Assembly: GCA_963169325.1 (NCBI GenBank) | Contig: CAUJEY010000295.1 | Coordinates: forward strand, 1-64,000 | Source: Bacteroidota bacterium | GTDB taxonomy: Bacteria; Bacteroidota; Bacteroidia; Chitinophagales; Saprospiraceae | Length of the DNA stretch: 64,000 bases | Reading direction: 5' to 3' | Notes under the pieces: model-generated | The model's input: the letters and a program-made list of their open reading frames with translations, nothing else | What the model was told of the DNA's origin: nothing | The model's database searches: none | Translations under genes and position numbers: made by a program | Shown: positions 1-64,000 of the stretch, in pieces | Layout of the letters: each line of letters begins with the position of its first letter | Numbering within the stretch: position 1 is the stretch's first letter

Positions 1-2
1 AA

Positions 3-232
3 GCCGCCATCGAACAAGCCTGGCAGGACCTGAAGCCCGGAGGACATATTGCCGTGGTGGATTTTCACGATACGCGTGCGCCGACTTTCCGCTGGTGGAT
101 GGAACAAAATCACGTGCGCATGGACGGCCACCTGCTGCCGGTGCTGGAAGCAAGTTTCGGCCGGTGTGGCGGGAGGTGCATAGCGCCTGGGGCGGAATTT
201 GGCGCTATATGTCGTTTGTAGGTCAGAAATGA
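3..232 (+). CDS. 3' end of a class I SAM-dependent methyltransferase, with an apparent frame shift
   Basis: The window opens inside a gene. The visible residues include LKPGGHIAVVDFHD, the post-motif strand of class I SAM methyltransferases, followed by an aromatic stretch (FRWWMEQNHVRMDGHLL). The frame open from base 3 stops at 219-221 after an uncharacteristic Cys/Gly-rich tail. Shifting by one base near 153-157 gives a much more protein-like end (FRPVWREVHSAWGGIWRYM) stopping at 230-232. I read this as one gene with a frameshift, either a real mutation or a sequence error. The substrate cannot be told; lipid or quinone methyltransferases are possible. The end overlaps the convergent NagB-like gene by 10 bases. 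Confidence 0.5.
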   Translation, partial: RHRTSLAGPEARRTYCRGGFSRYACADFPLVDGTKSRAHGRPPAAGAGSKFRPVWREVHSAWGGIWRYMSFVGQK

Positions 233-2160
233 TACCGTTTAAAAGCCTCCATGGCCTCGTATTCCGCCAGCCCCAGGTCCCGGTACATTTGTGCAGTTTC
301 TTTATTTCGGTATTCGGCGCGTTGCCAGAATTCGCGGTCATCGCCGCCGGGGAAGGGCGGTCGGTCTTTCTGGCTTTGGTGCATAAAGATCGCCTGACGT
401 TTCCGGCGCAACTGCTGCGGACTCATGGGCACCGCCATTTCTATTTCGTGTATCGCCCACTCGTGCCAGGCGCCCCGGTACAGCCACAACCAGCAATCTT
501 TTATCCAGGGTTGTTCTTTTAGTTGCCGCAAGGCGTCGAAAATAGCGTCGAGGCAAACGCGGTGGGTTCCGTGCGGATCGGCAAGGTCGCCGGCTGCGTA
601 CACCTGATGCGGTTTTATTTGTTCAATCAGGTTGGCCACGATTCGTATATCCTCCTCGCCGAGCGGTTTTTTACGGGTACGTCCGGTTTCATAAAACGGC
701 ATATCGAGGAAGTGAATATGATCGTCGGCCAGGCCGGTAAACCGCGCGCCGGCCCGGGCCTCGCCACGCCGGATAACCCCTTTTATATTGCGCACCTCGG
801 GAGAGTCGGGGTCGCCGGATTTTTTGTTCCGGAGAAATTTGATCATTTTCTGGTACCGTTTGCGGTCTTCGTCGCTCAGGGCGCCTTGTGTTTCAGCAAA
901 TTCAAACATAAATTCTGCATAACGCAGGGCGTCCCAGTCATGCACGGCAATATTGCCGGAGGTTTGATAGGCGACGTGTACGTCGTGCCCCTGATCGACC
1001 AGGCGCTGGAAGGTGCCGCCCATCGAGATCACATCGTCGTCGGGGTGGGGGCTGAAAAGGATCACTCTTTTTTTGGCGGGGTTGGCGCGTTCCGGCCGGT
1101 TGGTGTCGTCGGCGTTGGGTTTGCCGCCAGGCCAGCCGGTGACGGTATGTTGCAGGCGGTTGAAAATACGGATATTGAGTTCGTAGGAATTAGCCTGTTC
1201 GATAATGAGTTCGCTGAGGCCGTGCTCGTTGTAGTCTTCGTCGGTGAGTTTGAGGATCGGTTTTCCCGTGGTTTTGGACAGCCAGATAACGGCTTTACAA
1301 ATCAGGTCTTCCGACCAGTTGCAGATACCCACCAGCCAGGGCGACTTCATGCGCGTCAGTTCGGCGGAAGCGCTTTTATCCAAAATGACTTTTATGTTCG
1401 GGTGTTTTTGCAAAAAAGAAGCCGGCACGGAATGGGTAATTTCCCCTTCAACAGCCTGTTGCACGATACGCGCTTTGTGCTCGCCCCAGGCCATGAGATA
1501 CACGGTGCGCGCTTTAAAAATACTGCCGACGCCCATAGTAATAGCGCGGTAAGGCACGTCGTCTTCGCTTTGAAAATCCTTGATGGCATCGTGCCGGGTC
1601 AGGTGATCGAGGCGAACCATGCGGGTAGGCGAGGTTTCCCAGGAGCCCGGTTCGTTGAACCCGATATGCCCCGTTCGACCGATGCCCAGCAGTTGAATAT
1701 CGATACCCCCGGCCAGGCTGATCAGTTTTTCGTACTGTTCACAATAGTCCGCCACTTTTTCCATCGGGAGGGTGCCGTCGGGAATGTGGACGTTTTCGGG
1801 AAGAATATCCACGTGGTCGAACAGAAATTCGTGCATGAAACGCCAGTAACTTTGGTTGGCCTCCCTTGCCATGGGGTAGTATTCGTCGAGATTGAACGTA
1901 ACGACATTCCGGAAACTGAGTCCTTCCTCCTTGTGCATGCGCACCAGTTCTTCATACACTTTTATCGGCGTACTGCCGGTGGCCAGTCCGAGCACGAGTT
2001 TTTCGCCTTCCTGTTGCCGCTGGCGGATAGCCAGTTCGATAGAACGCGCGACGAACCGGGATGCATCCATGGCATCGCCCCAGATTTTGACCGGCATTTT
2101 TTCAAAATTCTTGAGCGCGTATTTGAGATAGCCGGGGGCAGGTTTTTCCTGAATACTCAT
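223..2160 (-). CDS. nagB: Glucosamine-6-phosphate deaminase-like protein fused to an LmbE/PIG-L deacetylase domain
   Basis: 645 residues, two domains. Residues about 20-290 match NagB, which converts glucosamine-6-phosphate to fructose-6-phosphate and ammonia: LGLATGSTP (58-66), FNLDEYYP (89-96, with the active-site Asp) and GRTGHIGFNEPGS (161-173). In E. coli NagB the last motif reads DGHIAFNEP; the Asp of the catalytic relay is Thr here while His and Glu are kept. Residues about 365-640 are an LmbE/PIG-L zinc deacetylase with HPDDD (372-376) and the second metal His region DPHGTH (528-533). The fusion suggests linked deacetylation and deamination of amino sugars, for instance GlcNAc derivatives; this is inferred from the domains. 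Such fusions are, as I recall, common in Bacteroidota. The start is the first ATG. It is divergent from the RpiB-like gene. Confidence 0.88.
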   Translation of the reverse strand: MSIQEKPAPGYLKYALKNFEKMPVKIWGDAMDASRFVARSIELAIRQRQQEGEKLVLGLATGSTPIKVYEELVRMHKEEGLSFRNVVTFNLDEYYPMAREANQSYWRFMHEFLFDHVDILPENVHIPDGTLPMEKVADYCEQYEKLISLAGGIDIQLLGIGRTGHIGFNEPGSWETSPTRMVRLDHLTRHDAIKDFQSEDDVPYRAITMGVGSIFKARTVYLMAWGEHKARIVQQAVEGEITHSVPASFLQKHPNIKVILDKSASAELTRMKSPWLVGICNWSEDLICKAVIWLSKTTGKPILKLTDEDYNEHGLSELIIEQANSYELNIRIFNRLQHTVTGWPGGKPNADDTNRPERANPAKKRVILFSPHPDDDVISMGGTFQRLVDQGHDVHVAYQTSGNIAVHDWDALRYAEFMFEFAETQGALSDEDRKRYQKMIKFLRNKKSGDPDSPEVRNIKGVIRRGEARAGARFTGLADDHIHFLDMPFYETGRTRKKPLGEEDIRIVANLIEQIKPHQVYAAGDLADPHGTHRVCLDAIFDALRQLKEQPWIKDCWLWLYRGAWHEWAIHEIEMAVPMSPQQLRRKRQAIFMHQSQKDRPPFPGGDDREFWQRAEYRNKETAQMYRDLGLAEYEAMEAFKRYHF

Positions 2161-2290
2161 GTTGTCGTGTATGAAGTGATCCGTTTAAAATAAGGAATAG
2201 AAGGCAAAATTAAGAATTACTGCCTAACGGCAAATGAGTTGCCGGAGAAAGTCGTTTGAACCGGACCAGGCCTTTATTTTTGTGCCAAAC

Positions 2291-2749
2291 ATGCGTAAAA
2301 AAATGAAAATAGCCGTTGGCAGTGATATGAAAAACCACGTTACAGACGTCGTGCTGGCAGAACTCCGCCGCAGGGGACATGTAGTGGAGGTATTCGGCGC
2401 CTTGGTGGAAACGCCGGCCATGTGGTCGAAGGTAGCGTTGGAGGTGGCGGAAAAAGTAGCGCAAAAGCAATACGACCAGGCGGTGTTGTTTTGCTGGACC
2501 GGCACCGGCGTCAGCCTCGCCGCCAACAAGGTAAAAGGTATTCGGGCCGCGCTTTGTTCCGATGCGGAAACCGCCCGGGGCGCCCGCCAATGGAACGATG
2601 CCAATATCCTGGCCATGAGCCTGCGCACCGCATCGGAACAGGTCGCGAAAGAAATATTAGACGCCTGGTTTGAAGCAGCCCCCAGCACGGATGAATCGGA
2701 TGTCGCCTGCCTGGCGTTTCTGGCGGATGCGGAAGAAAGGCGCACATGA
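2291..2749 (+). CDS. RpiB/LacA/LacB-family sugar-phosphate isomerase
   Basis: 152 residues from the ATG at 2291; an upstream in-frame ATG at 2234 would add 19 residues without family resemblance, and ATG 2303 is the alternative. The family core is clear: KIAVGSD at the N terminus, CWTGTGVSLAANKVKGIRAA in the middle, then ARQWNDANILAMSLR. RpiB enzymes interconvert ribose-5-phosphate and ribulose-5-phosphate; LacAB act on galactose-6-phosphate. The Cys of the CxTG motif is kept, but the usual His after GSD is Met, so the exact substrate is uncertain. It is divergently placed next to the amino-sugar NagB-LmbE fusion, which hints at a sugar-phosphate role. Likely cytoplasmic. Confidence 0.8.
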   Translation: MRKKMKIAVGSDMKNHVTDVVLAELRRRGHVVEVFGALVETPAMWSKVALEVAEKVAQKQYDQAVLFCWTGTGVSLAANKVKGIRAALCSDAETARGARQWNDANILAMSLRTASEQVAKEILDAWFEAAPSTDESDVACLAFLADAEERRT

Positions 2750-2758
2750 CCATCGACC

Positions 2759-4657
2759 TCATTTAATAACTCGTCTGGCCGCCACCCGCCCATCTATAGC
2801 CGTCATTTTGATTAAGTAAATTCCGGATTGCCAGTATCCTGCCGGAATATCTGCCAGAAGTTGTTCCGGCACCGAATAATCCGCGACCAAACGCCCCAAA
2901 GCATCAAAGACTGCGATGTTGGTCAGCGGCGATTCGGGCGATTCCACCCACAGTTTTTCGCCGACAGGCGATGGGAAACAACGCACCGGCAAAGGACCGG
3001 GCTCATCCGTAGTGGGTACGGTAATTTTTACTTCCTGCATTTGAAACACGACGGGCATATCCTGCTCTCTGGCGTTGAGCATCAACATGTTAGCCATCGA
3101 AGGAGTAAACACGCCCTGATGGCCCGGCGGCAGCGGATTTTCGAGGACAAAACGAATCGTACAAAGGTCGCGGGCTTGGTTGAGCGCCGGAAACCCTTTG
3201 TTGGCCACTCCCGCCTCCACCCGGCCGGGCGGCAGGTCGCGGGCCAATGCAAACCGGGTGGCTCCGCCGGCGACCAGCATCTGATCATCTTCGGGAAAAA
3301 CAATCTCGGTAAGGCTGTCCTGCACCAGCGATTCCTCGAATTGGAGCGCAAACGCGACCCCTTGCGGAAAATACTCGATGGGCAAACCTTCGGGCGGAAC
3401 ATAACTGACCACCAGGTGCAGGGTATCGCCGGCTTGGGCTTCGTTTTCTTTAAACTGGAACAACAACATCGGCGGCGCATCCGCCGGAATATCGGACGGG
3501 GGCGGGGAATAGAGTTGGGAAGCGGGAAAAGCCAGGTGGTGCGTACTGTCGTAGTTGAGTTGAATGGCCAAAACGTCCTTTTCAGTAATGGCGCCGTCGC
3601 CGTCCGAATCGGAGAAGGCGAGGTTGAGCTTGGTAGAGGGCATGGACTCCAGCCAGAGTTCGAAGGGTTTCGGGCCCCAGGACATCCCCTGGTATTTGGC
3701 CTTGCGCGGGTTGCCTTCTTTTTTGAAATTCAGCCCGATTGGTAATACATCGAATGCGTTCACGATGCCGTCGTTGTTGGCATCGCCGGGGCAAAGGGCG
3801 AAGGAATCGACGGGCTGAAACAGCACCACCTCGTCGATCTCGATGTCGAAGTCGAATATACGTTCGAGGGTATCGAGGAAGAGCACGTTGGAGACATCGA
3901 CTTTAAAATCGGTGTAGAAGGTATCGGCGCGGATGATCAAATCTTCTATGATAAAATCGACGACACCCAGCGGGCGTGAAACAGCCAGTCGGGGTGCGCG
4001 TTCACCCGTCGTACTGAATTCGACCCGCCCGGGGGGCAGTTTGCGCGCATCGGCAAATCCGGCGGCGCCGGCGGCGAAATGCAGGTCGGTAGCCGTAGGC
4101 TCAAACAACACGGTAGTCAGGCTATCCTTAATATATTCCTCGTTGAATTCGAGGGTAAAGGCTACCCCCATCGGTGAAAGCGCCTGCGGCAAGTCGGGCG
4201 GATGACTGTAAAAAATACTGAGCCGCAGGGTGTCTTTGACCGTCACGGTATCTTTGTCGAAGAGGAATACCAATTTGGGCCGTGCCGTTGTGGGGGCGTG
4301 TACTTCGGGGGCATAAGGTTGCGGTGGCGGCTGCGACTGATTGTGAGTACTGTCGTAATTAAATTTCAGGGCTAAAATATCTTCCGCGCTGACAATTCCA
4401 TCGCCATCACAATCAGAAAAACCGTCGTTGATACCGGTGGAGGGCAAAGCAGTGGGCCAAAACTGGAAGGGCTTTGGTGTCCAATTGATGTCCTGGAAAG
4501 GCGGCAAGCGGGGCGGGCCGGTCTGACCGAAGTTCAGGCCGATCGCCAGCAAGTCGACGTGATTCACCCGGCCGTCGTTGTTGGCATCGCCGGGCAACAA
4601 CACCTGACTGAACAATTGCAAAGGAATCAGGAGCAGGAAAAGTAGCGCTGTTTTCAT
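2759..4657 (-). CDS. Secreted protein with two dockerin-like modules and a T9SS C-terminal sorting domain
   Basis: 632 residues. A signal peptide (about 1-18, ending FSQ) is followed directly by two calcium-loop motifs of dockerin type: DANNDGRVNHVD near 24-35 and DCDGDGIVSAED near 83-94. A beta-rich segment of about 150 residues follows, then a second dockerin-like pair (DANNDGIVNAFD, DSDGDGAITEKD) and a second homologous beta-rich segment. The last about 80 residues (from VRCFPSPVGEKLWVE to RRVIK) have the form of a type A T9SS sorting domain, so the protein is expected to be exported and anchored or released at the cell surface. The beta segments could be cohesin-like or carbohydrate-binding; I cannot decide. 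No enzyme motif is seen. The gene ends 10 bases beyond the convergent RpiB-like gene. Confidence 0.8.
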   Translation of the reverse strand: MKTALLFLLLIPLQLFSQVLLPGDANNDGRVNHVDLLAIGLNFGQTGPPRLPPFQDINWTPKPFQFWPTALPSTGINDGFSDCDGDGIVSAEDILALKFNYDSTHNQSQPPPQPYAPEVHAPTTARPKLVFLFDKDTVTVKDTLRLSIFYSHPPDLPQALSPMGVAFTLEFNEEYIKDSLTTVLFEPTATDLHFAAGAAGFADARKLPPGRVEFSTTGERAPRLAVSRPLGVVDFIIEDLIIRADTFYTDFKVDVSNVLFLDTLERIFDFDIEIDEVVLFQPVDSFALCPGDANNDGIVNAFDVLPIGLNFKKEGNPRKAKYQGMSWGPKPFELWLESMPSTKLNLAFSDSDGDGAITEKDVLAIQLNYDSTHHLAFPASQLYSPPPSDIPADAPPMLLFQFKENEAQAGDTLHLVVSYVPPEGLPIEYFPQGVAFALQFEESLVQDSLTEIVFPEDDQMLVAGGATRFALARDLPPGRVEAGVANKGFPALNQARDLCTIRFVLENPLPPGHQGVFTPSMANMLMLNAREQDMPVVFQMQEVKITVPTTDEPGPLPVRCFPSPVGEKLWVESPESPLTNIAVFDALGRLVADYSVPEQLLADIPAGYWQSGIYLIKMTAIDGRVAARRVIK

Positions 4658-4732
4658 CCTGTTAACGGTAGAGGTATTAAATTGGAGCCAAATTTAATGA
4701 TTTTTGACTGGAATTTCCGAATCTGAACGCTT

Positions 4733-6166
4733 ATGTATCAAAGCAAACTGCTCGAACTCCTGCGTACTTTTTCGCCGCGCCGGCTGAGCCGTTTGCGCGA
4801 ATTTCTCGAATCGCCCTATTTCAACCGGGCGACGGATACCGTGCCGTTTTTTGATTACCTCGCGCCTTATGCTCCCGATTTCAAACATGCCGCTTTGGCT
4901 AAAGCGTATATTTTAAAACATTTTAAACCGGACAAACCCCTGACCGAAAAACGGCTGGCCTACCTCATGAACCATTTGCTCGGCCTGGCCGAAGAATTTA
5001 TTGCTATCGAATCGTTTCGGTCTGATCCGTTAAAAAAATCCCTTGCGCTGATGGAGGCGTTTACTTCAGCCGGTTTAACCCGTCACTTCAAGACGGCCCT
5101 GGACAATATAACTTCCGCTTTGGAACGGTTTCCCTATCGAAACGCCGAATTTTATGCAGAAACGTACCAATTGACGGCCATGCAGTATTGGCGTTCCAAT
5201 CAAATACAGCATCAGTACAATTCCGATTTACAGCACGCTTCCGATGCGCTGGATACATTCTATTTGGTAGAGAAGCTGCGCTATTGCCTGGCAATGGCAC
5301 ATTCTGAAAATACCCTGAATCTCAAGTATGACTGGGGGCTGGGACAGCGGCTGATTGAATGGGAAAATATGGATCAGACGTTGTTAAATCCAACACAGCA
5401 AGTGTATTGGACCAGTATTCGGATGGTTCAACACCCGGATGACACCACTTACTTCTACCGGCAAAAAGAACTTCTGTTGCAGCATGACGCCCGGTTTAAT
5501 GAAAACGAACAGAAATTACTGTACACCACCCTGTTAAACTATTGTTCCCTTCGGATTAACCAGTACAATGACCAGCCGTTCTTTGGTGAATATTTTGAAA
5601 TTAATAAAACCTTGCTGGAACGCGGGCTGCTCTTCGAAGAGGAAAAACTTTCGCCGTTGCGGTTTTTAAACCTTGTCAATACGGGCCTGCAAACAGGGCA
5701 AACCGAATGGACGGCTCAGTTTATCAAACAATACCGGGATCGTCTGCCGGAAGAATATGCGGAAGATACCTATCTGATGGCAATTGGGCGATATCATTTC
5801 CATTTGGGCGATTTTACGCAGGCCCAAATTGCCTTAAACCAGGTCAATCCCCTGAATCCCCAAATGGCCGTCATTGCCCGCAACCTGCTCGCCCGCATCT
5901 ACTACGAAACCGGCGAAACCGAACTCCTGCTCTCTTTCCTCGAAGCCTACCGGGTGTATTTGCTTCGGCAGAACCTCCTCAACCCAACGACGAAAAAACA
6001 GGCCCGTCAATTCGTCGATTTCACCCGCCGCTTAGCCAAAATAGACCAACCTGAAGCCCACCTGCTGCCCAAACTCTTAGCCGACCTGCCCCCTGCAACC
6101 GAAATTTACCACCGCGACTGGCTGGCTGCGCAAATCGAAAAACGGATGAAAAACCGGGCTTTCTAA
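4733..6166 (+). CDS. Predicted cytoplasmic alpha-helical protein, function unknown
   Basis: 477 residues, no signal peptide or membrane segment. The sequence is rich in Leu, Glu, Gln and aromatic residues with helix-pair periodicity and looks like a helical-repeat (TPR-like) scaffold, for example the stretch around residues 340-400. The N terminus (MYQSKLLELLRTFSPRRLSR) is strongly basic and amphipathic. I do not recognise a named family. The start at the first ATG is natural. The neighbours on both sides are secreted proteins transcribed separately and give no functional hint. Confidence 0.75.
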   Translation: MYQSKLLELLRTFSPRRLSRLREFLESPYFNRATDTVPFFDYLAPYAPDFKHAALAKAYILKHFKPDKPLTEKRLAYLMNHLLGLAEEFIAIESFRSDPLKKSLALMEAFTSAGLTRHFKTALDNITSALERFPYRNAEFYAETYQLTAMQYWRSNQIQHQYNSDLQHASDALDTFYLVEKLRYCLAMAHSENTLNLKYDWGLGQRLIEWENMDQTLLNPTQQVYWTSIRMVQHPDDTTYFYRQKELLLQHDARFNENEQKLLYTTLLNYCSLRINQYNDQPFFGEYFEINKTLLERGLLFEEEKLSPLRFLNLVNTGLQTGQTEWTAQFIKQYRDRLPEEYAEDTYLMAIGRYHFHLGDFTQAQIALNQVNPLNPQMAVIARNLLARIYYETGETELLLSFLEAYRVYLLRQNLLNPTTKKQARQFVDFTRRLAKIDQPEAHLLPKLLADLPPATEIYHRDWLAAQIEKRMKNRAF

Positions 6167-6175
6167 AAAAAGCAT

Positions 6176-6183
6176 TATTTTTG
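6176..6183 (+). promoter_or_regulatory. Bacteroidota-type -7 promoter box
   Basis: TATTTTTG fits the TAnnTTTG -7 consensus of Bacteroidota and lies 34 bases before the ATG of the SIMPL-like gene. No clear -33 TTG partner is visible. Confidence 0.4.
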
Positions 6184-6217
6184 AGACTATTAGTTTACCA
6201 TTTCAACCCTATCTGTT

Positions 6218-7027
6218 ATGCTACAAAAAATCGTTTGCTTAACCATGCTCTGCCTGGCAGGGCTTACCAACCTCCATGCCCAATTGGGCACCATTCAGGT
6301 ATCCGTTACCGACACCATTATCGTCCCGGCCGACCAAATCACCGTCATGGTGTCGTTCAAGGACACCACCAAAATCGACTTTTCCGCGCCCCGGTACGAT
6401 ATCGATGAGGAAATTGAAGAGCCGGCAGAAGGAGAAGAACCGAGCGATACTCCGGCCGAACCGTACAACCCGTTTGCAAACCTCAAAACGGATTTTACTG
6501 CCGACCGCGAAGCCGTAATCCGCATCCTCGACGAACACAAAGTGAGCTGGAAAAATCCCGCAGATCAGTTTAGTTTCCTGAAGGGCCCGATGGCCGGCAT
6601 GAACCCGGGAGGCGCCGCACCGAAAAACGAAGAGATCATGATCGATTTTTCCACCAAAGCGCAAATGGACGAAGTGATGACTAAAATCAAAGAAAATCCC
6701 TTTGTCAATACCATGGAAATGGGCGCCTCGGTGGACAAACAACTGCTCGACAAAACACGGCTCTACGAGAAACTGCTGAAAAAATCGAAAATAAAGGCCG
6801 AATCCATTGCCAAACTGGCCGGCAAAAAAGTGGGCGGCGTACACAAAATCGGTTCCGAATTCGACGGATTCACGCTCGACAAATACATGGATTCCCTCAC
6901 CGGCGCCGGCGGTATGTTCGGCGGTATTTTCAAAATGCTGGGCGGTATGTTCAACGAAAAAACACCCGACTACAAAGTCACCGTTTCAGAAACCATGACG
7001 GTGACGTATTATCTTTTGGATAAATAG
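6218..7027 (+). CDS. Secreted SIMPL (DUF541)-like protein
   Basis: 269 residues. Signal peptide about 1-21, ending HAQ. The mature start (IQVSVTDTIIVPADQITVMV) resembles the first strand of SIMPL/DUF541 proteins. Near the C terminus, LYEKLLKKSKIKAESIAKLA followed by GKKVGGVHKIG matches the typical helix and following strand of that fold. An acidic, Pro/Glu-rich insert (about 68-90) and a Gly/Met-rich stretch (about 225-250) are atypical. SIMPL proteins are periplasmic or surface proteins of poorly defined function, some linked to oxidative stress. The gene is preceded by a TAnnTTTG box. Confidence 0.65.
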   Translation: MLQKIVCLTMLCLAGLTNLHAQLGTIQVSVTDTIIVPADQITVMVSFKDTTKIDFSAPRYDIDEEIEEPAEGEEPSDTPAEPYNPFANLKTDFTADREAVIRILDEHKVSWKNPADQFSFLKGPMAGMNPGGAAPKNEEIMIDFSTKAQMDEVMTKIKENPFVNTMEMGASVDKQLLDKTRLYEKLLKKSKIKAESIAKLAGKKVGGVHKIGSEFDGFTLDKYMDSLTGAGGMFGGIFKMLGGMFNEKTPDYKVTVSETMTVTYYLLDK

Positions 7028-7091
7028 AGGTTCGGAGGTTTGGACGGCACGGGGGTAAATCCTCCTAAGAAAAGATTTTTTTAAAAAAATC

Positions 7092-7123
7092 TTGGAGATA
7101 TGGACAAGAGGCTGTTATCTTTG
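7092..7123 (+). promoter_or_regulatory. Promoter of the tRNA-Val gene
   Basis: TATCTTTG at 7116-7123 matches the TAnnTTTG -7 box and a TTG at 7092-7094 sits 21 bases upstream, near the expected -33 position. The predicted start near 7130 would leave a short leader before the tRNA at 7177. Confidence 0.55.
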
Positions 7124-7176
7124 CCGCCGCTTCGGTCAAAAAGTTATTTATAACTGATTTTTCGGAGGTAAAATGA

Positions 7177-7251
7177 GGGCGCATAGCTCAGCTGGTTCAG
7201 AGCGCCTGCCTTACAAGCAGGATGTCGGGAGTTCGAATCTCTCTGTGCCCA
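7177..7251 (+). tRNA. tRNA-Val (anticodon TAC)
   Basis: A complete cloverleaf can be drawn. The acceptor stem pairs GGGCGCA (7177-7183) with TGTGCCC (7244-7250), discriminator A at 7251. The D arm has GCTC/GAGC. The anticodon stem CCTGC/GCAGG holds loop CTTACAA, giving anticodon TAC, which reads GUA valine codons. The T arm is GGGAG-TTCGAAT-CTCTC. CCA is not encoded. Confidence 0.97.
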
Positions 7252-7262
7252 CTCAAATTAAG

Positions 7263-7296
7263 AAGGCGCCGCATCGGAAGATGTGGCGCCTTTTTT
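7263..7296 (+). terminator. Intrinsic terminator after tRNA-Val
   Basis: A 13-bp stem (AAGGCGCCGCATC at 7263-7275 with GATGTGGCGCCTT at 7280-7292, one G-T pair) closes on a GGAA tetraloop and runs into a T tract to 7296. It starts 12 bases after the tRNA. Confidence 0.93.
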
Positions 7297-7334
7297 GTTG
7301 GTTTACGCTGACAATTGTTCGTAGTTCCAACAAC

Positions 7335-7814
7335 TCAATCCACTTTTATTTTTTGGTCATTTATCACATAAGCCGTAATCGAGGTGCCCGGCGCTATTTC
7401 CGTACCCTGACCGGAAAACTGCCCGCGCAGGCTTTGCTCCTGCCCACTGAGCGGGATCGTCTGACCGTCCACCGACTGCACGTATTGGAGTTCTATCCGG
7501 ATTTCAGCGGGGTTGTTATAAGTCGCCGCTTCGATAGCCTTCACGCGGCCAATCGCTAAGGCGCCGGTACGAATCGCGACTTCTTTTTCAGCGATGACAT
7601 TGGTGCGAACACGGAACTGAATCAGTTTGCCGACGGTCGCCTGATCGGTGGCGATATGCTCGGCGGTTTCCAGTAATACCAACGTACCGGAAGTAAGTGT
7701 GGCTTTATTGTTGAAAAGACCTTTGACGCTGTAATCTGGCGCTTCGAGAGCATCATCCTGGGCAGAAACGAAGGAAGCGAAGAACAGGAGCGAGAGAACG
7801 AGTATATTTTTCAT
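7335..7814 (-). CDS. Small secreted beta-rich protein, paralogue of the gene at 7952-8452
   Basis: 159 residues with a signal peptide ending VSA-Q (about 1-18). The mature part has the pattern LTSGTLVLLETAEHI, then VGKLIQFRVRTNV, then GALAIGRVKAIEAATYNN and VDGQTIPLSG, ending AYVINDQKIKVD. The same pattern is found in the neighbouring gene upstream on the same strand, so the two are tandem paralogues. No catalytic motif is apparent. It is probably a periplasmic or surface beta-sandwich protein of unknown function. The array at 7821-7944 lies just upstream and may form part of its leader. Confidence 0.72.
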   Translation of the reverse strand: MKNILVLSLLFFASFVSAQDDALEAPDYSVKGLFNNKATLTSGTLVLLETAEHIATDQATVGKLIQFRVRTNVIAEKEVAIRTGALAIGRVKAIEAATYNNPAEIRIELQYVQSVDGQTIPLSGQEQSLRGQFSGQGTEIAPGTSITAYVINDQKIKVD

Positions 7815-7820
7815 ATTTCA

Positions 7821-7944
7821 GTTATGTTATGAGTTATGAGTTATGAGTTATGAGTTGTGAGTTATGAGTTGTGAGTTATGAGTTGTGAGTTATGAGTTAT
7901 GAGTTATGCCGAATGTGATAACTCATAACTCATATCTCATAACT
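7821..7944. repeat. Heptamer array (GTTATGA/GTTGTGA) with inverted right arm
   Basis: About twelve 7-bp units GAGTTAT/GAGTTGT run from 7821 to 7908. After about 10 bases, a shorter inverted arm of TAACTCA-type units follows at 7918-7944. The two arms could fold into a long imperfect hairpin. It sits between two same-strand paralogous genes. Confidence 0.9.
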
Positions 7945-7951
7945 AAATTAA

Positions 7952-8452
7952 TTATGCGTTGATTTTCGTATCGTTTAATACCCGGGCGCTCAGGTTGGCG
8001 CCGATGTCGGCCTTGGCAGAATTCGGAGTGGCGTTGACTACGTGCGGGATACTGCGCAGGTTGACCATCTGGCCGTCCACGGCCATGGCGTTCTCCACGG
8101 TGATCGTGATCTCGTACGATTTTCCGTTGTTACATTTTTTCACACTTTTTACCCAACCGGTGGCGGTAGCGCCGGCGGCGATGACCACCTTGCCATTGAC
8201 GGTGACGTTGCTGCGCACAAAGAAGTCGAGCGAATTGCCCACCGAAACCGTCTCCGCGTCGATAGCCTCATTCAGGCTGACATTGACCACGGTGCCGGCG
8301 CTCAGGGCGACCATTTGTTGAAAGTTTGAAGTTTGAAGTTTGAGGTTTGAAGTTGCGAGTTGGGACGGAACGGCGAATGCGGCGGCACTGGCGAAAGCGA
8401 AAGCGGCGGCGATCAGGGAGCGAAGGATAGTTTTTTTCAACATGGCGTACAT
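7952..8452 (-). CDS. Small secreted beta-rich protein, paralogue of the gene at 7335-7814, with a repeat-derived insert
   Basis: 166 residues; starts at 8452 or at the ATG three codons later (8443). Signal peptide about 1-27 (LIAAAFAFASAAAFA). Directly after it, residues about 34-45 (TSNLKLQTSNFQ) are encoded by a short TGAAGTT heptamer array, the same unit found in intergenic arrays elsewhere in the window. The mature domain then follows the paralogue: LSAGTVVNVSLNEAI, VGNSLDFFVRSNV, GATATGWVKSVKK, MAVDGQMVNLRS and ARVLNDTKINA. Function unknown. The insert sits between signal peptide and folded domain, where it should be tolerated. Confidence 0.75.
   Translation of the reverse strand: MYAMLKKTILRSLIAAAFAFASAAAFAVPSQLATSNLKLQTSNFQQMVALSAGTVVNVSLNEAIDAETVSVGNSLDFFVRSNVTVNGKVVIAAGATATGWVKSVKKCNNGKSYEITITVENAMAVDGQMVNLRSIPHVVNATPNSAKADIGANLSARVLNDTKINA
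8320..8354. repeat. Short TGAAGTT heptamer array inside a coding region
   Basis: About five degenerate units of GAAGTTT/GAGGTTT lie in frame within the gene at 7952-8452. The unit is the same as in the arrays at 11562-11639, 37845-37960 and 61490-61548. Confidence 0.85.
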
Positions 8453-8709
8453 TTTAACGGTGAAGGTTGTTGTTGCTTTTTGTTTACCGCGCTGTTTTCA
8501 AGCGCGTTTGACAATAAGTGGAAGGCACCTTCACGGGGTACCCATGTTTTTGAAAAAAAAGTTTTGTGTTGCCAATTGTTATATCACCAACATCCTACTC
8601 AAGACGATACAAGAGGGGGGGCATTTCTTTAAGATAGAGTTTGGAAATCTATTTGGGTTCAAGGTCAGTGAACTAAAGGCTTTCCAAACCTCCAAACCCT
8701 GAAACCCAC
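8453..8709. other. Intergenic stretch without recognised gene
   Basis: 257 bases between a minus-strand gene start and another minus-strand gene end. It holds only short ORFs on the plus strand without plausible composition. No clear promoter box or hairpin was found. Confidence 0.5.
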
Positions 8710-9144
8710 TTAAAACTCAATCCAATACCCTTCCTCGCCGCGGCGGATCGGATACATTCCTGCGGAGATGATGTTTTGATCAAGTCCGGGAAGATCATTT
8801 TGTATGGATTCTGGCAGAAAATACGGTAGAGGTACCGGGAAAAGGGGGGCTTTGAAAAAAGCGCGCTCCGTGCAGGGCATCATTCCGTTTCGCGGAAAGA
8901 ATACCCGTAAACGCCCTTGGTCGCTAACGCTCAACAGGGCCTGTGCCAACGGGCAGCGGCGTTGTTTTTGGCGGGATACGGCCATGTCTTTGTAGTGGGT
9001 GGTGTTGATGCGGCAAATGCCGATGTTGACGCAGTTGCCATTGGCTTGCAGCACGCCGAATTCGACGTTTGCATGAATAAGGACGGAATCGATGGCCTGC
9101 TCGTGAGGACGAACATGCACATCACTGTGTGTGTAAGCGGTCAT
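8710..9144 (-). CDS. Conserved-looking small protein, function unknown
   Basis: 144 residues, no signal peptide. The N-terminal half is balanced and protein-like (MTAYTHSDVHVRPHEQAIDS, then HANVEFGVLQANGNCVNIGI). It contains three cysteines and several histidines, so metal binding is conceivable but not shown. The C-terminal half is Pro/Phe-rich. The antisense frames have less natural composition, which is why I prefer this strand. I do not recognise a family. Confidence 0.5.
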   Translation of the reverse strand: MTAYTHSDVHVRPHEQAIDSVLIHANVEFGVLQANGNCVNIGICRINTTHYKDMAVSRQKQRRCPLAQALLSVSDQGRLRVFFPRNGMMPCTERAFFKAPLFPVPLPYFLPESIQNDLPGLDQNIISAGMYPIRRGEEGYWIEF

Positions 9145-9363
9145 TAGGACGGGTGATGTTGCCGTTAAGAAATAGTGTTTGTCGGGTAGGCCGGTCTAAT
9201 CCGGAGATACCTATGCGGCGGATTAAAAATCAGGGAGAGGCGGATTAAATTGAAGCGTCAGATGTTTTTGCCGGAGGCGAAACATAAAGAAGAAAAGCCA
9301 AAAACTGTGCCGATTTTGGAGAACAAACCTATAATTACCGGATTTGGTGTACAGACAACACCC

Positions 9364-9579
9364 TCAAACCGTTCCATACAAATAAGCAAATACCCCAAAA
9401 AGGATACTGCCGATCAGTACACCCCAGGCAAGCGGTTTGTCGTCGCTGATTTTCAGCATAAACCCGCCGGCCACTATGCCGACGCCGACAAGGACGTAAT
9501 AGTGAATCAGAAATTGAAGCCCGAACAGGACGGCAAATACCAGCGCGATACGTGTAACAATGGGCCAAAGCATTTTCAT
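9364..9579 (-). CDS. Small membrane protein with two predicted transmembrane helices
   Basis: 71 residues. Two hydrophobic segments (about 6-36 and 50-70) flank a short polar linker (LKISDDKPLAWG), a typical small inner-membrane protein layout. The start is at 9579, with a second Met two codons later. It lies 58 bases from the end of the ABC exporter gene and in the same orientation, so co-transcription is possible. Function unknown. Confidence 0.6.
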   Translation of the reverse strand: MKMLWPIVTRIALVFAVLFGLQFLIHYYVLVGVGIVAGGFMLKISDDKPLAWGVLIGSILFGVFAYLYGTV

Positions 9580-9637
9580 GAAGATGTTAATTTTGTTCGG
9601 CGCGAAAGTCGGTATTTTTCGTCATTGTACATCTCCA

Positions 9638-11473
9638 TCACAAATACCCTTTTGCCTGCAAGCGAAACAACTCCGCGTATTTTCCACCTTTGGCCAGGAG
9701 TTCTTCGTGGCTGCCCAGTTCGAGCAGTTGACCATGTTCGAGAAACAGAATCCGGTCGGCCATCCGTACGGTACTGAAGCGGTGGCTGATGAGTACGGCT
9801 GCTTTACCTTTCATCAGTTCGGCGAAACGCAGAAACACTTCGTGTTCGGCGCGGGCATCGAGGGCGGCTGTCGGTTCGTCGAGGATCACGAGTTGGGCGT
9901 CGCGCATGTAAGCCCTGGCGAGGGCTACCTTTTGCCATTGTCCGCCGGAGAGTTCCACCCCGCCGAGGAAACGTTTTCCGAGCATTTGCCCGTATTTTTT
10001 AGGCAATACATCCACTACGGAATCGGCAAGGCTTTTTTGAGCGGCGCCTTCTATGCGGGGTTGATTTTCCCTTTCCGGAATATTGCCGACCGCGATATTT
10101 TCACCGGCGGTGAACATAAAGCGCACATAATCCTGAAAAATAATCCCGATTTCGCGGCGCAGGTCGTCGGGATCGTATTCGCGCAGGTCCACGCCGTCGA
10201 GCAGAATACGCCCTTCGGTGGGTTGGTACAGGTTGGCCAACAGTTTGACGATGGTGGTTTTGCCGGCGCCGTTTTCGCCGACCAGCGCAAGTTTTTCGCC
10301 CGGATGCAGGGTAAAACTGAGGTTTTTCAGCGCCCAGATGTCGCTTTCCGCGTATTTAAACCCGACATTATCGAAACGAAAACCTTCGCGAATGGGTCGC
10401 GGCACCTGCCGTTTGCCGTTGTGATTTTTCGACAACGGCTCCAGTTCCAGAAAATCGAATAAATCCTGCAGGTACAAAGACGTTTCTCCGATGCGCGAAA
10501 AACGGCTGACAATCCCCTGCAACAGTCCCTGCATGCGACTGAAAGCCCCGGCCAGGAATGTAAGCGTACCGAGGGTGATCAAGCCCAGCACCGTTTGGCC
10601 GACCACAAAAACATAAGCGGCATAGTAAGAAGCCGTACCGACGGCCGAGAAAAAGCTGCCCCAGGCGGCGCGGCGTACGGCGAGTTTTTGATTGGCCAAA
10701 AAATATTTATGTGAAATCACTTTGAAACGGTCGGCGATAAAATTTTCCATTCCGAAAATTTTGATCTCCTTCGCTGTTTCGTTGCTGGCGCCAATGTAGC
10801 GCAGGTAGTCGAGTTCGCGGCGTTCGGGTGTCCAGGAACGGGTAAGCGAGTACGATTCCTGGTTAAAACGGGTTTCGCCGATAAACGAGGGAATAACGGC
10901 TACCACCAGAATCAGTAGCAGCCAGGGGTTGAACGCCACCAGGCCGCCCGCGAGAAAAATCACCGTGATCAGGTCCTGCGCCTGCGAAAGCACCATACTC
11001 ATCAGGGCCGTGCGGCCTGCCGTTTGGGTGCGGGCGCGCTCGAGTTTGTCGTAAAAAGCAGCGTCTTCAAACTGGTACAAATCCAGCGTGGCTGCGTGCC
11101 GGATAATCCGCACGGAGGAGTCGTTGTTCACCAGGTCGCCCAACAAACTGTCGGTGAGCGTAATCGCGCGATTCAGCAGGCTGGATAGCACCGCCAGCCC
11201 GAGTTCCAGCCCTACCCAGAACCATAAGGGGTGCGCTGGTGTCGTAATGGTAGCGGCGCTTTGCGGATCGCCGATGGCTTTCACCACCAGATCGATGATC
11301 TCCTTGCCCACATAAAGCATGGATAAGGGCACGCCCGACTGTAACAGGCGCAGCGCGACGTTCCAGATGCTCAGGCTGGGTGAAACGGCCCAGATCATAC
11401 GGAAAAATCGTGGCACATTGCGCAGGGAGGAAAACTGCTCGGAAAATCCGGCGTTCTTTTTCGGTTGAGCCAT
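9638..11473 (-). CDS. ABC transporter, fused membrane and ATPase domains (MsbA/LmrA-type exporter)
   Basis: 611 residues, the usual size of a half-transporter that works as a homodimer. About six membrane segments occupy residues 30-330. The ATPase domain follows: Walker A GENGAGKTT (about 399-407), Q-loop IIFQDYV, signature LSGGQ, Walker B LVILDEPTAALD and the switch His in LISHRFSTV. Exporters of this kind move lipids, peptides or drugs across the inner membrane; the substrate here is not evident. It is divergent from the ferritin gene, with a heptamer array between them. Confidence 0.92.
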   Translation of the reverse strand: MAQPKKNAGFSEQFSSLRNVPRFFRMIWAVSPSLSIWNVALRLLQSGVPLSMLYVGKEIIDLVVKAIGDPQSAATITTPAHPLWFWVGLELGLAVLSSLLNRAITLTDSLLGDLVNNDSSVRIIRHAATLDLYQFEDAAFYDKLERARTQTAGRTALMSMVLSQAQDLITVIFLAGGLVAFNPWLLLILVVAVIPSFIGETRFNQESYSLTRSWTPERRELDYLRYIGASNETAKEIKIFGMENFIADRFKVISHKYFLANQKLAVRRAAWGSFFSAVGTASYYAAYVFVVGQTVLGLITLGTLTFLAGAFSRMQGLLQGIVSRFSRIGETSLYLQDLFDFLELEPLSKNHNGKRQVPRPIREGFRFDNVGFKYAESDIWALKNLSFTLHPGEKLALVGENGAGKTTIVKLLANLYQPTEGRILLDGVDLREYDPDDLRREIGIIFQDYVRFMFTAGENIAVGNIPERENQPRIEGAAQKSLADSVVDVLPKKYGQMLGKRFLGGVELSGGQWQKVALARAYMRDAQLVILDEPTAALDARAEHEVFLRFAELMKGKAAVLISHRFSTVRMADRILFLEHGQLLELGSHEELLAKGGKYAELFRLQAKGYL

Positions 11474-11561
11474 ACAGATGCTTTATCTTCGGGGTTTGTT
11501 AAATTTTGTTCCCAGCCTCTAAACTATAAAGGTCTAAAAAAGTTTCTTCACTCGCTTCCCC

Positions 11562-11639
11562 CTTCAAACTTCAAACTTCAAACTTCAAACTTCGAACTTC
11601 AAACTTCGAACTTCAAACTTCAAACTTCGAACTTCAAAC
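11562..11639. repeat. Heptamer array (AACTTCA/AACTTCG) before the ferritin gene
   Basis: About eleven 7-bp units end ten bases before the ferritin ATG, so the array must lie in the leader or promoter region. Only one orientation is present; no inverted arm is seen. The same unit occurs at 8320, 37845 and 61490. Confidence 0.92.
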
Positions 11640-11648
11640 GTACAAATC

Positions 11649-12164
11649 ATGCTTTCCAAAACAGTTCAATCCAAACTCAACGATCAAATCCAGAAAGAAG
11701 CGTTCGCTTCCCGCGCTTATTTAGCCATGGCTACCTGGGCCGAGCAGCAAAGCCTGCCCAATATCGCCAATTTTTTTTACAATAGTTCCAACGAAGAGCG
11801 CGATCACATGCTTCAGATTTTCCGGTACATCAACGCCAACGGCGGCACCGCCAAACTGGAGGAAAAGACGGGCAAAGTGAAGGAAAATTTTAAAAACGTG
11901 CTCGATGCCTTTAAACACGTGTACGATCTGGAACACGGCGTCACCTTATCCATAAACGAACTGGCCAGCTGGTGCCAGCAAAACGGCGAGCACGCCACCT
12001 ACTTTTTCCTGCAGGCTTTCGTGCTCGAACAGCAGGAGGCAGAGATAAAAGTCAACGAAATCATCACCGTCATCGAACGTATGGGTTTCGAGCCGCGCAA
12101 CTTGTTCTACTTAGACAAACAGTTTAAGAAGATCAATGAAGTGACGGTAGACGGTGGACGGTAG
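11649..12164 (+). CDS. ftnA: Ferritin (non-haem iron storage)
   Basis: 171 residues. Ferroxidase-site residues are visible in the expected helices: Glu in QKEAFASRAYLAM (about 16-28), the SNEERDHM motif (ExxH, about 48-55), LEHGVTLSINEL (about 97-108) and the QQEAEIK region (about 133-139). The protein oxidises Fe(II) and stores it as a mineral in a 24-subunit shell in the cytoplasm. The last residues, TVDGGR, and the TAG stop are encoded by the beginning of the GACGGT(A/G) array, so the native C terminus appears to have been replaced or extended by repeat DNA. Iron-dependent regulation is usual for the family, but no operator was identified. Confidence 0.93.
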   Translation: MLSKTVQSKLNDQIQKEAFASRAYLAMATWAEQQSLPNIANFFYNSSNEERDHMLQIFRYINANGGTAKLEEKTGKVKENFKNVLDAFKHVYDLEHGVTLSINELASWCQQNGEHATYFFLQAFVLEQQEAEIKVNEIITVIERMGFEPRNLFYLDKQFKKINEVTVDGGR

Positions 12165-12524
12165 GGACGGTGGACGGTGGACGGTGGACGGTGGACGGTG
12201 GACGGTGGACGGTGGACGGTAGACGGTAGACGGTGGACGGTGGACGGTGGATGGTGGACGGTGGACGGTGGATGGTGGACGGTGGACGGTGGACGGTGGA
12301 CGGTGGACGGTAGACGGTAGACGGTAGACGGTAGACGGTAGACGGTAGACGGTAGACGGTAGACGGTAGACGGTGGACGGTGGACGGTAGACGGTAGACG
12401 GTAGACGGTAGACGGTAGACGGCGGATGGTAGACGGCTGGCTTGCGTTGCAGGTGGCGCAGCCGCCTGCCAGCCGTCCACCGTCCACCGTCCACCGTCTA
12501 CCGTCCACCGTCTACCGTCCACCG
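12143..12524. repeat. Large GACGGT(G/A) heptamer array with inverted arm
   Basis: About forty 7-bp units run from 12143 to about 12432. An inner palindrome follows (GGCTGGC at 12435 pairing with GCCAGCC at 12468), then an inverted arm of CCGTCCA/CCGTCTA units to 12524. The array overlaps the ferritin stop and ends six bases from the stop of the convergent gene at 12531. Long ORFs through it are artefacts of the stop-free minus strand. Confidence 0.95.
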
Positions 12525-12530
12525 TAAATT

Positions 12531-13190
12531 TCAGAAACTTTTCAGCACCGCCATAGCCAGCGCCGTATTTTCCTCTTCCGGTGTCAATTCGCGCAACAGG
12601 GTAAGTGCGCGCGGGTTCGGGCCGGCTTTGCGGCCGGGATTGCCGAGTGTGACGGCAGCGGCATTACCCAACAGAAGGGGTGATTGGGCTTCGTCGGGGC
12701 GGTCGTCGAGCCGGGCCAGCAATCGCGAGCCTTTGCCCGGCGCCAGCAACGCACCGTCGACAAACAACCCGAAGGGCTGGCCGTCGAGCCAAATTTCCGT
12801 TTCGTTGCCTTTTTTACGGAAAATAAACTCCCGGTCGCTCGTACGGGCCAACGTAAGTTGCACCTTACCGGTACTTTGTGTAACATAACTTAGCACCGGT
12901 TCCTGGTAAATTGTGGTAATTTGGCCGGAAGAAACCGGATTGAACCAGCCCGGCTTTTTTTCATTAATCCGATTGAGCGACAGCAGGCTCAGCATTTCTT
13001 GGTCCCAGGGTACCAAGTTCGACGAATGCTTTTTTAAATGCGCGCGCAGCGACTCCAGTAAACGTTTGAAGGCCTTGCTCTCCGGATTCCAGGCAATCTG
13101 GCCAATGGTGCGGGCAATGAGGTAAACCACCCCGGTGACAAAAAATGCCGCGGTGAGTAATATGGTAAAAAGACCAAAAAGAACTTTCAT
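12531..13190 (-). CDS. Membrane-anchored protein of unknown function
   Basis: 219 residues with one N-terminal hydrophobic segment (about 4-27, VLFGLFTILLTAAFFVTGVV). The rest is soluble: a helical region around 38-60, a stretch rich in beta-like alternation (LSYVTQSTGKVQLTLARTSD, FIFRKKGNETEIWLDGQPFG) and a C-terminal helical segment (LLRELTPEEENTALAMAVLK). No known motif was recognised. The gene is convergent with ferritin, separated by the large array. Confidence 0.7.
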   Translation of the reverse strand: MKVLFGLFTILLTAAFFVTGVVYLIARTIGQIAWNPESKAFKRLLESLRAHLKKHSSNLVPWDQEMLSLLSLNRINEKKPGWFNPVSSGQITTIYQEPVLSYVTQSTGKVQLTLARTSDREFIFRKKGNETEIWLDGQPFGLFVDGALLAPGKGSRLLARLDDRPDEAQSPLLLGNAAAVTLGNPGRKAGPNPRALTLLRELTPEEENTALAMAVLKSF

Positions 13191-13348
13191 GTCAATTTAA
13201 GGTATAGCGGTATTTGATTCAAAGATGCAAAGTTGGTATTTAAGTGGGATGGCAAGACCTGATTGTTCGGCCAAATCCCGTTTATTATCGAAGAAAGTAC
13301 CGGAACCGAATTAATTGATAAAATCCCCGCTTGTTTAACGTTCTTGGT

Positions 13349-14491
13349 ATGATGGCTTATCAACCCGCCGATGAAATAACGCTCGTACACAGCGGAGCGG
13401 ACTATTTCGACCGCCTGATCCAACTTTTGGACGAGGCCCGGGAAACGATTCACCTGCAAACATACATTTTTGAAAATGACGAAACGGGGCAACTCGTCGT
13501 TCAGGCGCTAAAACGGGCCGCGGCGCGGGGCGTCTGCGTCAGGGTGTTGCTCGACCGGTTCGGTTCTAACCAATTGCCCCCCTCATTTGTTCAGGACCTG
13601 CTGTCGGCGGGTATCGAGTTTCGTTTTTTTGAACACATCATAGCCTTCTGGAAATGGCGCTTCGGGCGAACGCTTCACCATAAAGTAACCGTGGTGGATG
13701 CGTATTCCGCACTCATCGGCGGCATAAATATCGCCGACAAATACCGCGGGACCCCGGAAATGCCGGCATACCTCGATTTTGCCGTTCTGATTCGGGGAGA
13801 CGTATGCGCACACCTGTTTCAAATGTGCAACAGTATTTTTTTACAACAATACTGGAAAAGAAAATATCCGGTCATCCCCGTTCAAAAAGTAAATCCGGAA
13901 ACCCACCCCGCCGGGCTGGTGCGTTTCCGCCAGAACGATTGGATGCGGGGCAGAAGCGAAATATACCAAAGCTACCGGCAAGCCATTATCGGCGCCCGGC
14001 ATTCGTTGATCATTGTTGCCAGTTATTTTCTGCCCAGCTATACCCTCCAGCAGCGCCTGGCTAAGACGGCCCGCCGCGGGGTGGAGATAAAAATCCTGCT
14101 CACCGGCCTTGTTGACGTGTATCTGTCCGGATTGGCAGAAGAACACCTGACGGCCTGGATGGTGAGTAAAGGAATCCGGGTTTTCCACTGGAACCAATCG
14201 GTGATGCACGGGAAAGCCATTCTGTCCGACCGCCGCCTGGCCGGCATAGGCTCCTACAACATCAATCGCCTGAGCCGGATTCGAAGCATGGAACTGAACG
14301 TCGATATTCTGGACCCCGTTTTCACACGCAGTTTCGCCGAATATCTCGACGAATTACTGCATCACCAATGCACAGAAATTACCGCCGAAACCCTGAAACC
14401 CCGAAGCCGTTGGCAAAAATGGAAAGCACAATTGGCGTACTACCTGGTGTATTTTCTGATGCGAGTGCTATTTCCGCAAATAAGAGGTTGA
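13349..14491 (+). CDS. Phospholipase D / cardiolipin synthase-like protein
   Basis: About 380 residues from the ATG at 13349 (13352 is equally possible; an upstream TTG at 13331 is less likely). Two HKD motifs identify the PLD superfamily: HHKVTVVD in the N-terminal half and MHGKAILSD in the C-terminal half, each followed by the expected GGINIAD or GSYNINR turn. Bacterial enzymes of this size make cardiolipin from phosphatidylglycerol or hydrolyse phosphodiesters. The long N-terminal membrane region of ClsA is missing, so it resembles the ClsB-type layout. The TGA stop is followed at once by a TTAAATGTGGTCAAT repeat. Confidence 0.85.
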   Translation: MMAYQPADEITLVHSGADYFDRLIQLLDEARETIHLQTYIFENDETGQLVVQALKRAAARGVCVRVLLDRFGSNQLPPSFVQDLLSAGIEFRFFEHIIAFWKWRFGRTLHHKVTVVDAYSALIGGINIADKYRGTPEMPAYLDFAVLIRGDVCAHLFQMCNSIFLQQYWKRKYPVIPVQKVNPETHPAGLVRFRQNDWMRGRSEIYQSYRQAIIGARHSLIIVASYFLPSYTLQQRLAKTARRGVEIKILLTGLVDVYLSGLAEEHLTAWMVSKGIRVFHWNQSVMHGKAILSDRRLAGIGSYNINRLSRIRSMELNVDILDPVFTRSFAEYLDELLHHQCTEITAETLKPRSRWQKWKAQLAYYLVYFLMRVLFPQIRG

Positions 14492-14526
14492 TTAAATGTG
14501 GTCAATGTGTGTTAAATGTGGTCAAT
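14492..14526. repeat. Short copy of the ATTGACCAC nonamer family
   Basis: Two units of TTAAATGTGGTCAATG-type sequence, the reverse complement of ATTGACCACATT. The same family is found at 32636-32710 and 43953-44012. It begins directly after a stop codon. Confidence 0.75.
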
Positions 14527-14695
14527 AGCAATTGCTTGTTTTTCCCTGCTTAGAGCAAACCGCAGCGTGAACAGGTTCTTTTCAGATGCCAAACATAGGC
14601 CCGGAAAACCAAATGCCGGCAAAGTTGTTTGGCGTAGCATCCCCGGCAATTGCACCTTGGGGTTCATTGGGGGAATTACCCACACGCACACCACC

Positions 14696-15631
14696 ATGAC
14701 CGACCACATCATAGAAATAAAAAACCTCCACAAATCCTTCGGCGATTTCAAAGCGCTCGACGGGTTTAACCTGAGCGTAAAACGCGGCGAAATTTTCGGC
14801 TTCCTGGGCTCCAACGGCGCCGGGAAATCGACGACCATCCGCTGTATGTTGTCGCTGATAAAACCCGACGCGGGCGAGATATTATTTAACGGCGCCGCTA
14901 CCCGGCTCGACCCAAACGGTTTTCTCCGCAAAGTGGGTTGTATTATTGAAAAGCCGGATTTCTACCTCAACCTCACGGCCCTCAAAAATCTGGAAATAAG
15001 TATTCGGATGTACGGCATCAAGCCTAAAAAGCAGGTGCTGGCGGCGATAATTGACCTGGTCGGACTCAGCGGCCGCGAAAACCAGGCGGTAAAAACCTAT
15101 TCTCAGGGTATGAAACAACGCCTCGGCATCGCTCAAGCGTTGCTGCACGATCCCGAATTGGTCATTCTCGACGAGCCGACCAACGGGCTCGATCCCAAAG
15201 GCATTATCGATTTGCGCAACATTATTCAACGGCTGAAAACGGAATTTCAAAAGACGGTGATCGTGTCGTCGCATATTTTATCTGAAATTGAATTGATCGC
15301 CGATAGTTTTTGTATCATCGATAAAGGAAAAACGATCATACAGGGCAATACCGCCGAAATGCTTTCCGAAAAGGACATGCTGGTGAGTATAGAAACGGAC
15401 CGGATTCCGGAGTTGCTGCAATTCCTCCGGCAATCGGGGCGCGAGGTCACGGCGCCCGTCAATGGCGAAAACTACCTGACCATCAGAGCCGGGCGGGAGG
15501 AGATTCCGCTGATTCACCGGGAAGTGGTGCAAAGCGGCCTGCCGGTGTATGGATTTTATCCCCGGAAAAAACTCGAAGACCTGTTTTTGAATCTCACCCA
15601 AAACACCCCTGCCGATGCTGGAGTTAATTAA
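14696..15631 (+). CDS. ABC-2 type transporter ATP-binding protein
   Basis: 311 residues from the ATG at 14696. An upstream in-frame extension to 14516 runs through repeat sequence and lacks family likeness, so it is rejected. Motifs: Walker A GSNGAGKSTT, a YSQGMKQRLGIAQALL signature region, Walker B LVILDEPTNGLDP and the switch His in VSSHILSEIE. A C-terminal regulatory segment of about 90 residues follows. It energises the permease encoded by the next gene, which it overlaps by 17 bases. Substrate unknown. Confidence 0.92.
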   Translation: MTDHIIEIKNLHKSFGDFKALDGFNLSVKRGEIFGFLGSNGAGKSTTIRCMLSLIKPDAGEILFNGAATRLDPNGFLRKVGCIIEKPDFYLNLTALKNLEISIRMYGIKPKKQVLAAIIDLVGLSGRENQAVKTYSQGMKQRLGIAQALLHDPELVILDEPTNGLDPKGIIDLRNIIQRLKTEFQKTVIVSSHILSEIELIADSFCIIDKGKTIIQGNTAEMLSEKDMLVSIETDRIPELLQFLRQSGREVTAPVNGENYLTIRAGREEIPLIHREVVQSGLPVYGFYPRKKLEDLFLNLTQNTPADAGVN

Positions 15632-16454
15632 GATTGAGTCGTACAAAATTGCCGCAAAACCGCGGTCCTACATCGGCTTTGCAGCCATTTTTGCCATTGT
15701 CGTCCTGATTCAGATCGCCTTGTTTGCCGACGGGCAGGCTTACCTGGATTTTCTGATTCAATCGCTGAACCAGTCGTTTCAGATAGAAGGGATGGGTTTC
15801 AACGGCAATATGGTCGGTTTCATCATCCTGCAAACCCTGATCATACAAATGCCGCTGCTCGTGGCGCTCGTATCCGGCGACGCTATTTCGGGCGAAATAC
15901 AGGGCGGCACCATTCGGTCGTTGCTGACGAAGCCGGTATCGAGAAGCCGCATTGTGTGGGCCAAATTTATTGCCGCAGAGTTGTACACCTTTTTGCTCAT
16001 CTTATGGTTGGGTATCCTGGCCTGGCTCGGTTCGTTGCTGTTTTTTGGAAACGGCGACCTGGTGGTGCTGAAAAGCGATTCCCTGGTGATTGTGCGCGCC
16101 GCCGACACGGTGTGGCGTTTTCTTGCCGCCTTTGGTGTGGCGTTTTTGAGCTTGTCGGTCGTGGTAGCCCTGTCCTTCCTGCTCTCCGCTTTTTCTGAAA
16201 ATTCTATTGCGCCGATTATCATCACGATGAGTATTATCCTGCTTTTCACGATCATCGGCACCTTTGATATACCCATTTTCAACGCGGTAAAACCCTTTCT
16301 TTTTACCACTCACATGATCATCTGGCGCAACTTTTTCGACCGGCCGCTGCCGCTGACACAAATTGCCGCCTCGGTCGGTATTTTAATTGTCCATATTACC
16401 GCATTTCTATCCGTCACCCTGATTTATTTTAACAGAAAAGATATCACACAATAA
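15615..16454 (+). CDS. ABC-2 type transporter permease
   Basis: 279 residues with six predicted membrane helices (first at about 20-40, others between 70 and 275) and the cytoplasmic motif SGDAISGEIQGGTIRSLLTK that is typical of ABC-2 permeases of the NatB/GldF type. It overlaps the ATPase gene by 17 bases and the next gene by one base (TAATG), so the three form one operon. In Bacteroidota related permeases can belong to gliding machinery, but the adjacent GldG partner is absent, so I call it a general ABC-2 permease. Confidence 0.9.
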   Translation: MLELIKIESYKIAAKPRSYIGFAAIFAIVVLIQIALFADGQAYLDFLIQSLNQSFQIEGMGFNGNMVGFIILQTLIIQMPLLVALVSGDAISGEIQGGTIRSLLTKPVSRSRIVWAKFIAAELYTFLLILWLGILAWLGSLLFFGNGDLVVLKSDSLVIVRAADTVWRFLAAFGVAFLSLSVVVALSFLLSAFSENSIAPIIITMSIILLFTIIGTFDIPIFNAVKPFLFTTHMIIWRNFFDRPLPLTQIAASVGILIVHITAFLSVTLIYFNRKDITQ

Positions 16455-17143
16455 TGAAAAACGCACTGTATGTGATCTTGCTGCTGTCCGGTATACATTT
16501 GCAGGCGCAGACCCCCAATCAGACCCTGCACAAGGCTTACCAACAGTTTGGCAAGGTAAAATCCTTCAAGAGCGAGGTGAAAATTTATTTTGACCTGCCA
16601 TCCGTGAGTATAGAAGACATGTCGGGCAAGGCATTTTACAAAGCCCCTTCCAAATTCCGGATCCGGCTGAAAGGTATCGCGTTTTTGCCCAAAGACAATC
16701 CGTTCAATGTATTTGCCCTGATTAAAGATTCTACGCAATATGCCTCGGTGGGGAACGGCAGCGAAACGATCGGCGCTGAAACCTGTAAAATCATCAGCGT
16801 GATCCCGAATGGCGATTCCGATATCATAATGGCGAAAATCTGGATCGGGACGACATCCAATTGTCCGCTGAAAATGCAGATCACTTCGCGCACCAACGGT
16901 GTGGTGTTGATTGAAAATACGTACGGCCGTTTTGCCAAAAATTCGCTGCCCGATAAAATGCGCTTTACCGTGGATATGAATAAATTTAAAGTGCCCAAAG
17001 CGATGGCTGTGGATATTAACAATACGCCGAAAAAAACAGCCACTTCAACGGAAAAACCGAAAGGCACGATAGAATTTGTGTTTGCCAACTATACGCTGAA
17101 CGTGGTGGTAGATGATAGTGTTTTTAAGGAAGATGGTAAATAA
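16454..17143 (+). CDS. LolA-like outer-membrane lipoprotein-sorting protein
   Basis: 229 residues. Signal peptide about 1-18 ending LQAQ. The mature part resembles the LolA/LolB fold: an N-terminal helix (NQTLHKAYQQFGKVKSFKSE), repeated long strands and a C-terminal segment ending TIEFVFANYTLNVVVDDSVF, as in proteins that shuttle lipids or lipoproteins in the periplasm. Translational coupling (one-base overlap) to the ABC-2 permease suggests that transporter and periplasmic protein work on the same, perhaps lipid-linked, substrate. That link is inference. Confidence 0.7.
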   Translation: MKNALYVILLLSGIHLQAQTPNQTLHKAYQQFGKVKSFKSEVKIYFDLPSVSIEDMSGKAFYKAPSKFRIRLKGIAFLPKDNPFNVFALIKDSTQYASVGNGSETIGAETCKIISVIPNGDSDIIMAKIWIGTTSNCPLKMQITSRTNGVVLIENTYGRFAKNSLPDKMRFTVDMNKFKVPKAMAVDINNTPKKTATSTEKPKGTIEFVFANYTLNVVVDDSVFKEDGK

Positions 17144-17151
17144 TATAAAAC

Positions 17152-17910
17152 ATGACAACCAAAATCGCACTCATCACTGGCGGCAGTCGAGGCTTGGGCA
17201 AAAATATGGCCCTTCGTCTGGCGGAAAACGGTACCGACGTGGTCATTACGTATCACACTAAAAAAGACGAAGCCGAAGCGGTTGTTGCCGAAATCCGGCA
17301 AACGGGCCGGAAGGCTGCATCCATGCAATTGGACGCCGGCGATATAGCCTCCTTCGATCCTTTCTTGGAACAACTTCAAACAACACTACTAACTGAATTT
17401 GGGCGAAGCACCTTTGATTTTCTCGTCAACAATGGCGGTATGGGCGCCACCATTCCCTTCGCCCAGGTAACGGAAGAAGTGTTTGACCGCTTTGTAAACG
17501 TACATTTCAAAGGCGTGTATTTCCTCACGCAAAAAGCGCTGCCGCACATGGCCGACGGCGGACGCATCATCAACATTTCCACTGGAACCACCCGTTTTTG
17601 TGTACCCGGGTATTCTGTGTATGCATCGATGAAAGGCGGGATGGAAACGTTTACGAAGTACCTGGCTAAAGAAATAGGTGCGCGCGGCATGACTGCCAAT
17701 GTAGTAGCGCCGGGTCCGGTTGAAACGGATTTTAACAACGCAGCCATTCGAACCAATCCAGACCGGAAAGCCTACCTGGCCTCCCTTAGCCCTCTTGGCC
17801 GGGTAGGCGAAGCTGGCGATATCGGCGGTGTGGTCGCCTTTCTTTGTTCGGAGGCCGGCGGCTGGATCAATGGCCAGCGGATTGAGGTGAGCGGGGGGAT
17901 AAATCTGTAA
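17152..17910 (+). CDS. Short-chain dehydrogenase/reductase (SDR)
   Basis: 252 residues. Classical SDR features: cofactor motif TGGSRGLGKNMA (9-20), NNG at about 93-95, the Ser of INISTGTT, the YxxxK catalytic pair in YSVYASMKGG and the C-terminal GGWINGQRIEVSGG. The basic residues in the N-terminal region favour NADP(H), as in FabG-type reductases. It starts nine bases after the LolA-like gene and may be in the same operon. The TAA stop runs directly into the array at 17909. Confidence 0.9.
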   Translation: MTTKIALITGGSRGLGKNMALRLAENGTDVVITYHTKKDEAEAVVAEIRQTGRKAASMQLDAGDIASFDPFLEQLQTTLLTEFGRSTFDFLVNNGGMGATIPFAQVTEEVFDRFVNVHFKGVYFLTQKALPHMADGGRIINISTGTTRFCVPGYSVYASMKGGMETFTKYLAKEIGARGMTANVVAPGPVETDFNNAAIRTNPDRKAYLASLSPLGRVGEAGDIGGVVAFLCSEAGGWINGQRIEVSGGINL

Positions 17911-18016
17911 AAGTCAAAATGTAAAAGTCAAAATGTAAAAATTGTGCTCAGTGGGCACGGCACTTTTACATTTTGACTTTTACATTTTGACTTTTAAATT
18001 TTACATTTTGACTTTC
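17909..18016. repeat. Inverted AAAAGTC/AAAATGT array between convergent genes
   Basis: Left arm 17909-17940 (two 14-bp units of two heptamers each) and right arm 17962-18016, its inverted and longer counterpart, enclose about 21 bases. The SDR stop codon abuts the left arm. The pxpA stop lies inside the right arm, which encodes its last residues VKVKM. It may act as a bidirectional terminator. Confidence 0.93.
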
Positions 18017-18756
18017 ACCTCTATCCCCTCCCGCTTAAAAACTGCAAACAATGCCTGCGCAAATTCAACGGCATGCGGGCCGTCGCCGTGCAGGCAAATC
18101 GTGTCGGCTTGCAGCGGTACCCATTGCCCGTCGAGGCTTTTTACGCGCTGCCGGCGCACCATTTCCAGGGCTTGTTCCACGGCTTTACCCGTATCTTCAA
18201 TCAGGGCGCCTGGTTGCGTGCGCGGGGTGAGGCTGCCATCGGATTGGTATGTTCGGTCGGCAAAGACTTCACTGCATGTGTGCAAGCCCGCGGCTTCTCC
18301 GGCGGCAATCAGGGCGCTGCCGCTGAGGCCGTACAGCAACAGGTCGGCGCCGGCGGCCCGCACGGCCCGGGCAATGGCGTCGGCTAAGGCGCGGTCTTTA
18401 GCGGCGGCGTTGTATAAAGCGCCATGCGGCTTCACGTGGTGCAGGGGAGCGCCTTCCGCCCTGGCAATAGCCTGCAGGGCGCCTATTTGGTACAATACTG
18501 CGGCATAAACTTCGTCGGGGGAAAGTTGCATGTTCCTCCGGCCAAAACCCTGCAAATCCGGATAGCCGGGATGTGCACCGATGGCCACGCCGTGTTCCAG
18601 CGCCAGTCGCACCGTTTTTTGCATAATTATGGGGTCGCCGGCATGAAATCCGCAGGCGATGTTAGCGGAAGTAATATGCTGCATCAGGGCAGCGTCGTTG
18701 CCCATCGGCCAGGGGCCGAAACTTTCGCCCATGTCGCAGTTGAGGTCGATTGACAT
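18001..18756 (-). CDS. pxpA: 5-oxoprolinase subunit A (LamB/YcsF family)
   Basis: 251 residues from the ATG at 18756; the 19-residue upstream extension is not family-like. Conserved stretches: [14 protein letters not shown] (N terminus), [27 protein letters not shown] and the VKPHGALYN motif. PxpA works with PxpB and PxpC to open 5-oxoproline to glutamate with ATP; the B and C genes are not adjacent here. The length equals the usual family length. The final residues and stop lie in repeat DNA. Confidence 0.92.
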
Positions 18757-18769
18757 GAACACTATAGCC

Positions 18770-19537
18770 TTATTTGGATGCCGGCGCTTTGCGCCATACC
18801 TCTTTATACCCATCCCATTCCTGCGTGTAGGTATCCCCCTGGAGCGTAATCTTTATCTTATGGGTCTGCCCCGTTTCTTCAACGGAAGTGAAGACGAGGT
18901 TTTCGGTCAGGGTCTGCCCATCAAACTGATAATTACTACCGCCGGCGCCATAGAATGAATGTGTTTTGTTATCCCAGTGGCCAAAAAAAGCCATAGGATA
19001 GGCATAAATTTTCAGGCCCATTCGATCGGGATTGGTTTTGCGGTCGTAGGTCTGTTCTCCCCACTTTCCACTTTCGAGAAACCAAACACCTTCCAGTGCA
19101 TCGTTTTTCACCGGTTCCGCAGATTGTTTTTTCAGGTACATTTCATCGATAATATAATCTTTGTATTGGTCCGATTGGATTTTCCCATATTGGTGATAAT
19201 AGTTACTTTCTATGGTGTAGTCGTACGAATAGGTTTTAGTCGCAGCCGTGCTGTCCCAGGAAAAAAAGTAAAGGGTTTCGACGTATTTGCCATCTTTAAC
19301 GGTGTATGAACCTCCACAGGCGCCGCCAAATGGTTTGTCTTTGGTATCGTAAAATGCGGTAATCCAATAACCGTCTTTTATGATTTTAGCGGCTTTGGCA
19401 TCGCCACCATTGGCAATCTCAGGCGGCGTGTCGCCGTACTGTGCGCTTAAAAGTTGGTAGGCGCCTTGCGGCCCTGCTTTTTGGGCCGATGCCAGGGTAC
19501 AGATCAGGAAGCCAAGTAGGAGAAAATAAGTTTTCAT
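18770..19537 (-). CDS. Secreted protein of unknown function
   Basis: 255 residues from the ATG at 19537, which opens a clear signal peptide ([19 protein letters not shown]); the longer ORF start has no such sense. The mature protein seems to contain two similar halves, each with a GxW or GYW turn and a beta-rich pattern ([20 protein letters not shown] and [14 protein letters not shown]), as in lipocalin-like domains. It is located 13 bases upstream of pxpA in the same direction and could be co-transcribed. No enzymatic motif found. Confidence 0.7.
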
Positions 19538-19644
19538 AATGACTGGATTTGAGTGAAAAATGGTTTGTTTACCTATTATTGGTACTGCAAATATGCATTG
19601 TCCCAAAATTGTAAATCAATCCCCAAATCATGGGACAAAAAAAC

Positions 19645-19697
19645 AACTCATCACTCATCACTCATCACTCATCACTTATAACTCATTACCCATCACT
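19645..19697. repeat. CTCATCA heptamer array
   Basis: About seven 7-bp units on one strand, continuing as degenerate copies to 19697. It includes the TAA stop and last six codons (VMGNEL) of the sodium:solute symporter gene. Confidence 0.88.
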
Positions 19698-21253
19698 TCC
19701 TCCCGGTACGACATCACCCACAACCCCACGAACGTAATAATTCCGTTGAGCAGGATGGTCAGAAAACCCACATCGAACCATTGTTTACAACCCACTTCAA
19801 TGGCCCAGGTCAGTAGCGGCGAAGCGAGACAGACCAACACGACACCGGGCAACTGCCATTTGGTGCCGGGGATCCGCAGCGACCAGGCATGCAGATGCAG
19901 GTTAGTGAACAGGCCGAAGGTGAAAAGGCCCAGCAAGGGACCGTAAGTGTAACCCGCAATTTTGAAAATGAGCGAAATCACGGCTCCGCTGCTCACGGCA
20001 TTAAGCAGCAGAATGATGACCACGAACACCGCCGAAATGCCCAGGTGGACGATGGTACGGGCGCGTTTTTGCTGTGCGTCGGTAGCCTCCAGGTATGCGT
20101 TTTTTTCTGCCTCGGAGGCATAAGGATCGATATTCTGCCGTTTTTTTTCAAATTGCAGAAAATCTACGCAGAAAGAGGTGGTCAGGGCCGTCAGCGCGCT
20201 GTCGGAACTAGCATACGTACTGGCGATGAGCCCTAGAATAAAGAAGATGCCGGCGGCTGCATCGAGATGGTTGAAGGCAATTTGGGGGTACAGTTGATCG
20301 GTACGTGCCGGTATTTCGATGCCGAGCGAGTTGGCGTACAGGTACAACAAAGCGCCCAGTACTAAAAAAGCGAGGTTGATGATGATTAAATACAGGCAGA
20401 ACACGAACATGTTCTTTTGCGCTTCCTTTATATTTTTGCAGGCCAGGTTCTTTTGCATCAGGTCCTGGTCCATGCCGGTCATCACGATGGCAATAAGCGC
20501 CCCGCTGAAAAACTGTTTGACGAAGTGGTTGGGGTCTGTTAAAAAATTGTCGAAGAAGAAAATCTGACCGTAGCGGCTGTCGCTCACGGCCGGCCATATT
20601 TCGCTAACGCTCAGGTTCAATGCCTTGCCCACGCTCACGACCGTCCATGCCACGGCGGCAATAAAAAAGGTTGTCATGATGGTGTCCGTCCAGATGATGG
20701 TTTTCAGCCCGCCTTTGAAAGTATAACCGTAAATAAGCGCCATCATCAGAATGACCGTGAGCACAAACGGAACGCCGAGCGGCTGAAAAACAAACAATTG
20801 CAGCACCGTTGCCGCCAGAAACATACGCGTGGCGGAGCCCAGCGTGCGCGACAGGAGGAAAAAGGCAGCCCCGGTTTTGTACGACCAATAGCCGAGCCGC
20901 TTTTCCAGATAGCCGTAAATAGAAGTCAGGTTGAGCCGGTAATACATCGGCATCAGCACCGTGGCGATGAACAGGTAACCCAGCAAATAGCCCAGTACCA
21001 CCTGCATGTACCCGAAGCCGCGGTTGAGGCCGGTTTCGAGCCCGACAGCGCCGGGCACCGAGATAAAAGTGACGCCGCTGATACTGGTACCGATCATGGC
21101 GTAAGCCACCACATACCAGGGAACCTTGCGATTGGCTAAGAAAAAGCCCTCGTTCGTCACATTGCGACCGGTAAACCAAGCCACTGCGACCAACATCGCG
21201 AAATACAGAAACAGTACGATAAGTACCAGTGCCGGGGTGAGATGTCCTGTCAT
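19676..21253 (-). CDS. Sodium:solute symporter (SSS family)
   Basis: 525 residues from the ATG at 21253 (the longer ORF start at 21307 is possible). About 13 hydrophobic helices are predicted. Family signs are GRNVTNEGFFLANRKVPWYV early, IGTSISGVTFISVPG, FGYMQVVLGYLLGY and a later TYASSDSALTAL stretch, which corresponds to the conserved sodium-site helix. It imports an organic solute such as a sugar, amino acid or sialic acid with Na+; the substrate cannot be told. The C-terminal residues and the stop are coded by the CTCATCA array. Confidence 0.9.
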   Translation of the reverse strand: MTGHLTPALVLIVLFLYFAMLVAVAWFTGRNVTNEGFFLANRKVPWYVVAYAMIGTSISGVTFISVPGAVGLETGLNRGFGYMQVVLGYLLGYLFIATVLMPMYYRLNLTSIYGYLEKRLGYWSYKTGAAFFLLSRTLGSATRMFLAATVLQLFVFQPLGVPFVLTVILMMALIYGYTFKGGLKTIIWTDTIMTTFFIAAVAWTVVSVGKALNLSVSEIWPAVSDSRYGQIFFFDNFLTDPNHFVKQFFSGALIAIVMTGMDQDLMQKNLACKNIKEAQKNMFVFCLYLIIINLAFLVLGALLYLYANSLGIEIPARTDQLYPQIAFNHLDAAAGIFFILGLIASTYASSDSALTALTTSFCVDFLQFEKKRQNIDPYASEAEKNAYLEATDAQQKRARTIVHLGISAVFVVIILLLNAVSSGAVISLIFKIAGYTYGPLLGLFTFGLFTNLHLHAWSLRIPGTKWQLPGVVLVCLASPLLTWAIEVGCKQWFDVGFLTILLNGIITFVGLWVMSYREEVMGNEL

Positions 21254-21402
21254 AATCTTGCCGGGGATGTAGGGGCCTCCGGGGGCAAATATAGGATTAA
21301 TGCGCAAACTTCAACGGTAGCCCGGAAATCGTACTATTTTTAGCCTTCTGGAAACTGGGTGACATCCCGGCATCGTAAATAACAGCTTTAAACACTTACC
21401 GC

Positions 21403-21410
21403 TATCTTTG
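21403..21410 (+). promoter_or_regulatory. Bacteroidota-type -7 box before the giant gene
   Basis: TATCTTTG fits TAnnTTTG. A start about seven bases downstream would place the whole inverted octamer array (21422-21550) in the 5' untranslated leader of the giant gene. Confidence 0.5.
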
Positions 21411-21421
21411 GCCCGAATGAG

Positions 21422-21550
21422 GTTGATTTGTTGATTTGTTGATTTGTTGATTTGTTGATTTGTTGATTTGTTGATTTGAGACACGCTTCAAATCAACAAA
21501 TCAACGAATCAACGAATCAACGTATCAACGTATCAACGTATCAACGTATC
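21422..21550. repeat. Inverted octamer array in the giant gene's leader
   Basis: Seven perfect units of TTGATTTG (21422-21478), an 11-base spacer, then about seven inverted units of AATCAACA, AATCAACG and TATCAACG (21490-21550). The arms can pair as a hairpin of about 55 bp with scattered mismatches. The ATG follows 20 bases later. Confidence 0.93.
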
Positions 21551-21570
21551 CACAGCATAAACACTACCGC

Positions 21571-24500
21571 ATGCGTCGACTCTACACCCTGTCTTGTTTT
21601 GTCCCCATCCTGCTTTTAACCTCCGCCCTCCGCGCACAATGTCCGATCACCGTAAATGCCGGGGACGACATTTACCTCTGCGCGCCCCCGTCGCCCACGC
21701 AACTGAACGGGTCCATCGATGGCGACTACCTCAATTTTACCTGGTCGCCCACTTCGGGCATGACCGGTGCAAACACCCTGAACCCCACCGTCAACGTTAC
21801 CACAACGCGCACTTACGTGCTCACGGCCAGGGCGGTCGACCTGAACAACAACCTGATTACCAACGGCGATTTTGAAAGCGGCAATTCGAGTTTCGACAGT
21901 GATTATCTGTACAGCCCGGGCAATCTTGTACCGGAGGGCGTATTTGATGTACTGGCCAACCCACAAGACGACCACCCCGGTTTTTCGCCTTGTCCGGACC
22001 ATACTTCGGGCAGTGGCAATATGATGGCGGTCAACGGTTCCGGCACACCCAATCAAAACGTTTGGTGCCAAACCATAGCGGTGATGCCCAACACGCAATA
22101 CGCATTTTCCGCCTGGGTGGCTACATTAGTGGCCTCGTCACCTGCACAGTTGCAGTTTTCTATCAACGGATCGCCGCTCGGCCCCATCTTCAACGCGCCC
22201 GGCAGTACCTGCGTTTGGCAAAATTTTTACCAACTCTGGAACAGCGGAAGTAATTCCACTGCCACGATTTGTCTCGTCAACCAAAACACAGTGCTGGGCG
22301 GCAATGACTTCGCCCTCGACGATATTGTGTTTTCTCCAACCTGCGAAGTGAAAGACAGCGTGACGGTTCACGTCGTGAACGTCACTGCGGTAGCCGCTCC
22401 CCCGATTTCGATCATTCCTTGCAACGGCGCCAATATCACGCTCAACGGCAACGGCTCCAGCACCGGCCCCAATATCACGTACAACTGGGAAACCGACAAC
22501 GGCAATATCGTATCCGGTCAAAACACCCTGACGCCCGTGGTAAACGCCGCAGGCACCTACACCCTCAACGTTATTTTCAACAACGGTTTCGTCGAATGTA
22601 TCAAAACCGCTACTGTGACGGTCATTGAAAACCCAAACCAGCTGACAGCATGGATCAATCCGCCGTTGCCATTGGGTTGCGGGGCGTCCAGTGTCTTGCT
22701 GCTGGGCCAATCCAGTCAGCCGGCTTTTTCCATTTACCAATGGACGGCCGGACCGGGCGGTAATATCGTCTCCGGAACCACTGCTCCAAACGCCACGGTC
22801 AATCAGCCCGGCGAATACACGCTCCTGGTCACCAACACCAGTACCGGTTGCACGGCCGAAACCACGGTTACTGTCATTGCGGCCACCAACCCGCCCACCG
22901 CCGTGGCCGCGGTTTCCGGGCCGATTACCTGCCAACAACCGCAGGTTGCCTTGTCCGGCGCAGGATCGAGCACCGGTGCCAACATCACGTATGCCTGGTA
23001 CGCCCTGGTCGGCGGCAACATCGTGATGGGTCAGAACGCCCAAAATGCCGTGGTGAACGGCCCCGGTTCCTACGTGCTCACAGTCACGAATACCAGCAAC
23101 GGCTGCACAGCGGTAGATACGGCTATCGTGTACAGCACCGCTACGCCGCCGGGTATCGCCATCGCTCCGCCCGGCGTGTTTAATTGCGCCATCGACACGC
23201 TGAACTTGTCGGCGACCCTCAACCCCGCCACGGCCACACCCGCCTGGACCGCCACCGGTGGCGGCAGTATCACCGCCGGCCCTAATACGCTCACGCCGCA
23301 AATCGCCGGCGCCGGGACCTATATCCTGCTGGCCACCGACCCGGCTAACGGTTGCACCGCAACCGATACCATAATAGTGAACGCCGACCTGCTCCCCCCA
23401 ACAGCCGTCATTCAGCCGGCAGATACCATCACCTGCCAACAACCCAGCGCGACACTCTCCGGCGCCGGCTCCTCGGCAGGACCTAATTTTACTTATTTAT
23501 GGACGCCTTCCGGCGGGGGGAATATCGTATCCGGCGACTCCACGCTGAACCCCGTCGTGAACGCCGCTGGCACGTATAATTTATTGGTTATCAATACGGT
23601 AAATCAGTGTACGGCCACCGCATCCGTGCCCGTGGCCGCCGATGCCAATGCGATCACCGCCGTGGCCAACGCCCCGGACACCCTTTCCTGTGCCGATACG
23701 CTGGTGACGCTAAACGCTAACGGCTCCAGCCCCATCGCCGGTCTTATTTTCGCCTGGACGACTACCAACGGACAAATCAACAGCGGCGCCGACACCCCGA
23801 CTCCCATCGCCGCTGCGCCGGGCGCCTACCAACTGCTGCTCACCAACCCCGCCAACGGCTGCACCGCCACTGATGTGGCCGTAGTGATCGAAGACATTGC
23901 CGCGCCGAATATTGGCATCGCAATGCCGGACACCCTCACCTGCGCGCAACCGACCCAAACCTTGCAAGGGCTGAACAACTCGCCCGCGGGGGCTTTTTCT
24001 TACCATTGGACTGCCGGAAATGGCGGCAATATCCTGTCGGGTGACAGCACCCTTACCCCCACGGTGAATGCCGCCGGCGCCTACACGTTCACCGCGATAA
24101 ACGAAACCAACGGCTGCACGGCACAAGTTACCACAGACGTAGCCATCGAAGCCGGTACCCCGGTGGCCGTGGCGACCGTTCCCGGCGTAATCACCTGCGC
24201 AGACCCGACGCGTACGATCAGCACCGCCGGTTCGTCGGCCGGACCGAATTTCCAATATACCTGGACGACCATTGGCGGCAACATCGTTTCCGGCGCAGCC
24301 GGACCCAGTCCGATCGTGGATGCTCCCGGCGATTATTTCCTCACCATCACCAACATCGCGAACGGTTGCACCGCCACGACCAGCCTGACCGTGGGTCAGG
24401 ATATCGCTGCGCCGCCCGCCGAAGCCGGGCCCGACGGGCTGCTGACCTGTACAAATCCGGTTTATAGCCTGTCGGCAAATACCGGTTTACCCGCCGGCAG

Positions 24501-27500
24501 CCTGCAATTCTCCTGGCAAACGCCAAACGGCAGTTTTACCGGCAACCCCGACAGCGCTGCCGTAAATACCAATGCTGCGGGAACTTATACCCTGACCGTG
24601 CTCAACCCGCAAAACGGCTGCTCCACTACCGATATCGCCATCGTAACAGCCAACCAAACGCTGCCGTCGGTTCAAATTTTGCCTCCGGCAGAACTGACCT
24701 GCGTACAAACCACCGCCGCACTGAACACCGGCGGCGGCAGCCCGAATTTTCTTTATCAATGGCAAACGACGGGCGGGCAATTCGTATCGGGGCAAACTTC
24801 CGCTGCGCCTGTCGTGGATGCGCCGGGCCAATACGACCTTTTGGTCACCGATACCGTCAACGGCTGCACCCAAACTGCTTCGGTTGGGGTCGATCAGGAT
24901 ATCGCGATCCCCCTGGCCGATGCCGGTCCCTCATCTACCCTAACCTGCGTATTGTTGCAAACGACCTTGCAGGGCGCGCTTGAACCGGGTCCCGGTATCA
25001 ATGCCGTATGGACCGTAAGCGGCGGCGGAAATATTGTTTCGGGCGCCAATACCGCCACGCCTGTGGTGGATCAACCCGGCAACTATTTGCTCTCCGTAAC
25101 CAATGCGGATAATGGCTGCACGAATACAGCCTCCGTCGCTGTGTTGCAAAACATTATAAAACCTACGGCAAATGCCGGACAGGACGCCACCCTGAGTTGT
25201 ACGGTCAACAGCCTCTCCGTTACCGGAAACGCCACCGTTACCGGAACGCCCGCCTACCTTTGGACGGCCGGCACGGGCGGGCATATCGTATCGGGTGCTA
25301 ATTCACTCACCGCGGTGGTCGATTCACCAGGTGTGTACACCCTCCTGGTAACCGACGTAGTAAATGGTTGCACCGCCTCCGATGCCGTACAGGTGTTCAA
25401 CGACGCCAGTGCGCCAAACGCGGCCGTTACCATGCCCGGGCCGCTCACCTGCACTGTCACCCAACTGATGCTCCAGGGTTTCGGCAGCACGGGCGTCAAT
25501 TTCAGCCATACCTGGGTGACCGCCAACGGTGGCAATATCGTCAGTGGCGGCAATACGCTCAGCCCGATCGTGGATGCGCCCGGCCTATATACGCTACGTA
25601 TAACAAATGGAACGAATGGTTGCACGGCAACAGCACAAGTGACGGTTAGTGAAAATATTACCCCGCCCGTCGTCAGCATTGCCACGCCGGGTACGCTCAC
25701 TTGCGCCGTGACCTCCCTGCCGCTCAGCGGATCGCCGGCCGGAGCCGGCCATGCGTATTTTTGGCAAACGGCCGGCGGCCAGATCGTTTCCGGCGGAACC
25801 ACGGCAACACCCGTTATCAGTCTGCCGGGAATTTATACGCTTATGGTAACCAGTTTATCCAACGGCTGTACCGCCACCGCCGGCGCCACGGTGACGACCG
25901 ACACCACTCCGCCCATTATTTCAACCACGGCGCCGCCCACGCTCACCTGCGCAACCGAACAAGTATCGCTGAGTGGAACCGTAAGCCAGCCGACTAATAA
26001 CTTTTCCTCGGTTTGGACGACGGCTAACGGTCATTTCGTTTCCGGGCAAAATACCCTGATGCCCATCGTTGACGCGCCCGGAATCTATGTTTTGACCGTT
26101 CAAAACCAACAAAACGGCTGTACCAGTACAACAACGAGTACGGCCACGCAAAACATTACACCTCCTGTAGCCGAAGCCGGCGTTACGCCGACAATCACCT
26201 GTGCGCAAACACAGGTGCTGCTCGACGGCTCAAGTTCTACCGGGGCCGGCGCCCTGAGTTTTGTCTGGGCCGGTCCGCAAATCGTGTCGGGCGCCAATTC
26301 CGCCACGCCACTCGTGCAAGCAGCGGGCGTTTATATCGTGACGGTAACCGACGCGGCCAACGGTTGTACTGCCTCCGATAATGTAACTGTTTTGCAAAAT
26401 ACGTTGCCGCCAACAGTGGCCATTGCGCCGCCGCTGTTGCGCACCTGCCTTCGGGATACGGTTTCCCTGGATGCCGGCGCCTCCAGTACCGGCCCAACTA
26501 TTACTATCAGCTGGACAACCACCAACGGGCATTTTGCCGGAGGCCAAAACACGTTGTTCCCGCAGGTAGATGTCGCCGGAGTGTATACTCTTACGCTGGT
26601 GAATCAACAAAACGGGTGCAGCGCGACGGCCACCGCCACGGTAGGGGAGGACAGGGTTGCCCCCGACGCCGACGCCGGTCCGCCGGACGAGCTGCACTGC
26701 AACAATGAACAAACTATCCTGCAAGGCAAAAGCGGCACTGCCGGCCCCCTGGCTTTCGCCTGGAGCACTGCCAACGGCAATATCCTCAACGGAAACACCA
26801 CGCCGGCTCCACTCGTGGATGCGCCCGGCACGTACCTGCTCACCGTCACCGATCTGGACAACGGTTGCACGGCCTCCGATGCCGTCACCGTGACGGAAAT
26901 ACCCTTACCCGCCTTTGAGCCCGCGCTGACGCAACCGGATTGTCATCAACCCAAAGGAACTATTTCGTTTGGGTCGGTTAGCGGCGGCACGGCGCCTTTC
27001 CGGTATTCCTTCAACGGCGGACAGAGTTTTTCGGGCATTTCGGTGTCCGGCAATCTGGCGCCCGGCACGTATGAGTTGATCGTACAAGACGCCGAGGGCT
27101 GCACTGCCACGGCCGAAGCGCAGGTATTGCCACCGTTTTTCCCATCGGTTACCCTGCCCGAGTTTTACCTGATTCCGCAAGGCGATTCCGTGCAGATTTT
27201 ACCGCTCACCACGCCACCCGCTGCCGGGCTGGCCGACTGGCATTGGACGCCCGCCGAAGGTCTGTCCTGCGACGACTGCCCGGCCCCCTGGGCCAAACCG
27301 CTGCGCCCCACTGCTTATACCCTGGTCATTACAGATATGAACGGCTGCACGGCCGAGGGCCGCGTTTTGGTGCGCGTAGACCGCAACCGCTTCCTGTACG
27401 CACCCAATATTTTTTCACCCAACGGCGACGGGGTCAACGATATGTTCCTGCTGTACGGCCGCGGTGTGGCCGAAATCGAGTCGCTGCTGCTGTTCGACCG

Positions 27501-27678
27501 CTGGGGCAACCAGGTTTTTGAACGGAAAAGTTTCCAGCCCAATGATGAATCGTTGGGTTGGGACGGCAATTTCCGCGGGCATGCGGTGAACCCCGCCGTG
27601 TACGTGTGGCAGGCTGTGGTGCGGTTTGTGGATGGCGAATCGGAGGTGTTTTCGGGGGATGTGACGGTATTGCGGTGA
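21571..27678 (+). CDS. Giant surface protein of tandem PKD-like repeats with a gliding-motility-type C-terminal domain
   Basis: 2035 residues. Signal peptide about 1-22 (ending LRAQ). After an N-terminal domain with an adhesive-like segment (about 90-240, DFALDDIVF), about 18 repeats of roughly 88 residues follow, each with a TC start, a YxW core, GNIVSGxxT, PGTYxLxVT and an NGCTA end. Each repeat carries a pair of cysteines. One SprB-like repeat follows, then a linker (SCDDCPAP). The last 95 residues (YAPNIFSPNGDGVND ... WDGNFRG ... DVTVLR) are a CHU_C/gliding-motility-associated T9SS type B sorting domain. It is probably a secreted adhesin or cell-surface filament. A hairpin follows the gene. 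Confidence 0.92.
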   Translation: MRRLYTLSCFVPILLLTSALRAQCPITVNAGDDIYLCAPPSPTQLNGSIDGDYLNFTWSPTSGMTGANTLNPTVNVTTTRTYVLTARAVDLNNNLITNGDFESGNSSFDSDYLYSPGNLVPEGVFDVLANPQDDHPGFSPCPDHTSGSGNMMAVNGSGTPNQNVWCQTIAVMPNTQYAFSAWVATLVASSPAQLQFSINGSPLGPIFNAPGSTCVWQNFYQLWNSGSNSTATICLVNQNTVLGGNDFALDDIVFSPTCEVKDSVTVHVVNVTAVAAPPISIIPCNGANITLNGNGSSTGPNITYNWETDNGNIVSGQNTLTPVVNAAGTYTLNVIFNNGFVECIKTATVTVIENPNQLTAWINPPLPLGCGASSVLLLGQSSQPAFSIYQWTAGPGGNIVSGTTAPNATVNQPGEYTLLVTNTSTGCTAETTVTVIAATNPPTAVAAVSGPITCQQPQVALSGAGSSTGANITYAWYALVGGNIVMGQNAQNAVVNGPGSYVLTVTNTSNGCTAVDTAIVYSTATPPGIAIAPPGVFNCAIDTLNLSATLNPATATPAWTATGGGSITAGPNTLTPQIAGAGTYILLATDPANGCTATDTIIVNADLLPPTAVIQPADTITCQQPSATLSGAGSSAGPNFTYLWTPSGGGNIVSGDSTLNPVVNAAGTYNLLVINTVNQCTATASVPVAADANAITAVANAPDTLSCADTLVTLNANGSSPIAGLIFAWTTTNGQINSGADTPTPIAAAPGAYQLLLTNPANGCTATDVAVVIEDIAAPNIGIAMPDTLTCAQPTQTLQGLNNSPAGAFSYHWTAGNGGNILSGDSTLTPTVNAAGAYTFTAINETNGCTAQVTTDVAIEAGTPVAVATVPGVITCADPTRTISTAGSSAGPNFQYTWTTIGGNIVSGAAGPSPIVDAPGDYFLTITNIANGCTATTSLTVGQDIAAPPAEAGPDGLLTCTNPVYSLSANTGLPAGSLQFSWQTPNGSFTGNPDSAAVNTNAAGTYTLTVLNPQNGCSTTDIAIVTANQTLPSVQILPPAELTCVQTTAALNTGGGSPNFLYQWQTTGGQFVSGQTSAAPVVDAPGQYDLLVTDTVNGCTQTASVGVDQDIAIPLADAGPSSTLTCVLLQTTLQGALEPGPGINAVWTVSGGGNIVSGANTATPVVDQPGNYLLSVTNADNGCTNTASVAVLQNIIKPTANAGQDATLSCTVNSLSVTGNATVTGTPAYLWTAGTGGHIVSGANSLTAVVDSPGVYTLLVTDVVNGCTASDAVQVFNDASAPNAAVTMPGPLTCTVTQLMLQGFGSTGVNFSHTWVTANGGNIVSGGNTLSPIVDAPGLYTLRITNGTNGCTATAQVTVSENITPPVVSIATPGTLTCAVTSLPLSGSPAGAGHAYFWQTAGGQIVSGGTTATPVISLPGIYTLMVTSLSNGCTATAGATVTTDTTPPIISTTAPPTLTCATEQVSLSGTVSQPTNNFSSVWTTANGHFVSGQNTLMPIVDAPGIYVLTVQNQQNGCTSTTTSTATQNITPPVAEAGVTPTITCAQTQVLLDGSSSTGAGALSFVWAGPQIVSGANSATPLVQAAGVYIVTVTDAANGCTASDNVTVLQNTLPPTVAIAPPLLRTCLRDTVSLDAGASSTGPTITISWTTTNGHFAGGQNTLFPQVDVAGVYTLTLVNQQNGCSATATATVGEDRVAPDADAGPPDELHCNNEQTILQGKSGTAGPLAFAWSTANGNILNGNTTPAPLVDAPGTYLLTVTDLDNGCTASDAVTVTEIPLPAFEPALTQPDCHQPKGTISFGSVSGGTAPFRYSFNGGQSFSGISVSGNLAPGTYELIVQDAEGCTATAEAQVLPPFFPSVTLPEFYLIPQGDSVQILPLTTPPAAGLADWHWTPAEGLSCDDCPAPWAKPLRPTAYTLVITDMNGCTAEGRVLVRVDRNRFLYAPNIFSPNGDGVNDMFLLYGRGVAEIESLLLFDRWGNQVFERKSFQPNDESLGWDGNFRGHAVNPAVYVWQAVVRFVDGESEVFSGDVTVLR

Positions 27679-27686
27679 TGTGGTTG

Positions 27687-27716
27687 AGGGGCGTCCCGAA
27701 ACCTCGGGACGCCTCA
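27687..27716 (+). terminator. Hairpin after the giant gene
   Basis: GCGTCCCGA at 27691-27699 pairs with TCGGGACGC at 27704-27712, loop AACC, with further weak pairing outside. There is no T tract, so terminator function is less certain than at the tRNA. A related sequence follows the duplicated fragment near 32188. Confidence 0.6.
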
Positions 27717-27729
27717 CAACACATTACGA

Positions 27730-27853
27730 TCATTGAAAGAACCGTCGTCCGCAATATCACTCAAGCCGTGTTTTGACATGAAATCGTGCAACCAGTTTTT
27801 CAATTCATCCAACAATTCGTCCGGGATATTTTCCGCAGGTAAAAATTTGCCGC
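27730..27853 (-). pseudogene. Partial duplicate of the antitoxin gene
   Basis: Reads as the N-terminal to middle part of the antitoxin encoded at 31581-31829: same orientation, nearly identical over about 124 bases (corresponding to 31693-31818), with a few substitutions and two single-base deletions near 27835-27846 that break the frame. No toxin partner accompanies it. It lies 52 bases after the giant gene. Confidence 0.85.
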
Positions 27854-28594
27854 TACTGAATAAAACAAAAATCCCGCTTTCAGCCTTGCGGCCAAAAACA
27901 GAATTTTTTCACTTTCGGTGGACCCAGCAAGAGTCAAACCTAATAAAACATAGCAAACTCAGTTTAGAAAAAACCTGCTTTTGGGTTGCTATAATGAAGA
28001 TTGTATCTTAGAGTCTGCTATTATTTGCCAAACTTGCACAACTTTTCCTACCCAAAAAACACCTAAAAAAGAATGACTATCTAAAGGAATTGGGGCATCT
28101 TCCTGGGATGACCGGAAAAATGATTGTTGCCAGTACCACGGGCGGTAAGCGAAACGAAGAGGTTTTAGAAAAGTGGGAAAAACTGACTACGCACGTTGCC
28201 CGCCGTTCGATTGTCACCAATATTTACCGGGGCAGGGTGCCCGCTGTTGCCCTGATGAAAATAACCGAATATATTACCGAACGGCACTTTATGCAATATA
28301 TAGCCATTGACGGAAGATGAATGCGCTACACTTCGCAGATTTGCTCAAGAATCAAACACATTTGAAGGTTGCTGGGTAATTATGGAAATGCTGCCACAGG
28401 GCCGAAACGTATTCTGATAATAAACTCTTATTGCCATTAAAATGGTAGTAATGACGCTGCATACGAGGCTGTTCCGACGATGAAATTAGATGATAAATTT
28501 CGATTGGCACGAAATATGATCCAAATGAGTTAAAAGTTTTAACCGGACTAAATGTGAAAGATTTTGGCGTCTTTATAACGAAACAACATCCTCA
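27854..28594. other. AT-rich stretch with gene debris
   Basis: Low-GC sequence unlike the flanking genome. It includes a tRNA-like fragment (27917-27941), an open frame at 28108-28320 described separately, and a 20-codon frame (28321-28383) that starts as MNALHFADLLK and stops early. From 28384 to 28594 I see no gene. Confidence 0.5.
28108..28320 (+). CDS. Short protein or truncated gene, unknown function
   Basis: About 70 residues from the ATG at 28108, with the same frame open for another 30 codons upstream without a good start. Composition is protein-like (MTGKMIVASTTGGKRNEEVL, WEKLTTHVARRSIVTNIYRG). The Lys/Arg-rich middle could bind nucleic acid. The stop TGA overlaps a short ORF start (ATGAATG), as in operons, but that second frame stops after 20 codons. 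I take it as a probable gene remnant in the island and do not recognise the family. Confidence 0.35.
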   Translation: MTGKMIVASTTGGKRNEEVLEKWEKLTTHVARRSIVTNIYRGRVPAVALMKITEYITERHFMQYIAIDGR

Positions 28595-29506
28595 ATGATT
28601 AATAAAAACCTTGAATTCGCTAAGCCCATTGCAGATGCCTATGCGGCATACATTGAGAAAATTTCTGTAGCAGAAGAGACCTTTAAGACTACTGTTGGAG
28701 GCTCTGAAATAGACATTGAAAAAATAAAAAAAATAGTCGCGTTTGCTACATGTATCGAAAAAATTGCTGCTGAAGTACAAGCCTACTATTCCAAAAATAT
28801 TTGGTGCTTTAAGGAACATGTTACTGCCGCCTATGACGAGTACGTTCAAAAAATTAATGTGGCACAAAATACATTTAAATCTGTACTTGATGAAACAGAC
28901 ATGGATATAGAAAAAGCCAAGACTATTTTATCAGCCTATAACTCTTTTGAAGAAAAAGTTGCTTCGGCAAAAAAAGCTTATGAGTCTAATTTTAAAGGTT
29001 ATCCAATGGATTTAGAAGATGCTAAGGCTGTATCTGCCTATGTGTATTACATTGAAATGCTCAATGCTATGCAGAGGGCATATAAAGATTTTACTTTAGC
29101 CAAAACAGATGCCGAAGATGCAGAAAGAAAAACAAATGAATCCGTTTACAATGTTGCTTGTTTGGGGCACAAGGCTTCTGAGGCAGACTCCCATGCTAGT
29201 TACGTTGAAGGTACTGTCTGGGACAATAATACACATATTTCGGGTTCAGATAATGAAATCATTAGTTTGCTTTGGAGCCACGCTAAGAAGCTCACATACG
29301 AAGTCAAAACAGCCGCCCAAGGTGCTAATGATCTTTACAGTGCTTACATGGAAAAGATGATTTTGGCACAAGATGCGTATACTAACTATGTAGCTGCTGC
29401 TGATTCGGTTGCTAAAGCATATAAAGCCTATACAGATATTGCTTCTAATAATAGTTACGACTGGTTCTTAGAATTAGATGATGCTGAGGATGATTACTAT
29501 GATTAA
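28595..29506 (+). CDS. Alpha-helical repeat protein of unknown function
   Basis: 303 residues, no signal peptide or membrane helix. Two repeats of about 64 residues are visible (AYAAYIEKISVAEETFKTTV from about 16 and AYDEYVQKINVAQNTFKSVL from about 79, each followed by a DIEK segment), a partial third begins near 134, and a related AYMEKMILAQDAYTNY motif appears near 260. The protein is rich in Ala, Lys, Glu and Tyr, which suggests long helical bundles or coiled coil, and the C terminus is very acidic (DDAEDDYYD). AT-rich codon use contrasts with the neighbours, so it was probably acquired. Function cannot be inferred. Confidence 0.7.
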   Translation: MINKNLEFAKPIADAYAAYIEKISVAEETFKTTVGGSEIDIEKIKKIVAFATCIEKIAAEVQAYYSKNIWCFKEHVTAAYDEYVQKINVAQNTFKSVLDETDMDIEKAKTILSAYNSFEEKVASAKKAYESNFKGYPMDLEDAKAVSAYVYYIEMLNAMQRAYKDFTLAKTDAEDAERKTNESVYNVACLGHKASEADSHASYVEGTVWDNNTHISGSDNEIISLLWSHAKKLTYEVKTAAQGANDLYSAYMEKMILAQDAYTNYVAAADSVAKAYKAYTDIASNNSYDWFLELDDAEDDYYD

Positions 29507-29619
29507 ACTATATCTCGTGCTACCCGACAAAATTCTGTATGCTCGATATATTAGCACAAAGTGGGACAGCCCATAGCGACACCTTTTCGTATTTGCCAGG
29601 AAAAACGGCATTTGGTTTC

Positions 29620-29646
29620 AGTAGTGTCCGGTTAAAAAACTTGAAA
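29620..29646. repeat. Possible IS4-type terminal inverted repeat
   Basis: AGTAGTGTCCGGTTAAAAAA at about 29620-29639 resembles the ends of Bacteroidota IS4-like elements and lies 106 bases before the transposase relic. The other end is not found within the window. Confidence 0.4.
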
Positions 29647-29751
29647 GGTGGTATAATTTATTGAAATTCAATTTCTTACAAAGGTTTTAAGTTGTGAACG
29701 GTTTAAATTTGATCCCCAACTTCAACCTTCGTCGCTCAAACGAGAGCAGCG

Positions 29752-30030
29752 ATGAACAAAGGCAAGTACGTTTTTGCACAATTGATGAGTCTGGCTCACC
29801 CTGATGAGTTCGACCACTGTGTTGAGAAATACAATGGTCACTACCTGATTCGAAACTTCAGTTGTTGGCATCAGTTTTTAAGTCTGAGTTTTGGCCAACT
29901 GACCCATCGGTAGAGACTTCGCAATCTGGTTCCTTGCCTCCAAGCCCATCTGTCAAAATTTTACCATCTGAGTTTGAGTAAAGTGATTACTCGAACCACT
30001 TTGGCCGATGCAAACGAACGGGCAAAGTAG
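29752..30030 (+). pseudogene. IS4-family transposase relic (DUF4372 N-terminal domain)
   Basis: The translated start MNKGKYVFAQLMSLAHPDEF, then HYLIRNFSCWHQFLSLSFGQ and LRNLVPCLQAHLSKFYHL, matches the N-terminal DUF4372 domain of IS4-like transposases. An in-frame TAG at 29911-29913 interrupts it (position normally Asp/Ser after GQLTHR), and similarity ends at about LADANER (near 30020). The catalytic DDE part is absent. It is a dead, truncated element. Confidence 0.82.
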
Positions 30031-30131
30031 AGGCTCGGCAAAGTACAGCGGCAAACAACCACTACCCTATGACCTAGCAGGCCGCATTGATTTCGACAAC
30101 GTCCAAAACATATTTATTAAAAGCGAAAACC

Positions 30132-30785
30132 TCATCCTTTTTGAGACCAAAAAGAATACCTGTAAATTAATTCATCAGAACCCTCTGGCAAGATAATTTC
30201 CAACTCATCAGAATTCGCAAGTTCTTGAATCTTCACACAAACAGATTCCACCAAATCACCAAGTAGCTCAAGGTTAATGCACGTCTGATTGTTCTGGGTT
30301 TTGTTTTCATGGTTTCCATCCCATCTTTGGGTAGGAAGTAAAATAAGCCGCCCCTTAATACCTTGCGTTACTAAAAAATAATGAAACAGTGAGTGGGCAT
30401 TTGGGTTAGTAGGTATGTTGAACAGGCTGAAATCGTGTGCAAACGAGCACCGTAATGCATAAATTGAGTCAATCTCCTGAATATTAAGGTCAGTAAAATA
30501 TGTCAATGCCTTAACTATTGGCCGTACCTCAGTAATTGATGCTTTTTCAATGGGCTTAAAGCATTTGCCTATTTGGTCTAAAAGCGCTAGATAACCCATT
30601 GTTCCAAGCCAGCTTCCATGATTTCTGTCAAATTTTTCTCCCGTGTCTGGGCTACGGCCCGTCATTTCTCTTGCGTCTCTCAACGCAGCAGTAAAAGCAG
30701 AAAACTTCCATTTCCCATTTTCTTCTCGGAGCGGTTGGAGATGTAGATCAATTGCCTTTTTAGCTGACATTAGTTTCTCACTCAT
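30132..30785 (-). CDS. HEPN-like protein, possible RNA-acting or defence function
   Basis: 217 residues, soluble. The middle part has a helical stretch that ends in ALRCSFAHDFSLFN (about 108-121), which fits the R-x4-H motif of HEPN ribonuclease domains. Upstream is a DLNIQEIDSIY helix. The C-terminal part is beta-like (ELEIILPEGSDELIYRYSF). Similar proteins occur alone in accessory regions; HEPN proteins often are toxins or defence effectors. No MNT partner is adjacent. Low GC and position in the island suggest acquisition. The HEPN call rests on one motif and should be treated as tentative. Confidence 0.55.
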   Translation of the reverse strand: MSEKLMSAKKAIDLHLQPLREENGKWKFSAFTAALRDAREMTGRSPDTGEKFDRNHGSWLGTMGYLALLDQIGKCFKPIEKASITEVRPIVKALTYFTDLNIQEIDSIYALRCSFAHDFSLFNIPTNPNAHSLFHYFLVTQGIKGRLILLPTQRWDGNHENKTQNNQTCINLELLGDLVESVCVKIQELANSDELEIILPEGSDELIYRYSFWSQKG

Positions 30786-31279
30786 TCTGGATTTAAGCTT
30801 TAGAACTTTAGATAATAATAGTTAAAGGTACACATAATAAAACCAATATTAACAGCCCCTAACGAATGCTAACGGTTCTGATAACCAATGTTCATACCTC
30901 AACATAAATTAGGAAGGCCGAACTCCAATGGGCAACCCTCCGAGATGCAACCTTTGAAAATATCAACCTTTTCAAAGATAAACTTACAAGATGTTATCTT
31001 TGGGCATACATGCTTTTTAGAGGCCAACCTTTAAACTCGGTCATCTGCTTTGCTAACGCTGCAAACCTTACATTTCAGAAATTAAAGGAAAAATTAGGTC
31101 ACCCTGATGGTAACAAATTAAGTACAAGACATCTTTCCTACCCAACAACTCCCTACCTAATCTCAAAAACACAAACGCCCAACGATCTAAAGACTAAACT
31201 TTAGGCATTAACAATGTGAACCTAGCGCGAATCTAACTCGCCTCCTGACAAATCTCCATAACCCTTTCTACATACCGCT
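30786..31279. other. Intergenic island sequence
   Basis: 494 AT-rich bases between two minus-strand genes. A TATCTTTG box at 30995-31002 precedes a small plus-strand frame (31010-31204) whose composition is not convincing. Nothing else recognised. Confidence 0.45.
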
Positions 31280-31591
31280 TCACCCCGACCTAAGGCGCTC
31301 TTTTAATTCAAAATACCCGCGCTTTTTGTGCCAAACGGCAAAAACAACGAATCGTTTGCCCACATCGTCAATGGTGTAAACGATGTAGTAGGGGAAGATT
31401 TTGAGCGGCCATTTTCGAAACTGGAAGAATGATTTTCGGCACATTCGGGGTGTTTGGCAAAGCAAATCGCTATGGCGGTAAAACTCATTCAAAAATCGCG
31501 CTCCCGTTTTGGCAGAACCCCGGTTGTACCATTCAAGAATTTCATCCAAATCGCCCAGTGCTTCGGGTTGTATGATGAAATTATATGCCAT
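31280..31591 (-). CDS. ParE/RelE-superfamily toxin
   Basis: 103 residues. Typical of the RelE/ParE fold: YNFIIQPEALGDLDEILEWY at the N terminus, then a helical segment (KTGARFLNEFYRH), FRKWPLKIFPYYIVYTIDD and VVFAVWHKKR near the end. ParE-type members poison gyrase; RelE-type members cut mRNA on ribosomes; the sequence does not decide. It overlaps the upstream antitoxin gene by 11 bases, the usual arrangement of a translationally coupled type II module. Confidence 0.88.
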   Translation of the reverse strand: MAYNFIIQPEALGDLDEILEWYNRGSAKTGARFLNEFYRHSDLLCQTPRMCRKSFFQFRKWPLKIFPYYIVYTIDDVGKRFVVFAVWHKKRGYFELKERLRSG

Positions 31592-31829
31592 GTTTTTTGC
31601 GCATTCTATCTTTAAGTTGCTCCAAACTCATGCTTTCGCCCGGTTTTTCCAGGTATTTTTCCCAACGTCGAATCAATTCACGTTTTTCCTGGTCATTGAA
31701 AGAACCGTCATCCGCAATATCACTCAAGCCGTGTTTTGACATGAAATCCTGCAACCAGTTTTTCAATTCATCCAGCAATTCGTCCGGGATATTTTCCAGC
31801 AGGTAAAAAATTTGCGCTCGGTTGCTCAT
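31581..31829 (-). CDS. Antitoxin of the ParE/RelE-type module
   Basis: 82 residues, acidic and charged. N-terminal MSNRAQIFYLLENIPDELLD, a middle DGSFNDQEKRELIRRWEKYL and a Lys/Arg-rich end with ESMSLEQLKDRMRKKHG, which resembles the short helical antitoxins that wrap ParE-like toxins. No clear HTH or ribbon-helix-helix DNA-binding domain is visible. It is the first gene of the module. A broken copy of the gene lies at 27730-27853. Confidence 0.82.
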   Translation of the reverse strand: MSNRAQIFYLLENIPDELLDELKNWLQDFMSKHGLSDIADDGSFNDQEKRELIRRWEKYLEKPGESMSLEQLKDRMRKKHGI

Positions 31830-31916
31830 GATTTCGTGTTTTTAAATTTTCAACAAAAATAACCTTTCCTGCGCACTTTTAAAAAATTTGGGAAACCGAA
31901 ATGAAATCCAGGCTAA

Positions 31917-32176
31917 ACAACGGCGACGGGGTCAACGATATGTTCCTGCTGTACGGCCGGGGGGTGGCCGAAATCGAGTCGCTGCTGCTCTTCGACCGCT
32001 GGGGCAACCAGGTTTATGAGCGGAAAAGTTTCCAACCCAATGATGAATCGCTGGGTTGGGACGGCAATTTCCGCGGGCATGCGGTGAACCCCGCCGTGTA
32101 CGTATGGCAGGCTGTGGTACGGTTTGTGGATGGCGAGTCGGAGGTGTTTTCGGGGGATGTGACGGTGTTGCGGTAG
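31917..32176 (+). pseudogene. Duplicated 3' fragment of the giant surface-protein gene
   Basis: The sequence from AACGGCGACGGGGTCAACGA onward matches 27420-27678 with about a dozen mismatches over about 258 bases, mostly at third codon positions, and keeps the frame to its own TAG. An upstream ATG at 31901 would give a 91-residue protein, but there is no signal peptide and the sorting domain is truncated, so it is a remnant. Confidence 0.9.
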
Positions 32177-32635
32177 GGGTATGTGGGGCGTCCCGAGGTT
32201 TCGGGATTAATTCGCCTACGCTACGGAGGGGATTAAATAATTCGCCCGTAGTGTAGGCGAATTGAAAATTCGCCCCACATCGCAATACGATTATCTGTTG
32301 CTTATTTCCGATTTTTTCAAACGCTTAGGCTTCGAACCCTATGTTGTTTACTAAAGTGAAACCCTGTGCAAGCGATAATGTAGACAATCCTTCGCTGTAC
32401 GATAGAGATGAAAAACATCTGCCGCAATGGGCGGGAAGTATTTTAGCACTTTGGCAGACTTGAATACCGCTACGCCCCTCTGCGTTTGGCAATCTAAAAA
32501 ACCGTCTGCTCTACGGAGGGATCTTACGCAGTTTCCCCCGTAGACCGACAGAGGGGCGCAGCGGGTGCGTAGAGCGGACAGGTTTCCACAAACAGACAAA
32601 CGTAGCGGGGCACAGCGGGTGCGTAGAGCGGACAG

Positions 32636-32710
32636 CCCAGATTGCCCAGATTGCCCACATTGCCCACATTGCCCACATTTAAAACACATTGACCACATTT
32701 ATTCCACATT
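32636..32710. repeat. ATTGCCCAC / ATTGACCAC nonamer array
   Basis: About six 9-bp units, first ATTGCCCAC then ATTGACCAC variants. Same family as 14492-14526 (inverted) and 43953-44012. Confidence 0.88.
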
Positions 32711-32827
32711 TTGCTCCCGCCGCATTGTCAGCCCGTTATACTATTTCTGCCAAAAAAACACCTTCAAATCGAGGTTAACTGTCAATCCGTCAGGTTTTCC
32801 CTGCGTGGCACATTCATTGATAAAAAC

Positions 32828-32886
32828 GGTAGACGGTGGACGGTAGACGGTGGACGGTAGACGGTAGACGGTGGACGGTGGACGGT
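32828..32886. repeat. GACGGT(G/A) heptamer array
   Basis: Eight 7-bp units, the same as at 12143-12432 and 41389-41451. It lies about 190 bases before the dnaK start. Confidence 0.92.
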
Positions 32887-32898
32887 GAAACCCACCCA

Positions 32899-33058
32899 CC
32901 TTCAAACCAGAAACCTTCAAACCAGAAACCTTCAAACCAGAAACCTTCAAACCAGAAACCTTCAAACCAGAAACCTTCAAACCAGAAACCTTCAAACCAG
33001 AAACCTCCAAACCAGAAACCTCCAAACCAGAAACCTCCAAACCAGAAACCTTCAAATC
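32899..33058. repeat. 15-bp array (TTCAAACCAGAAACC) before dnaK
   Basis: About ten nearly identical 15-bp units end 15 bases before the dnaK ATG. There are no spacers, so it is not a CRISPR. The core AACCAGAAACC recurs at 43930-43945 and 45255-45269. Confidence 0.94.
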
Positions 33059-33073
33059 AAGTAAAATTTAGAC

Positions 33074-34999
33074 ATGGGAAAAATTATCGGCATTGACTTA
33101 GGTACAACCAACTCCTGCGTGGCCGTCATGGTCGGCAATGAACCGCTGGTGATTGCCAACGACGAAGGCGCCCGCACCACTCCTTCGGTGGTTGGTTTTC
33201 TGGACAACGGCGAGCGCAAAATCGGCGCTCCTGCCAAACGCCAGGCCATCACCAACCCGAAACGTACAGTATCTTCCATCAAACGCTTCATGGGCATGCG
33301 TTTTAGTGAGCGCAGCGAAGAAGCCGCTCGTATGCCATATAAAGTGGTACGCGGCGACAATGATACCTGCCGCGTCGACATAGACGGGCGGTTATACACG
33401 CCACAGGAAGTTTCTGCAATGGTGTTGCAGAAAATGAAAAAAATAGCCGAAGATTATCTCGGCGAAACCGTCACCGAAGCCGTGATCACTGTGCCGGCTT
33501 ACTTCAACGACTCCCAACGCCAGGCCACCAAAGAAGCCGGCGCAGTCGCAGGTCTCGATGTGAAACGGATCGTGAACGAACCCACGGCTGCTGCCCTGGC
33601 TTACGGCCTCGACAAACGCCATAAGGACATGACCATCGCCGTGTATGACCTCGGCGGCGGTACCTTCGATATTTCGATCCTCGAACTCGGCGGCGGCGTT
33701 TTTGAAGTAAAATCCACCAACGGTGATACCCACCTGGGTGGCGACGACTTCGACCACGTGATCATCGAATGGCTGGCTGAAGAATTTAAACGCGAAGAAC
33801 ACGTAGACCTCCGCAAAGATCCTATGGCCCTCCAGCGCCTGAAAGAAGCGGCGGAGAAAGCCAAAATCGAACTTTCGGCCGGCCAGGAAACGGAAATTAA
33901 CCTGCCGTATGTCACCGCCATCGAAGGCGTACCCAAGCACCTGGTTAAAAAACTCAGCCGCTCGCGTTTCGAGCAAATGGTCGATAGCCTGGTACAACGT
34001 ACCCTGGAGCCCTGCCGCAAAGCCCTTCAGGATGCCGGTATGAAAGCCGCGGAAGTGGATGAGATCATTCTCGTGGGCGGTTCTACCCGTATCCCGCGCA
34101 TCCAGGAAGCCGTAGAGCAGTTCTTCGGCAAAAAGCCGAACAGAAGCGTTAACCCCGACGAAGTGGTGGCCGTAGGCGCTGCTATTCAGGGCGGCGTACT
34201 CAGCGGCACCGTAAACGACGTGCTGTTGCTCGACGTGACCCCGCTGTCGCTCGGTATCGAAACGATGGGTGGCGTGTACGACGTGGTTATCGAAGCCAAT
34301 ACGACTGTGCCGACGAAAAAGTCGAAAACATACTCCACGGCCAGCGACAACCAGCCACAAGTGGAAATCCACGTGTTGCAAGGCGAACGCCCAATGGCCC
34401 GCGATAACCGCTCCGTCGGTCGGTTTATCCTCGACGGTATCCCACCGGCCCCGCGCGGCGTACCGCAGGTCGACGTGATCTTCGATATCGACGCCAATGG
34501 TATCTTGTCGGTAACCGCGATGGACAAAGGCACCGGTAAACAACAGAATATCCGGATCGAAGCCAGCACGGGTCTCTCGAAAGAGGAAGTCGCCCGTATG
34601 AAGGCCGAAGCCGCCGCCAATGCTGAAACCGACCGCCAGGCCCGCGAACGGGTTGAAAAACTCAATACGGCCGATTCGCTGATTTTCCAAACGGAAAAAC
34701 AATTGCGCGAATTCGGCGACAAGGTGCCGGCCAACCACAAAGAGAATATTGAAAAATCCCTCAGCGACCTGCGCGACGCCCATAAAGCAGAGGACCTCGG
34801 CCGTATCGACACGGCAACCGAAGCCCTCACTGCCGCCTGGAACGCAGCCAGTCAGGAAATGTACCAGGCCACCCAGTCGGCCAACGGCGGCGCTGCCGAG
34901 AACCCTTACGGTTCTGCAACCGGCGGCCCCGCGGGCGGCGACGGTAGCGCCAAGGCTGGCGATACCCAGGATGTGGAGTTTGAGGAAGTGAAGAGCTAA
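33074..34999 (+). CDS. dnaK: Molecular chaperone DnaK (Hsp70)
   Basis: 641 residues, full length. ATPase domain: [15 protein letters not shown] at the start, [16 protein letters not shown] (about 194-209), [12 protein letters not shown] and the linker [17 protein letters not shown] substrate-binding domain (to about 500) and helical lid (to about 605) follow, then a Gly/Ala-rich tail ending [12 protein letters not shown], the usual DnaK C terminus. It folds and refolds proteins with DnaJ and GrpE, which are not adjacent here. The leader is filled by minisatellite arrays; no HrcA CIRCE element was seen. Confidence 0.98.
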
Positions 35000-35004
35000 G
35001 GGGG

Positions 35005-35079
35005 AATGGAACAGTAAAGGGGTAGTATAAAATTGATTTTTTTAAAATCAATTTTATACTACCCCTTTACTGTTCCATT
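35005..35079 (+). terminator. Long perfect palindrome after dnaK
   Basis: A 36-bp perfect stem (35005-35040 with 35044-35079) closes on three T residues, starting five bases after the dnaK stop. It is far longer and more exact than an ordinary terminator and lacks an external T tract. It may still stop transcription or protect the mRNA end. Confidence 0.75.
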
Positions 35080-35156
35080 TACAGAAATGAACATGAATTT
35101 ATAAATGCGCAAGTTGGAGCAGTAGATGTACAGAACATATTACGAAGGATTTGACT

Positions 35157-35198
35157 AAATTAAAAACCTCCCGATGTTTATCGGGAGGTTTTTAATTT
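35157..35198. terminator. Bidirectional intrinsic terminator
   Basis: A 19-bp perfect stem with core AAAAACCTCCCGAT (35162-35175) and its inverted counterpart from 35180, loop GTTT; A and T tracts on the two sides allow use on both strands. It lies between dnaK and the convergent lipoprotein gene. Confidence 0.93.
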
Positions 35199-35214
35199 AA
35201 AATCGCTTATTTAA

Positions 35215-35847
35215 TCAACGGCAGGTATATTCGTAAATCGCCCGTTCACCGGTTGGCAAACCGTCACAATCTTCAAAGGCATACTGGCGCTCATGGCCGA
35301 TTACAGTGTACCACATGGGGCATTGATCGGTAGCGATACCTTTTTGGCAAACAGTATATTTAATATTGCCGTCGGCGCCCATGTATTCGGTTCGTTCATA
35401 GTAATTTGTGCCGTCGGCACTGGTTTCTTTTTTGCAACTGGATTTTTTCTTAGTCACTTCCTTCCCGCATTTTTGGCCTGCCTCCACTTTCGAACTGGGC
35501 TTTTTACCATTGTCGGAGTCATTCCAAAAGGCAGTGAACTGCCGGTAAATTTCGTCCGGAATCGCCGGTTTTACCTGAAAGAGGATCGGCACCGGGGCGC
35601 CGTCGGGCGCAAATCCGTTCATAAAATAAATACCTTGTTCGCCACTTGGGTCGGCCGGCTCGGCGCCATACAAGGCCAGAATGTTTTGCAGTTGGTCTGC
35701 CGTGACGTACAGGGTTCCGGAGTTACCGTCCAGAAAAGCGATGAGATTTTCATCGGTATTGGTTTCGGGTTCGTCTTTTTTGCAGCCGATCCAGATGGTT
35801 GTCAGCAGGGCTGCGAGGATGGAAAATTTCAACAACGATTTCATCAT
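35215..35847 (-). CDS. Lipoprotein of unknown function
   Basis: 210 residues. Lipoprotein signal peptide with the lipobox Cys in TIWIGCKKDE (Cys at about 22). The mature part is acidic, with a helix (YVTADQLQNILALYG) and several cysteines in the second half (KCGKEVTKKKSSCKK, VCQKG, QCPMWY, DCDG, YTC), so disulfides are likely. No enzyme motif recognised. Expected at a periplasmic or outer-membrane face. Confidence 0.72.
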   Translation of the reverse strand: MMKSLLKFSILAALLTTIWIGCKKDEPETNTDENLIAFLDGNSGTLYVTADQLQNILALYGAEPADPSGEQGIYFMNGFAPDGAPVPILFQVKPAIPDEIYRQFTAFWNDSDNGKKPSSKVEAGQKCGKEVTKKKSSCKKETSADGTNYYERTEYMGADGNIKYTVCQKGIATDQCPMWYTVIGHERQYAFEDCDGLPTGERAIYEYTCR

Positions 35848-36104
35848 GTAATGTTTTTGTGATAGAAAATGAATTTGTGCTCAGCGGCTTTGTTTAAAAC
35901 CTGAGACAAATGTGCTACCCCCGGCCCTTGCGGGGCCAGTACAGTTTTTACGCCATTTTTACCACAAAACGGGTTTTTTAAACCATTTTGCTTCAACAAA
36001 AAACATTACAATGAATTGTTTTACAAACCGTTATGGTTTGTACACGAAAACGTTGTTTTCTAAAGAGGTAAGAAAATTGTGAACAGATTTTACGGTCTGT
36101 TTGG

Positions 36105-37079
36105 TTAATAGGCATACCGCAACAACCACTCTTTTTTTCCTTTTTTATCTGCGCCCCCGTACACTCCCACTTCGCCCCGGGCGGGCGCTTTAAAACGCAG
36201 CACGATAAAATCGTCCTCGATGGTTTGCTGAAAATCGAGTGCGAGGGAATTGTTAGAGGCCACGACAAGCACCGGCGGGGTTTGGACGAATTTTATACAA
36301 ATTTCCATCTGGCGATCTTGTGGGAGCAGTTTTCCGGATTTTGGCCAATAATCATCGATCGGGTACTCTTTTTGTGCGGAGTTGGACCAGGCAGTCAGCG
36401 GGAAAGCTTCTCTGCTGATCAGGCAGGGCGAGAGTTGCCATCTTTCCTCCAGGGGCAGGTGGTCTTCCACGAACCGGTCGGGCGGGGTGAAAAAGTAGCC
36501 GGGTTGAAAATAGGCGGTGAATTTTTTTATCCGCTCGTCCGTATAACCGGCAGCCCAGGTCACATCGACCAGGCGCCACTGGCCGTCTATTTTTACGGCA
36601 TTCCAGGCATGGTTCGGTTTTTTAGGTAATTTGCGGAAAGGTTGATAAAACGAACGCCCCCAGCCTGTGATGACGGCAGCTTCCAAACCCGCGGCATCAC
36701 ACATAGATTTGAACAAACGGCTGTAATCTTCGCAAACGCCCCTTTTTTTTCGCAGGGTCTGCCGGATTTGCTCGGCCTCCCATTTTTCCTGTTGTTGTTT
36801 CAGGTCGTCGGCCTTTTGGCCGGAGAAACGCACCGTTTCCGGGTGTTTGAATTTTTCACAGTCGTAGCGGATGTGGCGGGCAATCCAGGTGTAAATAACC
36901 CGTGCTTTTTCTGTTTCCGTTTTAAAAGGCGACGTCAACTGGCGGGCCAGTTCGGCGGCATCGGTGTACGACAGGCCGAAAGTGTCGGCGCGGGCGTCTG
37001 CTTTTTCAAATGTTGCCTGGGCAAATGTAACGGTGGAAAAAAGGGGCAAGAGGGCAATAATCAGCAGGGATAGTCTCAT
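36105..37079 (-). CDS. Secreted transglutaminase-like protein
   Basis: 324 residues from the ATG at 37079, which opens a signal peptide (MRLSLLIIALLPLFSTVTFA). The transglutaminase-like catalytic triad is visible: Cys in KRGVCEDYSRLF, His in PNHAWNAV and Asp in WRLVDVTWAAG, following AARVIYTWIARHIRYD-type sequence at the N terminus. Members cut or crosslink peptides in the periplasm; the substrate is not known. The C-terminal 120 residues are beta-rich and may be a surface or binding domain. It lies next to the cbb3 cluster but has no evident link to it. Confidence 0.85.
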   Translation of the reverse strand: MRLSLLIIALLPLFSTVTFAQATFEKADARADTFGLSYTDAAELARQLTSPFKTETEKARVIYTWIARHIRYDCEKFKHPETVRFSGQKADDLKQQQEKWEAEQIRQTLRKKRGVCEDYSRLFKSMCDAAGLEAAVITGWGRSFYQPFRKLPKKPNHAWNAVKIDGQWRLVDVTWAAGYTDERIKKFTAYFQPGYFFTPPDRFVEDHLPLEERWQLSPCLISREAFPLTAWSNSAQKEYPIDDYWPKSGKLLPQDRQMEICIKFVQTPPVLVVASNNSLALDFQQTIEDDFIVLRFKAPARGEVGVYGGADKKGKKEWLLRYAY

Positions 37080-37153
37080 AATTTGAGTTCCGGGTGTAAT
37101 CGGTGGAACAATATTAAAAGACCAAAGATAAAAGCATTTTTGGAAAACAAGCC

Positions 37154-37843
37154 TTAATGGCAATCCGGCAACGCTTTAGGCACAGCCGACTCGAACAGAG
37201 ACAAATCGAGGTGCAATCCGCGCGAGAGCAACAGCATGCCGGCGATGGCCAGGAGAATGGGTTGAGCGAGCCGGAAGCGGGCGCGCCAGGCCGGACCGAA
37301 TCGTTGTCCGGTGAGCATCAGGGTGAGGAGCAGGGGCAGGGTGCCGGCTCCGAACAATATCATAAAAGCGCCGCCGCTCCAGCCGCTGGTCATGCTGATC
37401 GCGCCGGCCACAGCAGCATAAACCAGGCCGCAGGGCAATAAACCGTTGAGTGCGCCGACACCAAGGGCGGCGCCCCGGGGGTGCTGCCGAAGCAGTATTC
37501 CGATCCGGCGTTGTACCCAACGGGTGAGCGGCTGCATACCGGGGACTGTCAGTGCCGCGCGCTCCCATTGAACCGTAAAAATAGCCGCAACCAACATCAG
37601 CCCTCCGGCTACGACCGACAGGCCCTGCTGAAAACCTGCCAACGCAATGCCTTTCCCCAGCAAGCCGAACAACACACCCAACACGCCATAAGCGCCGATT
37701 CGCCCGGCCTGATACAGCAGGGTTTGCCCCAATACCCGTCTGCGGGCAGTACCGTCGAGCGGCAGTGCCAACATCAGCGGCCCGCACATGGCTACACAGT
37801 GCAGGCTACCGGCAAGTCCGAGTAAAAAAGCGGTATAAAGCAT
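37154..37843 (-). CDS. TauE/SafE-type membrane protein of the cbb3 oxidase cluster
   Basis: 229 residues with about six hydrophobic helices. The N-terminal GLAGSLHCVAMCGPL, with two cysteines, is a hallmark of the COG2836 proteins that sit next to cbb3 oxidase genes; a second motif GALNGLLPCGLVYAA follows. The location after ccoH supports a role in metal handling or maturation of the oxidase. The label 'sulfite exporter' is generic and should not be taken literally. Confidence 0.82.
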   Translation of the reverse strand: MLYTAFLLGLAGSLHCVAMCGPLMLALPLDGTARRRVLGQTLLYQAGRIGAYGVLGVLFGLLGKGIALAGFQQGLSVVAGGLMLVAAIFTVQWERAALTVPGMQPLTRWVQRRIGILLRQHPRGAALGVGALNGLLPCGLVYAAVAGAISMTSGWSGGAFMILFGAGTLPLLLTLMLTGQRFGPAWRARFRLAQPILLAIAGMLLLSRGLHLDLSLFESAVPKALPDCH

Positions 37844-37844
37844 T

Positions 37845-37963
37845 TTTAGTTTGAAGTTCGAAGTTCGGAGTTTGAAGTTCGAAGTTCGGAGTTTGACGTT
37901 CGGAGTTCGAACTTCAAACTTCGAACTCCGAACTTCAAACTCCGAACTTCAAACTTTTTTAAG
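37845..37963. repeat. Inverted TTGAAGT/TCGAAGT heptamer array between ccoH and the TauE-like gene
   Basis: Left arm about 37852-37910 (units GTTTGAA, GTTCGAA, GTTCGGA), right arm 37911-37957, inverted. The ccoH stop codon TAA is immediately next to the right arm. A run of T (minus-strand A) follows. Confidence 0.92.
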
Positions 37964-38408
37964 CATGCGTGACGGTTACAAGGGCTTCGTTAAAATACTT
38001 CGTGCCGTTGGCTTGCCAGTCTATTTCAAGATGCCAGAGCCCTTTGGTCAGTTGGCCGGCCGGTATTTCCATGACGCCTTCCGGGTTTGTTTGAACATCC
38101 AGGTTGAAGTCGTCTTTCGCGGTTGCCGACCGGTAACATTTGATGGCGCCGGCCGGTGTGCCGACTTTGGCCGGAAATTGCAGCCGAATAACCTTCCGGA
38201 CGGCATCATAACGAACCTCCAGCATATCGGGCAGATTGGCGGTGTTTTGTTTTTTATCAAAATGCTCCTGATAGTTCAGGTCAAGGTTGTAATAGTCCTT
38301 GCTGACCAAGCCCGGATCATGTTGCTGCGAACGAATCACAACCCCAACCATGATCAGGGCAAACGCGCCATATACGAGCGCAATTCCGGTTCCCCAATTG
38401 AATTTCAT
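37959..38408 (-). CDS. ccoH: FixH/CcoH-family protein, cbb3 oxidase assembly
   Basis: 149 residues. One N-terminal membrane helix (about 7-26, GIALVYGAFALIMVGVVI) after the short MKFNWG, then the FixH-type sequence SKDYYNLDLNYQEHFDKKQN and a beta-rich periplasmic domain ending GLWHLEIDWQANG. CcoH is needed for assembly or stability of cbb3 oxidase. It lies downstream of ccoG in the same direction, separated by the CTACCGC array. Confidence 0.88.
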   Translation of the reverse strand: MKFNWGTGIALVYGAFALIMVGVVIRSQQHDPGLVSKDYYNLDLNYQEHFDKKQNTANLPDMLEVRYDAVRKVIRLQFPAKVGTPAGAIKCYRSATAKDDFNLDVQTNPEGVMEIPAGQLTKGLWHLEIDWQANGTKYFNEALVTVTHA

Positions 38409-38446
38409 AGCGTGAATAATTTTATTTGTTGATTTGATGATTTTGC

Positions 38447-38516
38447 TACCGCCAACTGCCTACTGCCCACTGCCTACCGCCTACCGCCTACCGCCCACTG
38501 CCTCCTGCCTACCGCC
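38447..38516. repeat. CTACCGC / CCCACTG heptamer array at the ccoG stop
   Basis: About ten 7-bp units of type CTGCCTA, CCGCCTA and CTGCCCA. The TAG stop of ccoG (38509-38511) lies within the last unit and the last residues, GGRRR, may also be repeat-derived. The family recurs at 41194-41219. Confidence 0.88.
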
Positions 38517-40035
38517 TCCGCCCTCCCGGTCCCATAAAATTGGTTTTTACTTCGTCTATTTTTTTACCGTCCGACAGGACTTCGATGACAATGGGGGTTG
38601 TGCGGCCTTCAATCGCCGAGGTGGACAATTCCACAAAAAACGCACCTTGTGCTTTGGCGCCTTTCGCGACGGTGCCGGCTTCGTTTCCAACCAATTGAAT
38701 TTTCCCCTCCGGAGAAACTAAGTGTAATTTCACCGGCAGGTCGGTCGTCGATTTATTGATAATGATGTAGGTGTACAGGTTCGTGAGGTGTGTTTCGTCT
38801 TTTTCCTGGTAAAGTTGTCCGGGGGAGCGCAGAATAATGGTTTCAACGACGCCCCGGTTGGCGAGGAGCAGTATATCAATGATAATCAGGGCGAGCAGTA
38901 CGCCGGTGTAGCCCCAAACGCGTGGGGTTAAAACTTTGCGTTGGCGGGTTTCGATACCGCTCATGGAGTCGTACCGAATGAGGCCCCGCGGGCGCTCGAC
39001 TTTATCCATGATGTAATCGCAGGCATCAATACAGGCGGTGCAATTGACGCATTCCAGTTGGGTGCCGTTGCGGATATCGATGCCGGTCGGGCATACGGCT
39101 ATGCAAAGTTTGCAGTCGATACAATCGCCGTGAGGAGCCGTTTCAGCTGTTTGAGTAGCCTGCCCAACCGCCATCCGGATTTGTTCCACGGGGTTGGTGG
39201 CGGGTGCGCTCGTCTCGCTGCCGGTAGCCGGTTCTTGCTTGTGTTTTTGCAATTTACCGCGTGGCTCGCCGCGGACATGGTCGTAGGCCACCACGATGGA
39301 TTCTTTTACCAGCAATACGCCTTGGAGGCGGCCGTAGGGGCATATCGTGGTGCATACCTGTTCGCGCAGGCGGGAAAAAACCAGGTAAAAGGCGCCCGAA
39401 AAGACCAACATGCTGATAAATCCACCCGTATGTGTCGACATGGGTTCCCGGATGATTTGAATCACCGCGTCCATGCCTATAATATAGGCGAGGAAATAAT
39501 TGGCCACCACCACGGCAATGACAAAAAAGATGGTGTGTTTAAGGGCTTTTTTGCGCATTTTGTCCGGCGTCCAGGGCGCCTTGTCCAGCCGGCGTTGTTC
39601 GTTGGCGTCGCCTTCTATCCAGTATTCGATTTTACGGAAAAACATTTCCATAAAAATCGTTTGCGGACAAATCCAGCCGCAAAAGAGACGGCCGTACACC
39701 ACGGTAAAAAGAATTACAAAAACGATAAAAGTCAGGGTGGCCAATCCGAACAGGTGGAAGTCCTGCGGGGTGAAAAGTAACCCGAACAATACAAATTTCC
39801 GTTCCAGGATGTTGAACAATAAAAACTGCTCGCCATTCACCTTGATAAAAGGCATCACCAGGAAAAGTGCCAAAAAGGCGAAACTGACCCAGGTGCGCGC
39901 CCGGTAGAAACGCCCAGAAGGTTTTTTCGGATAAATCCAAATTCGTTTACCCTCCTGGTCTACCGTGGCAATCTGATCCCGAAACGCTTCGGTGTCTTCT
40001 ATAAACTGATCCCTGTTGTTGTCTTTGCTTGTCAT
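38509..40035 (-). CDS. ccoG: Cytochrome c oxidase accessory protein CcoG (polyferredoxin)
   Basis: 508 residues from the ATG at 40035. Membrane helices at about 35-55, 80-110, 155-175 and 195-215; [20 protein letters not shown] is the hallmark of the family. Two 4Fe-4S ferredoxin clusters follow ([16 protein letters not shown] and [12 protein letters not shown]), then another helix and an immunoglobulin-like C-terminal domain. It is required for copper delivery to the CcoN active site in cbb3 oxidase assembly. The position between ccoP and ccoH fits the cluster. Confidence 0.95.
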
Positions 40036-40204
40036 AGATTTTACACTTCTGTGCAAATTGTATGCAATTTCCGGGGATGCCGGAGTCTTGCGGATGACTA
40101 CTATCAGATCGTTTCCGGATTTGTCTCAATTTGTAAAATAAGACGGCCAGAAAGGATTACGTTCCCCTCTAACCGTCGTTTCATGTTTTGAATAACGCCC
40201 GGAT

Positions 40205-41137
40205 TTATTTCGTTCCAGTTGAATCAACCGGAGTCGCTTCCTCTTTCCAAATTTCCCCTTGCGGGGCTTTCGGGTTAGGCGGGTTGGTACCCTGCAAGGT
40301 CAGGATATAAGAGCCGACCTTTTGCATGTCGCCGGCGCTCAGTTGGCTTTGCCAGGAAATCATGCCTTTGTCGGGCACCCCGTATTTGATTACTTTGAAA
40401 ATGTTTTTGATACCGCCGCCGTGAATCCAGTATTCATCGGTCATGTTGGGGCCTACGGTGCCTTCGCCTTTTGGGCCGTGGCACGCCGCGCAGGTATTTT
40501 TGAAAATGAGTTCGCCTTCGCCCAAGTCGCTGCTTTCGGTGAGTGCCGTCACGTTGGATTCATCCACAGCATTGGCTTTGCCGGCCAGCGCAATAGACTG
40601 CTGCTTTTTTGCCTGCTCAATTTCCATTTTATACTCTTCCGACGACGACGGACCATTGCCTCCCCAGTGGTAGTAGTACATATAAAAGACGGCCCAGATG
40701 ATGGTCAGGATAAACATATTGACCCACCATGGTGGCAGCCGGTTGTCTAGTTCGCGGATACCGTCAAAATCGTGGTGCGACAGAATTTCTTCCTCGCGAT
40801 CGATCGGCACGGCATCCTCCCAGTATTTTTTGCGGAGGGTCGTCAGGAAGCTTTCGCCGGCAGGCGCCGCGGCAAGCGGGGTTTCATCGGGCAGCGTAAC
40901 CCCCGACTTGGCGGCTTCCAGGTCCAACACCCGTTTGTACAGGAACTGGTTCACTGTTACCACATAAAACATGGCGACGATAAACAGTACGGCTCCGGTA
41001 ATGGCCAGCACGTACGTCATGAGGCGTGGGAGTTGCTCCGCGGCAGGCGCTGCGGCGGCGGTTTCCACGGTTTGACCCCACAAGGTTGCGCCCCAACCCA
41101 TTAAAAGAAAAATGAAGAGATATTTGGCGAATTTCAT
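40205..41137 (-). CDS. ccoP: Cytochrome cbb3 oxidase subunit III (CcoP), monohaem
   Basis: 310 residues from the ATG at 41137 (MKFAKYLFIFLLMG). Signal-like N terminus, a helix (about 40-60), the CcoP N-terminal motif with FDGIRELDNRLPPWWVNMF, then a second helix (about 140-160). The cytochrome c domain has a single haem motif, CAACHG (about 215), and an axial Met candidate near GPNMTDEY or KGMISW. Proteobacterial CcoP has two haems; here one is seen. It accepts electrons for the CcoN catalytic site. A short repeat array lies upstream. Confidence 0.9.
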   Translation of the reverse strand: MKFAKYLFIFLLMGWGATLWGQTVETAAAAPAAEQLPRLMTYVLAITGAVLFIVAMFYVVTVNQFLYKRVLDLEAAKSGVTLPDETPLAAAPAGESFLTTLRKKYWEDAVPIDREEEILSHHDFDGIRELDNRLPPWWVNMFILTIIWAVFYMYYYHWGGNGPSSSEEYKMEIEQAKKQQSIALAGKANAVDESNVTALTESSDLGEGELIFKNTCAACHGPKGEGTVGPNMTDEYWIHGGGIKNIFKVIKYGVPDKGMISWQSQLSAGDMQKVGSYILTLQGTNPPNPKAPQGEIWKEEATPVDSTGTK

Positions 41138-41160
41138 TGTTCGAAAAGTTTTGATAGTCA

Positions 41161-41221
41161 ATGGACGGTGGACGGTTGACGGTGGACGGGGCCTACTGCC
41201 CTTTGCCCACTGCCTGCTGAA
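41161..41221. repeat. Short GACGGTG/CCCACTG heptamer arrays between ccoQ and ccoP
   Basis: GACGGTG and GACGGTT units at 41161-41188 followed by CTACTGC, CCTTTGC and CCACTGC units to 41219. It abuts the ccoQ stop codon at 41222. Confidence 0.85.
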
Positions 41222-41380
41222 TCAGTCTTCCAACGGCAAACGGGCGATTTTGTCCAGGTTGCTGTTTTTGCTGAAAAAGACGCGCACCAGCGCGAAGCAG
41301 AATGTTCCGAAAAAGATCAGCAGGGCCGTTATGCCGAACCACTGGATGCCATCTACGGATTGAAGCAGGTATTTATACAT
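41222..41380 (-). CDS. ccoQ: CcoQ-like small membrane subunit of cbb3 oxidase
   Basis: 52 residues, easily missed. The minus strand gives MYKYLLQSVDGIQWFGITAL, then IFFGTFCFALVRVFF and KIARLPLED, one transmembrane helix (about 13-35) with a basic end. Position between ccoNO and ccoP and the same orientation make it the CcoQ/FixQ subunit that stabilises the complex. The start lies near an array end and the stop abuts another array. Confidence 0.85.
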   Translation of the reverse strand: MYKYLLQSVDGIQWFGITALLIFFGTFCFALVRVFFSKNSNLDKIARLPLED

Positions 41381-41388
41381 GAGTTTTA

Positions 41389-41502
41389 ACGGTTGACGGT
41401 TGACGGTGGACGGTTGACGGTGGACGGTGGACGGTTGACGGTTGACGGTGGGTACATATTGCCGTCTACCGTCTACCGTCCATCGTCCATCGTCTACCGG
41501 TT
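41389..41502. repeat. Inverted GACGGT(T/G) heptamer array between ccoNO and ccoQ
   Basis: Left arm 41389-41451 (units GACGGTT, GACGGTG), spacer 41452-41460, inverted right arm 41461-41500 (CCGTCTA, CCGTCCA units). The ccoNO stop codon follows directly at 41503. Confidence 0.93.
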
Positions 41503-43641
<2,139 letters not shown>

Positions 43642-43647
43642 AAGTTG

Positions 43648-43854
43648 TTAGTGCTGAGTTGCGGATTTCGTTTGCTGTTGTGTACCCTCTGCGGGTTTGT
43701 TTTGATTTTCAATGAGTTCGTCGTCGAAAAGCATACGCACGGAAGGCGTATAATCATCGTCGAACTGGCCGGATTTAGTCGCCCACAAGTAGGCTCCCAG
43801 AAACCCCGCCGCTACGATAAGGCTGATCAGAATGAGCAAAAAGATTATTTCCAT
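43648..43854 (-). CDS. ccoS: CcoS, cbb3 oxidase maturation protein
   Basis: 68 residues. One N-terminal helix (about 4-27, IFLLILISLIVAAGFLGAYL) with the following WATKSGQFDD, the CcoS signature. CcoS is needed for insertion of haem b and copper into CcoN. It starts the cluster and lies six bases before ccoNO. The usual copper ATPase gene ccoI is not seen upstream. Confidence 0.92.
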   Translation of the reverse strand: MEIIFLLILISLIVAAGFLGAYLWATKSGQFDDDYTPSVRMLFDDELIENQNKPAEGTQQQTKSATQH

Positions 43855-44181
43855 AATAGAATGATTTAGGTTGGAGGGTTTGGGGGTTTAGAGGTTTGGG
43901 GGGGTAGAGGTTTGGGGGTTTGAAAGTTTGAAGGTTTCTGGTTTCGGGGCATTGGCCACATTAACCACATTTGAAACACATTGACCACATTGACCACATT
44001 TAATCCACATTTCCTCCAAAACCGGGCGCAAGGTCGGGGCACTCCACAGGGTGACAGATGACCTTAATCAGGGGGGGAGATGATGTTAATCACGAATGAA
44101 TTTAGCCCCTTTCGTTACTCCTTTTGAGCCCCATAATCCTTGTAAACCCGCAAAAACCTCCACGGCCCCCTGAAAATTGAT
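43855..44181. repeat. Repeat-rich intergenic region before the cbb3 cluster
   Basis: No gene. GGTTTGGGG/GGTTTAGA units at 43868-43925, a reversed AACCAGAAACC copy near 43930-43945 and an ATTGACCAC nonamer array at 43953-44012. The rest (44013-44181) is unremarkable. The cbb3 promoter should lie here, but I could not point to a convincing box. Confidence 0.75.
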
Positions 44182-44189
44182 TATATTTG
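44182..44189 (+). promoter_or_regulatory. Bacteroidota-type -7 box before the TIR gene
   Basis: TATATTTG fits TAnnTTTG, 30 bases before the ATG at 44219. No -33 TTG seen. Confidence 0.4.
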
Positions 44190-44218
44190 TAGCGCAAACC
44201 GGCCAAAATCCCATTACC

Positions 44219-45016
44219 ATGCTGCGTTTATATATTTCTTACGCTCCTGCGGACAAGCCGTATCTGGACAAACTGCTGAAGTGGCTCAAGCCGCTGGAAG
44301 AGCGATATGCGTTGCGCTTATGGTACGCCGACCCGGCTAAATCCGTCCCATTTTTATACCACTCCCAGCAGCCCCCGGGCTCGATGTTGCGTTATCCGCT
44401 GGATTGGGAACTGTCGCTCAACCGGCTGGAACAGGCGCACATTTACCTTTTTCTCGTCAGCTATAATTCGTTGAGTACGCCGTACATCGAGCAGGAAGAA
44501 GTGCCCCGCGCCGCAGAGCGTTACAGCAAAAAAAGCAAGCGGCTGGTGCGAATTTTCCCGGTTTTATTGTCGCCATCTTTGTGGAAAGAACAATCGCGCC
44601 TGTCCGGATTTCCGGTATTGGGCGGACCGCTCAGCCTGACGGAAAGGAAAAAGAAAGAAGAGGAAGATGAGGCTTTCCTGCAAGTAGTGACCGAGTTGCG
44701 GGTGGCGGTGGAAGAACTCCGGCGCAACTGGCTGGAAGAAAAGCACCTCTTGAGCGCCGGAACCGACGGAATGGATACGCCCGAACTGTTGCCCGCAACG
44801 CCGGCGGCATTTCAGCCGCTGCCGGGCTGGGCAGGCGTAGCGCTGCTCCTGTCGGTATTTTATTTAGTCACGGCGTTTTATCTCCGGTCCTGCGCACCGC
44901 GGATGTATCACATGTACGTGCCGAAAGAATTGCCTTACGAGGCGCCGCCGGAGCGTTATCTGCGCGAAAACCCCTTGGTGGATCCGGTGGATGTGCCGCT
45001 GCGGCCGGAGGAGTAG
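44219..45016 (+). CDS. TIR-domain membrane protein
   Basis: 265 residues from the ATG at 44219; the TTG at 44177 is not used. Residues about 1-150 resemble a TIR domain: LRLYISYAPADKPYLDKLLK at the start (the FISY-like box), SLNRLEQAHIYLFLVSYNSL in the middle and a Glu-rich YIEQEEVPRA segment that could hold the catalytic Glu of NADase TIRs. A single transmembrane helix (about 208-228, GVALLLSVFYLVTAFYL) and a short Pro/Glu-rich tail follow. TIR proteins act in signalling or in NAD-based defence. No obvious defence partner is adjacent. Confidence 0.7.
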   Translation: MLRLYISYAPADKPYLDKLLKWLKPLEERYALRLWYADPAKSVPFLYHSQQPPGSMLRYPLDWELSLNRLEQAHIYLFLVSYNSLSTPYIEQEEVPRAAERYSKKSKRLVRIFPVLLSPSLWKEQSRLSGFPVLGGPLSLTERKKKEEEDEAFLQVVTELRVAVEELRRNWLEEKHLLSAGTDGMDTPELLPATPAAFQPLPGWAGVALLLSVFYLVTAFYLRSCAPRMYHMYVPKELPYEAPPERYLRENPLVDPVDVPLRPEE

Positions 45017-45156
45017 GGAATATATTGACATATTTGATCCCTATTTAACTTTTGCCCCAGGCTTTCCCACACTTTTTGGCACGATTTTTTGAAATCAATA
45101 AGTCCTTAGAAAGGGCTTAGCATTTGATTGGTTAATTGTTTTCATGGTTATGTTGT

Positions 45157-45192
45157 GCCATTCTGTCGGAAAGACGGGATGGCTTTTTTTTT
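45157..45192 (+). terminator. Intrinsic terminator after the TIR gene
   Basis: GCCATTCTGTC (45157-45167) pairs with GACGGGATGGC (45173-45183, three wobble pairs) around a GGAAA loop, then nine T residues. Confidence 0.9.
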
Positions 45193-45196
45193 AAGG

Positions 45197-45272
45197 GGTT
45201 ACTGGTTGGAGGGTTTGAGGGTTACTGGTTAGCGGCAACCAGTAACCCTCAAACCCTCAAACCAGAAACCCC
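45197..45272. repeat. Inverted repeat between the TIR gene and murB
   Basis: A stem of about 36 bp with a few mismatches (GGTTACTGGTT / AACCAGTAACC core) and a short AGCGGC loop. It is built of GGGTTTGA/GGTTACTGG units and ends at the murB stop codon (45273). It could serve as a second terminator for both strands. Confidence 0.85.
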
Positions 45273-46283
45273 TTAGATCATATTCACCTCCGCCTCCAAC
45301 CGTACCCCAAAACTTTTTTCCACCGATTCTATGATGGCCAGGGCCAGGGCTTTCACCTCCTGGCCGGTAGCGCCGCCGTAATTGACCAGCACCAGCGCTT
45401 GTTTTTCATAGGAGCCGGTATTGCCCACCCGTTTTCCTTTCCAGCCGCATTGTTCGATGAGCCAGCCGGCGGGTATTTTGACGCGGCCGTCGGGCAGCGG
45501 GTAGTGCGGCGCGTTGGGATGCGTTTTTTGTATTCGTTCCAGCACCGCGCGGTCCGTTTCCGGGTTTTTAAAAAAACTGCCGCAATTGCCAATAACGGCC
45601 GGGTCGGGCAATTTGGAAGAGCGTATACGAATCACCGCTTCGCTGATAGCGGCTAACGTGGGGTGTTGTACGCCCATGTTTTCCAGGGTTTTATGAATAT
45701 CGCCATACGATGTATTCAGCCGGTGCTGCCGGGTGCTGAGCGAAAAGGTGACCGAGGTGATGCAGTACCGGCCTTTGCCTTCACGTTTGAAAAAACTGTC
45801 GCGGTAGCCGAAGTGGCAGGCGGGCCGGCTGAATTGCCGTGCGCGTCCGGTGGCCAGGTCCACGGCTTCCAAGTTTACGAATACGTCTTTCAGTTCCACT
45901 CCATAGGCGCCGATATTCTGTACGGGTGCGGCGCCCACGGAACCTGGTATCAGGCTCATGTTTTCCACGCCGCCAAAGTCCTGCGATACAGCCCATTGCA
46001 CGAAATCGTGCCACACCTCGCCGCCGCCCACGCGCACCCATACCCGGTTTTTGAACCGGCGTACCACCGAGATGCCGCGGATTCTGTTGCGCACCACCAG
46101 TCCGGGCATGTCCTGTGTGAGCAAAATATTGCTCCCGCCGCCCAGGATAAAAACAGGTCGTATCCCGCTTTGCAGCGCCTGGTTCAGTTCTGCCACAGAC
46201 TGGATTTCGATGAAATGAGCGGCCTGTGCTTCCAGTCCGAACGTGTTGTAGGGTAGGAGGGGGGTGTTTTCGCGGAGGAGCAT
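45273..46283 (-). CDS. murB: UDP-N-acetylenolpyruvoylglucosamine reductase (MurB)
   Basis: 336 residues, full length. FAD-binding GGGSNILL and PGSVGAAPVQNIGAYG motifs, the Tyr/Arg region FGYRDSFFK, then the catalytic Ser in GNCGSFFKNP and PAGWLIEQCGWKGKRVGNTG near the end. It reduces UDP-GlcNAc-enolpyruvate to UDP-MurNAc with NADPH in the cytoplasmic part of peptidoglycan synthesis. GNCGS has Cys where Ala is usual. The stop lies at the end of the inverted repeat. Confidence 0.96.
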   Translation of the reverse strand: MLLRENTPLLPYNTFGLEAQAAHFIEIQSVAELNQALQSGIRPVFILGGGSNILLTQDMPGLVVRNRIRGISVVRRFKNRVWVRVGGGEVWHDFVQWAVSQDFGGVENMSLIPGSVGAAPVQNIGAYGVELKDVFVNLEAVDLATGRARQFSRPACHFGYRDSFFKREGKGRYCITSVTFSLSTRQHRLNTSYGDIHKTLENMGVQHPTLAAISEAVIRIRSSKLPDPAVIGNCGSFFKNPETDRAVLERIQKTHPNAPHYPLPDGRVKIPAGWLIEQCGWKGKRVGNTGSYEKQALVLVNYGGATGQEVKALALAIIESVEKSFGVRLEAEVNMI

Positions 46284-46290
46284 TTTTGTT

Positions 46291-47496
46291 TTACTTATTC
46301 AATAAACAATTCAGTTGCCGAATCAGAAAATCCACATTTTGCACGTCGTAGTCCTCATATCCGGTGCCCCAGGCGATACGAACCTTATCGAGCAACGTTT
46401 TTTGCATCTTTTTCAACATGCCCGGTTCGAGCGCGTATTGGCCCCGAAAGGTGAATACCTTGTTTTCGGCGCCTGCCAGCCCCTCGTCGGCGCGCAGGTT
46501 ATACACGGTGAGCGTTTCGCCGTCTATAAATTTGAGGAGAGCCACCCCGTTGCGCGGCAGGCTGCCGAAGGCGCGGCGGGCGTTCACGTCCCGGATGGTG
46601 AAACTCAGGTTCAGCAGAAAATTATTGTTGTTGACCGAGACGGCGGCATCGCAAACGATATGCTCAAAATCGGGAAAATAAGGCTTCAACGACGGGTTGG
46701 TGAAACGGAATAGTTCTTCTTTGCCCATTTCACGGCGGCGTTCGCCCGAAAACTCATCGCGGGCATCCAGGGTGAGGTTGCAAGGGCGCGGCGGCGGGTT
46801 GAGCATGACGTCGGCAGCCGGATCATAGGTTTTAAATTTCGGGCCGCTTGGCGCCGCTTTTTTATCCTTTTTGTTTTTAGGCGCTTTTTGCGTTTCTGCC
46901 AGGGTATCGGCGGCAATCGAATCGACGGCGACCGTGTCGGCCGGCGGCGGTATTTCCAATTCGGTCGGGCCGGCCACACCCACGGCGCCGATGACTTCTG
47001 CGATGGGTATTTCTTCCGGTTCCGGCGGCTTGGGCAAAAGCGCAGCGATGTTTTTTCGGGCTTTAGCCAAACTTTGTCGCTGTTCGGCAGTCGACATGCC
47101 GGCCAATTTCTCTGCGAAGTCGGCGGCTTTTTGGGCCTTGTTCGTTTGTTTCTGTGCGGCTTTTTCGGCGGCTTTTGCCGTTTTTACCTGTTTTTCCAGC
47201 ACTTTTCGGTCTTCGGCCATTACCGTCGTATCTTCCTTCGCTGCCGCCAGTTGTATCTCCAGCGTTTCGCGTTCGGCGGTTACGCGGGTTTCCTCAAACT
47301 GAAAAACATCGCGGATGTCGGATGCCTGCGACGCCAGCCGGACGGCATATTCATGCACGATTTCGTCGGACAGGGTATCCAGTGCCGGCAAAGTATCGAG
47401 TGGCGGGAACTCCAGGGTTTGGGCCGAAAGGGCCGTTTGGATGAACAGGGCCAGAACCAGGAGCCGGTATTTTTTCAAAAAGCAGAAATTATTCAT
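46291..47496 (-). CDS. Secreted coiled-coil protein of unknown function
   Basis: 401 residues. Signal peptide about 1-25 (LLVLALFIQTALSA). A long charged helical segment (about 60-155) with heptad-like EKQVKTAKAAEKAAQKQTNK suggests a coiled coil. A Pro/Ala/Lys linker (about 160-225) follows. The last 170 residues form a beta-rich domain (ELFRFTNPSLKPYFPDFEHI, VNNNNFLLNLSFTIRDVNAR, LKFIDGETLTVYNLRADEG). I do not recognise it. It ends 8 bases before murB and may be co-transcribed with it, which could point to an envelope role. Confidence 0.72.
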   Translation of the reverse strand: MNNFCFLKKYRLLVLALFIQTALSAQTLEFPPLDTLPALDTLSDEIVHEYAVRLASQASDIRDVFQFEETRVTAERETLEIQLAAAKEDTTVMAEDRKVLEKQVKTAKAAEKAAQKQTNKAQKAADFAEKLAGMSTAEQRQSLAKARKNIAALLPKPPEPEEIPIAEVIGAVGVAGPTELEIPPPADTVAVDSIAADTLAETQKAPKNKKDKKAAPSGPKFKTYDPAADVMLNPPPRPCNLTLDARDEFSGERRREMGKEELFRFTNPSLKPYFPDFEHIVCDAAVSVNNNNFLLNLSFTIRDVNARRAFGSLPRNGVALLKFIDGETLTVYNLRADEGLAGAENKVFTFRGQYALEPGMLKKMQKTLLDKVRIAWGTGYEDYDVQNVDFLIRQLNCLLNK

Positions 47497-47552
47497 ACAA
47501 CTTCACAATACGGATTGGTGCTTAAAATGAAACCAGGTAAACGCGGATAAGT

Positions 47553-47560
47553 TACTTTTG
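47553..47560 (+). promoter_or_regulatory. Bacteroidota-type -7 box
   Basis: TACTTTTG fits TAnnTTTG, 37 bases before the ATG of the prolyl oligopeptidase-like gene. Confidence 0.45.
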
Positions 47561-47596
47561 CGCTGCAAAATTAGGCCAGTAAAACATTCTATTCCG

Positions 47597-49765
47597 ATGC
47601 GAACCCTTATTTTAAATATTTGTTTCTGTTCGATCCCGCTTTTCCTCGCGGTTGCCTGCAACCAGTCCGGCAGTTCCGCTTCCAAAACACAACCCATGCA
47701 GTTTAAAAAAATCCCGGTTACCTACCCGGTTTCACGCCAGGATTCGGCCGTGGCGGATACTTATTTCGATACGACCATCAACGACCCTTACCGCTGGCTC
47801 GAAGACGACCAAAGCGCCGAGACCAAAGACTGGGTGCAAAAGCAAAACGCAGTTACCTTCGGCTACCTGGAGCAGGTCCCCTTCCGGGAAAAAATAAAAA
47901 CCCGCCTGGAGCAAATCTGGAATTTTGAAAAATACGGCACGCCGTTCAAAAAGGCCGGCGTCTATTATTTTTTTAAAAACGACGGACTTCAAAACCAGAG
48001 CGTGCTGTACCGGCAGGCCACCTTGGACGCCCAGCCCGAAGTCGTGCTCGACCCGAATACTTTCAGCGCCGATGGCACCGCGTCGCTGCAGGAATACGCC
48101 TTCTCCAAAGACGGGCGTTACCTGGCCTATTCCATTTCCACGGGCGGTTCGGACTGGCGTTCAATCCGGGTGAAAGACCTGCAAAACGGGCAGCTGCTTC
48201 CCGACCAGGTGGAGTGGGCAAAATTTACCGGGATCGGCTGGGCCGGCAACGGATTTTATTACACCCGTTATCCCGAACCCAAAGCCGGCGCCGCGCTCAC
48301 GGCCGCCAACCAGAACAGCGCCATATATTTTCACCAGTTGGGCGCCCCGCAATCGGAAGACCGCTTGGTGTACCAGGATAAAGCCCACCCGAATTACTAT
48401 TTTAATGCCGGCACCACCGAGGACGAACGTTTCCTTTATTTATCGGGCAGCGAGAGCACCAGCGGCAATATGTTGTATTTCAAAGATTTAGCCAAAAATC
48501 AAAAAGCCTTTACCCCCATCTACACCAAATTCGATCACGATTTTGCGTTGATCGAAAACCTCGACGGCAACCTGCTGATTCTGACCAATCACCAGGCGCC
48601 CAACCAGCGCCTTATCCTGGTCAATTCGGCCCAACCGGCCGAAACGTCCTGGCGTACGCTGGTGCCCGAAGACAGCGCCGACGTGCTGCAAAGCGCCGTG
48701 GTGTGCGGAGGTAAAATTGTTTGTTCCTACCTCCACAACGCCTCCAGCGCCTTGCGGGTGTTTGATTTGGAAGGCAAGTTGCTCCGGGAAGTGGCGCTGC
48801 CCGAAATCGGCACGGTGGTAAATGTGCAGGGCGAAAAGAACGAGGCACAGGCGTTTTTCGCTTTCCAGTCGTTCCTGCGCCCGTCCACAATTTACGCCCT
48901 GGATATGAATACCCTGGAAACCAGTGTGTTCAAAGCACCCAAACTTGATTTTAATTCGGATGCTTACCTGACCGAGCAGGTGTGGGTGACCGGCAAAGAC
49001 GGCACAAAAGTGCCGATGTTCATTACCCGGAAAAAGAATATTTCCTTCGACAGTCAGAACCCCGCACTGCTGTACGGCTACGGCGGGTTTAATATATCCG
49101 TGACGCCGGGATTTTCCGCCTCCAAGGCGGCGCTGCTGGAAAACAACGGGATTTACGCCGTGGCCAACATTCGCGGCGGCGGGGAGTTTGGGGAAAAATG
49201 GCACAAAGCCGGCACCAAATGCCAAAAACAAAACGTGTTCGACGATTTTATCGCCGCGGCGGAATATTTAGTAGACAAAAAATACACCTCGCCCCCGCGC
49301 CTGGCCATCGAGGGCGGCTCCAACGGCGGCTTGCTGGTGGGCGCCTGCATGACGCAGCGGCCCGACCTGTTCGGCGTGTGTTTCCCGAGGGTGGGCGTGC
49401 TCGATATGCTTCGGTACCACCAGTTCACCATCGGTTATGCCTGGGCGGTGGATTACGGCCGCAGCGACAACCAAACGGAGTTCGACTGCCTGATCAAATA
49501 TTCGCCCCTCCACCGTATCCGTAAAACGGCATACCCCGCCACCATGATTACTACGGCCGACCACGACGACCGCGTGGTGCCGGCCCACTCGTTCAAATTT
49601 GCCGCCACCCTTCAGCAATACCAGCAGGGCGACAACCCGGCGCTCATTCGGATCGAAACCAGTGCCGGCCACGGCGCCGGCAAACCAACCGCCAAACTAC
49701 TGGAAGAAGCGGCCGATATGTTGTCGTTTATGCTGTATCAGATGAATGTGGCGCCGGTGTATTAG
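47597..49765 (+). CDS. Prolyl oligopeptidase-family serine peptidase (S9A), lipoprotein
   Basis: 722 residues from the ATG at 47597. Lipoprotein signal with the lipobox Cys in FLAVACNQ (about 20). N-terminal IPVTYPVSRQDSAVADTYFD and DPYRWLEDDQSAETKDWV match the S9A start, followed by a seven-bladed propeller region. The catalytic domain has the nucleophile Ser in EGGSNGGLLVGA (about 574), Asp in TADHDDRVVPAH (about 654) and His in SAGHGAGK (about 690). It cuts short peptides after Pro, outside the cytoplasm. The TAG stop runs directly into the inverted array at 49764. Confidence 0.95.
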   Translation: MRTLILNICFCSIPLFLAVACNQSGSSASKTQPMQFKKIPVTYPVSRQDSAVADTYFDTTINDPYRWLEDDQSAETKDWVQKQNAVTFGYLEQVPFREKIKTRLEQIWNFEKYGTPFKKAGVYYFFKNDGLQNQSVLYRQATLDAQPEVVLDPNTFSADGTASLQEYAFSKDGRYLAYSISTGGSDWRSIRVKDLQNGQLLPDQVEWAKFTGIGWAGNGFYYTRYPEPKAGAALTAANQNSAIYFHQLGAPQSEDRLVYQDKAHPNYYFNAGTTEDERFLYLSGSESTSGNMLYFKDLAKNQKAFTPIYTKFDHDFALIENLDGNLLILTNHQAPNQRLILVNSAQPAETSWRTLVPEDSADVLQSAVVCGGKIVCSYLHNASSALRVFDLEGKLLREVALPEIGTVVNVQGEKNEAQAFFAFQSFLRPSTIYALDMNTLETSVFKAPKLDFNSDAYLTEQVWVTGKDGTKVPMFITRKKNISFDSQNPALLYGYGGFNISVTPGFSASKAALLENNGIYAVANIRGGGEFGEKWHKAGTKCQKQNVFDDFIAAAEYLVDKKYTSPPRLAIEGGSNGGLLVGACMTQRPDLFGVCFPRVGVLDMLRYHQFTIGYAWAVDYGRSDNQTEFDCLIKYSPLHRIRKTAYPATMITTADHDDRVVPAHSFKFAATLQQYQQGDNPALIRIETSAGHGAGKPTAKLLEEAADMLSFMLYQMNVAPVY

Positions 49766-49842
49766 TTGATTGGTTGAATTGGTTATTGGTTGAATGGTTA
49801 TTGGTTGAATGGTTATTGGTTGAATGGTTATTGGTTGAATGG
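49764..49842. repeat. Left arm of inverted 15-bp array (GGTTATTGGTTGAAT)
   Basis: About five units on the plus strand. It starts at the stop codon of the S9A peptidase and provides the TAA stop and last codons of the four-helix-bundle gene. Its inverted partner is at 50275-50353. Confidence 0.94.
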
Positions 49843-50238
49843 TTCATCTGGAGTATCCTCGTCTTTTGGTGTTTTTGCTTTTAACAGGTATTTGATATAA
49901 CCGTTTAAAAGTCGGCCGCATGAGTCAATTCTTGTTTTATAGTCTTTTAACATGTCTGCGGTAATATAACCTTCATCAAAACCTGTGACTAAATGCTCAA
50001 GAGTTTCAGAAAGTGAACCTCTGGCCATTCGGCAATATTGAACATTCTCTTTATAATAAAAACGACCATGCCCTTCTGCGATACATGCGGTAATACGGCG
50101 TGAAGAACGGATGACCTGATCGCTGAGTTTGTATTTTTCGTGTTCAGGAAAATGGATTTTAACCATTTCTGCGATGCTTTTACGTAGAAGCCTACATTCT
50201 TTATAAACTTCTAAATCTGTAAATGGTAAAAAGGCCAT
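49828..50238 (-). CDS. Four-helix-bundle protein (23S rRNA IVS / S23 / Avd-like family)
   Basis: 136 residues from the ATG at 50238; the longer TTG start is less likely. The pattern fits the family: FTDLEVYKECRLLRKSIAEM, then FPEHEKYKLSDQVIRSSRRI, IAEGHGRFYYKENVQYCRMA and RGSLSETLEHL. Related proteins occur in 23S rRNA intervening sequences and as accessory protein Avd in diversity-generating retroelements; they bind nucleic acid as pentamers. The gene is enclosed by inverted 15-bp arrays, and its stop is provided by the left array. No reverse transcriptase or rRNA is nearby. Confidence 0.9.
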   Translation of the reverse strand: MAFLPFTDLEVYKECRLLRKSIAEMVKIHFPEHEKYKLSDQVIRSSRRITACIAEGHGRFYYKENVQYCRMARGSLSETLEHLVTGFDEGYITADMLKDYKTRIDSCGRLLNGYIKYLLKAKTPKDEDTPDEPFNQ

Positions 50239-50274
50239 TCGACGAGTTATTTTCCTTTTAAACAATTTAATTTT

Positions 50275-50353
50275 TCAATCAACCACTCAACCAACAACCA
50301 CTCAACCAATAACCACTCAACCAATAACCACTCAACCACTCAACTAATCAACC
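50275..50353. repeat. Right arm of inverted 15-bp array (AACCACTCAACCAAT)
   Basis: About five units, the reverse complement of the left arm with one base changed per unit (GGTTGAGT instead of GGTTGAAT). It contains the TAG stop of the phosphopantetheinyl transferase gene and lies 37 bases before the start of the four-helix-bundle gene. Confidence 0.94.
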
Positions 50354-51009
50354 ACACAAACGGTCCAAACGAACGCCCCGGCATCGGGCAGTTCCATTTT
50401 TTCGAAATGCAGGCGGTAGGATTGGTTGAAACCGGCTTTTTGAATCCGGCCCGGCGCTTCGGCAGAAAATCCCGTCCACTCGAAGGGCTCCAGGCGCATA
50501 TTGGCGCGGAAGTCGAGTTCTTTTAGTCCGTAGGCTTTATACAAACTTTCCTTGGCGGTCCAGAAAATATGCAGCAGATCGAATTGTTTTTCGGCGGTAA
50601 ACTGCTGAACGAACGCGGCTTCTTCGGGGTGTAAAAATTTATGCGCGATATGCGGCATTTTATCCACCAGCACTTGCAGGTCGCAGCCGCACACCCGGTC
50701 GGCCAGCAGGGCGCCCACGATGCCGTGCGAATGGCTGAGGGAGCAATGGAGTTCGGGCCGGTCGAGAAAAAAGGGTTTGGCAAAAGCGTTTTTGCCCAGC
50801 GGTAAACGTTCCTGCAATCCGGTCAGTTTGTGCAACATCCAGCGTACGGCCAGCCATTCCAGGCGGCGAATATCCTTGTAGCGCGCCAGTTCGGACTCTT
50901 CTTCGGGCAGCAATGGCAGGTCTTCCCGGAAATACGCTTCATCTTCGGCAATTTGCCAAACGCCGAAGGTGGCGGAAGGAAACGGGTGGGTAGTAAGTAG
51001 GAGCGGCAT
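50344..51009 (-). CDS. 4'-phosphopantetheinyl transferase (Sfp type)
   Basis: 221 residues. The Sfp/AcpT magnesium and CoA motifs are visible: LSHSHGIVGALLA (about 92-104), VCGCDLQ (about 106-112) and the WTAKESLYKAYG signature (about 151-162). It attaches the phosphopantetheine arm of CoA to carrier proteins. The length matches the Sfp class and not the short AcpS class. There is no carrier protein adjacent. Confidence 0.93.
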   Translation of the reverse strand: MPLLLTTHPFPSATFGVWQIAEDEAYFREDLPLLPEEESELARYKDIRRLEWLAVRWMLHKLTGLQERLPLGKNAFAKPFFLDRPELHCSLSHSHGIVGALLADRVCGCDLQVLVDKMPHIAHKFLHPEEAAFVQQFTAEKQFDLLHIFWTAKESLYKAYGLKELDFRANMRLEPFEWTGFSAEAPGRIQKAGFNQSYRLHFEKMELPDAGAFVWTVCVVD

Positions 51010-51185
51010 GACCCGGTTGGAGTGGTCAGTTGGATTTTAACAAGGAGGATTAAGAGTATTAGTAAGCGGCAAAAATAAGGGAATTGAAATAGTTTCCGCA
51101 CCGGACCTTGATGTTATTATTCACCTGCTATTCATTTTTGGTCATGACCCATATCTATACGTTGGAGACATCAAGCCGGGTGGGA

Positions 51186-52718
51186 CTAACCGTTGATGAA
51201 AGAAATTTTGATCCGGTAAGCCGAGGGCGTAATGCCAATCTCCTTTTTGAAATACCGGTTGAACGAAACCTTGTTATTGAACCCCGCTTCATACGCAATC
51301 TGGATGATGGTGTGCTGGCTGTATGCGGGGTCAGCCAGCAGGCGTTTGACGTGTTCCACCCGGTAGCGGTTGATTAGCTCAAAGAAGTTGACGCTGTATT
51401 GTTCATTGATCACCTGCGACAACTGGTGGTGACTAATATTGAGATAAGCTGCTAAATCGGTCAGTCGCAGCTCGTTTTCCCTGAACACCTGCTCTTCGGC
51501 AAGCAGGCGCTCCAGTTGCTTCTTAATGGATTCGCTGGCGCCGGGGGTCAGGTTAGAGGTTTGATATTTTTTGACCGGTAAAAAATGGCCGATCGGTTCG
51601 CTGCGAAACACTCGCCGTTGTAGCAGGCCCATATAAGCAACAGCCAGTATGCCCATGGCCATTACAAAACTGATGGCATAGTCCCATTCGGGGTTAAAAA
51701 ACGAACAGTTCACCAAAACAAAATAGGATAAAAAAGCGAGCGTATACACCATCATCCCCCAGGCCACCACCCGGGTCCAAAGTTTGATATTGGCATCCAC
51801 CTGCCATTCATTTTTTGTCACGCCCCAGATCAGTACCGAATAAAAAAGCAAATGCCCGGTGAGCAGGGCCGGCGCCGTGCCGATCAGGAAAAAATCGGTG
51901 GAAATACCCGTTTGTATCCCGAAGTTGGTTAAAAACACGGGCAGCGTGAGCACGCCGGAGGCCGCCGGCAAGAGGTAGTGTAAAGCGGCCTCCTTCGCCG
52001 TGTAGTCCTCTTTGAAAGTGTCTTTTAAATACAGATAAAGGGATGGCCCCACCAGAAAGGTCAGAAATTGCCATACGTTTTGGAGGTAGGGGAAAACGAC
52101 CGTATATCCCGTCCAGATCAGCACATAAGACGCAAGGATCAATGCGAAGGCTAAAACAACCACTGCGAGTCGTTTTTCACCCGCCGAAAACCTCGATTTT
52201 CCGAGCAACAACACAATGCCGATCAACAGCCCGAGGATGGCGATAGCGGCGAGGGCCGTGGTCCAGGTATTGAACCTGGGTTGTAACGATTGTTTCAGCC
52301 GTACGAATGCTGCATTGTTTTGCGCCAGGCGGTCGAACGCCGGCTGCGACAACATTTTGAAACCGATCTGTCCGGATGGGATAGCCAGCAGACGAGCCAG
52401 GGCCAAACTATCCTGCCCCAGCGTAGCCAGGCATTTCGCCTCCCAAAAAGTGGCGATATGCTGTTTTTGCGCTTCCAACTGCCGGACTTCCCCGAACAAC
52501 GTCAGGGCCTGCCCGATCTCCCCGTTGCGAAAAAAGCAAACCGCTCCGTTGAATTTCATTGCTTCACTCCGGAGCGGTGTGCGATTCAGTTCCGCGGCCA
52601 CTTTGTCGCAGGTTTGTTGTGCTACGGCCGATTCCAGTGCTTCCGCAGTCAGTTGCGCAAGGGCATATCCGGCGTTGAACAGCGCCAGGAAAAAGACCAA
52701 TACACTTTTATTTTTCAT
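51186..52718 (-). CDS. Membrane-bound AraC-family regulator
   Basis: 510 residues from the ATG at 52718; the longer ORF extension lacks sense. Signal peptide, then an extracytoplasmic helical region (about 20-150), 7-8 hydrophobic helices (about 160-385) and a C-terminal AraC HTH domain (LTDLAAYLNISHHQLSQVIN and IIQIAYEAGFNNKVSFNRYF). The layout suggests a receptor that senses an external or membrane signal and acts on DNA directly. It starts 19 bases downstream of the propeller gene in the same direction, so the two are probably linked. Confidence 0.88.
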   Translation of the reverse strand: MKNKSVLVFFLALFNAGYALAQLTAEALESAVAQQTCDKVAAELNRTPLRSEAMKFNGAVCFFRNGEIGQALTLFGEVRQLEAQKQHIATFWEAKCLATLGQDSLALARLLAIPSGQIGFKMLSQPAFDRLAQNNAAFVRLKQSLQPRFNTWTTALAAIAILGLLIGIVLLLGKSRFSAGEKRLAVVVLAFALILASYVLIWTGYTVVFPYLQNVWQFLTFLVGPSLYLYLKDTFKEDYTAKEAALHYLLPAASGVLTLPVFLTNFGIQTGISTDFFLIGTAPALLTGHLLFYSVLIWGVTKNEWQVDANIKLWTRVVAWGMMVYTLAFLSYFVLVNCSFFNPEWDYAISFVMAMGILAVAYMGLLQRRVFRSEPIGHFLPVKKYQTSNLTPGASESIKKQLERLLAEEQVFRENELRLTDLAAYLNISHHQLSQVINEQYSVNFFELINRYRVEHVKRLLADPAYSQHTIIQIAYEAGFNNKVSFNRYFKKEIGITPSAYRIKISFING

Positions 52719-52737
52719 AACTTTTGCATCTACGCAA

Positions 52738-53859
52738 CTACCGCTGCACCACCACTGTTTGCCGGCCCATGGCGCCATTCGGCAATTTCGCCGAAAGGTA
52801 GTAAACACCCGCTGGCACATTGGAAGCATCCCATCCGGCGCCGGCTGCAAAGTTAATTTTCCGGACCAACACCCCCGTCGAACTATATACTTCCAGTGTA
52901 TCCACCCCTTGCAACGCTTCGGGATTTGAAATCTGAAAAACAGCCCCGACGGAAGGGGTCACAAACGTAACGTCGCGGTACAGTTCCTGTGTTGATGAAG
53001 CGGGTTTCAGGCGCAAAATGACGGCATTGGGCGTGATCAGTCCAAGGGTTCCGGGGGCCACCAGATTCTTCACAAATGTGCCGGTTGCGTCGTACTCGCG
53101 TATCGACGAAGTGCCGCCGCTCCCGACAACAAAGTGTCCGTTGGGCAAAAAATCCACCCCTTCACCCCGGGTCAACCCCGATACAAAAACGCCTTTGTAC
53201 ACGCCCTGGTTGTCGAACCGTTTGATCGAAGCGCCTTCGTAATCCATCACCATCAGGTCGCCGTTTTCGGCAAACCAGATATTGGTGGGCCCGGCGAGGT
53301 TGGTCGCTGCAAAGTTGCCGAGGTCGGCGCCATCTGTGCCGAATTTCCGGACGTATTTGCCACTATACGACGATACATAAAGGTTACCGCCGGCATCCCA
53401 GTCGAGCCCGATGCTGGCCGGCACGCCGGTTTTGGTGAACTCGCCGACATATTCGCCCGTGAGTTTGTAGCGTCGCACCTTGCCGTTGCCCTGCCATTGC
53501 AGTACGTACAACAGGCTGTCGGGGCCGAGGCTCATGCGGGTGGGCCCGCTGATGCCCGTAGCAAACTCGGCGATGAAGGCGCCTGTACTGGCATTGAATT
53601 TGGAAATGCGGCCGTTGTTCAGGTTGGACACCAGCACCGTGTTTTCATTTTCCAGAAAAAAGATGTCTTGCGGCCAGGCTAAGTGTTGGGCAATAAACAC
53701 CTGGCCGTTTTGGCCGTTGGCGTCGAACTTCAAGATTTGCCAGGGCGGGCTGCTGAAGTTGCCGGCGTCGCTGATGTAAATGTCGTAGTTCTGGGCGACA
53801 GATCGCACCAAACACGAGGCGGTAAGGAAAGCTGCGAGGAGAAAATACTTTGTTTTCAT
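52738..53859 (-). CDS. Secreted beta-propeller protein with T9SS sorting domain
   Basis: 373 residues. Signal peptide about 1-22 (ending SVAQ). Residues about 25-285 contain repeated NHL-like units (GPTRMSLGPDSLLYVLQWQG, ASIGLDWDAGGNLYVSSYSG, GPTNIWFAENGDLMVMDYEG) of a six-bladed propeller. The C-terminal 75 residues (from VFQISNPEALQ to GRQTVVVQR) resemble a type A T9SS sorting domain. It is probably exported to the cell surface or medium as a binding protein. It is the upstream partner of the AraC-type regulator gene. Confidence 0.85.
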   Translation of the reverse strand: MKTKYFLLAAFLTASCLVRSVAQNYDIYISDAGNFSSPPWQILKFDANGQNGQVFIAQHLAWPQDIFFLENENTVLVSNLNNGRISKFNASTGAFIAEFATGISGPTRMSLGPDSLLYVLQWQGNGKVRRYKLTGEYVGEFTKTGVPASIGLDWDAGGNLYVSSYSGKYVRKFGTDGADLGNFAATNLAGPTNIWFAENGDLMVMDYEGASIKRFDNQGVYKGVFVSGLTRGEGVDFLPNGHFVVGSGGTSSIREYDATGTFVKNLVAPGTLGLITPNAVILRLKPASSTQELYRDVTFVTPSVGAVFQISNPEALQGVDTLEVYSSTGVLVRKINFAAGAGWDASNVPAGVYYLSAKLPNGAMGRQTVVVQR

Positions 53860-54069
53860 AGCTGAATTTCATTGTTGAAATAAAGACAAAACAAAGCCTC
53901 CGGCGCGGTTGCGGCGATTCTTTTTATCAAGGTTTACCTCTTTCGGGGTGACGGAGGCGGAACTCCTGTTTTTCAACCCTGCGTGACAGGAGGTTTTTAT
54001 TTTACTGATTCCGGGGCTTTATTGCCTCCCTGTTAGTAACTTTCCTTCCATACTCCACCCCTTTTTTCC

Positions 54070-54077
54070 TACTTTTG
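54070..54077 (+). promoter_or_regulatory. Bacteroidota-type -7 box before smc
   Basis: TACTTTTG fits TAnnTTTG, 34 bases before the smc ATG. Confidence 0.45.
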
Positions 54078-54110
54078 CCCGCTTTTTTACGATTTACGAC
54101 TGGAAGGAAC

Positions 54111-57100
54111 ATGCGACTGAAATCCTTAGAACTCAAAGGTTTTAAAAGTTTTGCCAACGAAACCGTCATTCACTTCAACGCCGACGTAACGGGCGTGGTG
54201 GGCCCCAACGGCTCGGGCAAAAGCAATGTGGTGGACGCTGTGCGCTGGGTGCTCGGCGAACAAAAAAGCAAGGAGCTGCGCCTCGACAAAATGACTTCGG
54301 TCATTTTCAACGGGACCAAAAAGCGCAAGGAAGCCCAGTTGGCACAGGTGTCGCTCACCTTTGAGAACACCAAAAACATCCTGCCCACCGAATACCAGAA
54401 CGTCACCATCAGCCGCCTGCTGTACCGCAGCGGCGACAGCGAATACCGCCTGAACGGCGTGCCCTGCCGACTCAAGGACATCACGTCCCTGTTTCTCGAT
54501 ACCGGTATCGGCGCCGACTCCTACGCCATCATCGCGCTCAACATGGTGGAAGACCTGCTCAGCGACCGCGAACAGGCCCGCCGGCGTATGTTCGAACAGG
54601 CCGCCGGCGTGAGCAAATACAAAGCCCGCAAACACGAAACACAACTCAAACTCGAAGCTACCACCGCCGACCTCGACCGCGTGGAAGACCTGCTCTACGA
54701 GATTGAAGACCAACTGAAAAAACTCGAAAAACAAGCCCAGCGCACGCAGCGGTTCTACGAACTCAAAGAAGAATACAAAAAAATCAGCGTCGAACTGGCC
54801 GTACAAAACCTGGCCCGCCACCGCAAAACCTATAAAGAATTAGAAGCCCAGATCACCGGCGAAGAAGACAACTATCGCGGCGCCGAGGCCAAAGCCCGCT
54901 TGCTGGAAGCCGAAGCCGAAGCCCTGCGCAAAAGCCATACCGATAAAGAGACCTCCCTGAGCGCCCACCAACAGGAAGTGAACCAACTCACGGGGCGTAT
55001 CCGCGGCAAGGAGAACGAGAAAAATATGCTGGCGCAAAAACTCTCCTTCGTGGACCAGGACGCCCGCCGCCTCGACGACCAGATCGCCAAAGCCACCGAT
55101 ACAGCCCGCCAACTGGAAACCGAAATCGAAGGCTATCAAACCGACCTGAATTACGAAAAGCGGGTGGAAGCAGAATTTGAGGAAGCGCTTGAACAAGCCA
55201 AACAACAACTCGAAAAAGTCCGCTCCGACCACAACCTGCTCAAAGGCAACCTCGACGAGTTCGTGCGCGAACAACAAAGCGTAGAGCGCGTCATCGTCGA
55301 TCTGGAAAAACAAAAAGCCGTACAACAAAACCAGATCGATAACCTGCGCCGCGACGTGGAACGCACCCTCGCCGACGTAGCCGCCCGCCGCGCCGAAATG
55401 CAGGACCTGGGTGGAAAAATCGGCGAACTGGACAAGTCCGTCGAAGCTCAGCAGCAAAAAATCGCCATCGTGGAAACGGCGGAAGAAAAACGCCGCAACG
55501 ACATCGCCAATACCGAACGCGATATCGACGCCATGACCAAAAAACTGGCCGACCACAACCGCCTGCTCGACGCCAAACGCAATGAATTCAAACTCACCAA
55601 AAGTATGGTGGAAAGCCTCGAAGGCTTCCCCGAAAGTATAAAGTTTCTCAGCCAGCAAAAAGACTGGGCCAAAAACTGCCCCCTGCTCAGCGACCTGATT
55701 TACGTGCGGGAGGAATACCGCGTCATCATCGAAAACTACCTGGAACCCTACCTCAACTTCTATGTGGTGCCCGATGCCGACGCCGCTGTGCAGGCCATTC
55801 AACTGCTCGGTAAAAGCCAGAAAGGCCGCGCCAACTTTTTTATGCTCGACGCTTTTGCCCGGTACGAGCCGCCGCTCCTGCTGCTGCCCGCCGGCCAACA
55901 AGCCATCGACCTCGTGGAAGTGGACGCACAGTACCGGCCCCTGGTGGCTTATTTGTTGGAAAATGTGCTTATCGTAGACGATACATCCGCCTCCGGCAAA
56001 GACTTGCTCGCCGCCCCCTTGACCGAAGGAAAAGGAGACGGGGCCGGGCCGATTCTGTTGTCCAAATCCGGCGCCTTCGTGCGTCGCCGTTTCAGTCTGA
56101 GCGGTGGCTCAGTCGGACTTTTTGAAGGCAAAAAAATCGGTCGGAAAAAGAACCTGGAAATCCTGGAAGTCGAGATTAAAAAACTCGAAGCCGCCGAAAC
56201 GGATTACAACAACCGCCTGGCCACCCTGCGCACGCATTTGCAGAGCCTGAAAAATGCCGACCAATCGGTGCTGCTTACCCGCGACCGGGAAGCCCTGGGC
56301 CGTTTGCAATCGGAACAGGCCGGCTTGCGCGCCCGCATCGATAACATCGCCACTTTTGTCCAGAATTTCGATGCCAAAGCCGCCGAAAGCGGCGACCTGA
56401 TCGTACAACTGGAAGCCAGCAACCTGTCTATAGAGGCACAACTGCTGGAAAAAAACGCCGCTGCTACCGCCTTGCGCGAACGCCTGAGCAGTGCCGACGG
56501 CAGTTTCCGCGAAGTAGCCGAACTGCTCAGTCGGAACAGCCACGAATACAACCAGAAAAACATCGAGTTTATCCGGCAACAAAACAAGGTGAATGCATTC
56601 CAGCAGGAACTCGTGTTCCGCGAAAAACGGATTGCCGAATTGCGCGCTCAAACCCAGCAGAACCTGGCGACCAAAACCAAAAACGAAGAAGAAATTGCCT
56701 TTACCCGCTCGGAAATCGCCCGGCTCGAACAGGAATTGGCTGCCGGGTACGCGCAGAAAAAGGCGCAGGAAGCCACACTGAGCGAAGCCGAGCAAGTGTA
56801 CTTCAAGGCCCGCAACGAAATCCATGAGCGGGAAAATCAGCTGCGCGAACTCTATCGCAAACAGCAGGATTTACAGGGCTCCATCAACCGGCTCAAGGAT
56901 AAGTTCAGCGACGTCAAGTTCGAAATCACCGCTATCGGTGAGCGCCTGCGCGCCGAGTTCGGCATGTCGGTCAACGACGTGATCAACAACGAACCCGACC
57001 CCAAGTACGACCGCGAATCACTCGAGCGCGAGGTCACCAACCTCAAACGCCGGCTCGACACTTACGGCGAGATCAACCCCCTGGCTATCGAAGCCTACAA

Positions 57101-57695
57101 CGAGATCAAAGAGCGCTACGACAGCATCGCCACCCAGCGCAACGACATCCTGGCCGCCAAGGAAAACCTGCTTCAAACCATGAAAGAAATCGAAGAAACC
57201 GCCACCCAGCGTTTTCTCGAGTCCTTTGCCCAGGTGCGCGAAAACTTTATCCAGGTGTTCCGGACGCTCTTCACGGAGGACGACTCCGCCGACCTGCTGC
57301 TCACCCAGCCCGACAATCCGCTGGAGTCCGACATCAATATTATCGCCAAACCCAAAGGCAAACGCCCGCAAACCATCGCCCAGCTCTCCGGCGGCGAAAA
57401 AACCCTCACTGCCACGGCCCTGCTGTTTGCCCTTTACCTGCTCAAGCCCGCCCCCTTTTGTATTTTCGACGAGGTGGACGCCCCGCTGGACGACGCCAAC
57501 ATCGAAAAATTCAACCGCATCATCCGGCAGTTTTCCAAAGACTCGCAGTTTATCGTCGTCACCCACAACAAAGCCACCATGGCCGCCGTGGATACGATCT
57601 ATGGCGTGTATATGCCCGAACAGGGGGTGAGTGCCGTAGCGCCGGTGGATTTTAGGGAGTTGAACCACGAGGCGATGGTGTTTGAGGCGGGGTAG
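54111..57695 (+). CDS. smc: Chromosome partition protein SMC
   Basis: 1194 residues from the ATG at 54111. Head motifs: MRLKSLELKGFKSF, Walker A VGPNGSGKSNVVDAVRW and, at the C terminus, LSGGEKTLTATALL with Walker B FCIFDEVDAPLDD. Two long coiled coils (about 165-500 and 670-1020) surround a hinge domain (about 510-660). It forms the MukB-like/SMC-ScpAB condensin that organises and segregates chromosomes. ScpA and ScpB genes are not adjacent. It is full length. Confidence 0.98.
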   Translation: MRLKSLELKGFKSFANETVIHFNADVTGVVGPNGSGKSNVVDAVRWVLGEQKSKELRLDKMTSVIFNGTKKRKEAQLAQVSLTFENTKNILPTEYQNVTISRLLYRSGDSEYRLNGVPCRLKDITSLFLDTGIGADSYAIIALNMVEDLLSDREQARRRMFEQAAGVSKYKARKHETQLKLEATTADLDRVEDLLYEIEDQLKKLEKQAQRTQRFYELKEEYKKISVELAVQNLARHRKTYKELEAQITGEEDNYRGAEAKARLLEAEAEALRKSHTDKETSLSAHQQEVNQLTGRIRGKENEKNMLAQKLSFVDQDARRLDDQIAKATDTARQLETEIEGYQTDLNYEKRVEAEFEEALEQAKQQLEKVRSDHNLLKGNLDEFVREQQSVERVIVDLEKQKAVQQNQIDNLRRDVERTLADVAARRAEMQDLGGKIGELDKSVEAQQQKIAIVETAEEKRRNDIANTERDIDAMTKKLADHNRLLDAKRNEFKLTKSMVESLEGFPESIKFLSQQKDWAKNCPLLSDLIYVREEYRVIIENYLEPYLNFYVVPDADAAVQAIQLLGKSQKGRANFFMLDAFARYEPPLLLLPAGQQAIDLVEVDAQYRPLVAYLLENVLIVDDTSASGKDLLAAPLTEGKGDGAGPILLSKSGAFVRRRFSLSGGSVGLFEGKKIGRKKNLEILEVEIKKLEAAETDYNNRLATLRTHLQSLKNADQSVLLTRDREALGRLQSEQAGLRARIDNIATFVQNFDAKAAESGDLIVQLEASNLSIEAQLLEKNAAATALRERLSSADGSFREVAELLSRNSHEYNQKNIEFIRQQNKVNAFQQELVFREKRIAELRAQTQQNLATKTKNEEEIAFTRSEIARLEQELAAGYAQKKAQEATLSEAEQVYFKARNEIHERENQLRELYRKQQDLQGSINRLKDKFSDVKFEITAIGERLRAEFGMSVNDVINNEPDPKYDRESLEREVTNLKRRLDTYGEINPLAIEAYNEIKERYDSIATQRNDILAAKENLLQTMKEIEETATQRFLESFAQVRENFIQVFRTLFTEDDSADLLLTQPDNPLESDINIIAKPKGKRPQTIAQLSGGEKTLTATALLFALYLLKPAPFCIFDEVDAPLDDANIEKFNRIIRQFSKDSQFIVVTHNKATMAAVDTIYGVYMPEQGVSAVAPVDFRELNHEAMVFEAG

Positions 57696-57748
57696 GGGAT
57701 GATGGCGCAATAAAGTTGATAATACAACATTTAGAAAGATGAAATAAT

Positions 57749-58231
57749 ATGGTCCAATTTGACGAACATGGCCACCTCTTTCCCCATAAAATAATAGCGA
57801 TTACGGTATCGGAGTTCGAAACGGTTTTTGTTAACGGCGTTGGTGATATAAATCACCGAAAGGAACTTTTCGATCGGTACCTTAAATTTGTGGAAGACCT
57901 TAAAAGCGCATTTGAATCTCCTTTCACTCAATGGATTGATGGCAGTTTTATTACCACTAAAGAACAGCCTGGGGATATTGATGTCGTAACTTTTCTCCCA
58001 TACGATACATTGACAAATAAGGCTAATGCAGTGCATCGTTTCCGGGAGTCTGCAAAAATAATGTACTTTGTGGATGCTGCGTTTTGCCCTCTTTGCAAAT
58101 GGAATCATCGTTTTTATGAAAAATCCAAAGAAATGGAGGCATATTGGCTCAACCTTTACTCACATTCCAGGTTAGATATTTTTGGGAAAAGACATCCGAA
58201 AGGGCTCATTAAAATTGACTTTTTACCATGA
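57749..58231 (+). CDS. Nucleotidyltransferase-like protein (DUF6932 type)
   Basis: 160 residues, soluble. The motif FTQWIDGSFITTKEQPGDID carries the GS and DxD features of minimal nucleotidyltransferases, followed by VVTFLP. This closely resembles the DUF6932 family. The last four bases overlap the next gene start (ATGA), so the two are coupled. Base composition is lower in GC than that of smc. It could be a MNT-type antitoxin or enzyme in a two-gene module; a function is not proven. Confidence 0.7.
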   Translation: MVQFDEHGHLFPHKIIAITVSEFETVFVNGVGDINHRKELFDRYLKFVEDLKSAFESPFTQWIDGSFITTKEQPGDIDVVTFLPYDTLTNKANAVHRFRESAKIMYFVDAAFCPLCKWNHRFYEKSKEMEAYWLNLYSHSRLDIFGKRHPKGLIKIDFLP

Positions 58232-58542
58232 CAGAAACATCCATTTCAAAAATCATAGGCATCACCGACGAACTGAAAGGCATTGAGGCTGAACTTTCCA
58301 GAATAGCTTCCTGGAATGATACGGTCGGGGACCTGATGAAACTGCAATTTCAAAAAATGAAGCAGGAATTGCTTAAAGATTTGTTGGTAGAACTTATTCG
58401 TTCCGGCGCGGATTTTAATGAACTGGATGACGCAATCGCTTCATTCACTTTATACCTTTCCCGACAAAGTAAAGGAGCGCACTTAGAGCCGGAGGTTAAG
58501 AACAGTTTGAAGGAAGTAAAAAGATTAGTCGCGACAGCCTAA
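58228..58542 (+). CDS. Small helical partner of the nucleotidyltransferase-like protein
   Basis: 104 residues, almost entirely helical (MTETSISKIIGITDELKGIE, LMKLQFQKMKQELLKDLLVE). It has no HEPN RxxxxxH motif, no membrane helix and no signal peptide. It starts inside the stop of the upstream gene (ATGA overlap), so the pair is co-translated and likely interacts. I do not recognise the family. Confidence 0.65.
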   Translation: MTETSISKIIGITDELKGIEAELSRIASWNDTVGDLMKLQFQKMKQELLKDLLVELIRSGADFNELDDAIASFTLYLSRQSKGAHLEPEVKNSLKEVKRLVATA

Positions 58543-58567
58543 TAAGGCTAATCGCATCGTAAGGACC

Positions 58568-59080
58568 CTATTCCGCCACATTCTTCTTTTCCAGCCGTTT
58601 ATGCATCGGGGCGAGCACGGGCAGCAGCGCCGAACCGTACCAGGGATGCAGTTCCATCACCAATCGCCCTGCTTGCACCGCCGGATCCGTTTCCGTCAGC
58701 GCCCGGGCTTCTTCCACGGTGGCGACATTGAACACGTAAATACCGCGAATATCCCCGTCGTCCATAAACGGGCCTGCTACCACTAATTTCCCCGCTTCGG
58801 CCATCCGGTTGATGTTTTGCATGTGCGCTTTTTGTAAATTAGCCGCGGTTAGGGAGTCCTGGCTGCGATTGGGACCTCTTTTTAAAAATGCCATAACGTA
58901 CGCTTTCATACCGTACTCGTCGGCGCCCACGCGGGCGGCTAAAAGGGAATCGTAGGGTGGGGCAGGGTCGGTCATTTGGGCGTACAAATCCGGTTCGGCA
59001 GCCATTTTCGGCGCCTCAGCGGGCTGTGTGCATTGCAGGGCAAAGAACAACAGGAACAGAAAAAAAGCAGGGTGTTTCAT
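58568..59080 (-). CDS. YciI-like (YCII domain) lipoprotein
   Basis: 170 residues with a lipoprotein signal (LFFALQCTQPAEA, Cys at about 17). Residues about 60-150 follow the YCII pattern: MKAYVMAFLKRGPNRSQDSL, HMQNINRMAEAGKLVVAGPF, DIRGIYVFNVATVEEARAL and DPAVQAGRLVMELHPWYG. YciI-like domains have a ferredoxin-like fold with a conserved His-Asp pair; their function is poorly known. Convergent with the two-gene module. Confidence 0.82.
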   Translation of the reverse strand: MKHPAFFLFLLFFALQCTQPAEAPKMAAEPDLYAQMTDPAPPYDSLLAARVGADEYGMKAYVMAFLKRGPNRSQDSLTAANLQKAHMQNINRMAEAGKLVVAGPFMDDGDIRGIYVFNVATVEEARALTETDPAVQAGRLVMELHPWYGSALLPVLAPMHKRLEKKNVAE

Positions 59081-59232
59081 AGCGACAAGGTTTTAGTATT
59101 TTGTTTCACAAAAGAATAAAATTCTTCAACCAATACGGTTCTTTTTTATCCTTCGATGGCTTTATGCACTCCAGACACTTTCTGCATCTTTTGCCCGTTT
59201 TTACTATTCCATTTCACAAAAAACGCCACACC

Positions 59233-60882
59233 ATGCGAATTATCCTTTCCAGCCTGCTCCTCGCCGGCTGCGCCGTTGTGCTCCAGGCCGGCAACCCCGT
59301 TACGCCCAAAACGGTCGAAGTAACCGTTTACCGTTCCGGGGCTAAAATTACCAGCATAGCCACAATAAAAGTGCCGACCGGTGCCTCCGAGGTTATTTTT
59401 GAAAACCTGTCGCCCCATTTCAACGGCAATAGTTTACAGGTGAAAATTAAAGGCGATGCCCGCCTGAACGGTGCGGTATTTCAATTAAAAAACCCCGCAC
59501 CCGCACCCGAAAATCCGCGTGCCCGGACGATTCGTGATTCCCTGACCCTGCTTGGCGACGCACTTGTGGTGAACGACCAGGAAAACAAAGTACTGGAAGA
59601 TGAAGTCCGGATGTTGCAAAAAAACAGCGAGCGCGTAGGAGTTTCCGCAAACGGGCAGCCAGGCTCGCTTTCCGTGACCGAATTGAAAGAACTGGCCAAT
59701 TTCTACCGCGAGCGTATGCTGGAAATCCGCGACCGGCAGCAAAAAGTGACCCTCGTTCAACGTGGCGTAAAAACCGTGTACGAACGCCTGCAAACCGAAC
59801 TGAAACGCCTGCAACCCAATACCGGTAACCAAACCGGCGAAATCACCCTGAAAATCGACGCCAACACTGCCCAAAATCTGGAAATCTCCTGCACCTATCT
59901 GGTCAGCAACGCCGGCTGGACGCCACTGTACGACCTGCGTTCGGCAGGCTTAGACAAACCCCTGCAACTGACCTACAAGGCCAACGTGCGCAACAGCACC
60001 GGTTTCGACTGGAAAGCTGTAGCCTTGCACCTTTCCTCCGCTCAGCCGCTGACTAACAACGACCGCCCGATCCTGAATCCGGTGTATGTCGATTTCCGGC
60101 CGGTGGCAGTATACGGCAAGGAGCAGGAGCAAAATTCGGCGTACCGCGGCAATGTGTATCAAATGGAGCAAGTGGTGACCGCCGACCCCAATACGTATGA
60201 AGAACGTAGTGGCTTGGCCCCCGGGCAGCCTCCCGTACCGGAGATTGCCAGCCCGGAAGAATCTGAATTGCTCTCCGTTTTCGACCTGCCCACGCCGCAG
60301 GATATCCTCGCCGATGGCAAAGACAATATCGTCACGGTGGAAGAAACAGAAATTCCGGCTGCATACGAATACCATGCCGTGCCGAAAGTAGAACCGGCTG
60401 TATTCCTGCTCGCCAAAATTTCCGACTACGGTCAGTATAATTTGCTGCCCGGGCAGGCAAACATCTTCTTTCAGGACACCTACGTCGGCCAAACCTGGGT
60501 GAACCCGCAAACCACCGCCGACACCCTGCTGCTTTCGCTGGGCCGCGACGAACAACTGACCATCAAACGGGTACAACCCAAAGATTTTACCGAACGCCGG
60601 AAAATATTCGGTTCCAAAATCAAGGAGACTTACCTGTACGAGATTTCGATCAAAAACAACAAGCCAAAAAGCGTCACCGTGGAGTTGATCGACCAAATCC
60701 CCATTTCCAAACAAAAAGATATCGTGGTAGAACTGGAAGACCGCGGCGGCGCGAAGGTCAGCGCAGAATTCGGCAAACTGGAATGGAGCGTGGAGGTACC
60801 CGCCGGGCAAACCAAAAAGATACGTTTCTCGTATTCGGTGGAGTACCCTAAAGACAAAGGAGTTGGGTATTTTAAAGGATAG
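59233..60882 (+). CDS. DUF4139 (mucoidy inhibitor MuiA-like) family protein
   Basis: 549 residues from the ATG at 59233, which starts a signal peptide (MRIILSSLLLAGCAVVLQAG); the longer start is rejected. Residues about 25-110 are the N-terminal DUF4140-like domain (VEVTVYRSGAKITSIATIKV), followed by a coiled segment (about 110-200) and the C-terminal DUF4139 domain (TYLVSNAGWTPLYDLRSAGL and GQANIFFQDTYVGQTW, ending with FSYSVEYPKDKGVGYF). It is exported. Function unknown, although the name comes from mucoid phenotypes. Confidence 0.9.
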   Translation: MRIILSSLLLAGCAVVLQAGNPVTPKTVEVTVYRSGAKITSIATIKVPTGASEVIFENLSPHFNGNSLQVKIKGDARLNGAVFQLKNPAPAPENPRARTIRDSLTLLGDALVVNDQENKVLEDEVRMLQKNSERVGVSANGQPGSLSVTELKELANFYRERMLEIRDRQQKVTLVQRGVKTVYERLQTELKRLQPNTGNQTGEITLKIDANTAQNLEISCTYLVSNAGWTPLYDLRSAGLDKPLQLTYKANVRNSTGFDWKAVALHLSSAQPLTNNDRPILNPVYVDFRPVAVYGKEQEQNSAYRGNVYQMEQVVTADPNTYEERSGLAPGQPPVPEIASPEESELLSVFDLPTPQDILADGKDNIVTVEETEIPAAYEYHAVPKVEPAVFLLAKISDYGQYNLLPGQANIFFQDTYVGQTWVNPQTTADTLLLSLGRDEQLTIKRVQPKDFTERRKIFGSKIKETYLYEISIKNNKPKSVTVELIDQIPISKQKDIVVELEDRGGAKVSAEFGKLEWSVEVPAGQTKKIRFSYSVEYPKDKGVGYFKG

Positions 60883-60896
60883 TTAGAAGGCATAAA

Positions 60897-60930
60897 TCTC
60901 CGTGTCTCCGTGTCTCTGTGCCTCCGTGGT
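60897..60930. repeat. Short CTCCGTGT repeat
   Basis: Three to four degenerate units of CTCCGTGT or CTCTGTGC directly after the DUF4139 gene. Confidence 0.7.
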
Positions 60931-60995
60931 GAAAAAACTAATCTCCGACGCGCAATTTCACAACAAGTGCCACATTTAGCTGTTTCTTTCTGTCT

Positions 60996-61003
60996 TACCT
61001 TTG
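60996..61003 (+). promoter_or_regulatory. Bacteroidota-type -7 box
   Basis: TACCTTTG fits TAnnTTTG, 25 bases before the DUF2452 gene start. Confidence 0.45.
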
Positions 61004-61027
61004 AAGATAGAATTCCGAGTTATTTCC

Positions 61028-61492
61028 ATGTCCAAAAAGAAAAAAAACGAGCCGAACGACGCCTTCGTCAACCCTATTGACAAAGACAAAGTAGCCGAAT
61101 CGCCGGGGCTGCTGCCTTACGCGCACCACTCCGGCAGTGCCGTCATCCGGCCTGAAGACAAGGGCCGCATCCGCGGCAATGCCATGACAGCGATGTACGA
61201 CCAAACCGACCGGCAGATGGAGCAACTCCGGCAACAAATGGAAACGCTGGCGAAACAGGCCAAATCACTGCAAGCGCGCATGACGGTGTCTGAAGTTATT
61301 TACCAGGCGGAAATTCCGTTCCAGCCGGTGATCCACCATATTTACCACTTGTATCAGCGCAAGAAGGACGGCACGCACTTGTTGTCGATGGTAGCGCCCG
61401 CCGAATGGGGCCGGCGCGCACCGTTCGATCACCTGGCGACCGTGCGATTGCTGGGCGATCATACGTGGGAGGTGTTGGAGGGGGGAGTTTGA
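61028..61492 (+). CDS. DUF2452-family protein
   Basis: 154 residues from the ATG at 61028; the upstream TTG start is not used. Conserved-looking motifs are NPIDKDKVAESPGLLPYAHH, VIRPEDKGRIRGNAMTAMYD, a coiled helix (QMEQLRQQMETLAKQAKSLQ) and ending HTWEVL. I recognise the family as DUF2452 from memory. It is a small soluble protein without known function. The TGA stop is the first trinucleotide of the TTTGAAG array. Confidence 0.82.
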   Translation: MSKKKKNEPNDAFVNPIDKDKVAESPGLLPYAHHSGSAVIRPEDKGRIRGNAMTAMYDQTDRQMEQLRQQMETLAKQAKSLQARMTVSEVIYQAEIPFQPVIHHIYHLYQRKKDGTHLLSMVAPAEWGRRAPFDHLATVRLLGDHTWEVLEGGV

Positions 61493-61548
61493 AAGTTTAA
61501 AGTTCGAAGTTTGAAGTTTGAAGTTTGAAGTTTGAAAGTTTGAAGTGC
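61490..61548. repeat. TTTGAAG heptamer array after the DUF2452 gene
   Basis: About eight units (TTTGAAG, TTTAAAG, TTCGAAG). The array begins with the stop codon of the upstream gene. Same family as 8320, 11562 and 37845. Confidence 0.93.
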
Positions 61549-61570
61549 GCAATCCTTTATCTTATACCTC

Positions 61571-62014
61571 ATGAGCAAGCCCTCTCCAAGTATCTCCGCT
61601 TTAAAAATCTGGTTGACCGGCGTGTTTTTGGGGCCGGTATTTTTTGGTTTAGGTTTTGTCTTCTATGATATAGTGAACCAGAACGAAATCGTATTCACCG
61701 GTTTTACTGATTTGTCACTTACCTGGGGCTTTATGATCCTGTATGGAGGCATTTTTTCACTGCCCTCCATGCTGTTATTATGGTTCATCCTGTCCATATT
61801 GTCTCGGTTCGAACCAAGACAACCGGTGTTCCTGACGACAATTTTTTTCACCACTTTAATGTTGACCGTTGCTCCCTTATATGTATTCATGGGGGGCGGT
61901 GGTATTGCCCTCGCTTATTTAGGAGCAATATGGGCTGGCGTGTATTGGGCTATTTACCGGCCAACTGCGCTGGAAATTTCAGATACGGAGGAGCCCCTGG
62001 ATGCACATTTGTAA
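61571..62014 (+). CDS. Small integral membrane protein, unknown function
   Basis: 147 residues with four hydrophobic helices (about 11-32, 50-75, 85-108 and 112-130) and a short acidic C-terminal tail (SDTEEPLDAHL). No motif recognised. It stands alone between a DUF2452 gene and an M16 peptidase gene. Confidence 0.68.
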   Translation: MSKPSPSISALKIWLTGVFLGPVFFGLGFVFYDIVNQNEIVFTGFTDLSLTWGFMILYGGIFSLPSMLLLWFILSILSRFEPRQPVFLTTIFFTTLMLTVAPLYVFMGGGGIALAYLGAIWAGVYWAIYRPTALEISDTEEPLDAHL

Positions 62015-62259
62015 GATAACAAAGACTTGTTGCGGTGCGCGCTTCAACGTCAAGCCCACACCTTCCCAGTAAACGAAATAATTTCTGTTGATTCTGCGCC
62101 TTTTACGCTGCAAACAGCACATTTCATCCAAACTTTTCTAACCCGCGTCGGCAATAGCCGAATTTTCCATCCGTTTTTGCAACGATAACCCGGGAGCAAC
62201 GCTCCTATGTCTTTTTGACATAACCATACCACTCAAATTTTTCAAACACAGCACTCTGT

Positions 62260-64000
62260 ATGAAACGACTTATTCTGTTGGCCTTTCTGGCCTCCATTTT
62301 GGCCCCCACGCTTTTTGGTCAAACGCAGTACCCCTCCTACAACCCCGACGACATCAACATTCCCTACAAAAAATTCACGCTGCCCAACGGCCTTCGCCTG
62401 CTGGTGCATGAAGACCACAAGGCGCCCATTGTGGCCGTGAATATTTGGTACCACGTCGGTTCCAAAAACGAAAAGCCGGGTAAAAGCGGCTTTGCGCACC
62501 TGTTTGAACACCTGATGTTCAACGGCTCGGAAAACTTCAACACCGACTACTTCCAGGCGCTCGAAGCCATCGGCGGTACCGACCTGAACGGCACTACCAG
62601 CGAAGACCGCACCAACTACTTCCAAAATGTGCCTGTCGGCGCCCTCGATCAGGTGCTCTGGCTCGAAAGTGACCGCATGGGCCACCTTCTGGGCGCTATC
62701 GACCAGGCCAAACTTGACGAACAACGCGGTGTGGTGCAAAATGAAAAACGCCAGGGCGAAAACCAGCCCTATGCCAAGGGTTACGACATCGCCCAAAAAG
62801 AAATGTACCCGCCGCACCATCCGTACGGTCATACCGTGATCGGCGAAATGGAAGACCTCAATGCTGCCAGTCTCGAAGACGTACACGAATGGTTCAAGGC
62901 GTACTACGGCGCAGCCAATGCCGTGCTGGTGGTTGCCGGCGACATCACACCCGAAACTGCCTACGAAAAAGTGCTCAAGTATTTCGGTAATATCCCTGCC
63001 GGTCCCACCATCACCCGCCCGGGTGTGAATATACCCGTTCGCACGTACGATACCCGCGCGTCTTACCAGGACCGCGTACCCGAAGAGCGTATCAACATGT
63101 TCTGGCACATGCCGCAATGGGGCACGCAGGAAACCGTTTGGCTCGACTTGGCTACCGACGTGTTGGCCTCCGGCAAAAACAGCCGTTTGTACAAAAAACT
63201 CGTCTACGAAAAACAGATTTGCTCCCAGGCTGTAGCCTTCGTCAACCCTTCTGAAATTTCCGGCGAATTTATCGTGCAGGCCAATGTGAAAAAAGGCAAA
63301 TCCATGGAAGAAGTGGAGGCTGCGATTAATGAAATTCTGAACGAATTTATCGCAAACGGCCCCACGGAAGAAGAAGTGAACCGGGTAAAAGCCGCCTATT
63401 TTGCCAACTATATCAAAGGGCTGGAACGTATCGGCGGCTTTGGCGGCAAAAGCGATGCCCTCGCTCAAAACGAAGTATTTGGCAACAGCGCCGATTATTA
63501 CAAAAAAATGCTGCGCTGGTACAACACAACGACGGCTAAAAACATCCACGACGCTAGCAAAAAATGGCTGACCCGCGGCCGCTTTACGCTCACTTGTACC
63601 CCGTTCCCGGAATACGCCGTGTCCGGCAAAGAGGCCGACCGCAGCAAAGCGCCTGAAGTAAGCAAAGAAGTGAACGCGCAATTCCCCGATATCCAGCGCG
63701 CTACCCTCAAGAACGGGATGAAGGTGGTGCTCACCCGCCGTACGGAAAGCCCGGCCATGGTGATGAGCATGATGTTCGACGCCGGCTATTGCACCGACAA
63801 AATGGGCGGCAAACCCGGCCTGGCCAACCTGGCCATGAACATGCTCGACGAAGGTACTCAATCGCTGACCAGCCTGCAAATCAATGAAAAACTTCAATTG
63901 CTCGGCGCCGGGCTCGGTACCTTTAGCGACCTCGATTATTCCTATGTTACCCTTAACGCCCTGAAACAATCGCTCGATCCCAGTCTCGACCTGATGGCCG
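62260..64000 (+). CDS. M16 family (pitrilysin-type) zinc metallopeptidase, partial
   Basis: 580 codons visible; the window ends before the stop. Signal peptide about 1-21 (ending LFGQ). Catalytic HxxEH in FAHLFEHLMFNG (about 82-86), the following Glu-containing segment KLDEQRGVVQNEKRQ and the typical GYDIAQKEMYPPHHPYGHTV. The second M16 domain begins at about 485 (RATLKNGMKVVLTRR). The family degrades short peptides in the periplasm, often as two-domain or paired enzymes. An antisense frame over the whole gene is a shadow. Confidence 0.95.
   Translation, partial: MKRLILLAFLASILAPTLFGQTQYPSYNPDDINIPYKKFTLPNGLRLLVHEDHKAPIVAVNIWYHVGSKNEKPGKSGFAHLFEHLMFNGSENFNTDYFQALEAIGGTDLNGTTSEDRTNYFQNVPVGALDQVLWLESDRMGHLLGAIDQAKLDEQRGVVQNEKRQGENQPYAKGYDIAQKEMYPPHHPYGHTVIGEMEDLNAASLEDVHEWFKAYYGAANAVLVVAGDITPETAYEKVLKYFGNIPAGPTITRPGVNIPVRTYDTRASYQDRVPEERINMFWHMPQWGTQETVWLDLATDVLASGKNSRLYKKLVYEKQICSQAVAFVNPSEISGEFIVQANVKKGKSMEEVEAAINEILNEFIANGPTEEEVNRVKAAYFANYIKGLERIGGFGGKSDALAQNEVFGNSADYYKKMLRWYNTTTAKNIHDASKKWLTRGRFTLTCTPFPEYAVSGKEADRSKAPEVSKEVNAQFPDIQRATLKNGMKVVLTRRTESPAMVMSMMFDAGYCTDKMGGKPGLANLAMNMLDEGTQSLTSLQINEKLQLLGAGLGTFSDLDYSYVTLNALKQSLDPSLDLMA

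Follow-up and report, generated by a model that had tools for sequence, protein, structure and literature searches.

A four-helix-bundle gene between inverted heptad-type arrays as a probable small selfish element of bacteria

The window analyzed here is a 64,000-nucleotide stretch of a Saprospiraceae contig (CAUJEY010000295.1, referred to as C295). Within it, two short-repeat arrays enclose a single gene, and this block is flanked on the outside by an S9 prolyl oligopeptidase gene (47558–49765, forward strand) and a phosphopantetheinyl transferase (PPTase) gene (50344–51009, reverse strand). The left arm (49766–49847) begins directly past the peptidase stop codon and comprises approximately five copies of the 15-nt unit ATTGGTTGAATGGTT, a double unit of 7 + 8 nt. 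The right arm (50278–50359) is built from the same unit in inverted orientation with a constant A/G difference, reading mostly ATTGGTTGAGTGGTT on the other strand. Between them lies an S23/IVP four-helix-bundle gene (PF05635; 49828–50265, reverse strand) that encodes 145 amino acids from a TTG start at 50265, or 136 amino acids (counted from the translation) from the first ATG at 50238, and whose last codons and stop (CCATTCAACCAATAA) are supplied by the left array. TRF assigns a 15-nt period to both arrays, with 5.0 copies and 98% matches on the left (49769–49844) and 5.2 copies and 89% matches on the right (50280–50359), and the arms align as an inverted pair of 82 nt that is 84% complementary and separated by 430 nt. 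Together with the PF05635 match, these results confirm an initial annotation of inverted 15-bp arrays around one S23/IVP/Avd-like gene, and the single consistent base difference that it described between the arrays is real. Its placement of the block exactly between two stop codons holds at the left edge, which is the 3′ end of the peptidase gene, but the right arm enters the PPTase reading frame by ~16 nt.

The window protein scores above the curated cut-offs of both PF05635 (E = 7.2e-26; 90.9 bits, cut-off 33.8) and TIGR02436 (E = 5e-22; 78.2 bits, cut-off 24). Its predicted model (pLDDT 88.6) has four long helices forming a four-helix bundle, and the nearest solved fold identified by Foldseek is 2GSC (TM 0.75/0.92), the stand-alone protein Xcc0516 and not Avd. 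Foldseek also matches the model to Avd and to the ribonucleoprotein (RNP) of diversity-generating retroelements (DGRs), and PHROG 3206 ('Avd protein of DGR') is matched at 3e-7. PF05635 is the sole family found in the protein at E ≤ 0.001, with no recognised catalytic or transposase domain. No PADLOC defence family was found in it, and a link to defence was dropped. Near-invariant polar residues (Q, R, N, E, R, S and E) fall within SIPSNIAEGxGR ... GSxxE, and dN/dS is 0.05–0.13 in the seven pairs, out of 16, that had a usable dS, ratios that establish purifying selection on the four-helix protein.

The initial annotation had proposed asking whether four-helix genes are flanked by inverted arrays more often than other genes, and this is what we observe. 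All eight PF05635 genes of the genome lie within inverted short-unit arrays, with inverted-flank scores of 23–92 (52 for the window gene). Under the same scheme, a score of at least 20 is reached by 4 out of 296 ORFs clear of PF05635 loci and by 2 out of 106 such ORFs of 80–200 aa, the control being 394 kb picked so as to include contigs with PF05635 genes. Each of the eight loci has its own unit, and an 8 × 8 cross-match of their arms is diagonal. An alignment scan of the 394 kb (blastn self-comparison misses short hairpins) found 45 inverted pairs, 29 of them with a loop of at most 70 nt, and every one of the eight pairs with a 401–600 nt loop contains a PF05635 gene. All copies examined in two further genomes (10/11 in G022 and 7/10 in G034) score at least 22. 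Across many phyla, 66 of 80 four-helix loci reach a score of at least 15, versus 54 of 573 control ORFs (p = 4e-34); this set includes 17 loci labelled outside Bacteroidota, 14 of which reach that score. Two further sets yield 23/30 and 25/29, and all 12 scored plasmid loci (out of 25 matching records) have inverted arms; further matches on plasmids of an animal pathogen were left aside. Loci below 15 number 14/80, 7/30 and 4/29 in these sets and 5/20 in a 20-kb set, in which scores are lower, probably in part because the chosen ORF ends placed arm parts within the ORF. At the level of sequence, arms and gene thus sit together across bacteria, and a lack of arrays around other copies, which the initial annotation had named as a refutation, is not what is seen, either in the genome itself or at most loci elsewhere.

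Past this S9 peptidase, no four-helix gene was found in 29 congeners (about 0.1–1.5 kb of sequence each), with 146 four-helix proteins as the wider query set; the one weak match that these queries gave (L082, 53 aa, 9e-5) falls in a genome with no PF05635 match. The 3′ ends of the peptidase genes are not syntenic with PPTase in these congeners, which provide no close empty site for the window copy, and evidence of insertion was therefore taken from other copies. In Nostoc-type plasmids, arms plus gene constitute a discrete 417-nt insertion relative to an empty site with 90%-identical flanks, the kind of comparison that the initial annotation had suggested. The same 417-nt element is present at three plasmid sites (78–82% identical, arms included) with unrelated flanks, and the TraM site exists in three states: empty, gene-less and gene-bearing. 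The ends of two copies, L447 and L448 (TTCTA/TTCT), are suggestive only as a target-site duplication, and at other plasmid sites the insertion replaces roughly 12–45 nt. These alignments document that in cyanobacterial plasmids arms and gene come as one insertion at gene boundaries, and that the same element occupies unrelated sites.

Gene-less arrays are also common. At the ftsA-ftsZ site in 30 genomes, 5 have gene and arms, 5 have a gene-less inverted repeat scoring at least 18 and 20 fall below 18, with a plain spacer in the nearest relative. Past the S9 peptidase, 28 congeners offer enough sequence, and in 17 of them an inverted repeat scores at least 18; many of these repeats look by eye like short-unit arrays of other units. 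The window unit itself has 38 matches in the genome, of which 33 are spread over 12 other places (a reversed-pattern control, with 10 matches versus 38, says little, here as in the comparison across genomes below, since the unit is nearly identical read backwards). Inverted arrays of the same unit are thereby documented without the gene, dispersed in the genome, and inverted repeats lacking the gene are documented at syntenic sites. The initial annotation had reasoned that arrays lacking the gene and showing no boundary would refute its reading; arrays do occur gene-less, just as REP sequences can be present where a RAYT is not, but the boundary is clear and, where close empty sites exist, lies at the outer edge of the arms. 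Among gene-less hairpins built of the window unit, the loops look mutually unrelated by eye, and a fixed hairpin is therefore not what spreads.

Arms share a period of 7 nt across phyla and a strong polarity, the five-prime arm holding more G than C in 107 of 119 cases. The partner arm beats all 40 random foreign arms in only 79 of 146 loci, because related units recur. All three frames are closed reading inward in 59/119 arms and reading outward in 27/119, which only hints that stop codons underlie the polarity of the arms. Arrays of the window class (at least two copies) occur in 8/8 genomes with a full window-type gene versus 5/53 without (Fisher 4e-7), a comparison that counts the gene's own arms and is uncorrected for phylogeny; in genome G026, five of the seven listed unit matches are the gene's own arms, whereas the arms of the window gene are not matched by the search pattern. 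With host order controlled, the association between unit and protein is modest (rho 0.224 versus a null of 0.134; 4/500), and within the gene's own order alone it is weak (p = 0.056). These comparisons establish that the arm unit tracks protein subfamily, an association that is partly phylogenetic.

A comparison with described systems reveals parts of this arrangement in several of them. In REP/RAYT systems, a gene lies between two inverted repeats that are also dispersed without it, unit and protein co-vary, and cognate repeat abundance follows gene presence (PMC2817692). Like these systems (including REPINs and BIMEs), the window gene lies between two inverted copies of a dispersed repeat whose abundance tracks the gene, with the qualifications just given. 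Unlike a RAYT, its product is an S23/Avd-fold bundle and not a Y1 (HUH, PF01797) transposase, and, unlike REP sequences, the arms are tandem short units that differ from locus to locus. RAYT membership was rejected: the three Y1 genes of the genome are all on contigs without a PF05635 gene. The plasmid copies resemble an insertion sequence or MITE in being discrete insertions with an empty site, whereas the element protein belongs to no known transposase family. Heptameric repeats of Xanthomonas and Nostoc are 7-nt tandem, intergenic and G-rich, and 70 inverted pairs of them are described for Xanthomonas campestris (PMC4692102); the Beggiatoaceae TAACTGA repeats have stops in all three frames and have been discussed in terms of a mobile repeat-binding protein (PMC4679880). 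The arrays described here share the 7-nt tandem intergenic units of these STRR-type repeats. The passages of PMC4692102 and PMC4679880 that describe them name no four-helix/S23 gene, whereas here such a gene lies inside the arrays in 12/12 plasmid copies scored. Our full-text literature search found no account joining an S23/four-helix gene with inverted heptad arrays.

A close parallel in protein and layout is the rRNA intervening sequence (IVS) of Leptospira, Coxiella and others, whose long terminal inverted repeats form a stem around a loop that holds an S23-family ORF. An IVS is sporadic, has been termed selfish and in Coxiella measures ~430 nt; in 23S rRNA, a 28-bp stem closes the loop that contains the S23 ORF (PMC4990558). 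It is conceivable, though we consider it unlikely, that the arms act as an RNA stem around the ORF (RNase III-processed or a terminator) which the protein binds, with spread as a side effect. The predicted transcript of the window element does fold, with its ends paired over roughly 75 bp (z = -10.7), and the predicted structure of the protein is near that of Avd, which partners an RT; but long inverted repeats fold well as RNA regardless of function. An IVS interrupts helices of 23S rRNA and is excised by RNase III, whereas the window element lies between two protein genes, its arms are tandem arrays of ~7-nt units and gene-less arrays are dispersed. An rRNA location was rejected, with no rRNA model match in 20 four-helix loci including the window locus. 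Sense-strand RNA pairing would predict a G-U bias among arm mismatches, and the asymmetry went the opposite way (154 wobble-compatible versus 202 not, 119 loci); an RNA stem function is therefore kept only as a rival. The initial annotation had linked the family to IVS and DGRs alike; family and layout are indeed common to IVS, and the DGR link is one of fold and profile only. That the gene is an Avd serving an RT of the genome, as part of a DGR or retron, is very improbable: beyond the Avd matches, one of four RT genes lies on contig C341, ~5.4 kb from another four-helix gene, but none of the four is on C295 or beside the window gene, RT ORFs have no inverted arms (scores 9–10) and the nearest solved fold is the stand-alone one. 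This partnership was rejected.

Two further readings were weighed. In the first, slippage and hairpin template switching would generate inverted short-unit arrays at the ends of genes, with the four-helix gene a frequent but passive passenger in long loops. The excess of gene-less over gene-bearing inverted arrays, and the variation of inverted repeats at one place between species, fit such hitch-hiking, which is nevertheless improbable given that the 401–600 nt loops all hold a PF05635 gene, other ORFs are seldom within such arms, the unit follows the protein from genome to genome and arms and gene arrive jointly on plasmids. Ordinary terminators around an ordinary gene can almost be dismissed; arrays often start at stop codons and are inverted, but arms also lie upstream of the gene, the unit is matched within a locus and different between loci, the heptad period extends across phyla, and insertion as a block and the empty sites already disfavour this reading.

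The feature is probably a single representative of a family of small selfish elements, ~420–620 bp long. Such an element would consist of two inverted arms, whose repeat has a period of ~7 nt and is particular to the locus, and a sole S23/IVP four-helix gene between them. We thus favor a REP/RAYT-like selfish element with an IVS-like layout, situated between protein genes, whose only protein has the S23/Avd fold. This supports the initial annotation, which had proposed for the gene the role of working part or of cargo in a repeat-spreading system. As the working part, the protein would recognise its own unit, either as hairpin DNA or as RNA, and promote the copying or insertion of whatever lies between such arms, acting in cis on its own element and in trans on gene-less hairpins. 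A second enzyme would probably take part, because no nuclease domain is recognised in the protein. The two arms of a locus would stay alike because one serves as template for the other during pairing, with a contribution from slippage in the tandem units. Insertion at the ends of genes would be tolerated because the arms lie at stop codons and present stop triplets in the inward direction.

Shortened relatives of the element are what many of the short bacterial repeats without a gene resemble. A broader proposal, which we advance tentatively, is that bacteria harbor an undescribed class of transposable element in which S23/Avd-fold proteins serve for recognition and perhaps for catalysis. The heptameric repeats, recognised for decades in cyanobacteria, Xanthomonas, Beggiatoaceae and Bacteroidota might then be its arms and internal-deletion copies, the conserved polar residues a nucleic-acid active or binding site, and rRNA IVS copies that landed in rRNA. 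These observations offer a gene, and hence a testable mechanism, for the origin of abundant bacterial heptameric repeats, and bear equally on the role of the widespread S23/four-helix-bundle family. The prediction is that array class pairs with protein subclass, such that the unit beside a gene would tell which dispersed repeats it serves. Should the protein be the driver of the spread, repeats would here be spread by a protein that lacks any known nuclease or integrase domain.

Two inverted arms of 82 nt each (49766–49847 and 50278–50359; 84% complementary, 430 nt apart) enclose a minus-strand ORF that profile searches assign to the S23-type family (PF05635, 7.2e-26; TIGR02436, 5e-22). The initial annotation's picture of inverted short arrays around a single S23-type gene is thus borne out, and the consistent one-base difference that it described between left and right array units is real in the sequence, as a constant A/G difference. 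The arrays themselves (49769–49844 and 50280–50359) are built from a 15-nt unit, a 7+8 double, and the stop codon of the four-helix ORF lies inside the left one. The block had also been placed exactly between two gene stops, which is correct for the left edge, where the arm starts after the S9 peptidase stop codon, but not for the right edge, where the arm runs over the final ~16 nt of the PPTase ORF. In the congener G009, an AACAACC heptad array (L427:1528–1575) appears by eye to lie within the reading frame of a PPTase homologue rather than between genes.

Elsewhere in the window, inverted short-unit arrays with no PF05635 gene in the loop occur at 7812–7956, 12195–12525, 17908–17996, 21422–21545 and 41155–41499, and their units (ACGGTGG, GTTATGA and AAAATGTAAAAGTC) are similar to ones seen at PF05635 loci outside the window in the same genome. 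A 15-nt direct array at 32898–33056 (unit ACCTTCAAACCAGAA, 10.6 copies, 98%) gave no inverted partner in the scan.

The predicted model of the encoded protein (pLDDT 88.6) is a four-helix bundle nearest to Xcc0516 (2GSC), followed by BT_0352 (2RLD) and then Avd, and profile searches recognised no enzyme domain in it. Polar residues Q49, R52, E63, R67, S83 and E86 (in the numbering used here) are invariant, a striking feature for a plain bundle. Substitution rates show the protein to be under purifying selection (dN/dS 0.05–0.13 in the 7 of 16 pairs whose dS could be used; several of these have high dS).

The window's own genome (8.07 Mb, 349 contigs) encodes eight PF05635 genes, and inverted short-unit arrays surround all eight, with arm scores (upstream flank against inverted downstream flank; match +1, mismatch −1, gap −3/−1) of 92, 23, 32, 61, 46, 38, 58 and 46. 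Units differ among these loci (ACGGTGG, AGTTTGA, GTTATGA, the window's TTGGTTATTGGTTGA, GGGGTTTG, GGGTTTAAC, ATGATGA and AAATGTAAATTTGAA type), and when all upstream flanks were matched to all downstream flanks, top scores fell on the diagonal only. Scores of at least 20 were reached by 4 of 296 control ORFs that do not overlap PF05635 loci (2 of 106 among those of 80–200 aa), drawn from 394 kb picked so as to contain the PF05635 contigs. These 394 kb hold 45 inverted array pairs, 29 with loops of at most 70 nt and 8 with loops of 401–600 nt, the latter being exactly the eight PF05635 loci. The short-loop pairs have the same ~7-nt period and polarity (first arm G>C in 23, the reverse in 3). 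One further ORF of this genome scores as high as the better-scoring four-helix genes (score 46): it encodes 150 aa of unknown family (L039:12745–13537) and has 110-nt inverted arms of AAGTCTTCAGACTT-type palindromes. On contig C341 (G000:C341:2873–3499 and 8877–9188), ~5.4 kb separates a reverse transcriptase gene from one of the eight four-helix genes.

PF05635 is present in 54 of 60 relatives and in 232 of 296 genomes sampled across the phylum. Arm scores of at least 15 were found at 25 of 29 relatives' loci (one per genome, the best-scoring) and at 23 of the 30 best loci from the phylum sample, and every copy examined scores at least 24 in G022 (10 of 11 copies) and at least 22 in G034 (7 of 10). 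Within 20-kb regions from 20 relatives, a score of 15 is reached by 15 of 20 four-helix genes and a score of 20 by 12 of them, versus 17 and 6 of 316 other ORFs. From a GTDB contig scan the best 80 of 584 relatives were retained; the four-helix gene scores at least 15 at 66 of these 80 loci, as do 54 of the 573 remaining ORFs that they contain (Mann-Whitney p 3.9e-34). Four-helix genes are thus array-flanked more often than other genes, a check proposed by the initial annotation, both here and in the window's genome (8/8 versus 4/296). Among the same best 80, 14 of 17 loci labelled as non-Bacteroidota score at least 15 (including Kiritimatiellota, Omnitrophota, Acidobacteria, Clostridia, Selenomonadales, Desulfosarcina, Thiohalocapsa and Gottesmanbacteria), many of these loci being metagenome bins whose taxon labels may be wrong. 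All 12 plasmid copies scored, of 25 matching records, are armed (11 cyanobacterial, one from Gemmatimonadota; scores 17–33, z 3.9–13.3), with units such as TAGGGAG, ACAGGGA, AGGTGAC and AGCTTTT. On cyanobacterial plasmids, armed four-helix genes were seen within CRISPR-Cas operons (L432, L434, L439), twice as cas6-gene-cas4 and once as cas10-gene-cmr3.

Arm anatomy was compared across 146 of 147 loci (one was left out for short flanks), 119 of which score at least 15. In these 119, 5' arm self-similarity reaches 0.58 for shifts of 7, 14 and 21 nt, against 0.26–0.34 for the remaining shifts; 88 of 118 5' arms match themselves best at a lag of 7 or 14, and the 5' arm has G>C in 107 loci (reverse in 8, equal in 4). 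The median arm score is 20 for own pairs versus 10 for mismatched pairs, and the own partner arm outscores all 40 foreign arms tried at 79 of 146 loci.

Other small genes also lie within inverted repeats. Those of the GxxExxY family (PF13366; L138–L167, L382, L383) score at least 15 at 23 of 30 loci and at least 20 at 21; judged by eye, their repeats belong to different classes (CRCAGAG, CGCAAAGG and GATTnnAGGATT types), the two copies in the window's genome score 135 and 17, and a second gene–repeat partnership is possible. A third may involve small GIY-YIG genes (L108–L137, L130, L384, L385), with 13 of 28 loci at 15 or more and 8 at 20 or more, several repeats of GTCATCCTGAGCGnAGCGAAGGA type, and own-genome copies scoring 149 (L130), 66 (L384) and 12 (L385).

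Nostoc-type plasmids provide occupied and empty versions of the same sites. L448 differs from L446 by a 417-nt insertion between 90% identical flanks, which starts with TCAGGAG units and ends with their inverse. At a TraM site, GGGAACA arms and a gene are present in L431 and GGGAACW arrays without a gene in L443, whereas the site is empty in L441 and L442; the flanks of L441 and L431 are 97 and 95% identical. Empty counterparts also exist for nrdB-nrdA and integrase sites, some insertions substitute for ~12–45 nt of spacer, and L437 carries a different element with different arms one gene further along the L447/L448-type neighbourhood. TTCTA/TTCT at the two ends of the L447/L448 insertion is at most suggestive of a target duplication. 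One 417-nt element occupies three unrelated neighbourhoods (L448, L453, L454/L455; 78–82% identical, arms included), among which flank similarity at E 1e-3 was found only between L454 and L455. A gene-less Halotia copy looks like an internal deletion because it retains the arm and start-codon context of this element.

One copy in the window's genome sits between ftsA and ftsZ. Across 30 genomes, that one included, this site has arms and gene in 5, a gene-less inverted repeat of at least 18 in 5 (short-unit arrays by eye in 4) and scores below 18 in 20, two of them at 16; in the closest relative, whose FtsZ is 96% identical, the spacer is plain and 60 nt long. At the window's S9 peptidase site, no four-helix gene was found 3' of the peptidase in the sequence examined from 29 congeners (one weak hit, L082), and inverted repeats of at least 18, not all arrays, stand in 17 of 28 congeners with enough sequence. 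At a site that is presumably ilvB-ilvN, the window-type gene occurs in three congeners; it is cut by a contig end in G016 and is a decayed remnant between arms in G006. Decayed four-helix copies with matched arms were seen at L007 (G000:C190) and L425:1995–2114, one with an internal TGA and one of ~41 residues. Such copies fit gene loss that leaves a gene-less array.

Among the relatives of the window protein that were examined, the seven closest (L309–L315, 48–71% identical) lie in neighbourhoods unlike the window's, and their arms consist of units related to TTGGTTATTGG or GGTGATTGG. The window unit itself recurs at 12 other places in its genome, which hold 33 of 38 matches (reversed-pattern control 10, of little use as the unit reads nearly the same backwards); ten places viewed comprise six clear inverted pairs, one weak pair and three single arms, with dissimilar pair loops. 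All 8 genomes that encode a full window-type gene contain window-class arrays of at least two copies, as do 5 of the 53 that do not encode one (Fisher 4e-7); these five include G016 with its cut gene and G006 with its remnant. This test counts the gene's own arms (5 of 7 hits in G026), but the arms of the window's copy fall outside the pattern. Across orders, protein identity tracks arm similarity (rho 0.224 versus 0.134 ± 0.043 in within-order shuffles, 4 of 500), the shuffles removing phylogeny only partly, and restriction to the window's own order leaves a weak correlation (p 0.056).

These comparisons show, at the level of sequence, association of gene and arrays, block insertion, presence at unrelated sites, gene-less derivatives, unit specificity and selection on the protein. 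Mechanistically, the protein would recognise its own unit and help insertion or copying in cis and in trans, and arm identity would be maintained through arm pairing. A DNA hairpin or cruciform is weakly preferred as the acting form because arm mismatches have no bias toward sense-strand wobble pairs, despite the RNA folding of the window element (z = −10.7).

The heptanucleotide repeats of Calothrix are known as STRR and were reportedly described by Mazel in 1990. Within the full-text literature searched, a body that excludes most subscription papers and all preprints, we recognised no report joining S23/four-helix genes to short-unit arrays of the present type. Heptads of Xanthomonas and Nostoc have been described, with 70 inverted pairs in Xcc and citation of Calothrix heptanucleotide repeats (PMC4692102), and a mobile repeat-binding protein has been suggested for TAACTGA repeats (PMC4679880); the available portions of both papers mention no S23 gene with these repeats. 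RAYT genes are flanked by a pair of inverted REPs, and gene and repeat co-vary (PMC2817692). The initial annotation's likening of the element to REP/RAYT is well supported by sequence evidence. The Coxiella IVS has an S23 ORF in the loop of a 28-bp stem inside 23S rRNA (PMC4990558). Window-type elements likewise combine a stem-loop with S23, but outside rRNA; the element is a novel variant among S23-carrying stem-loop elements, extra-rRNA and tied to bacterial heptameric repeats.
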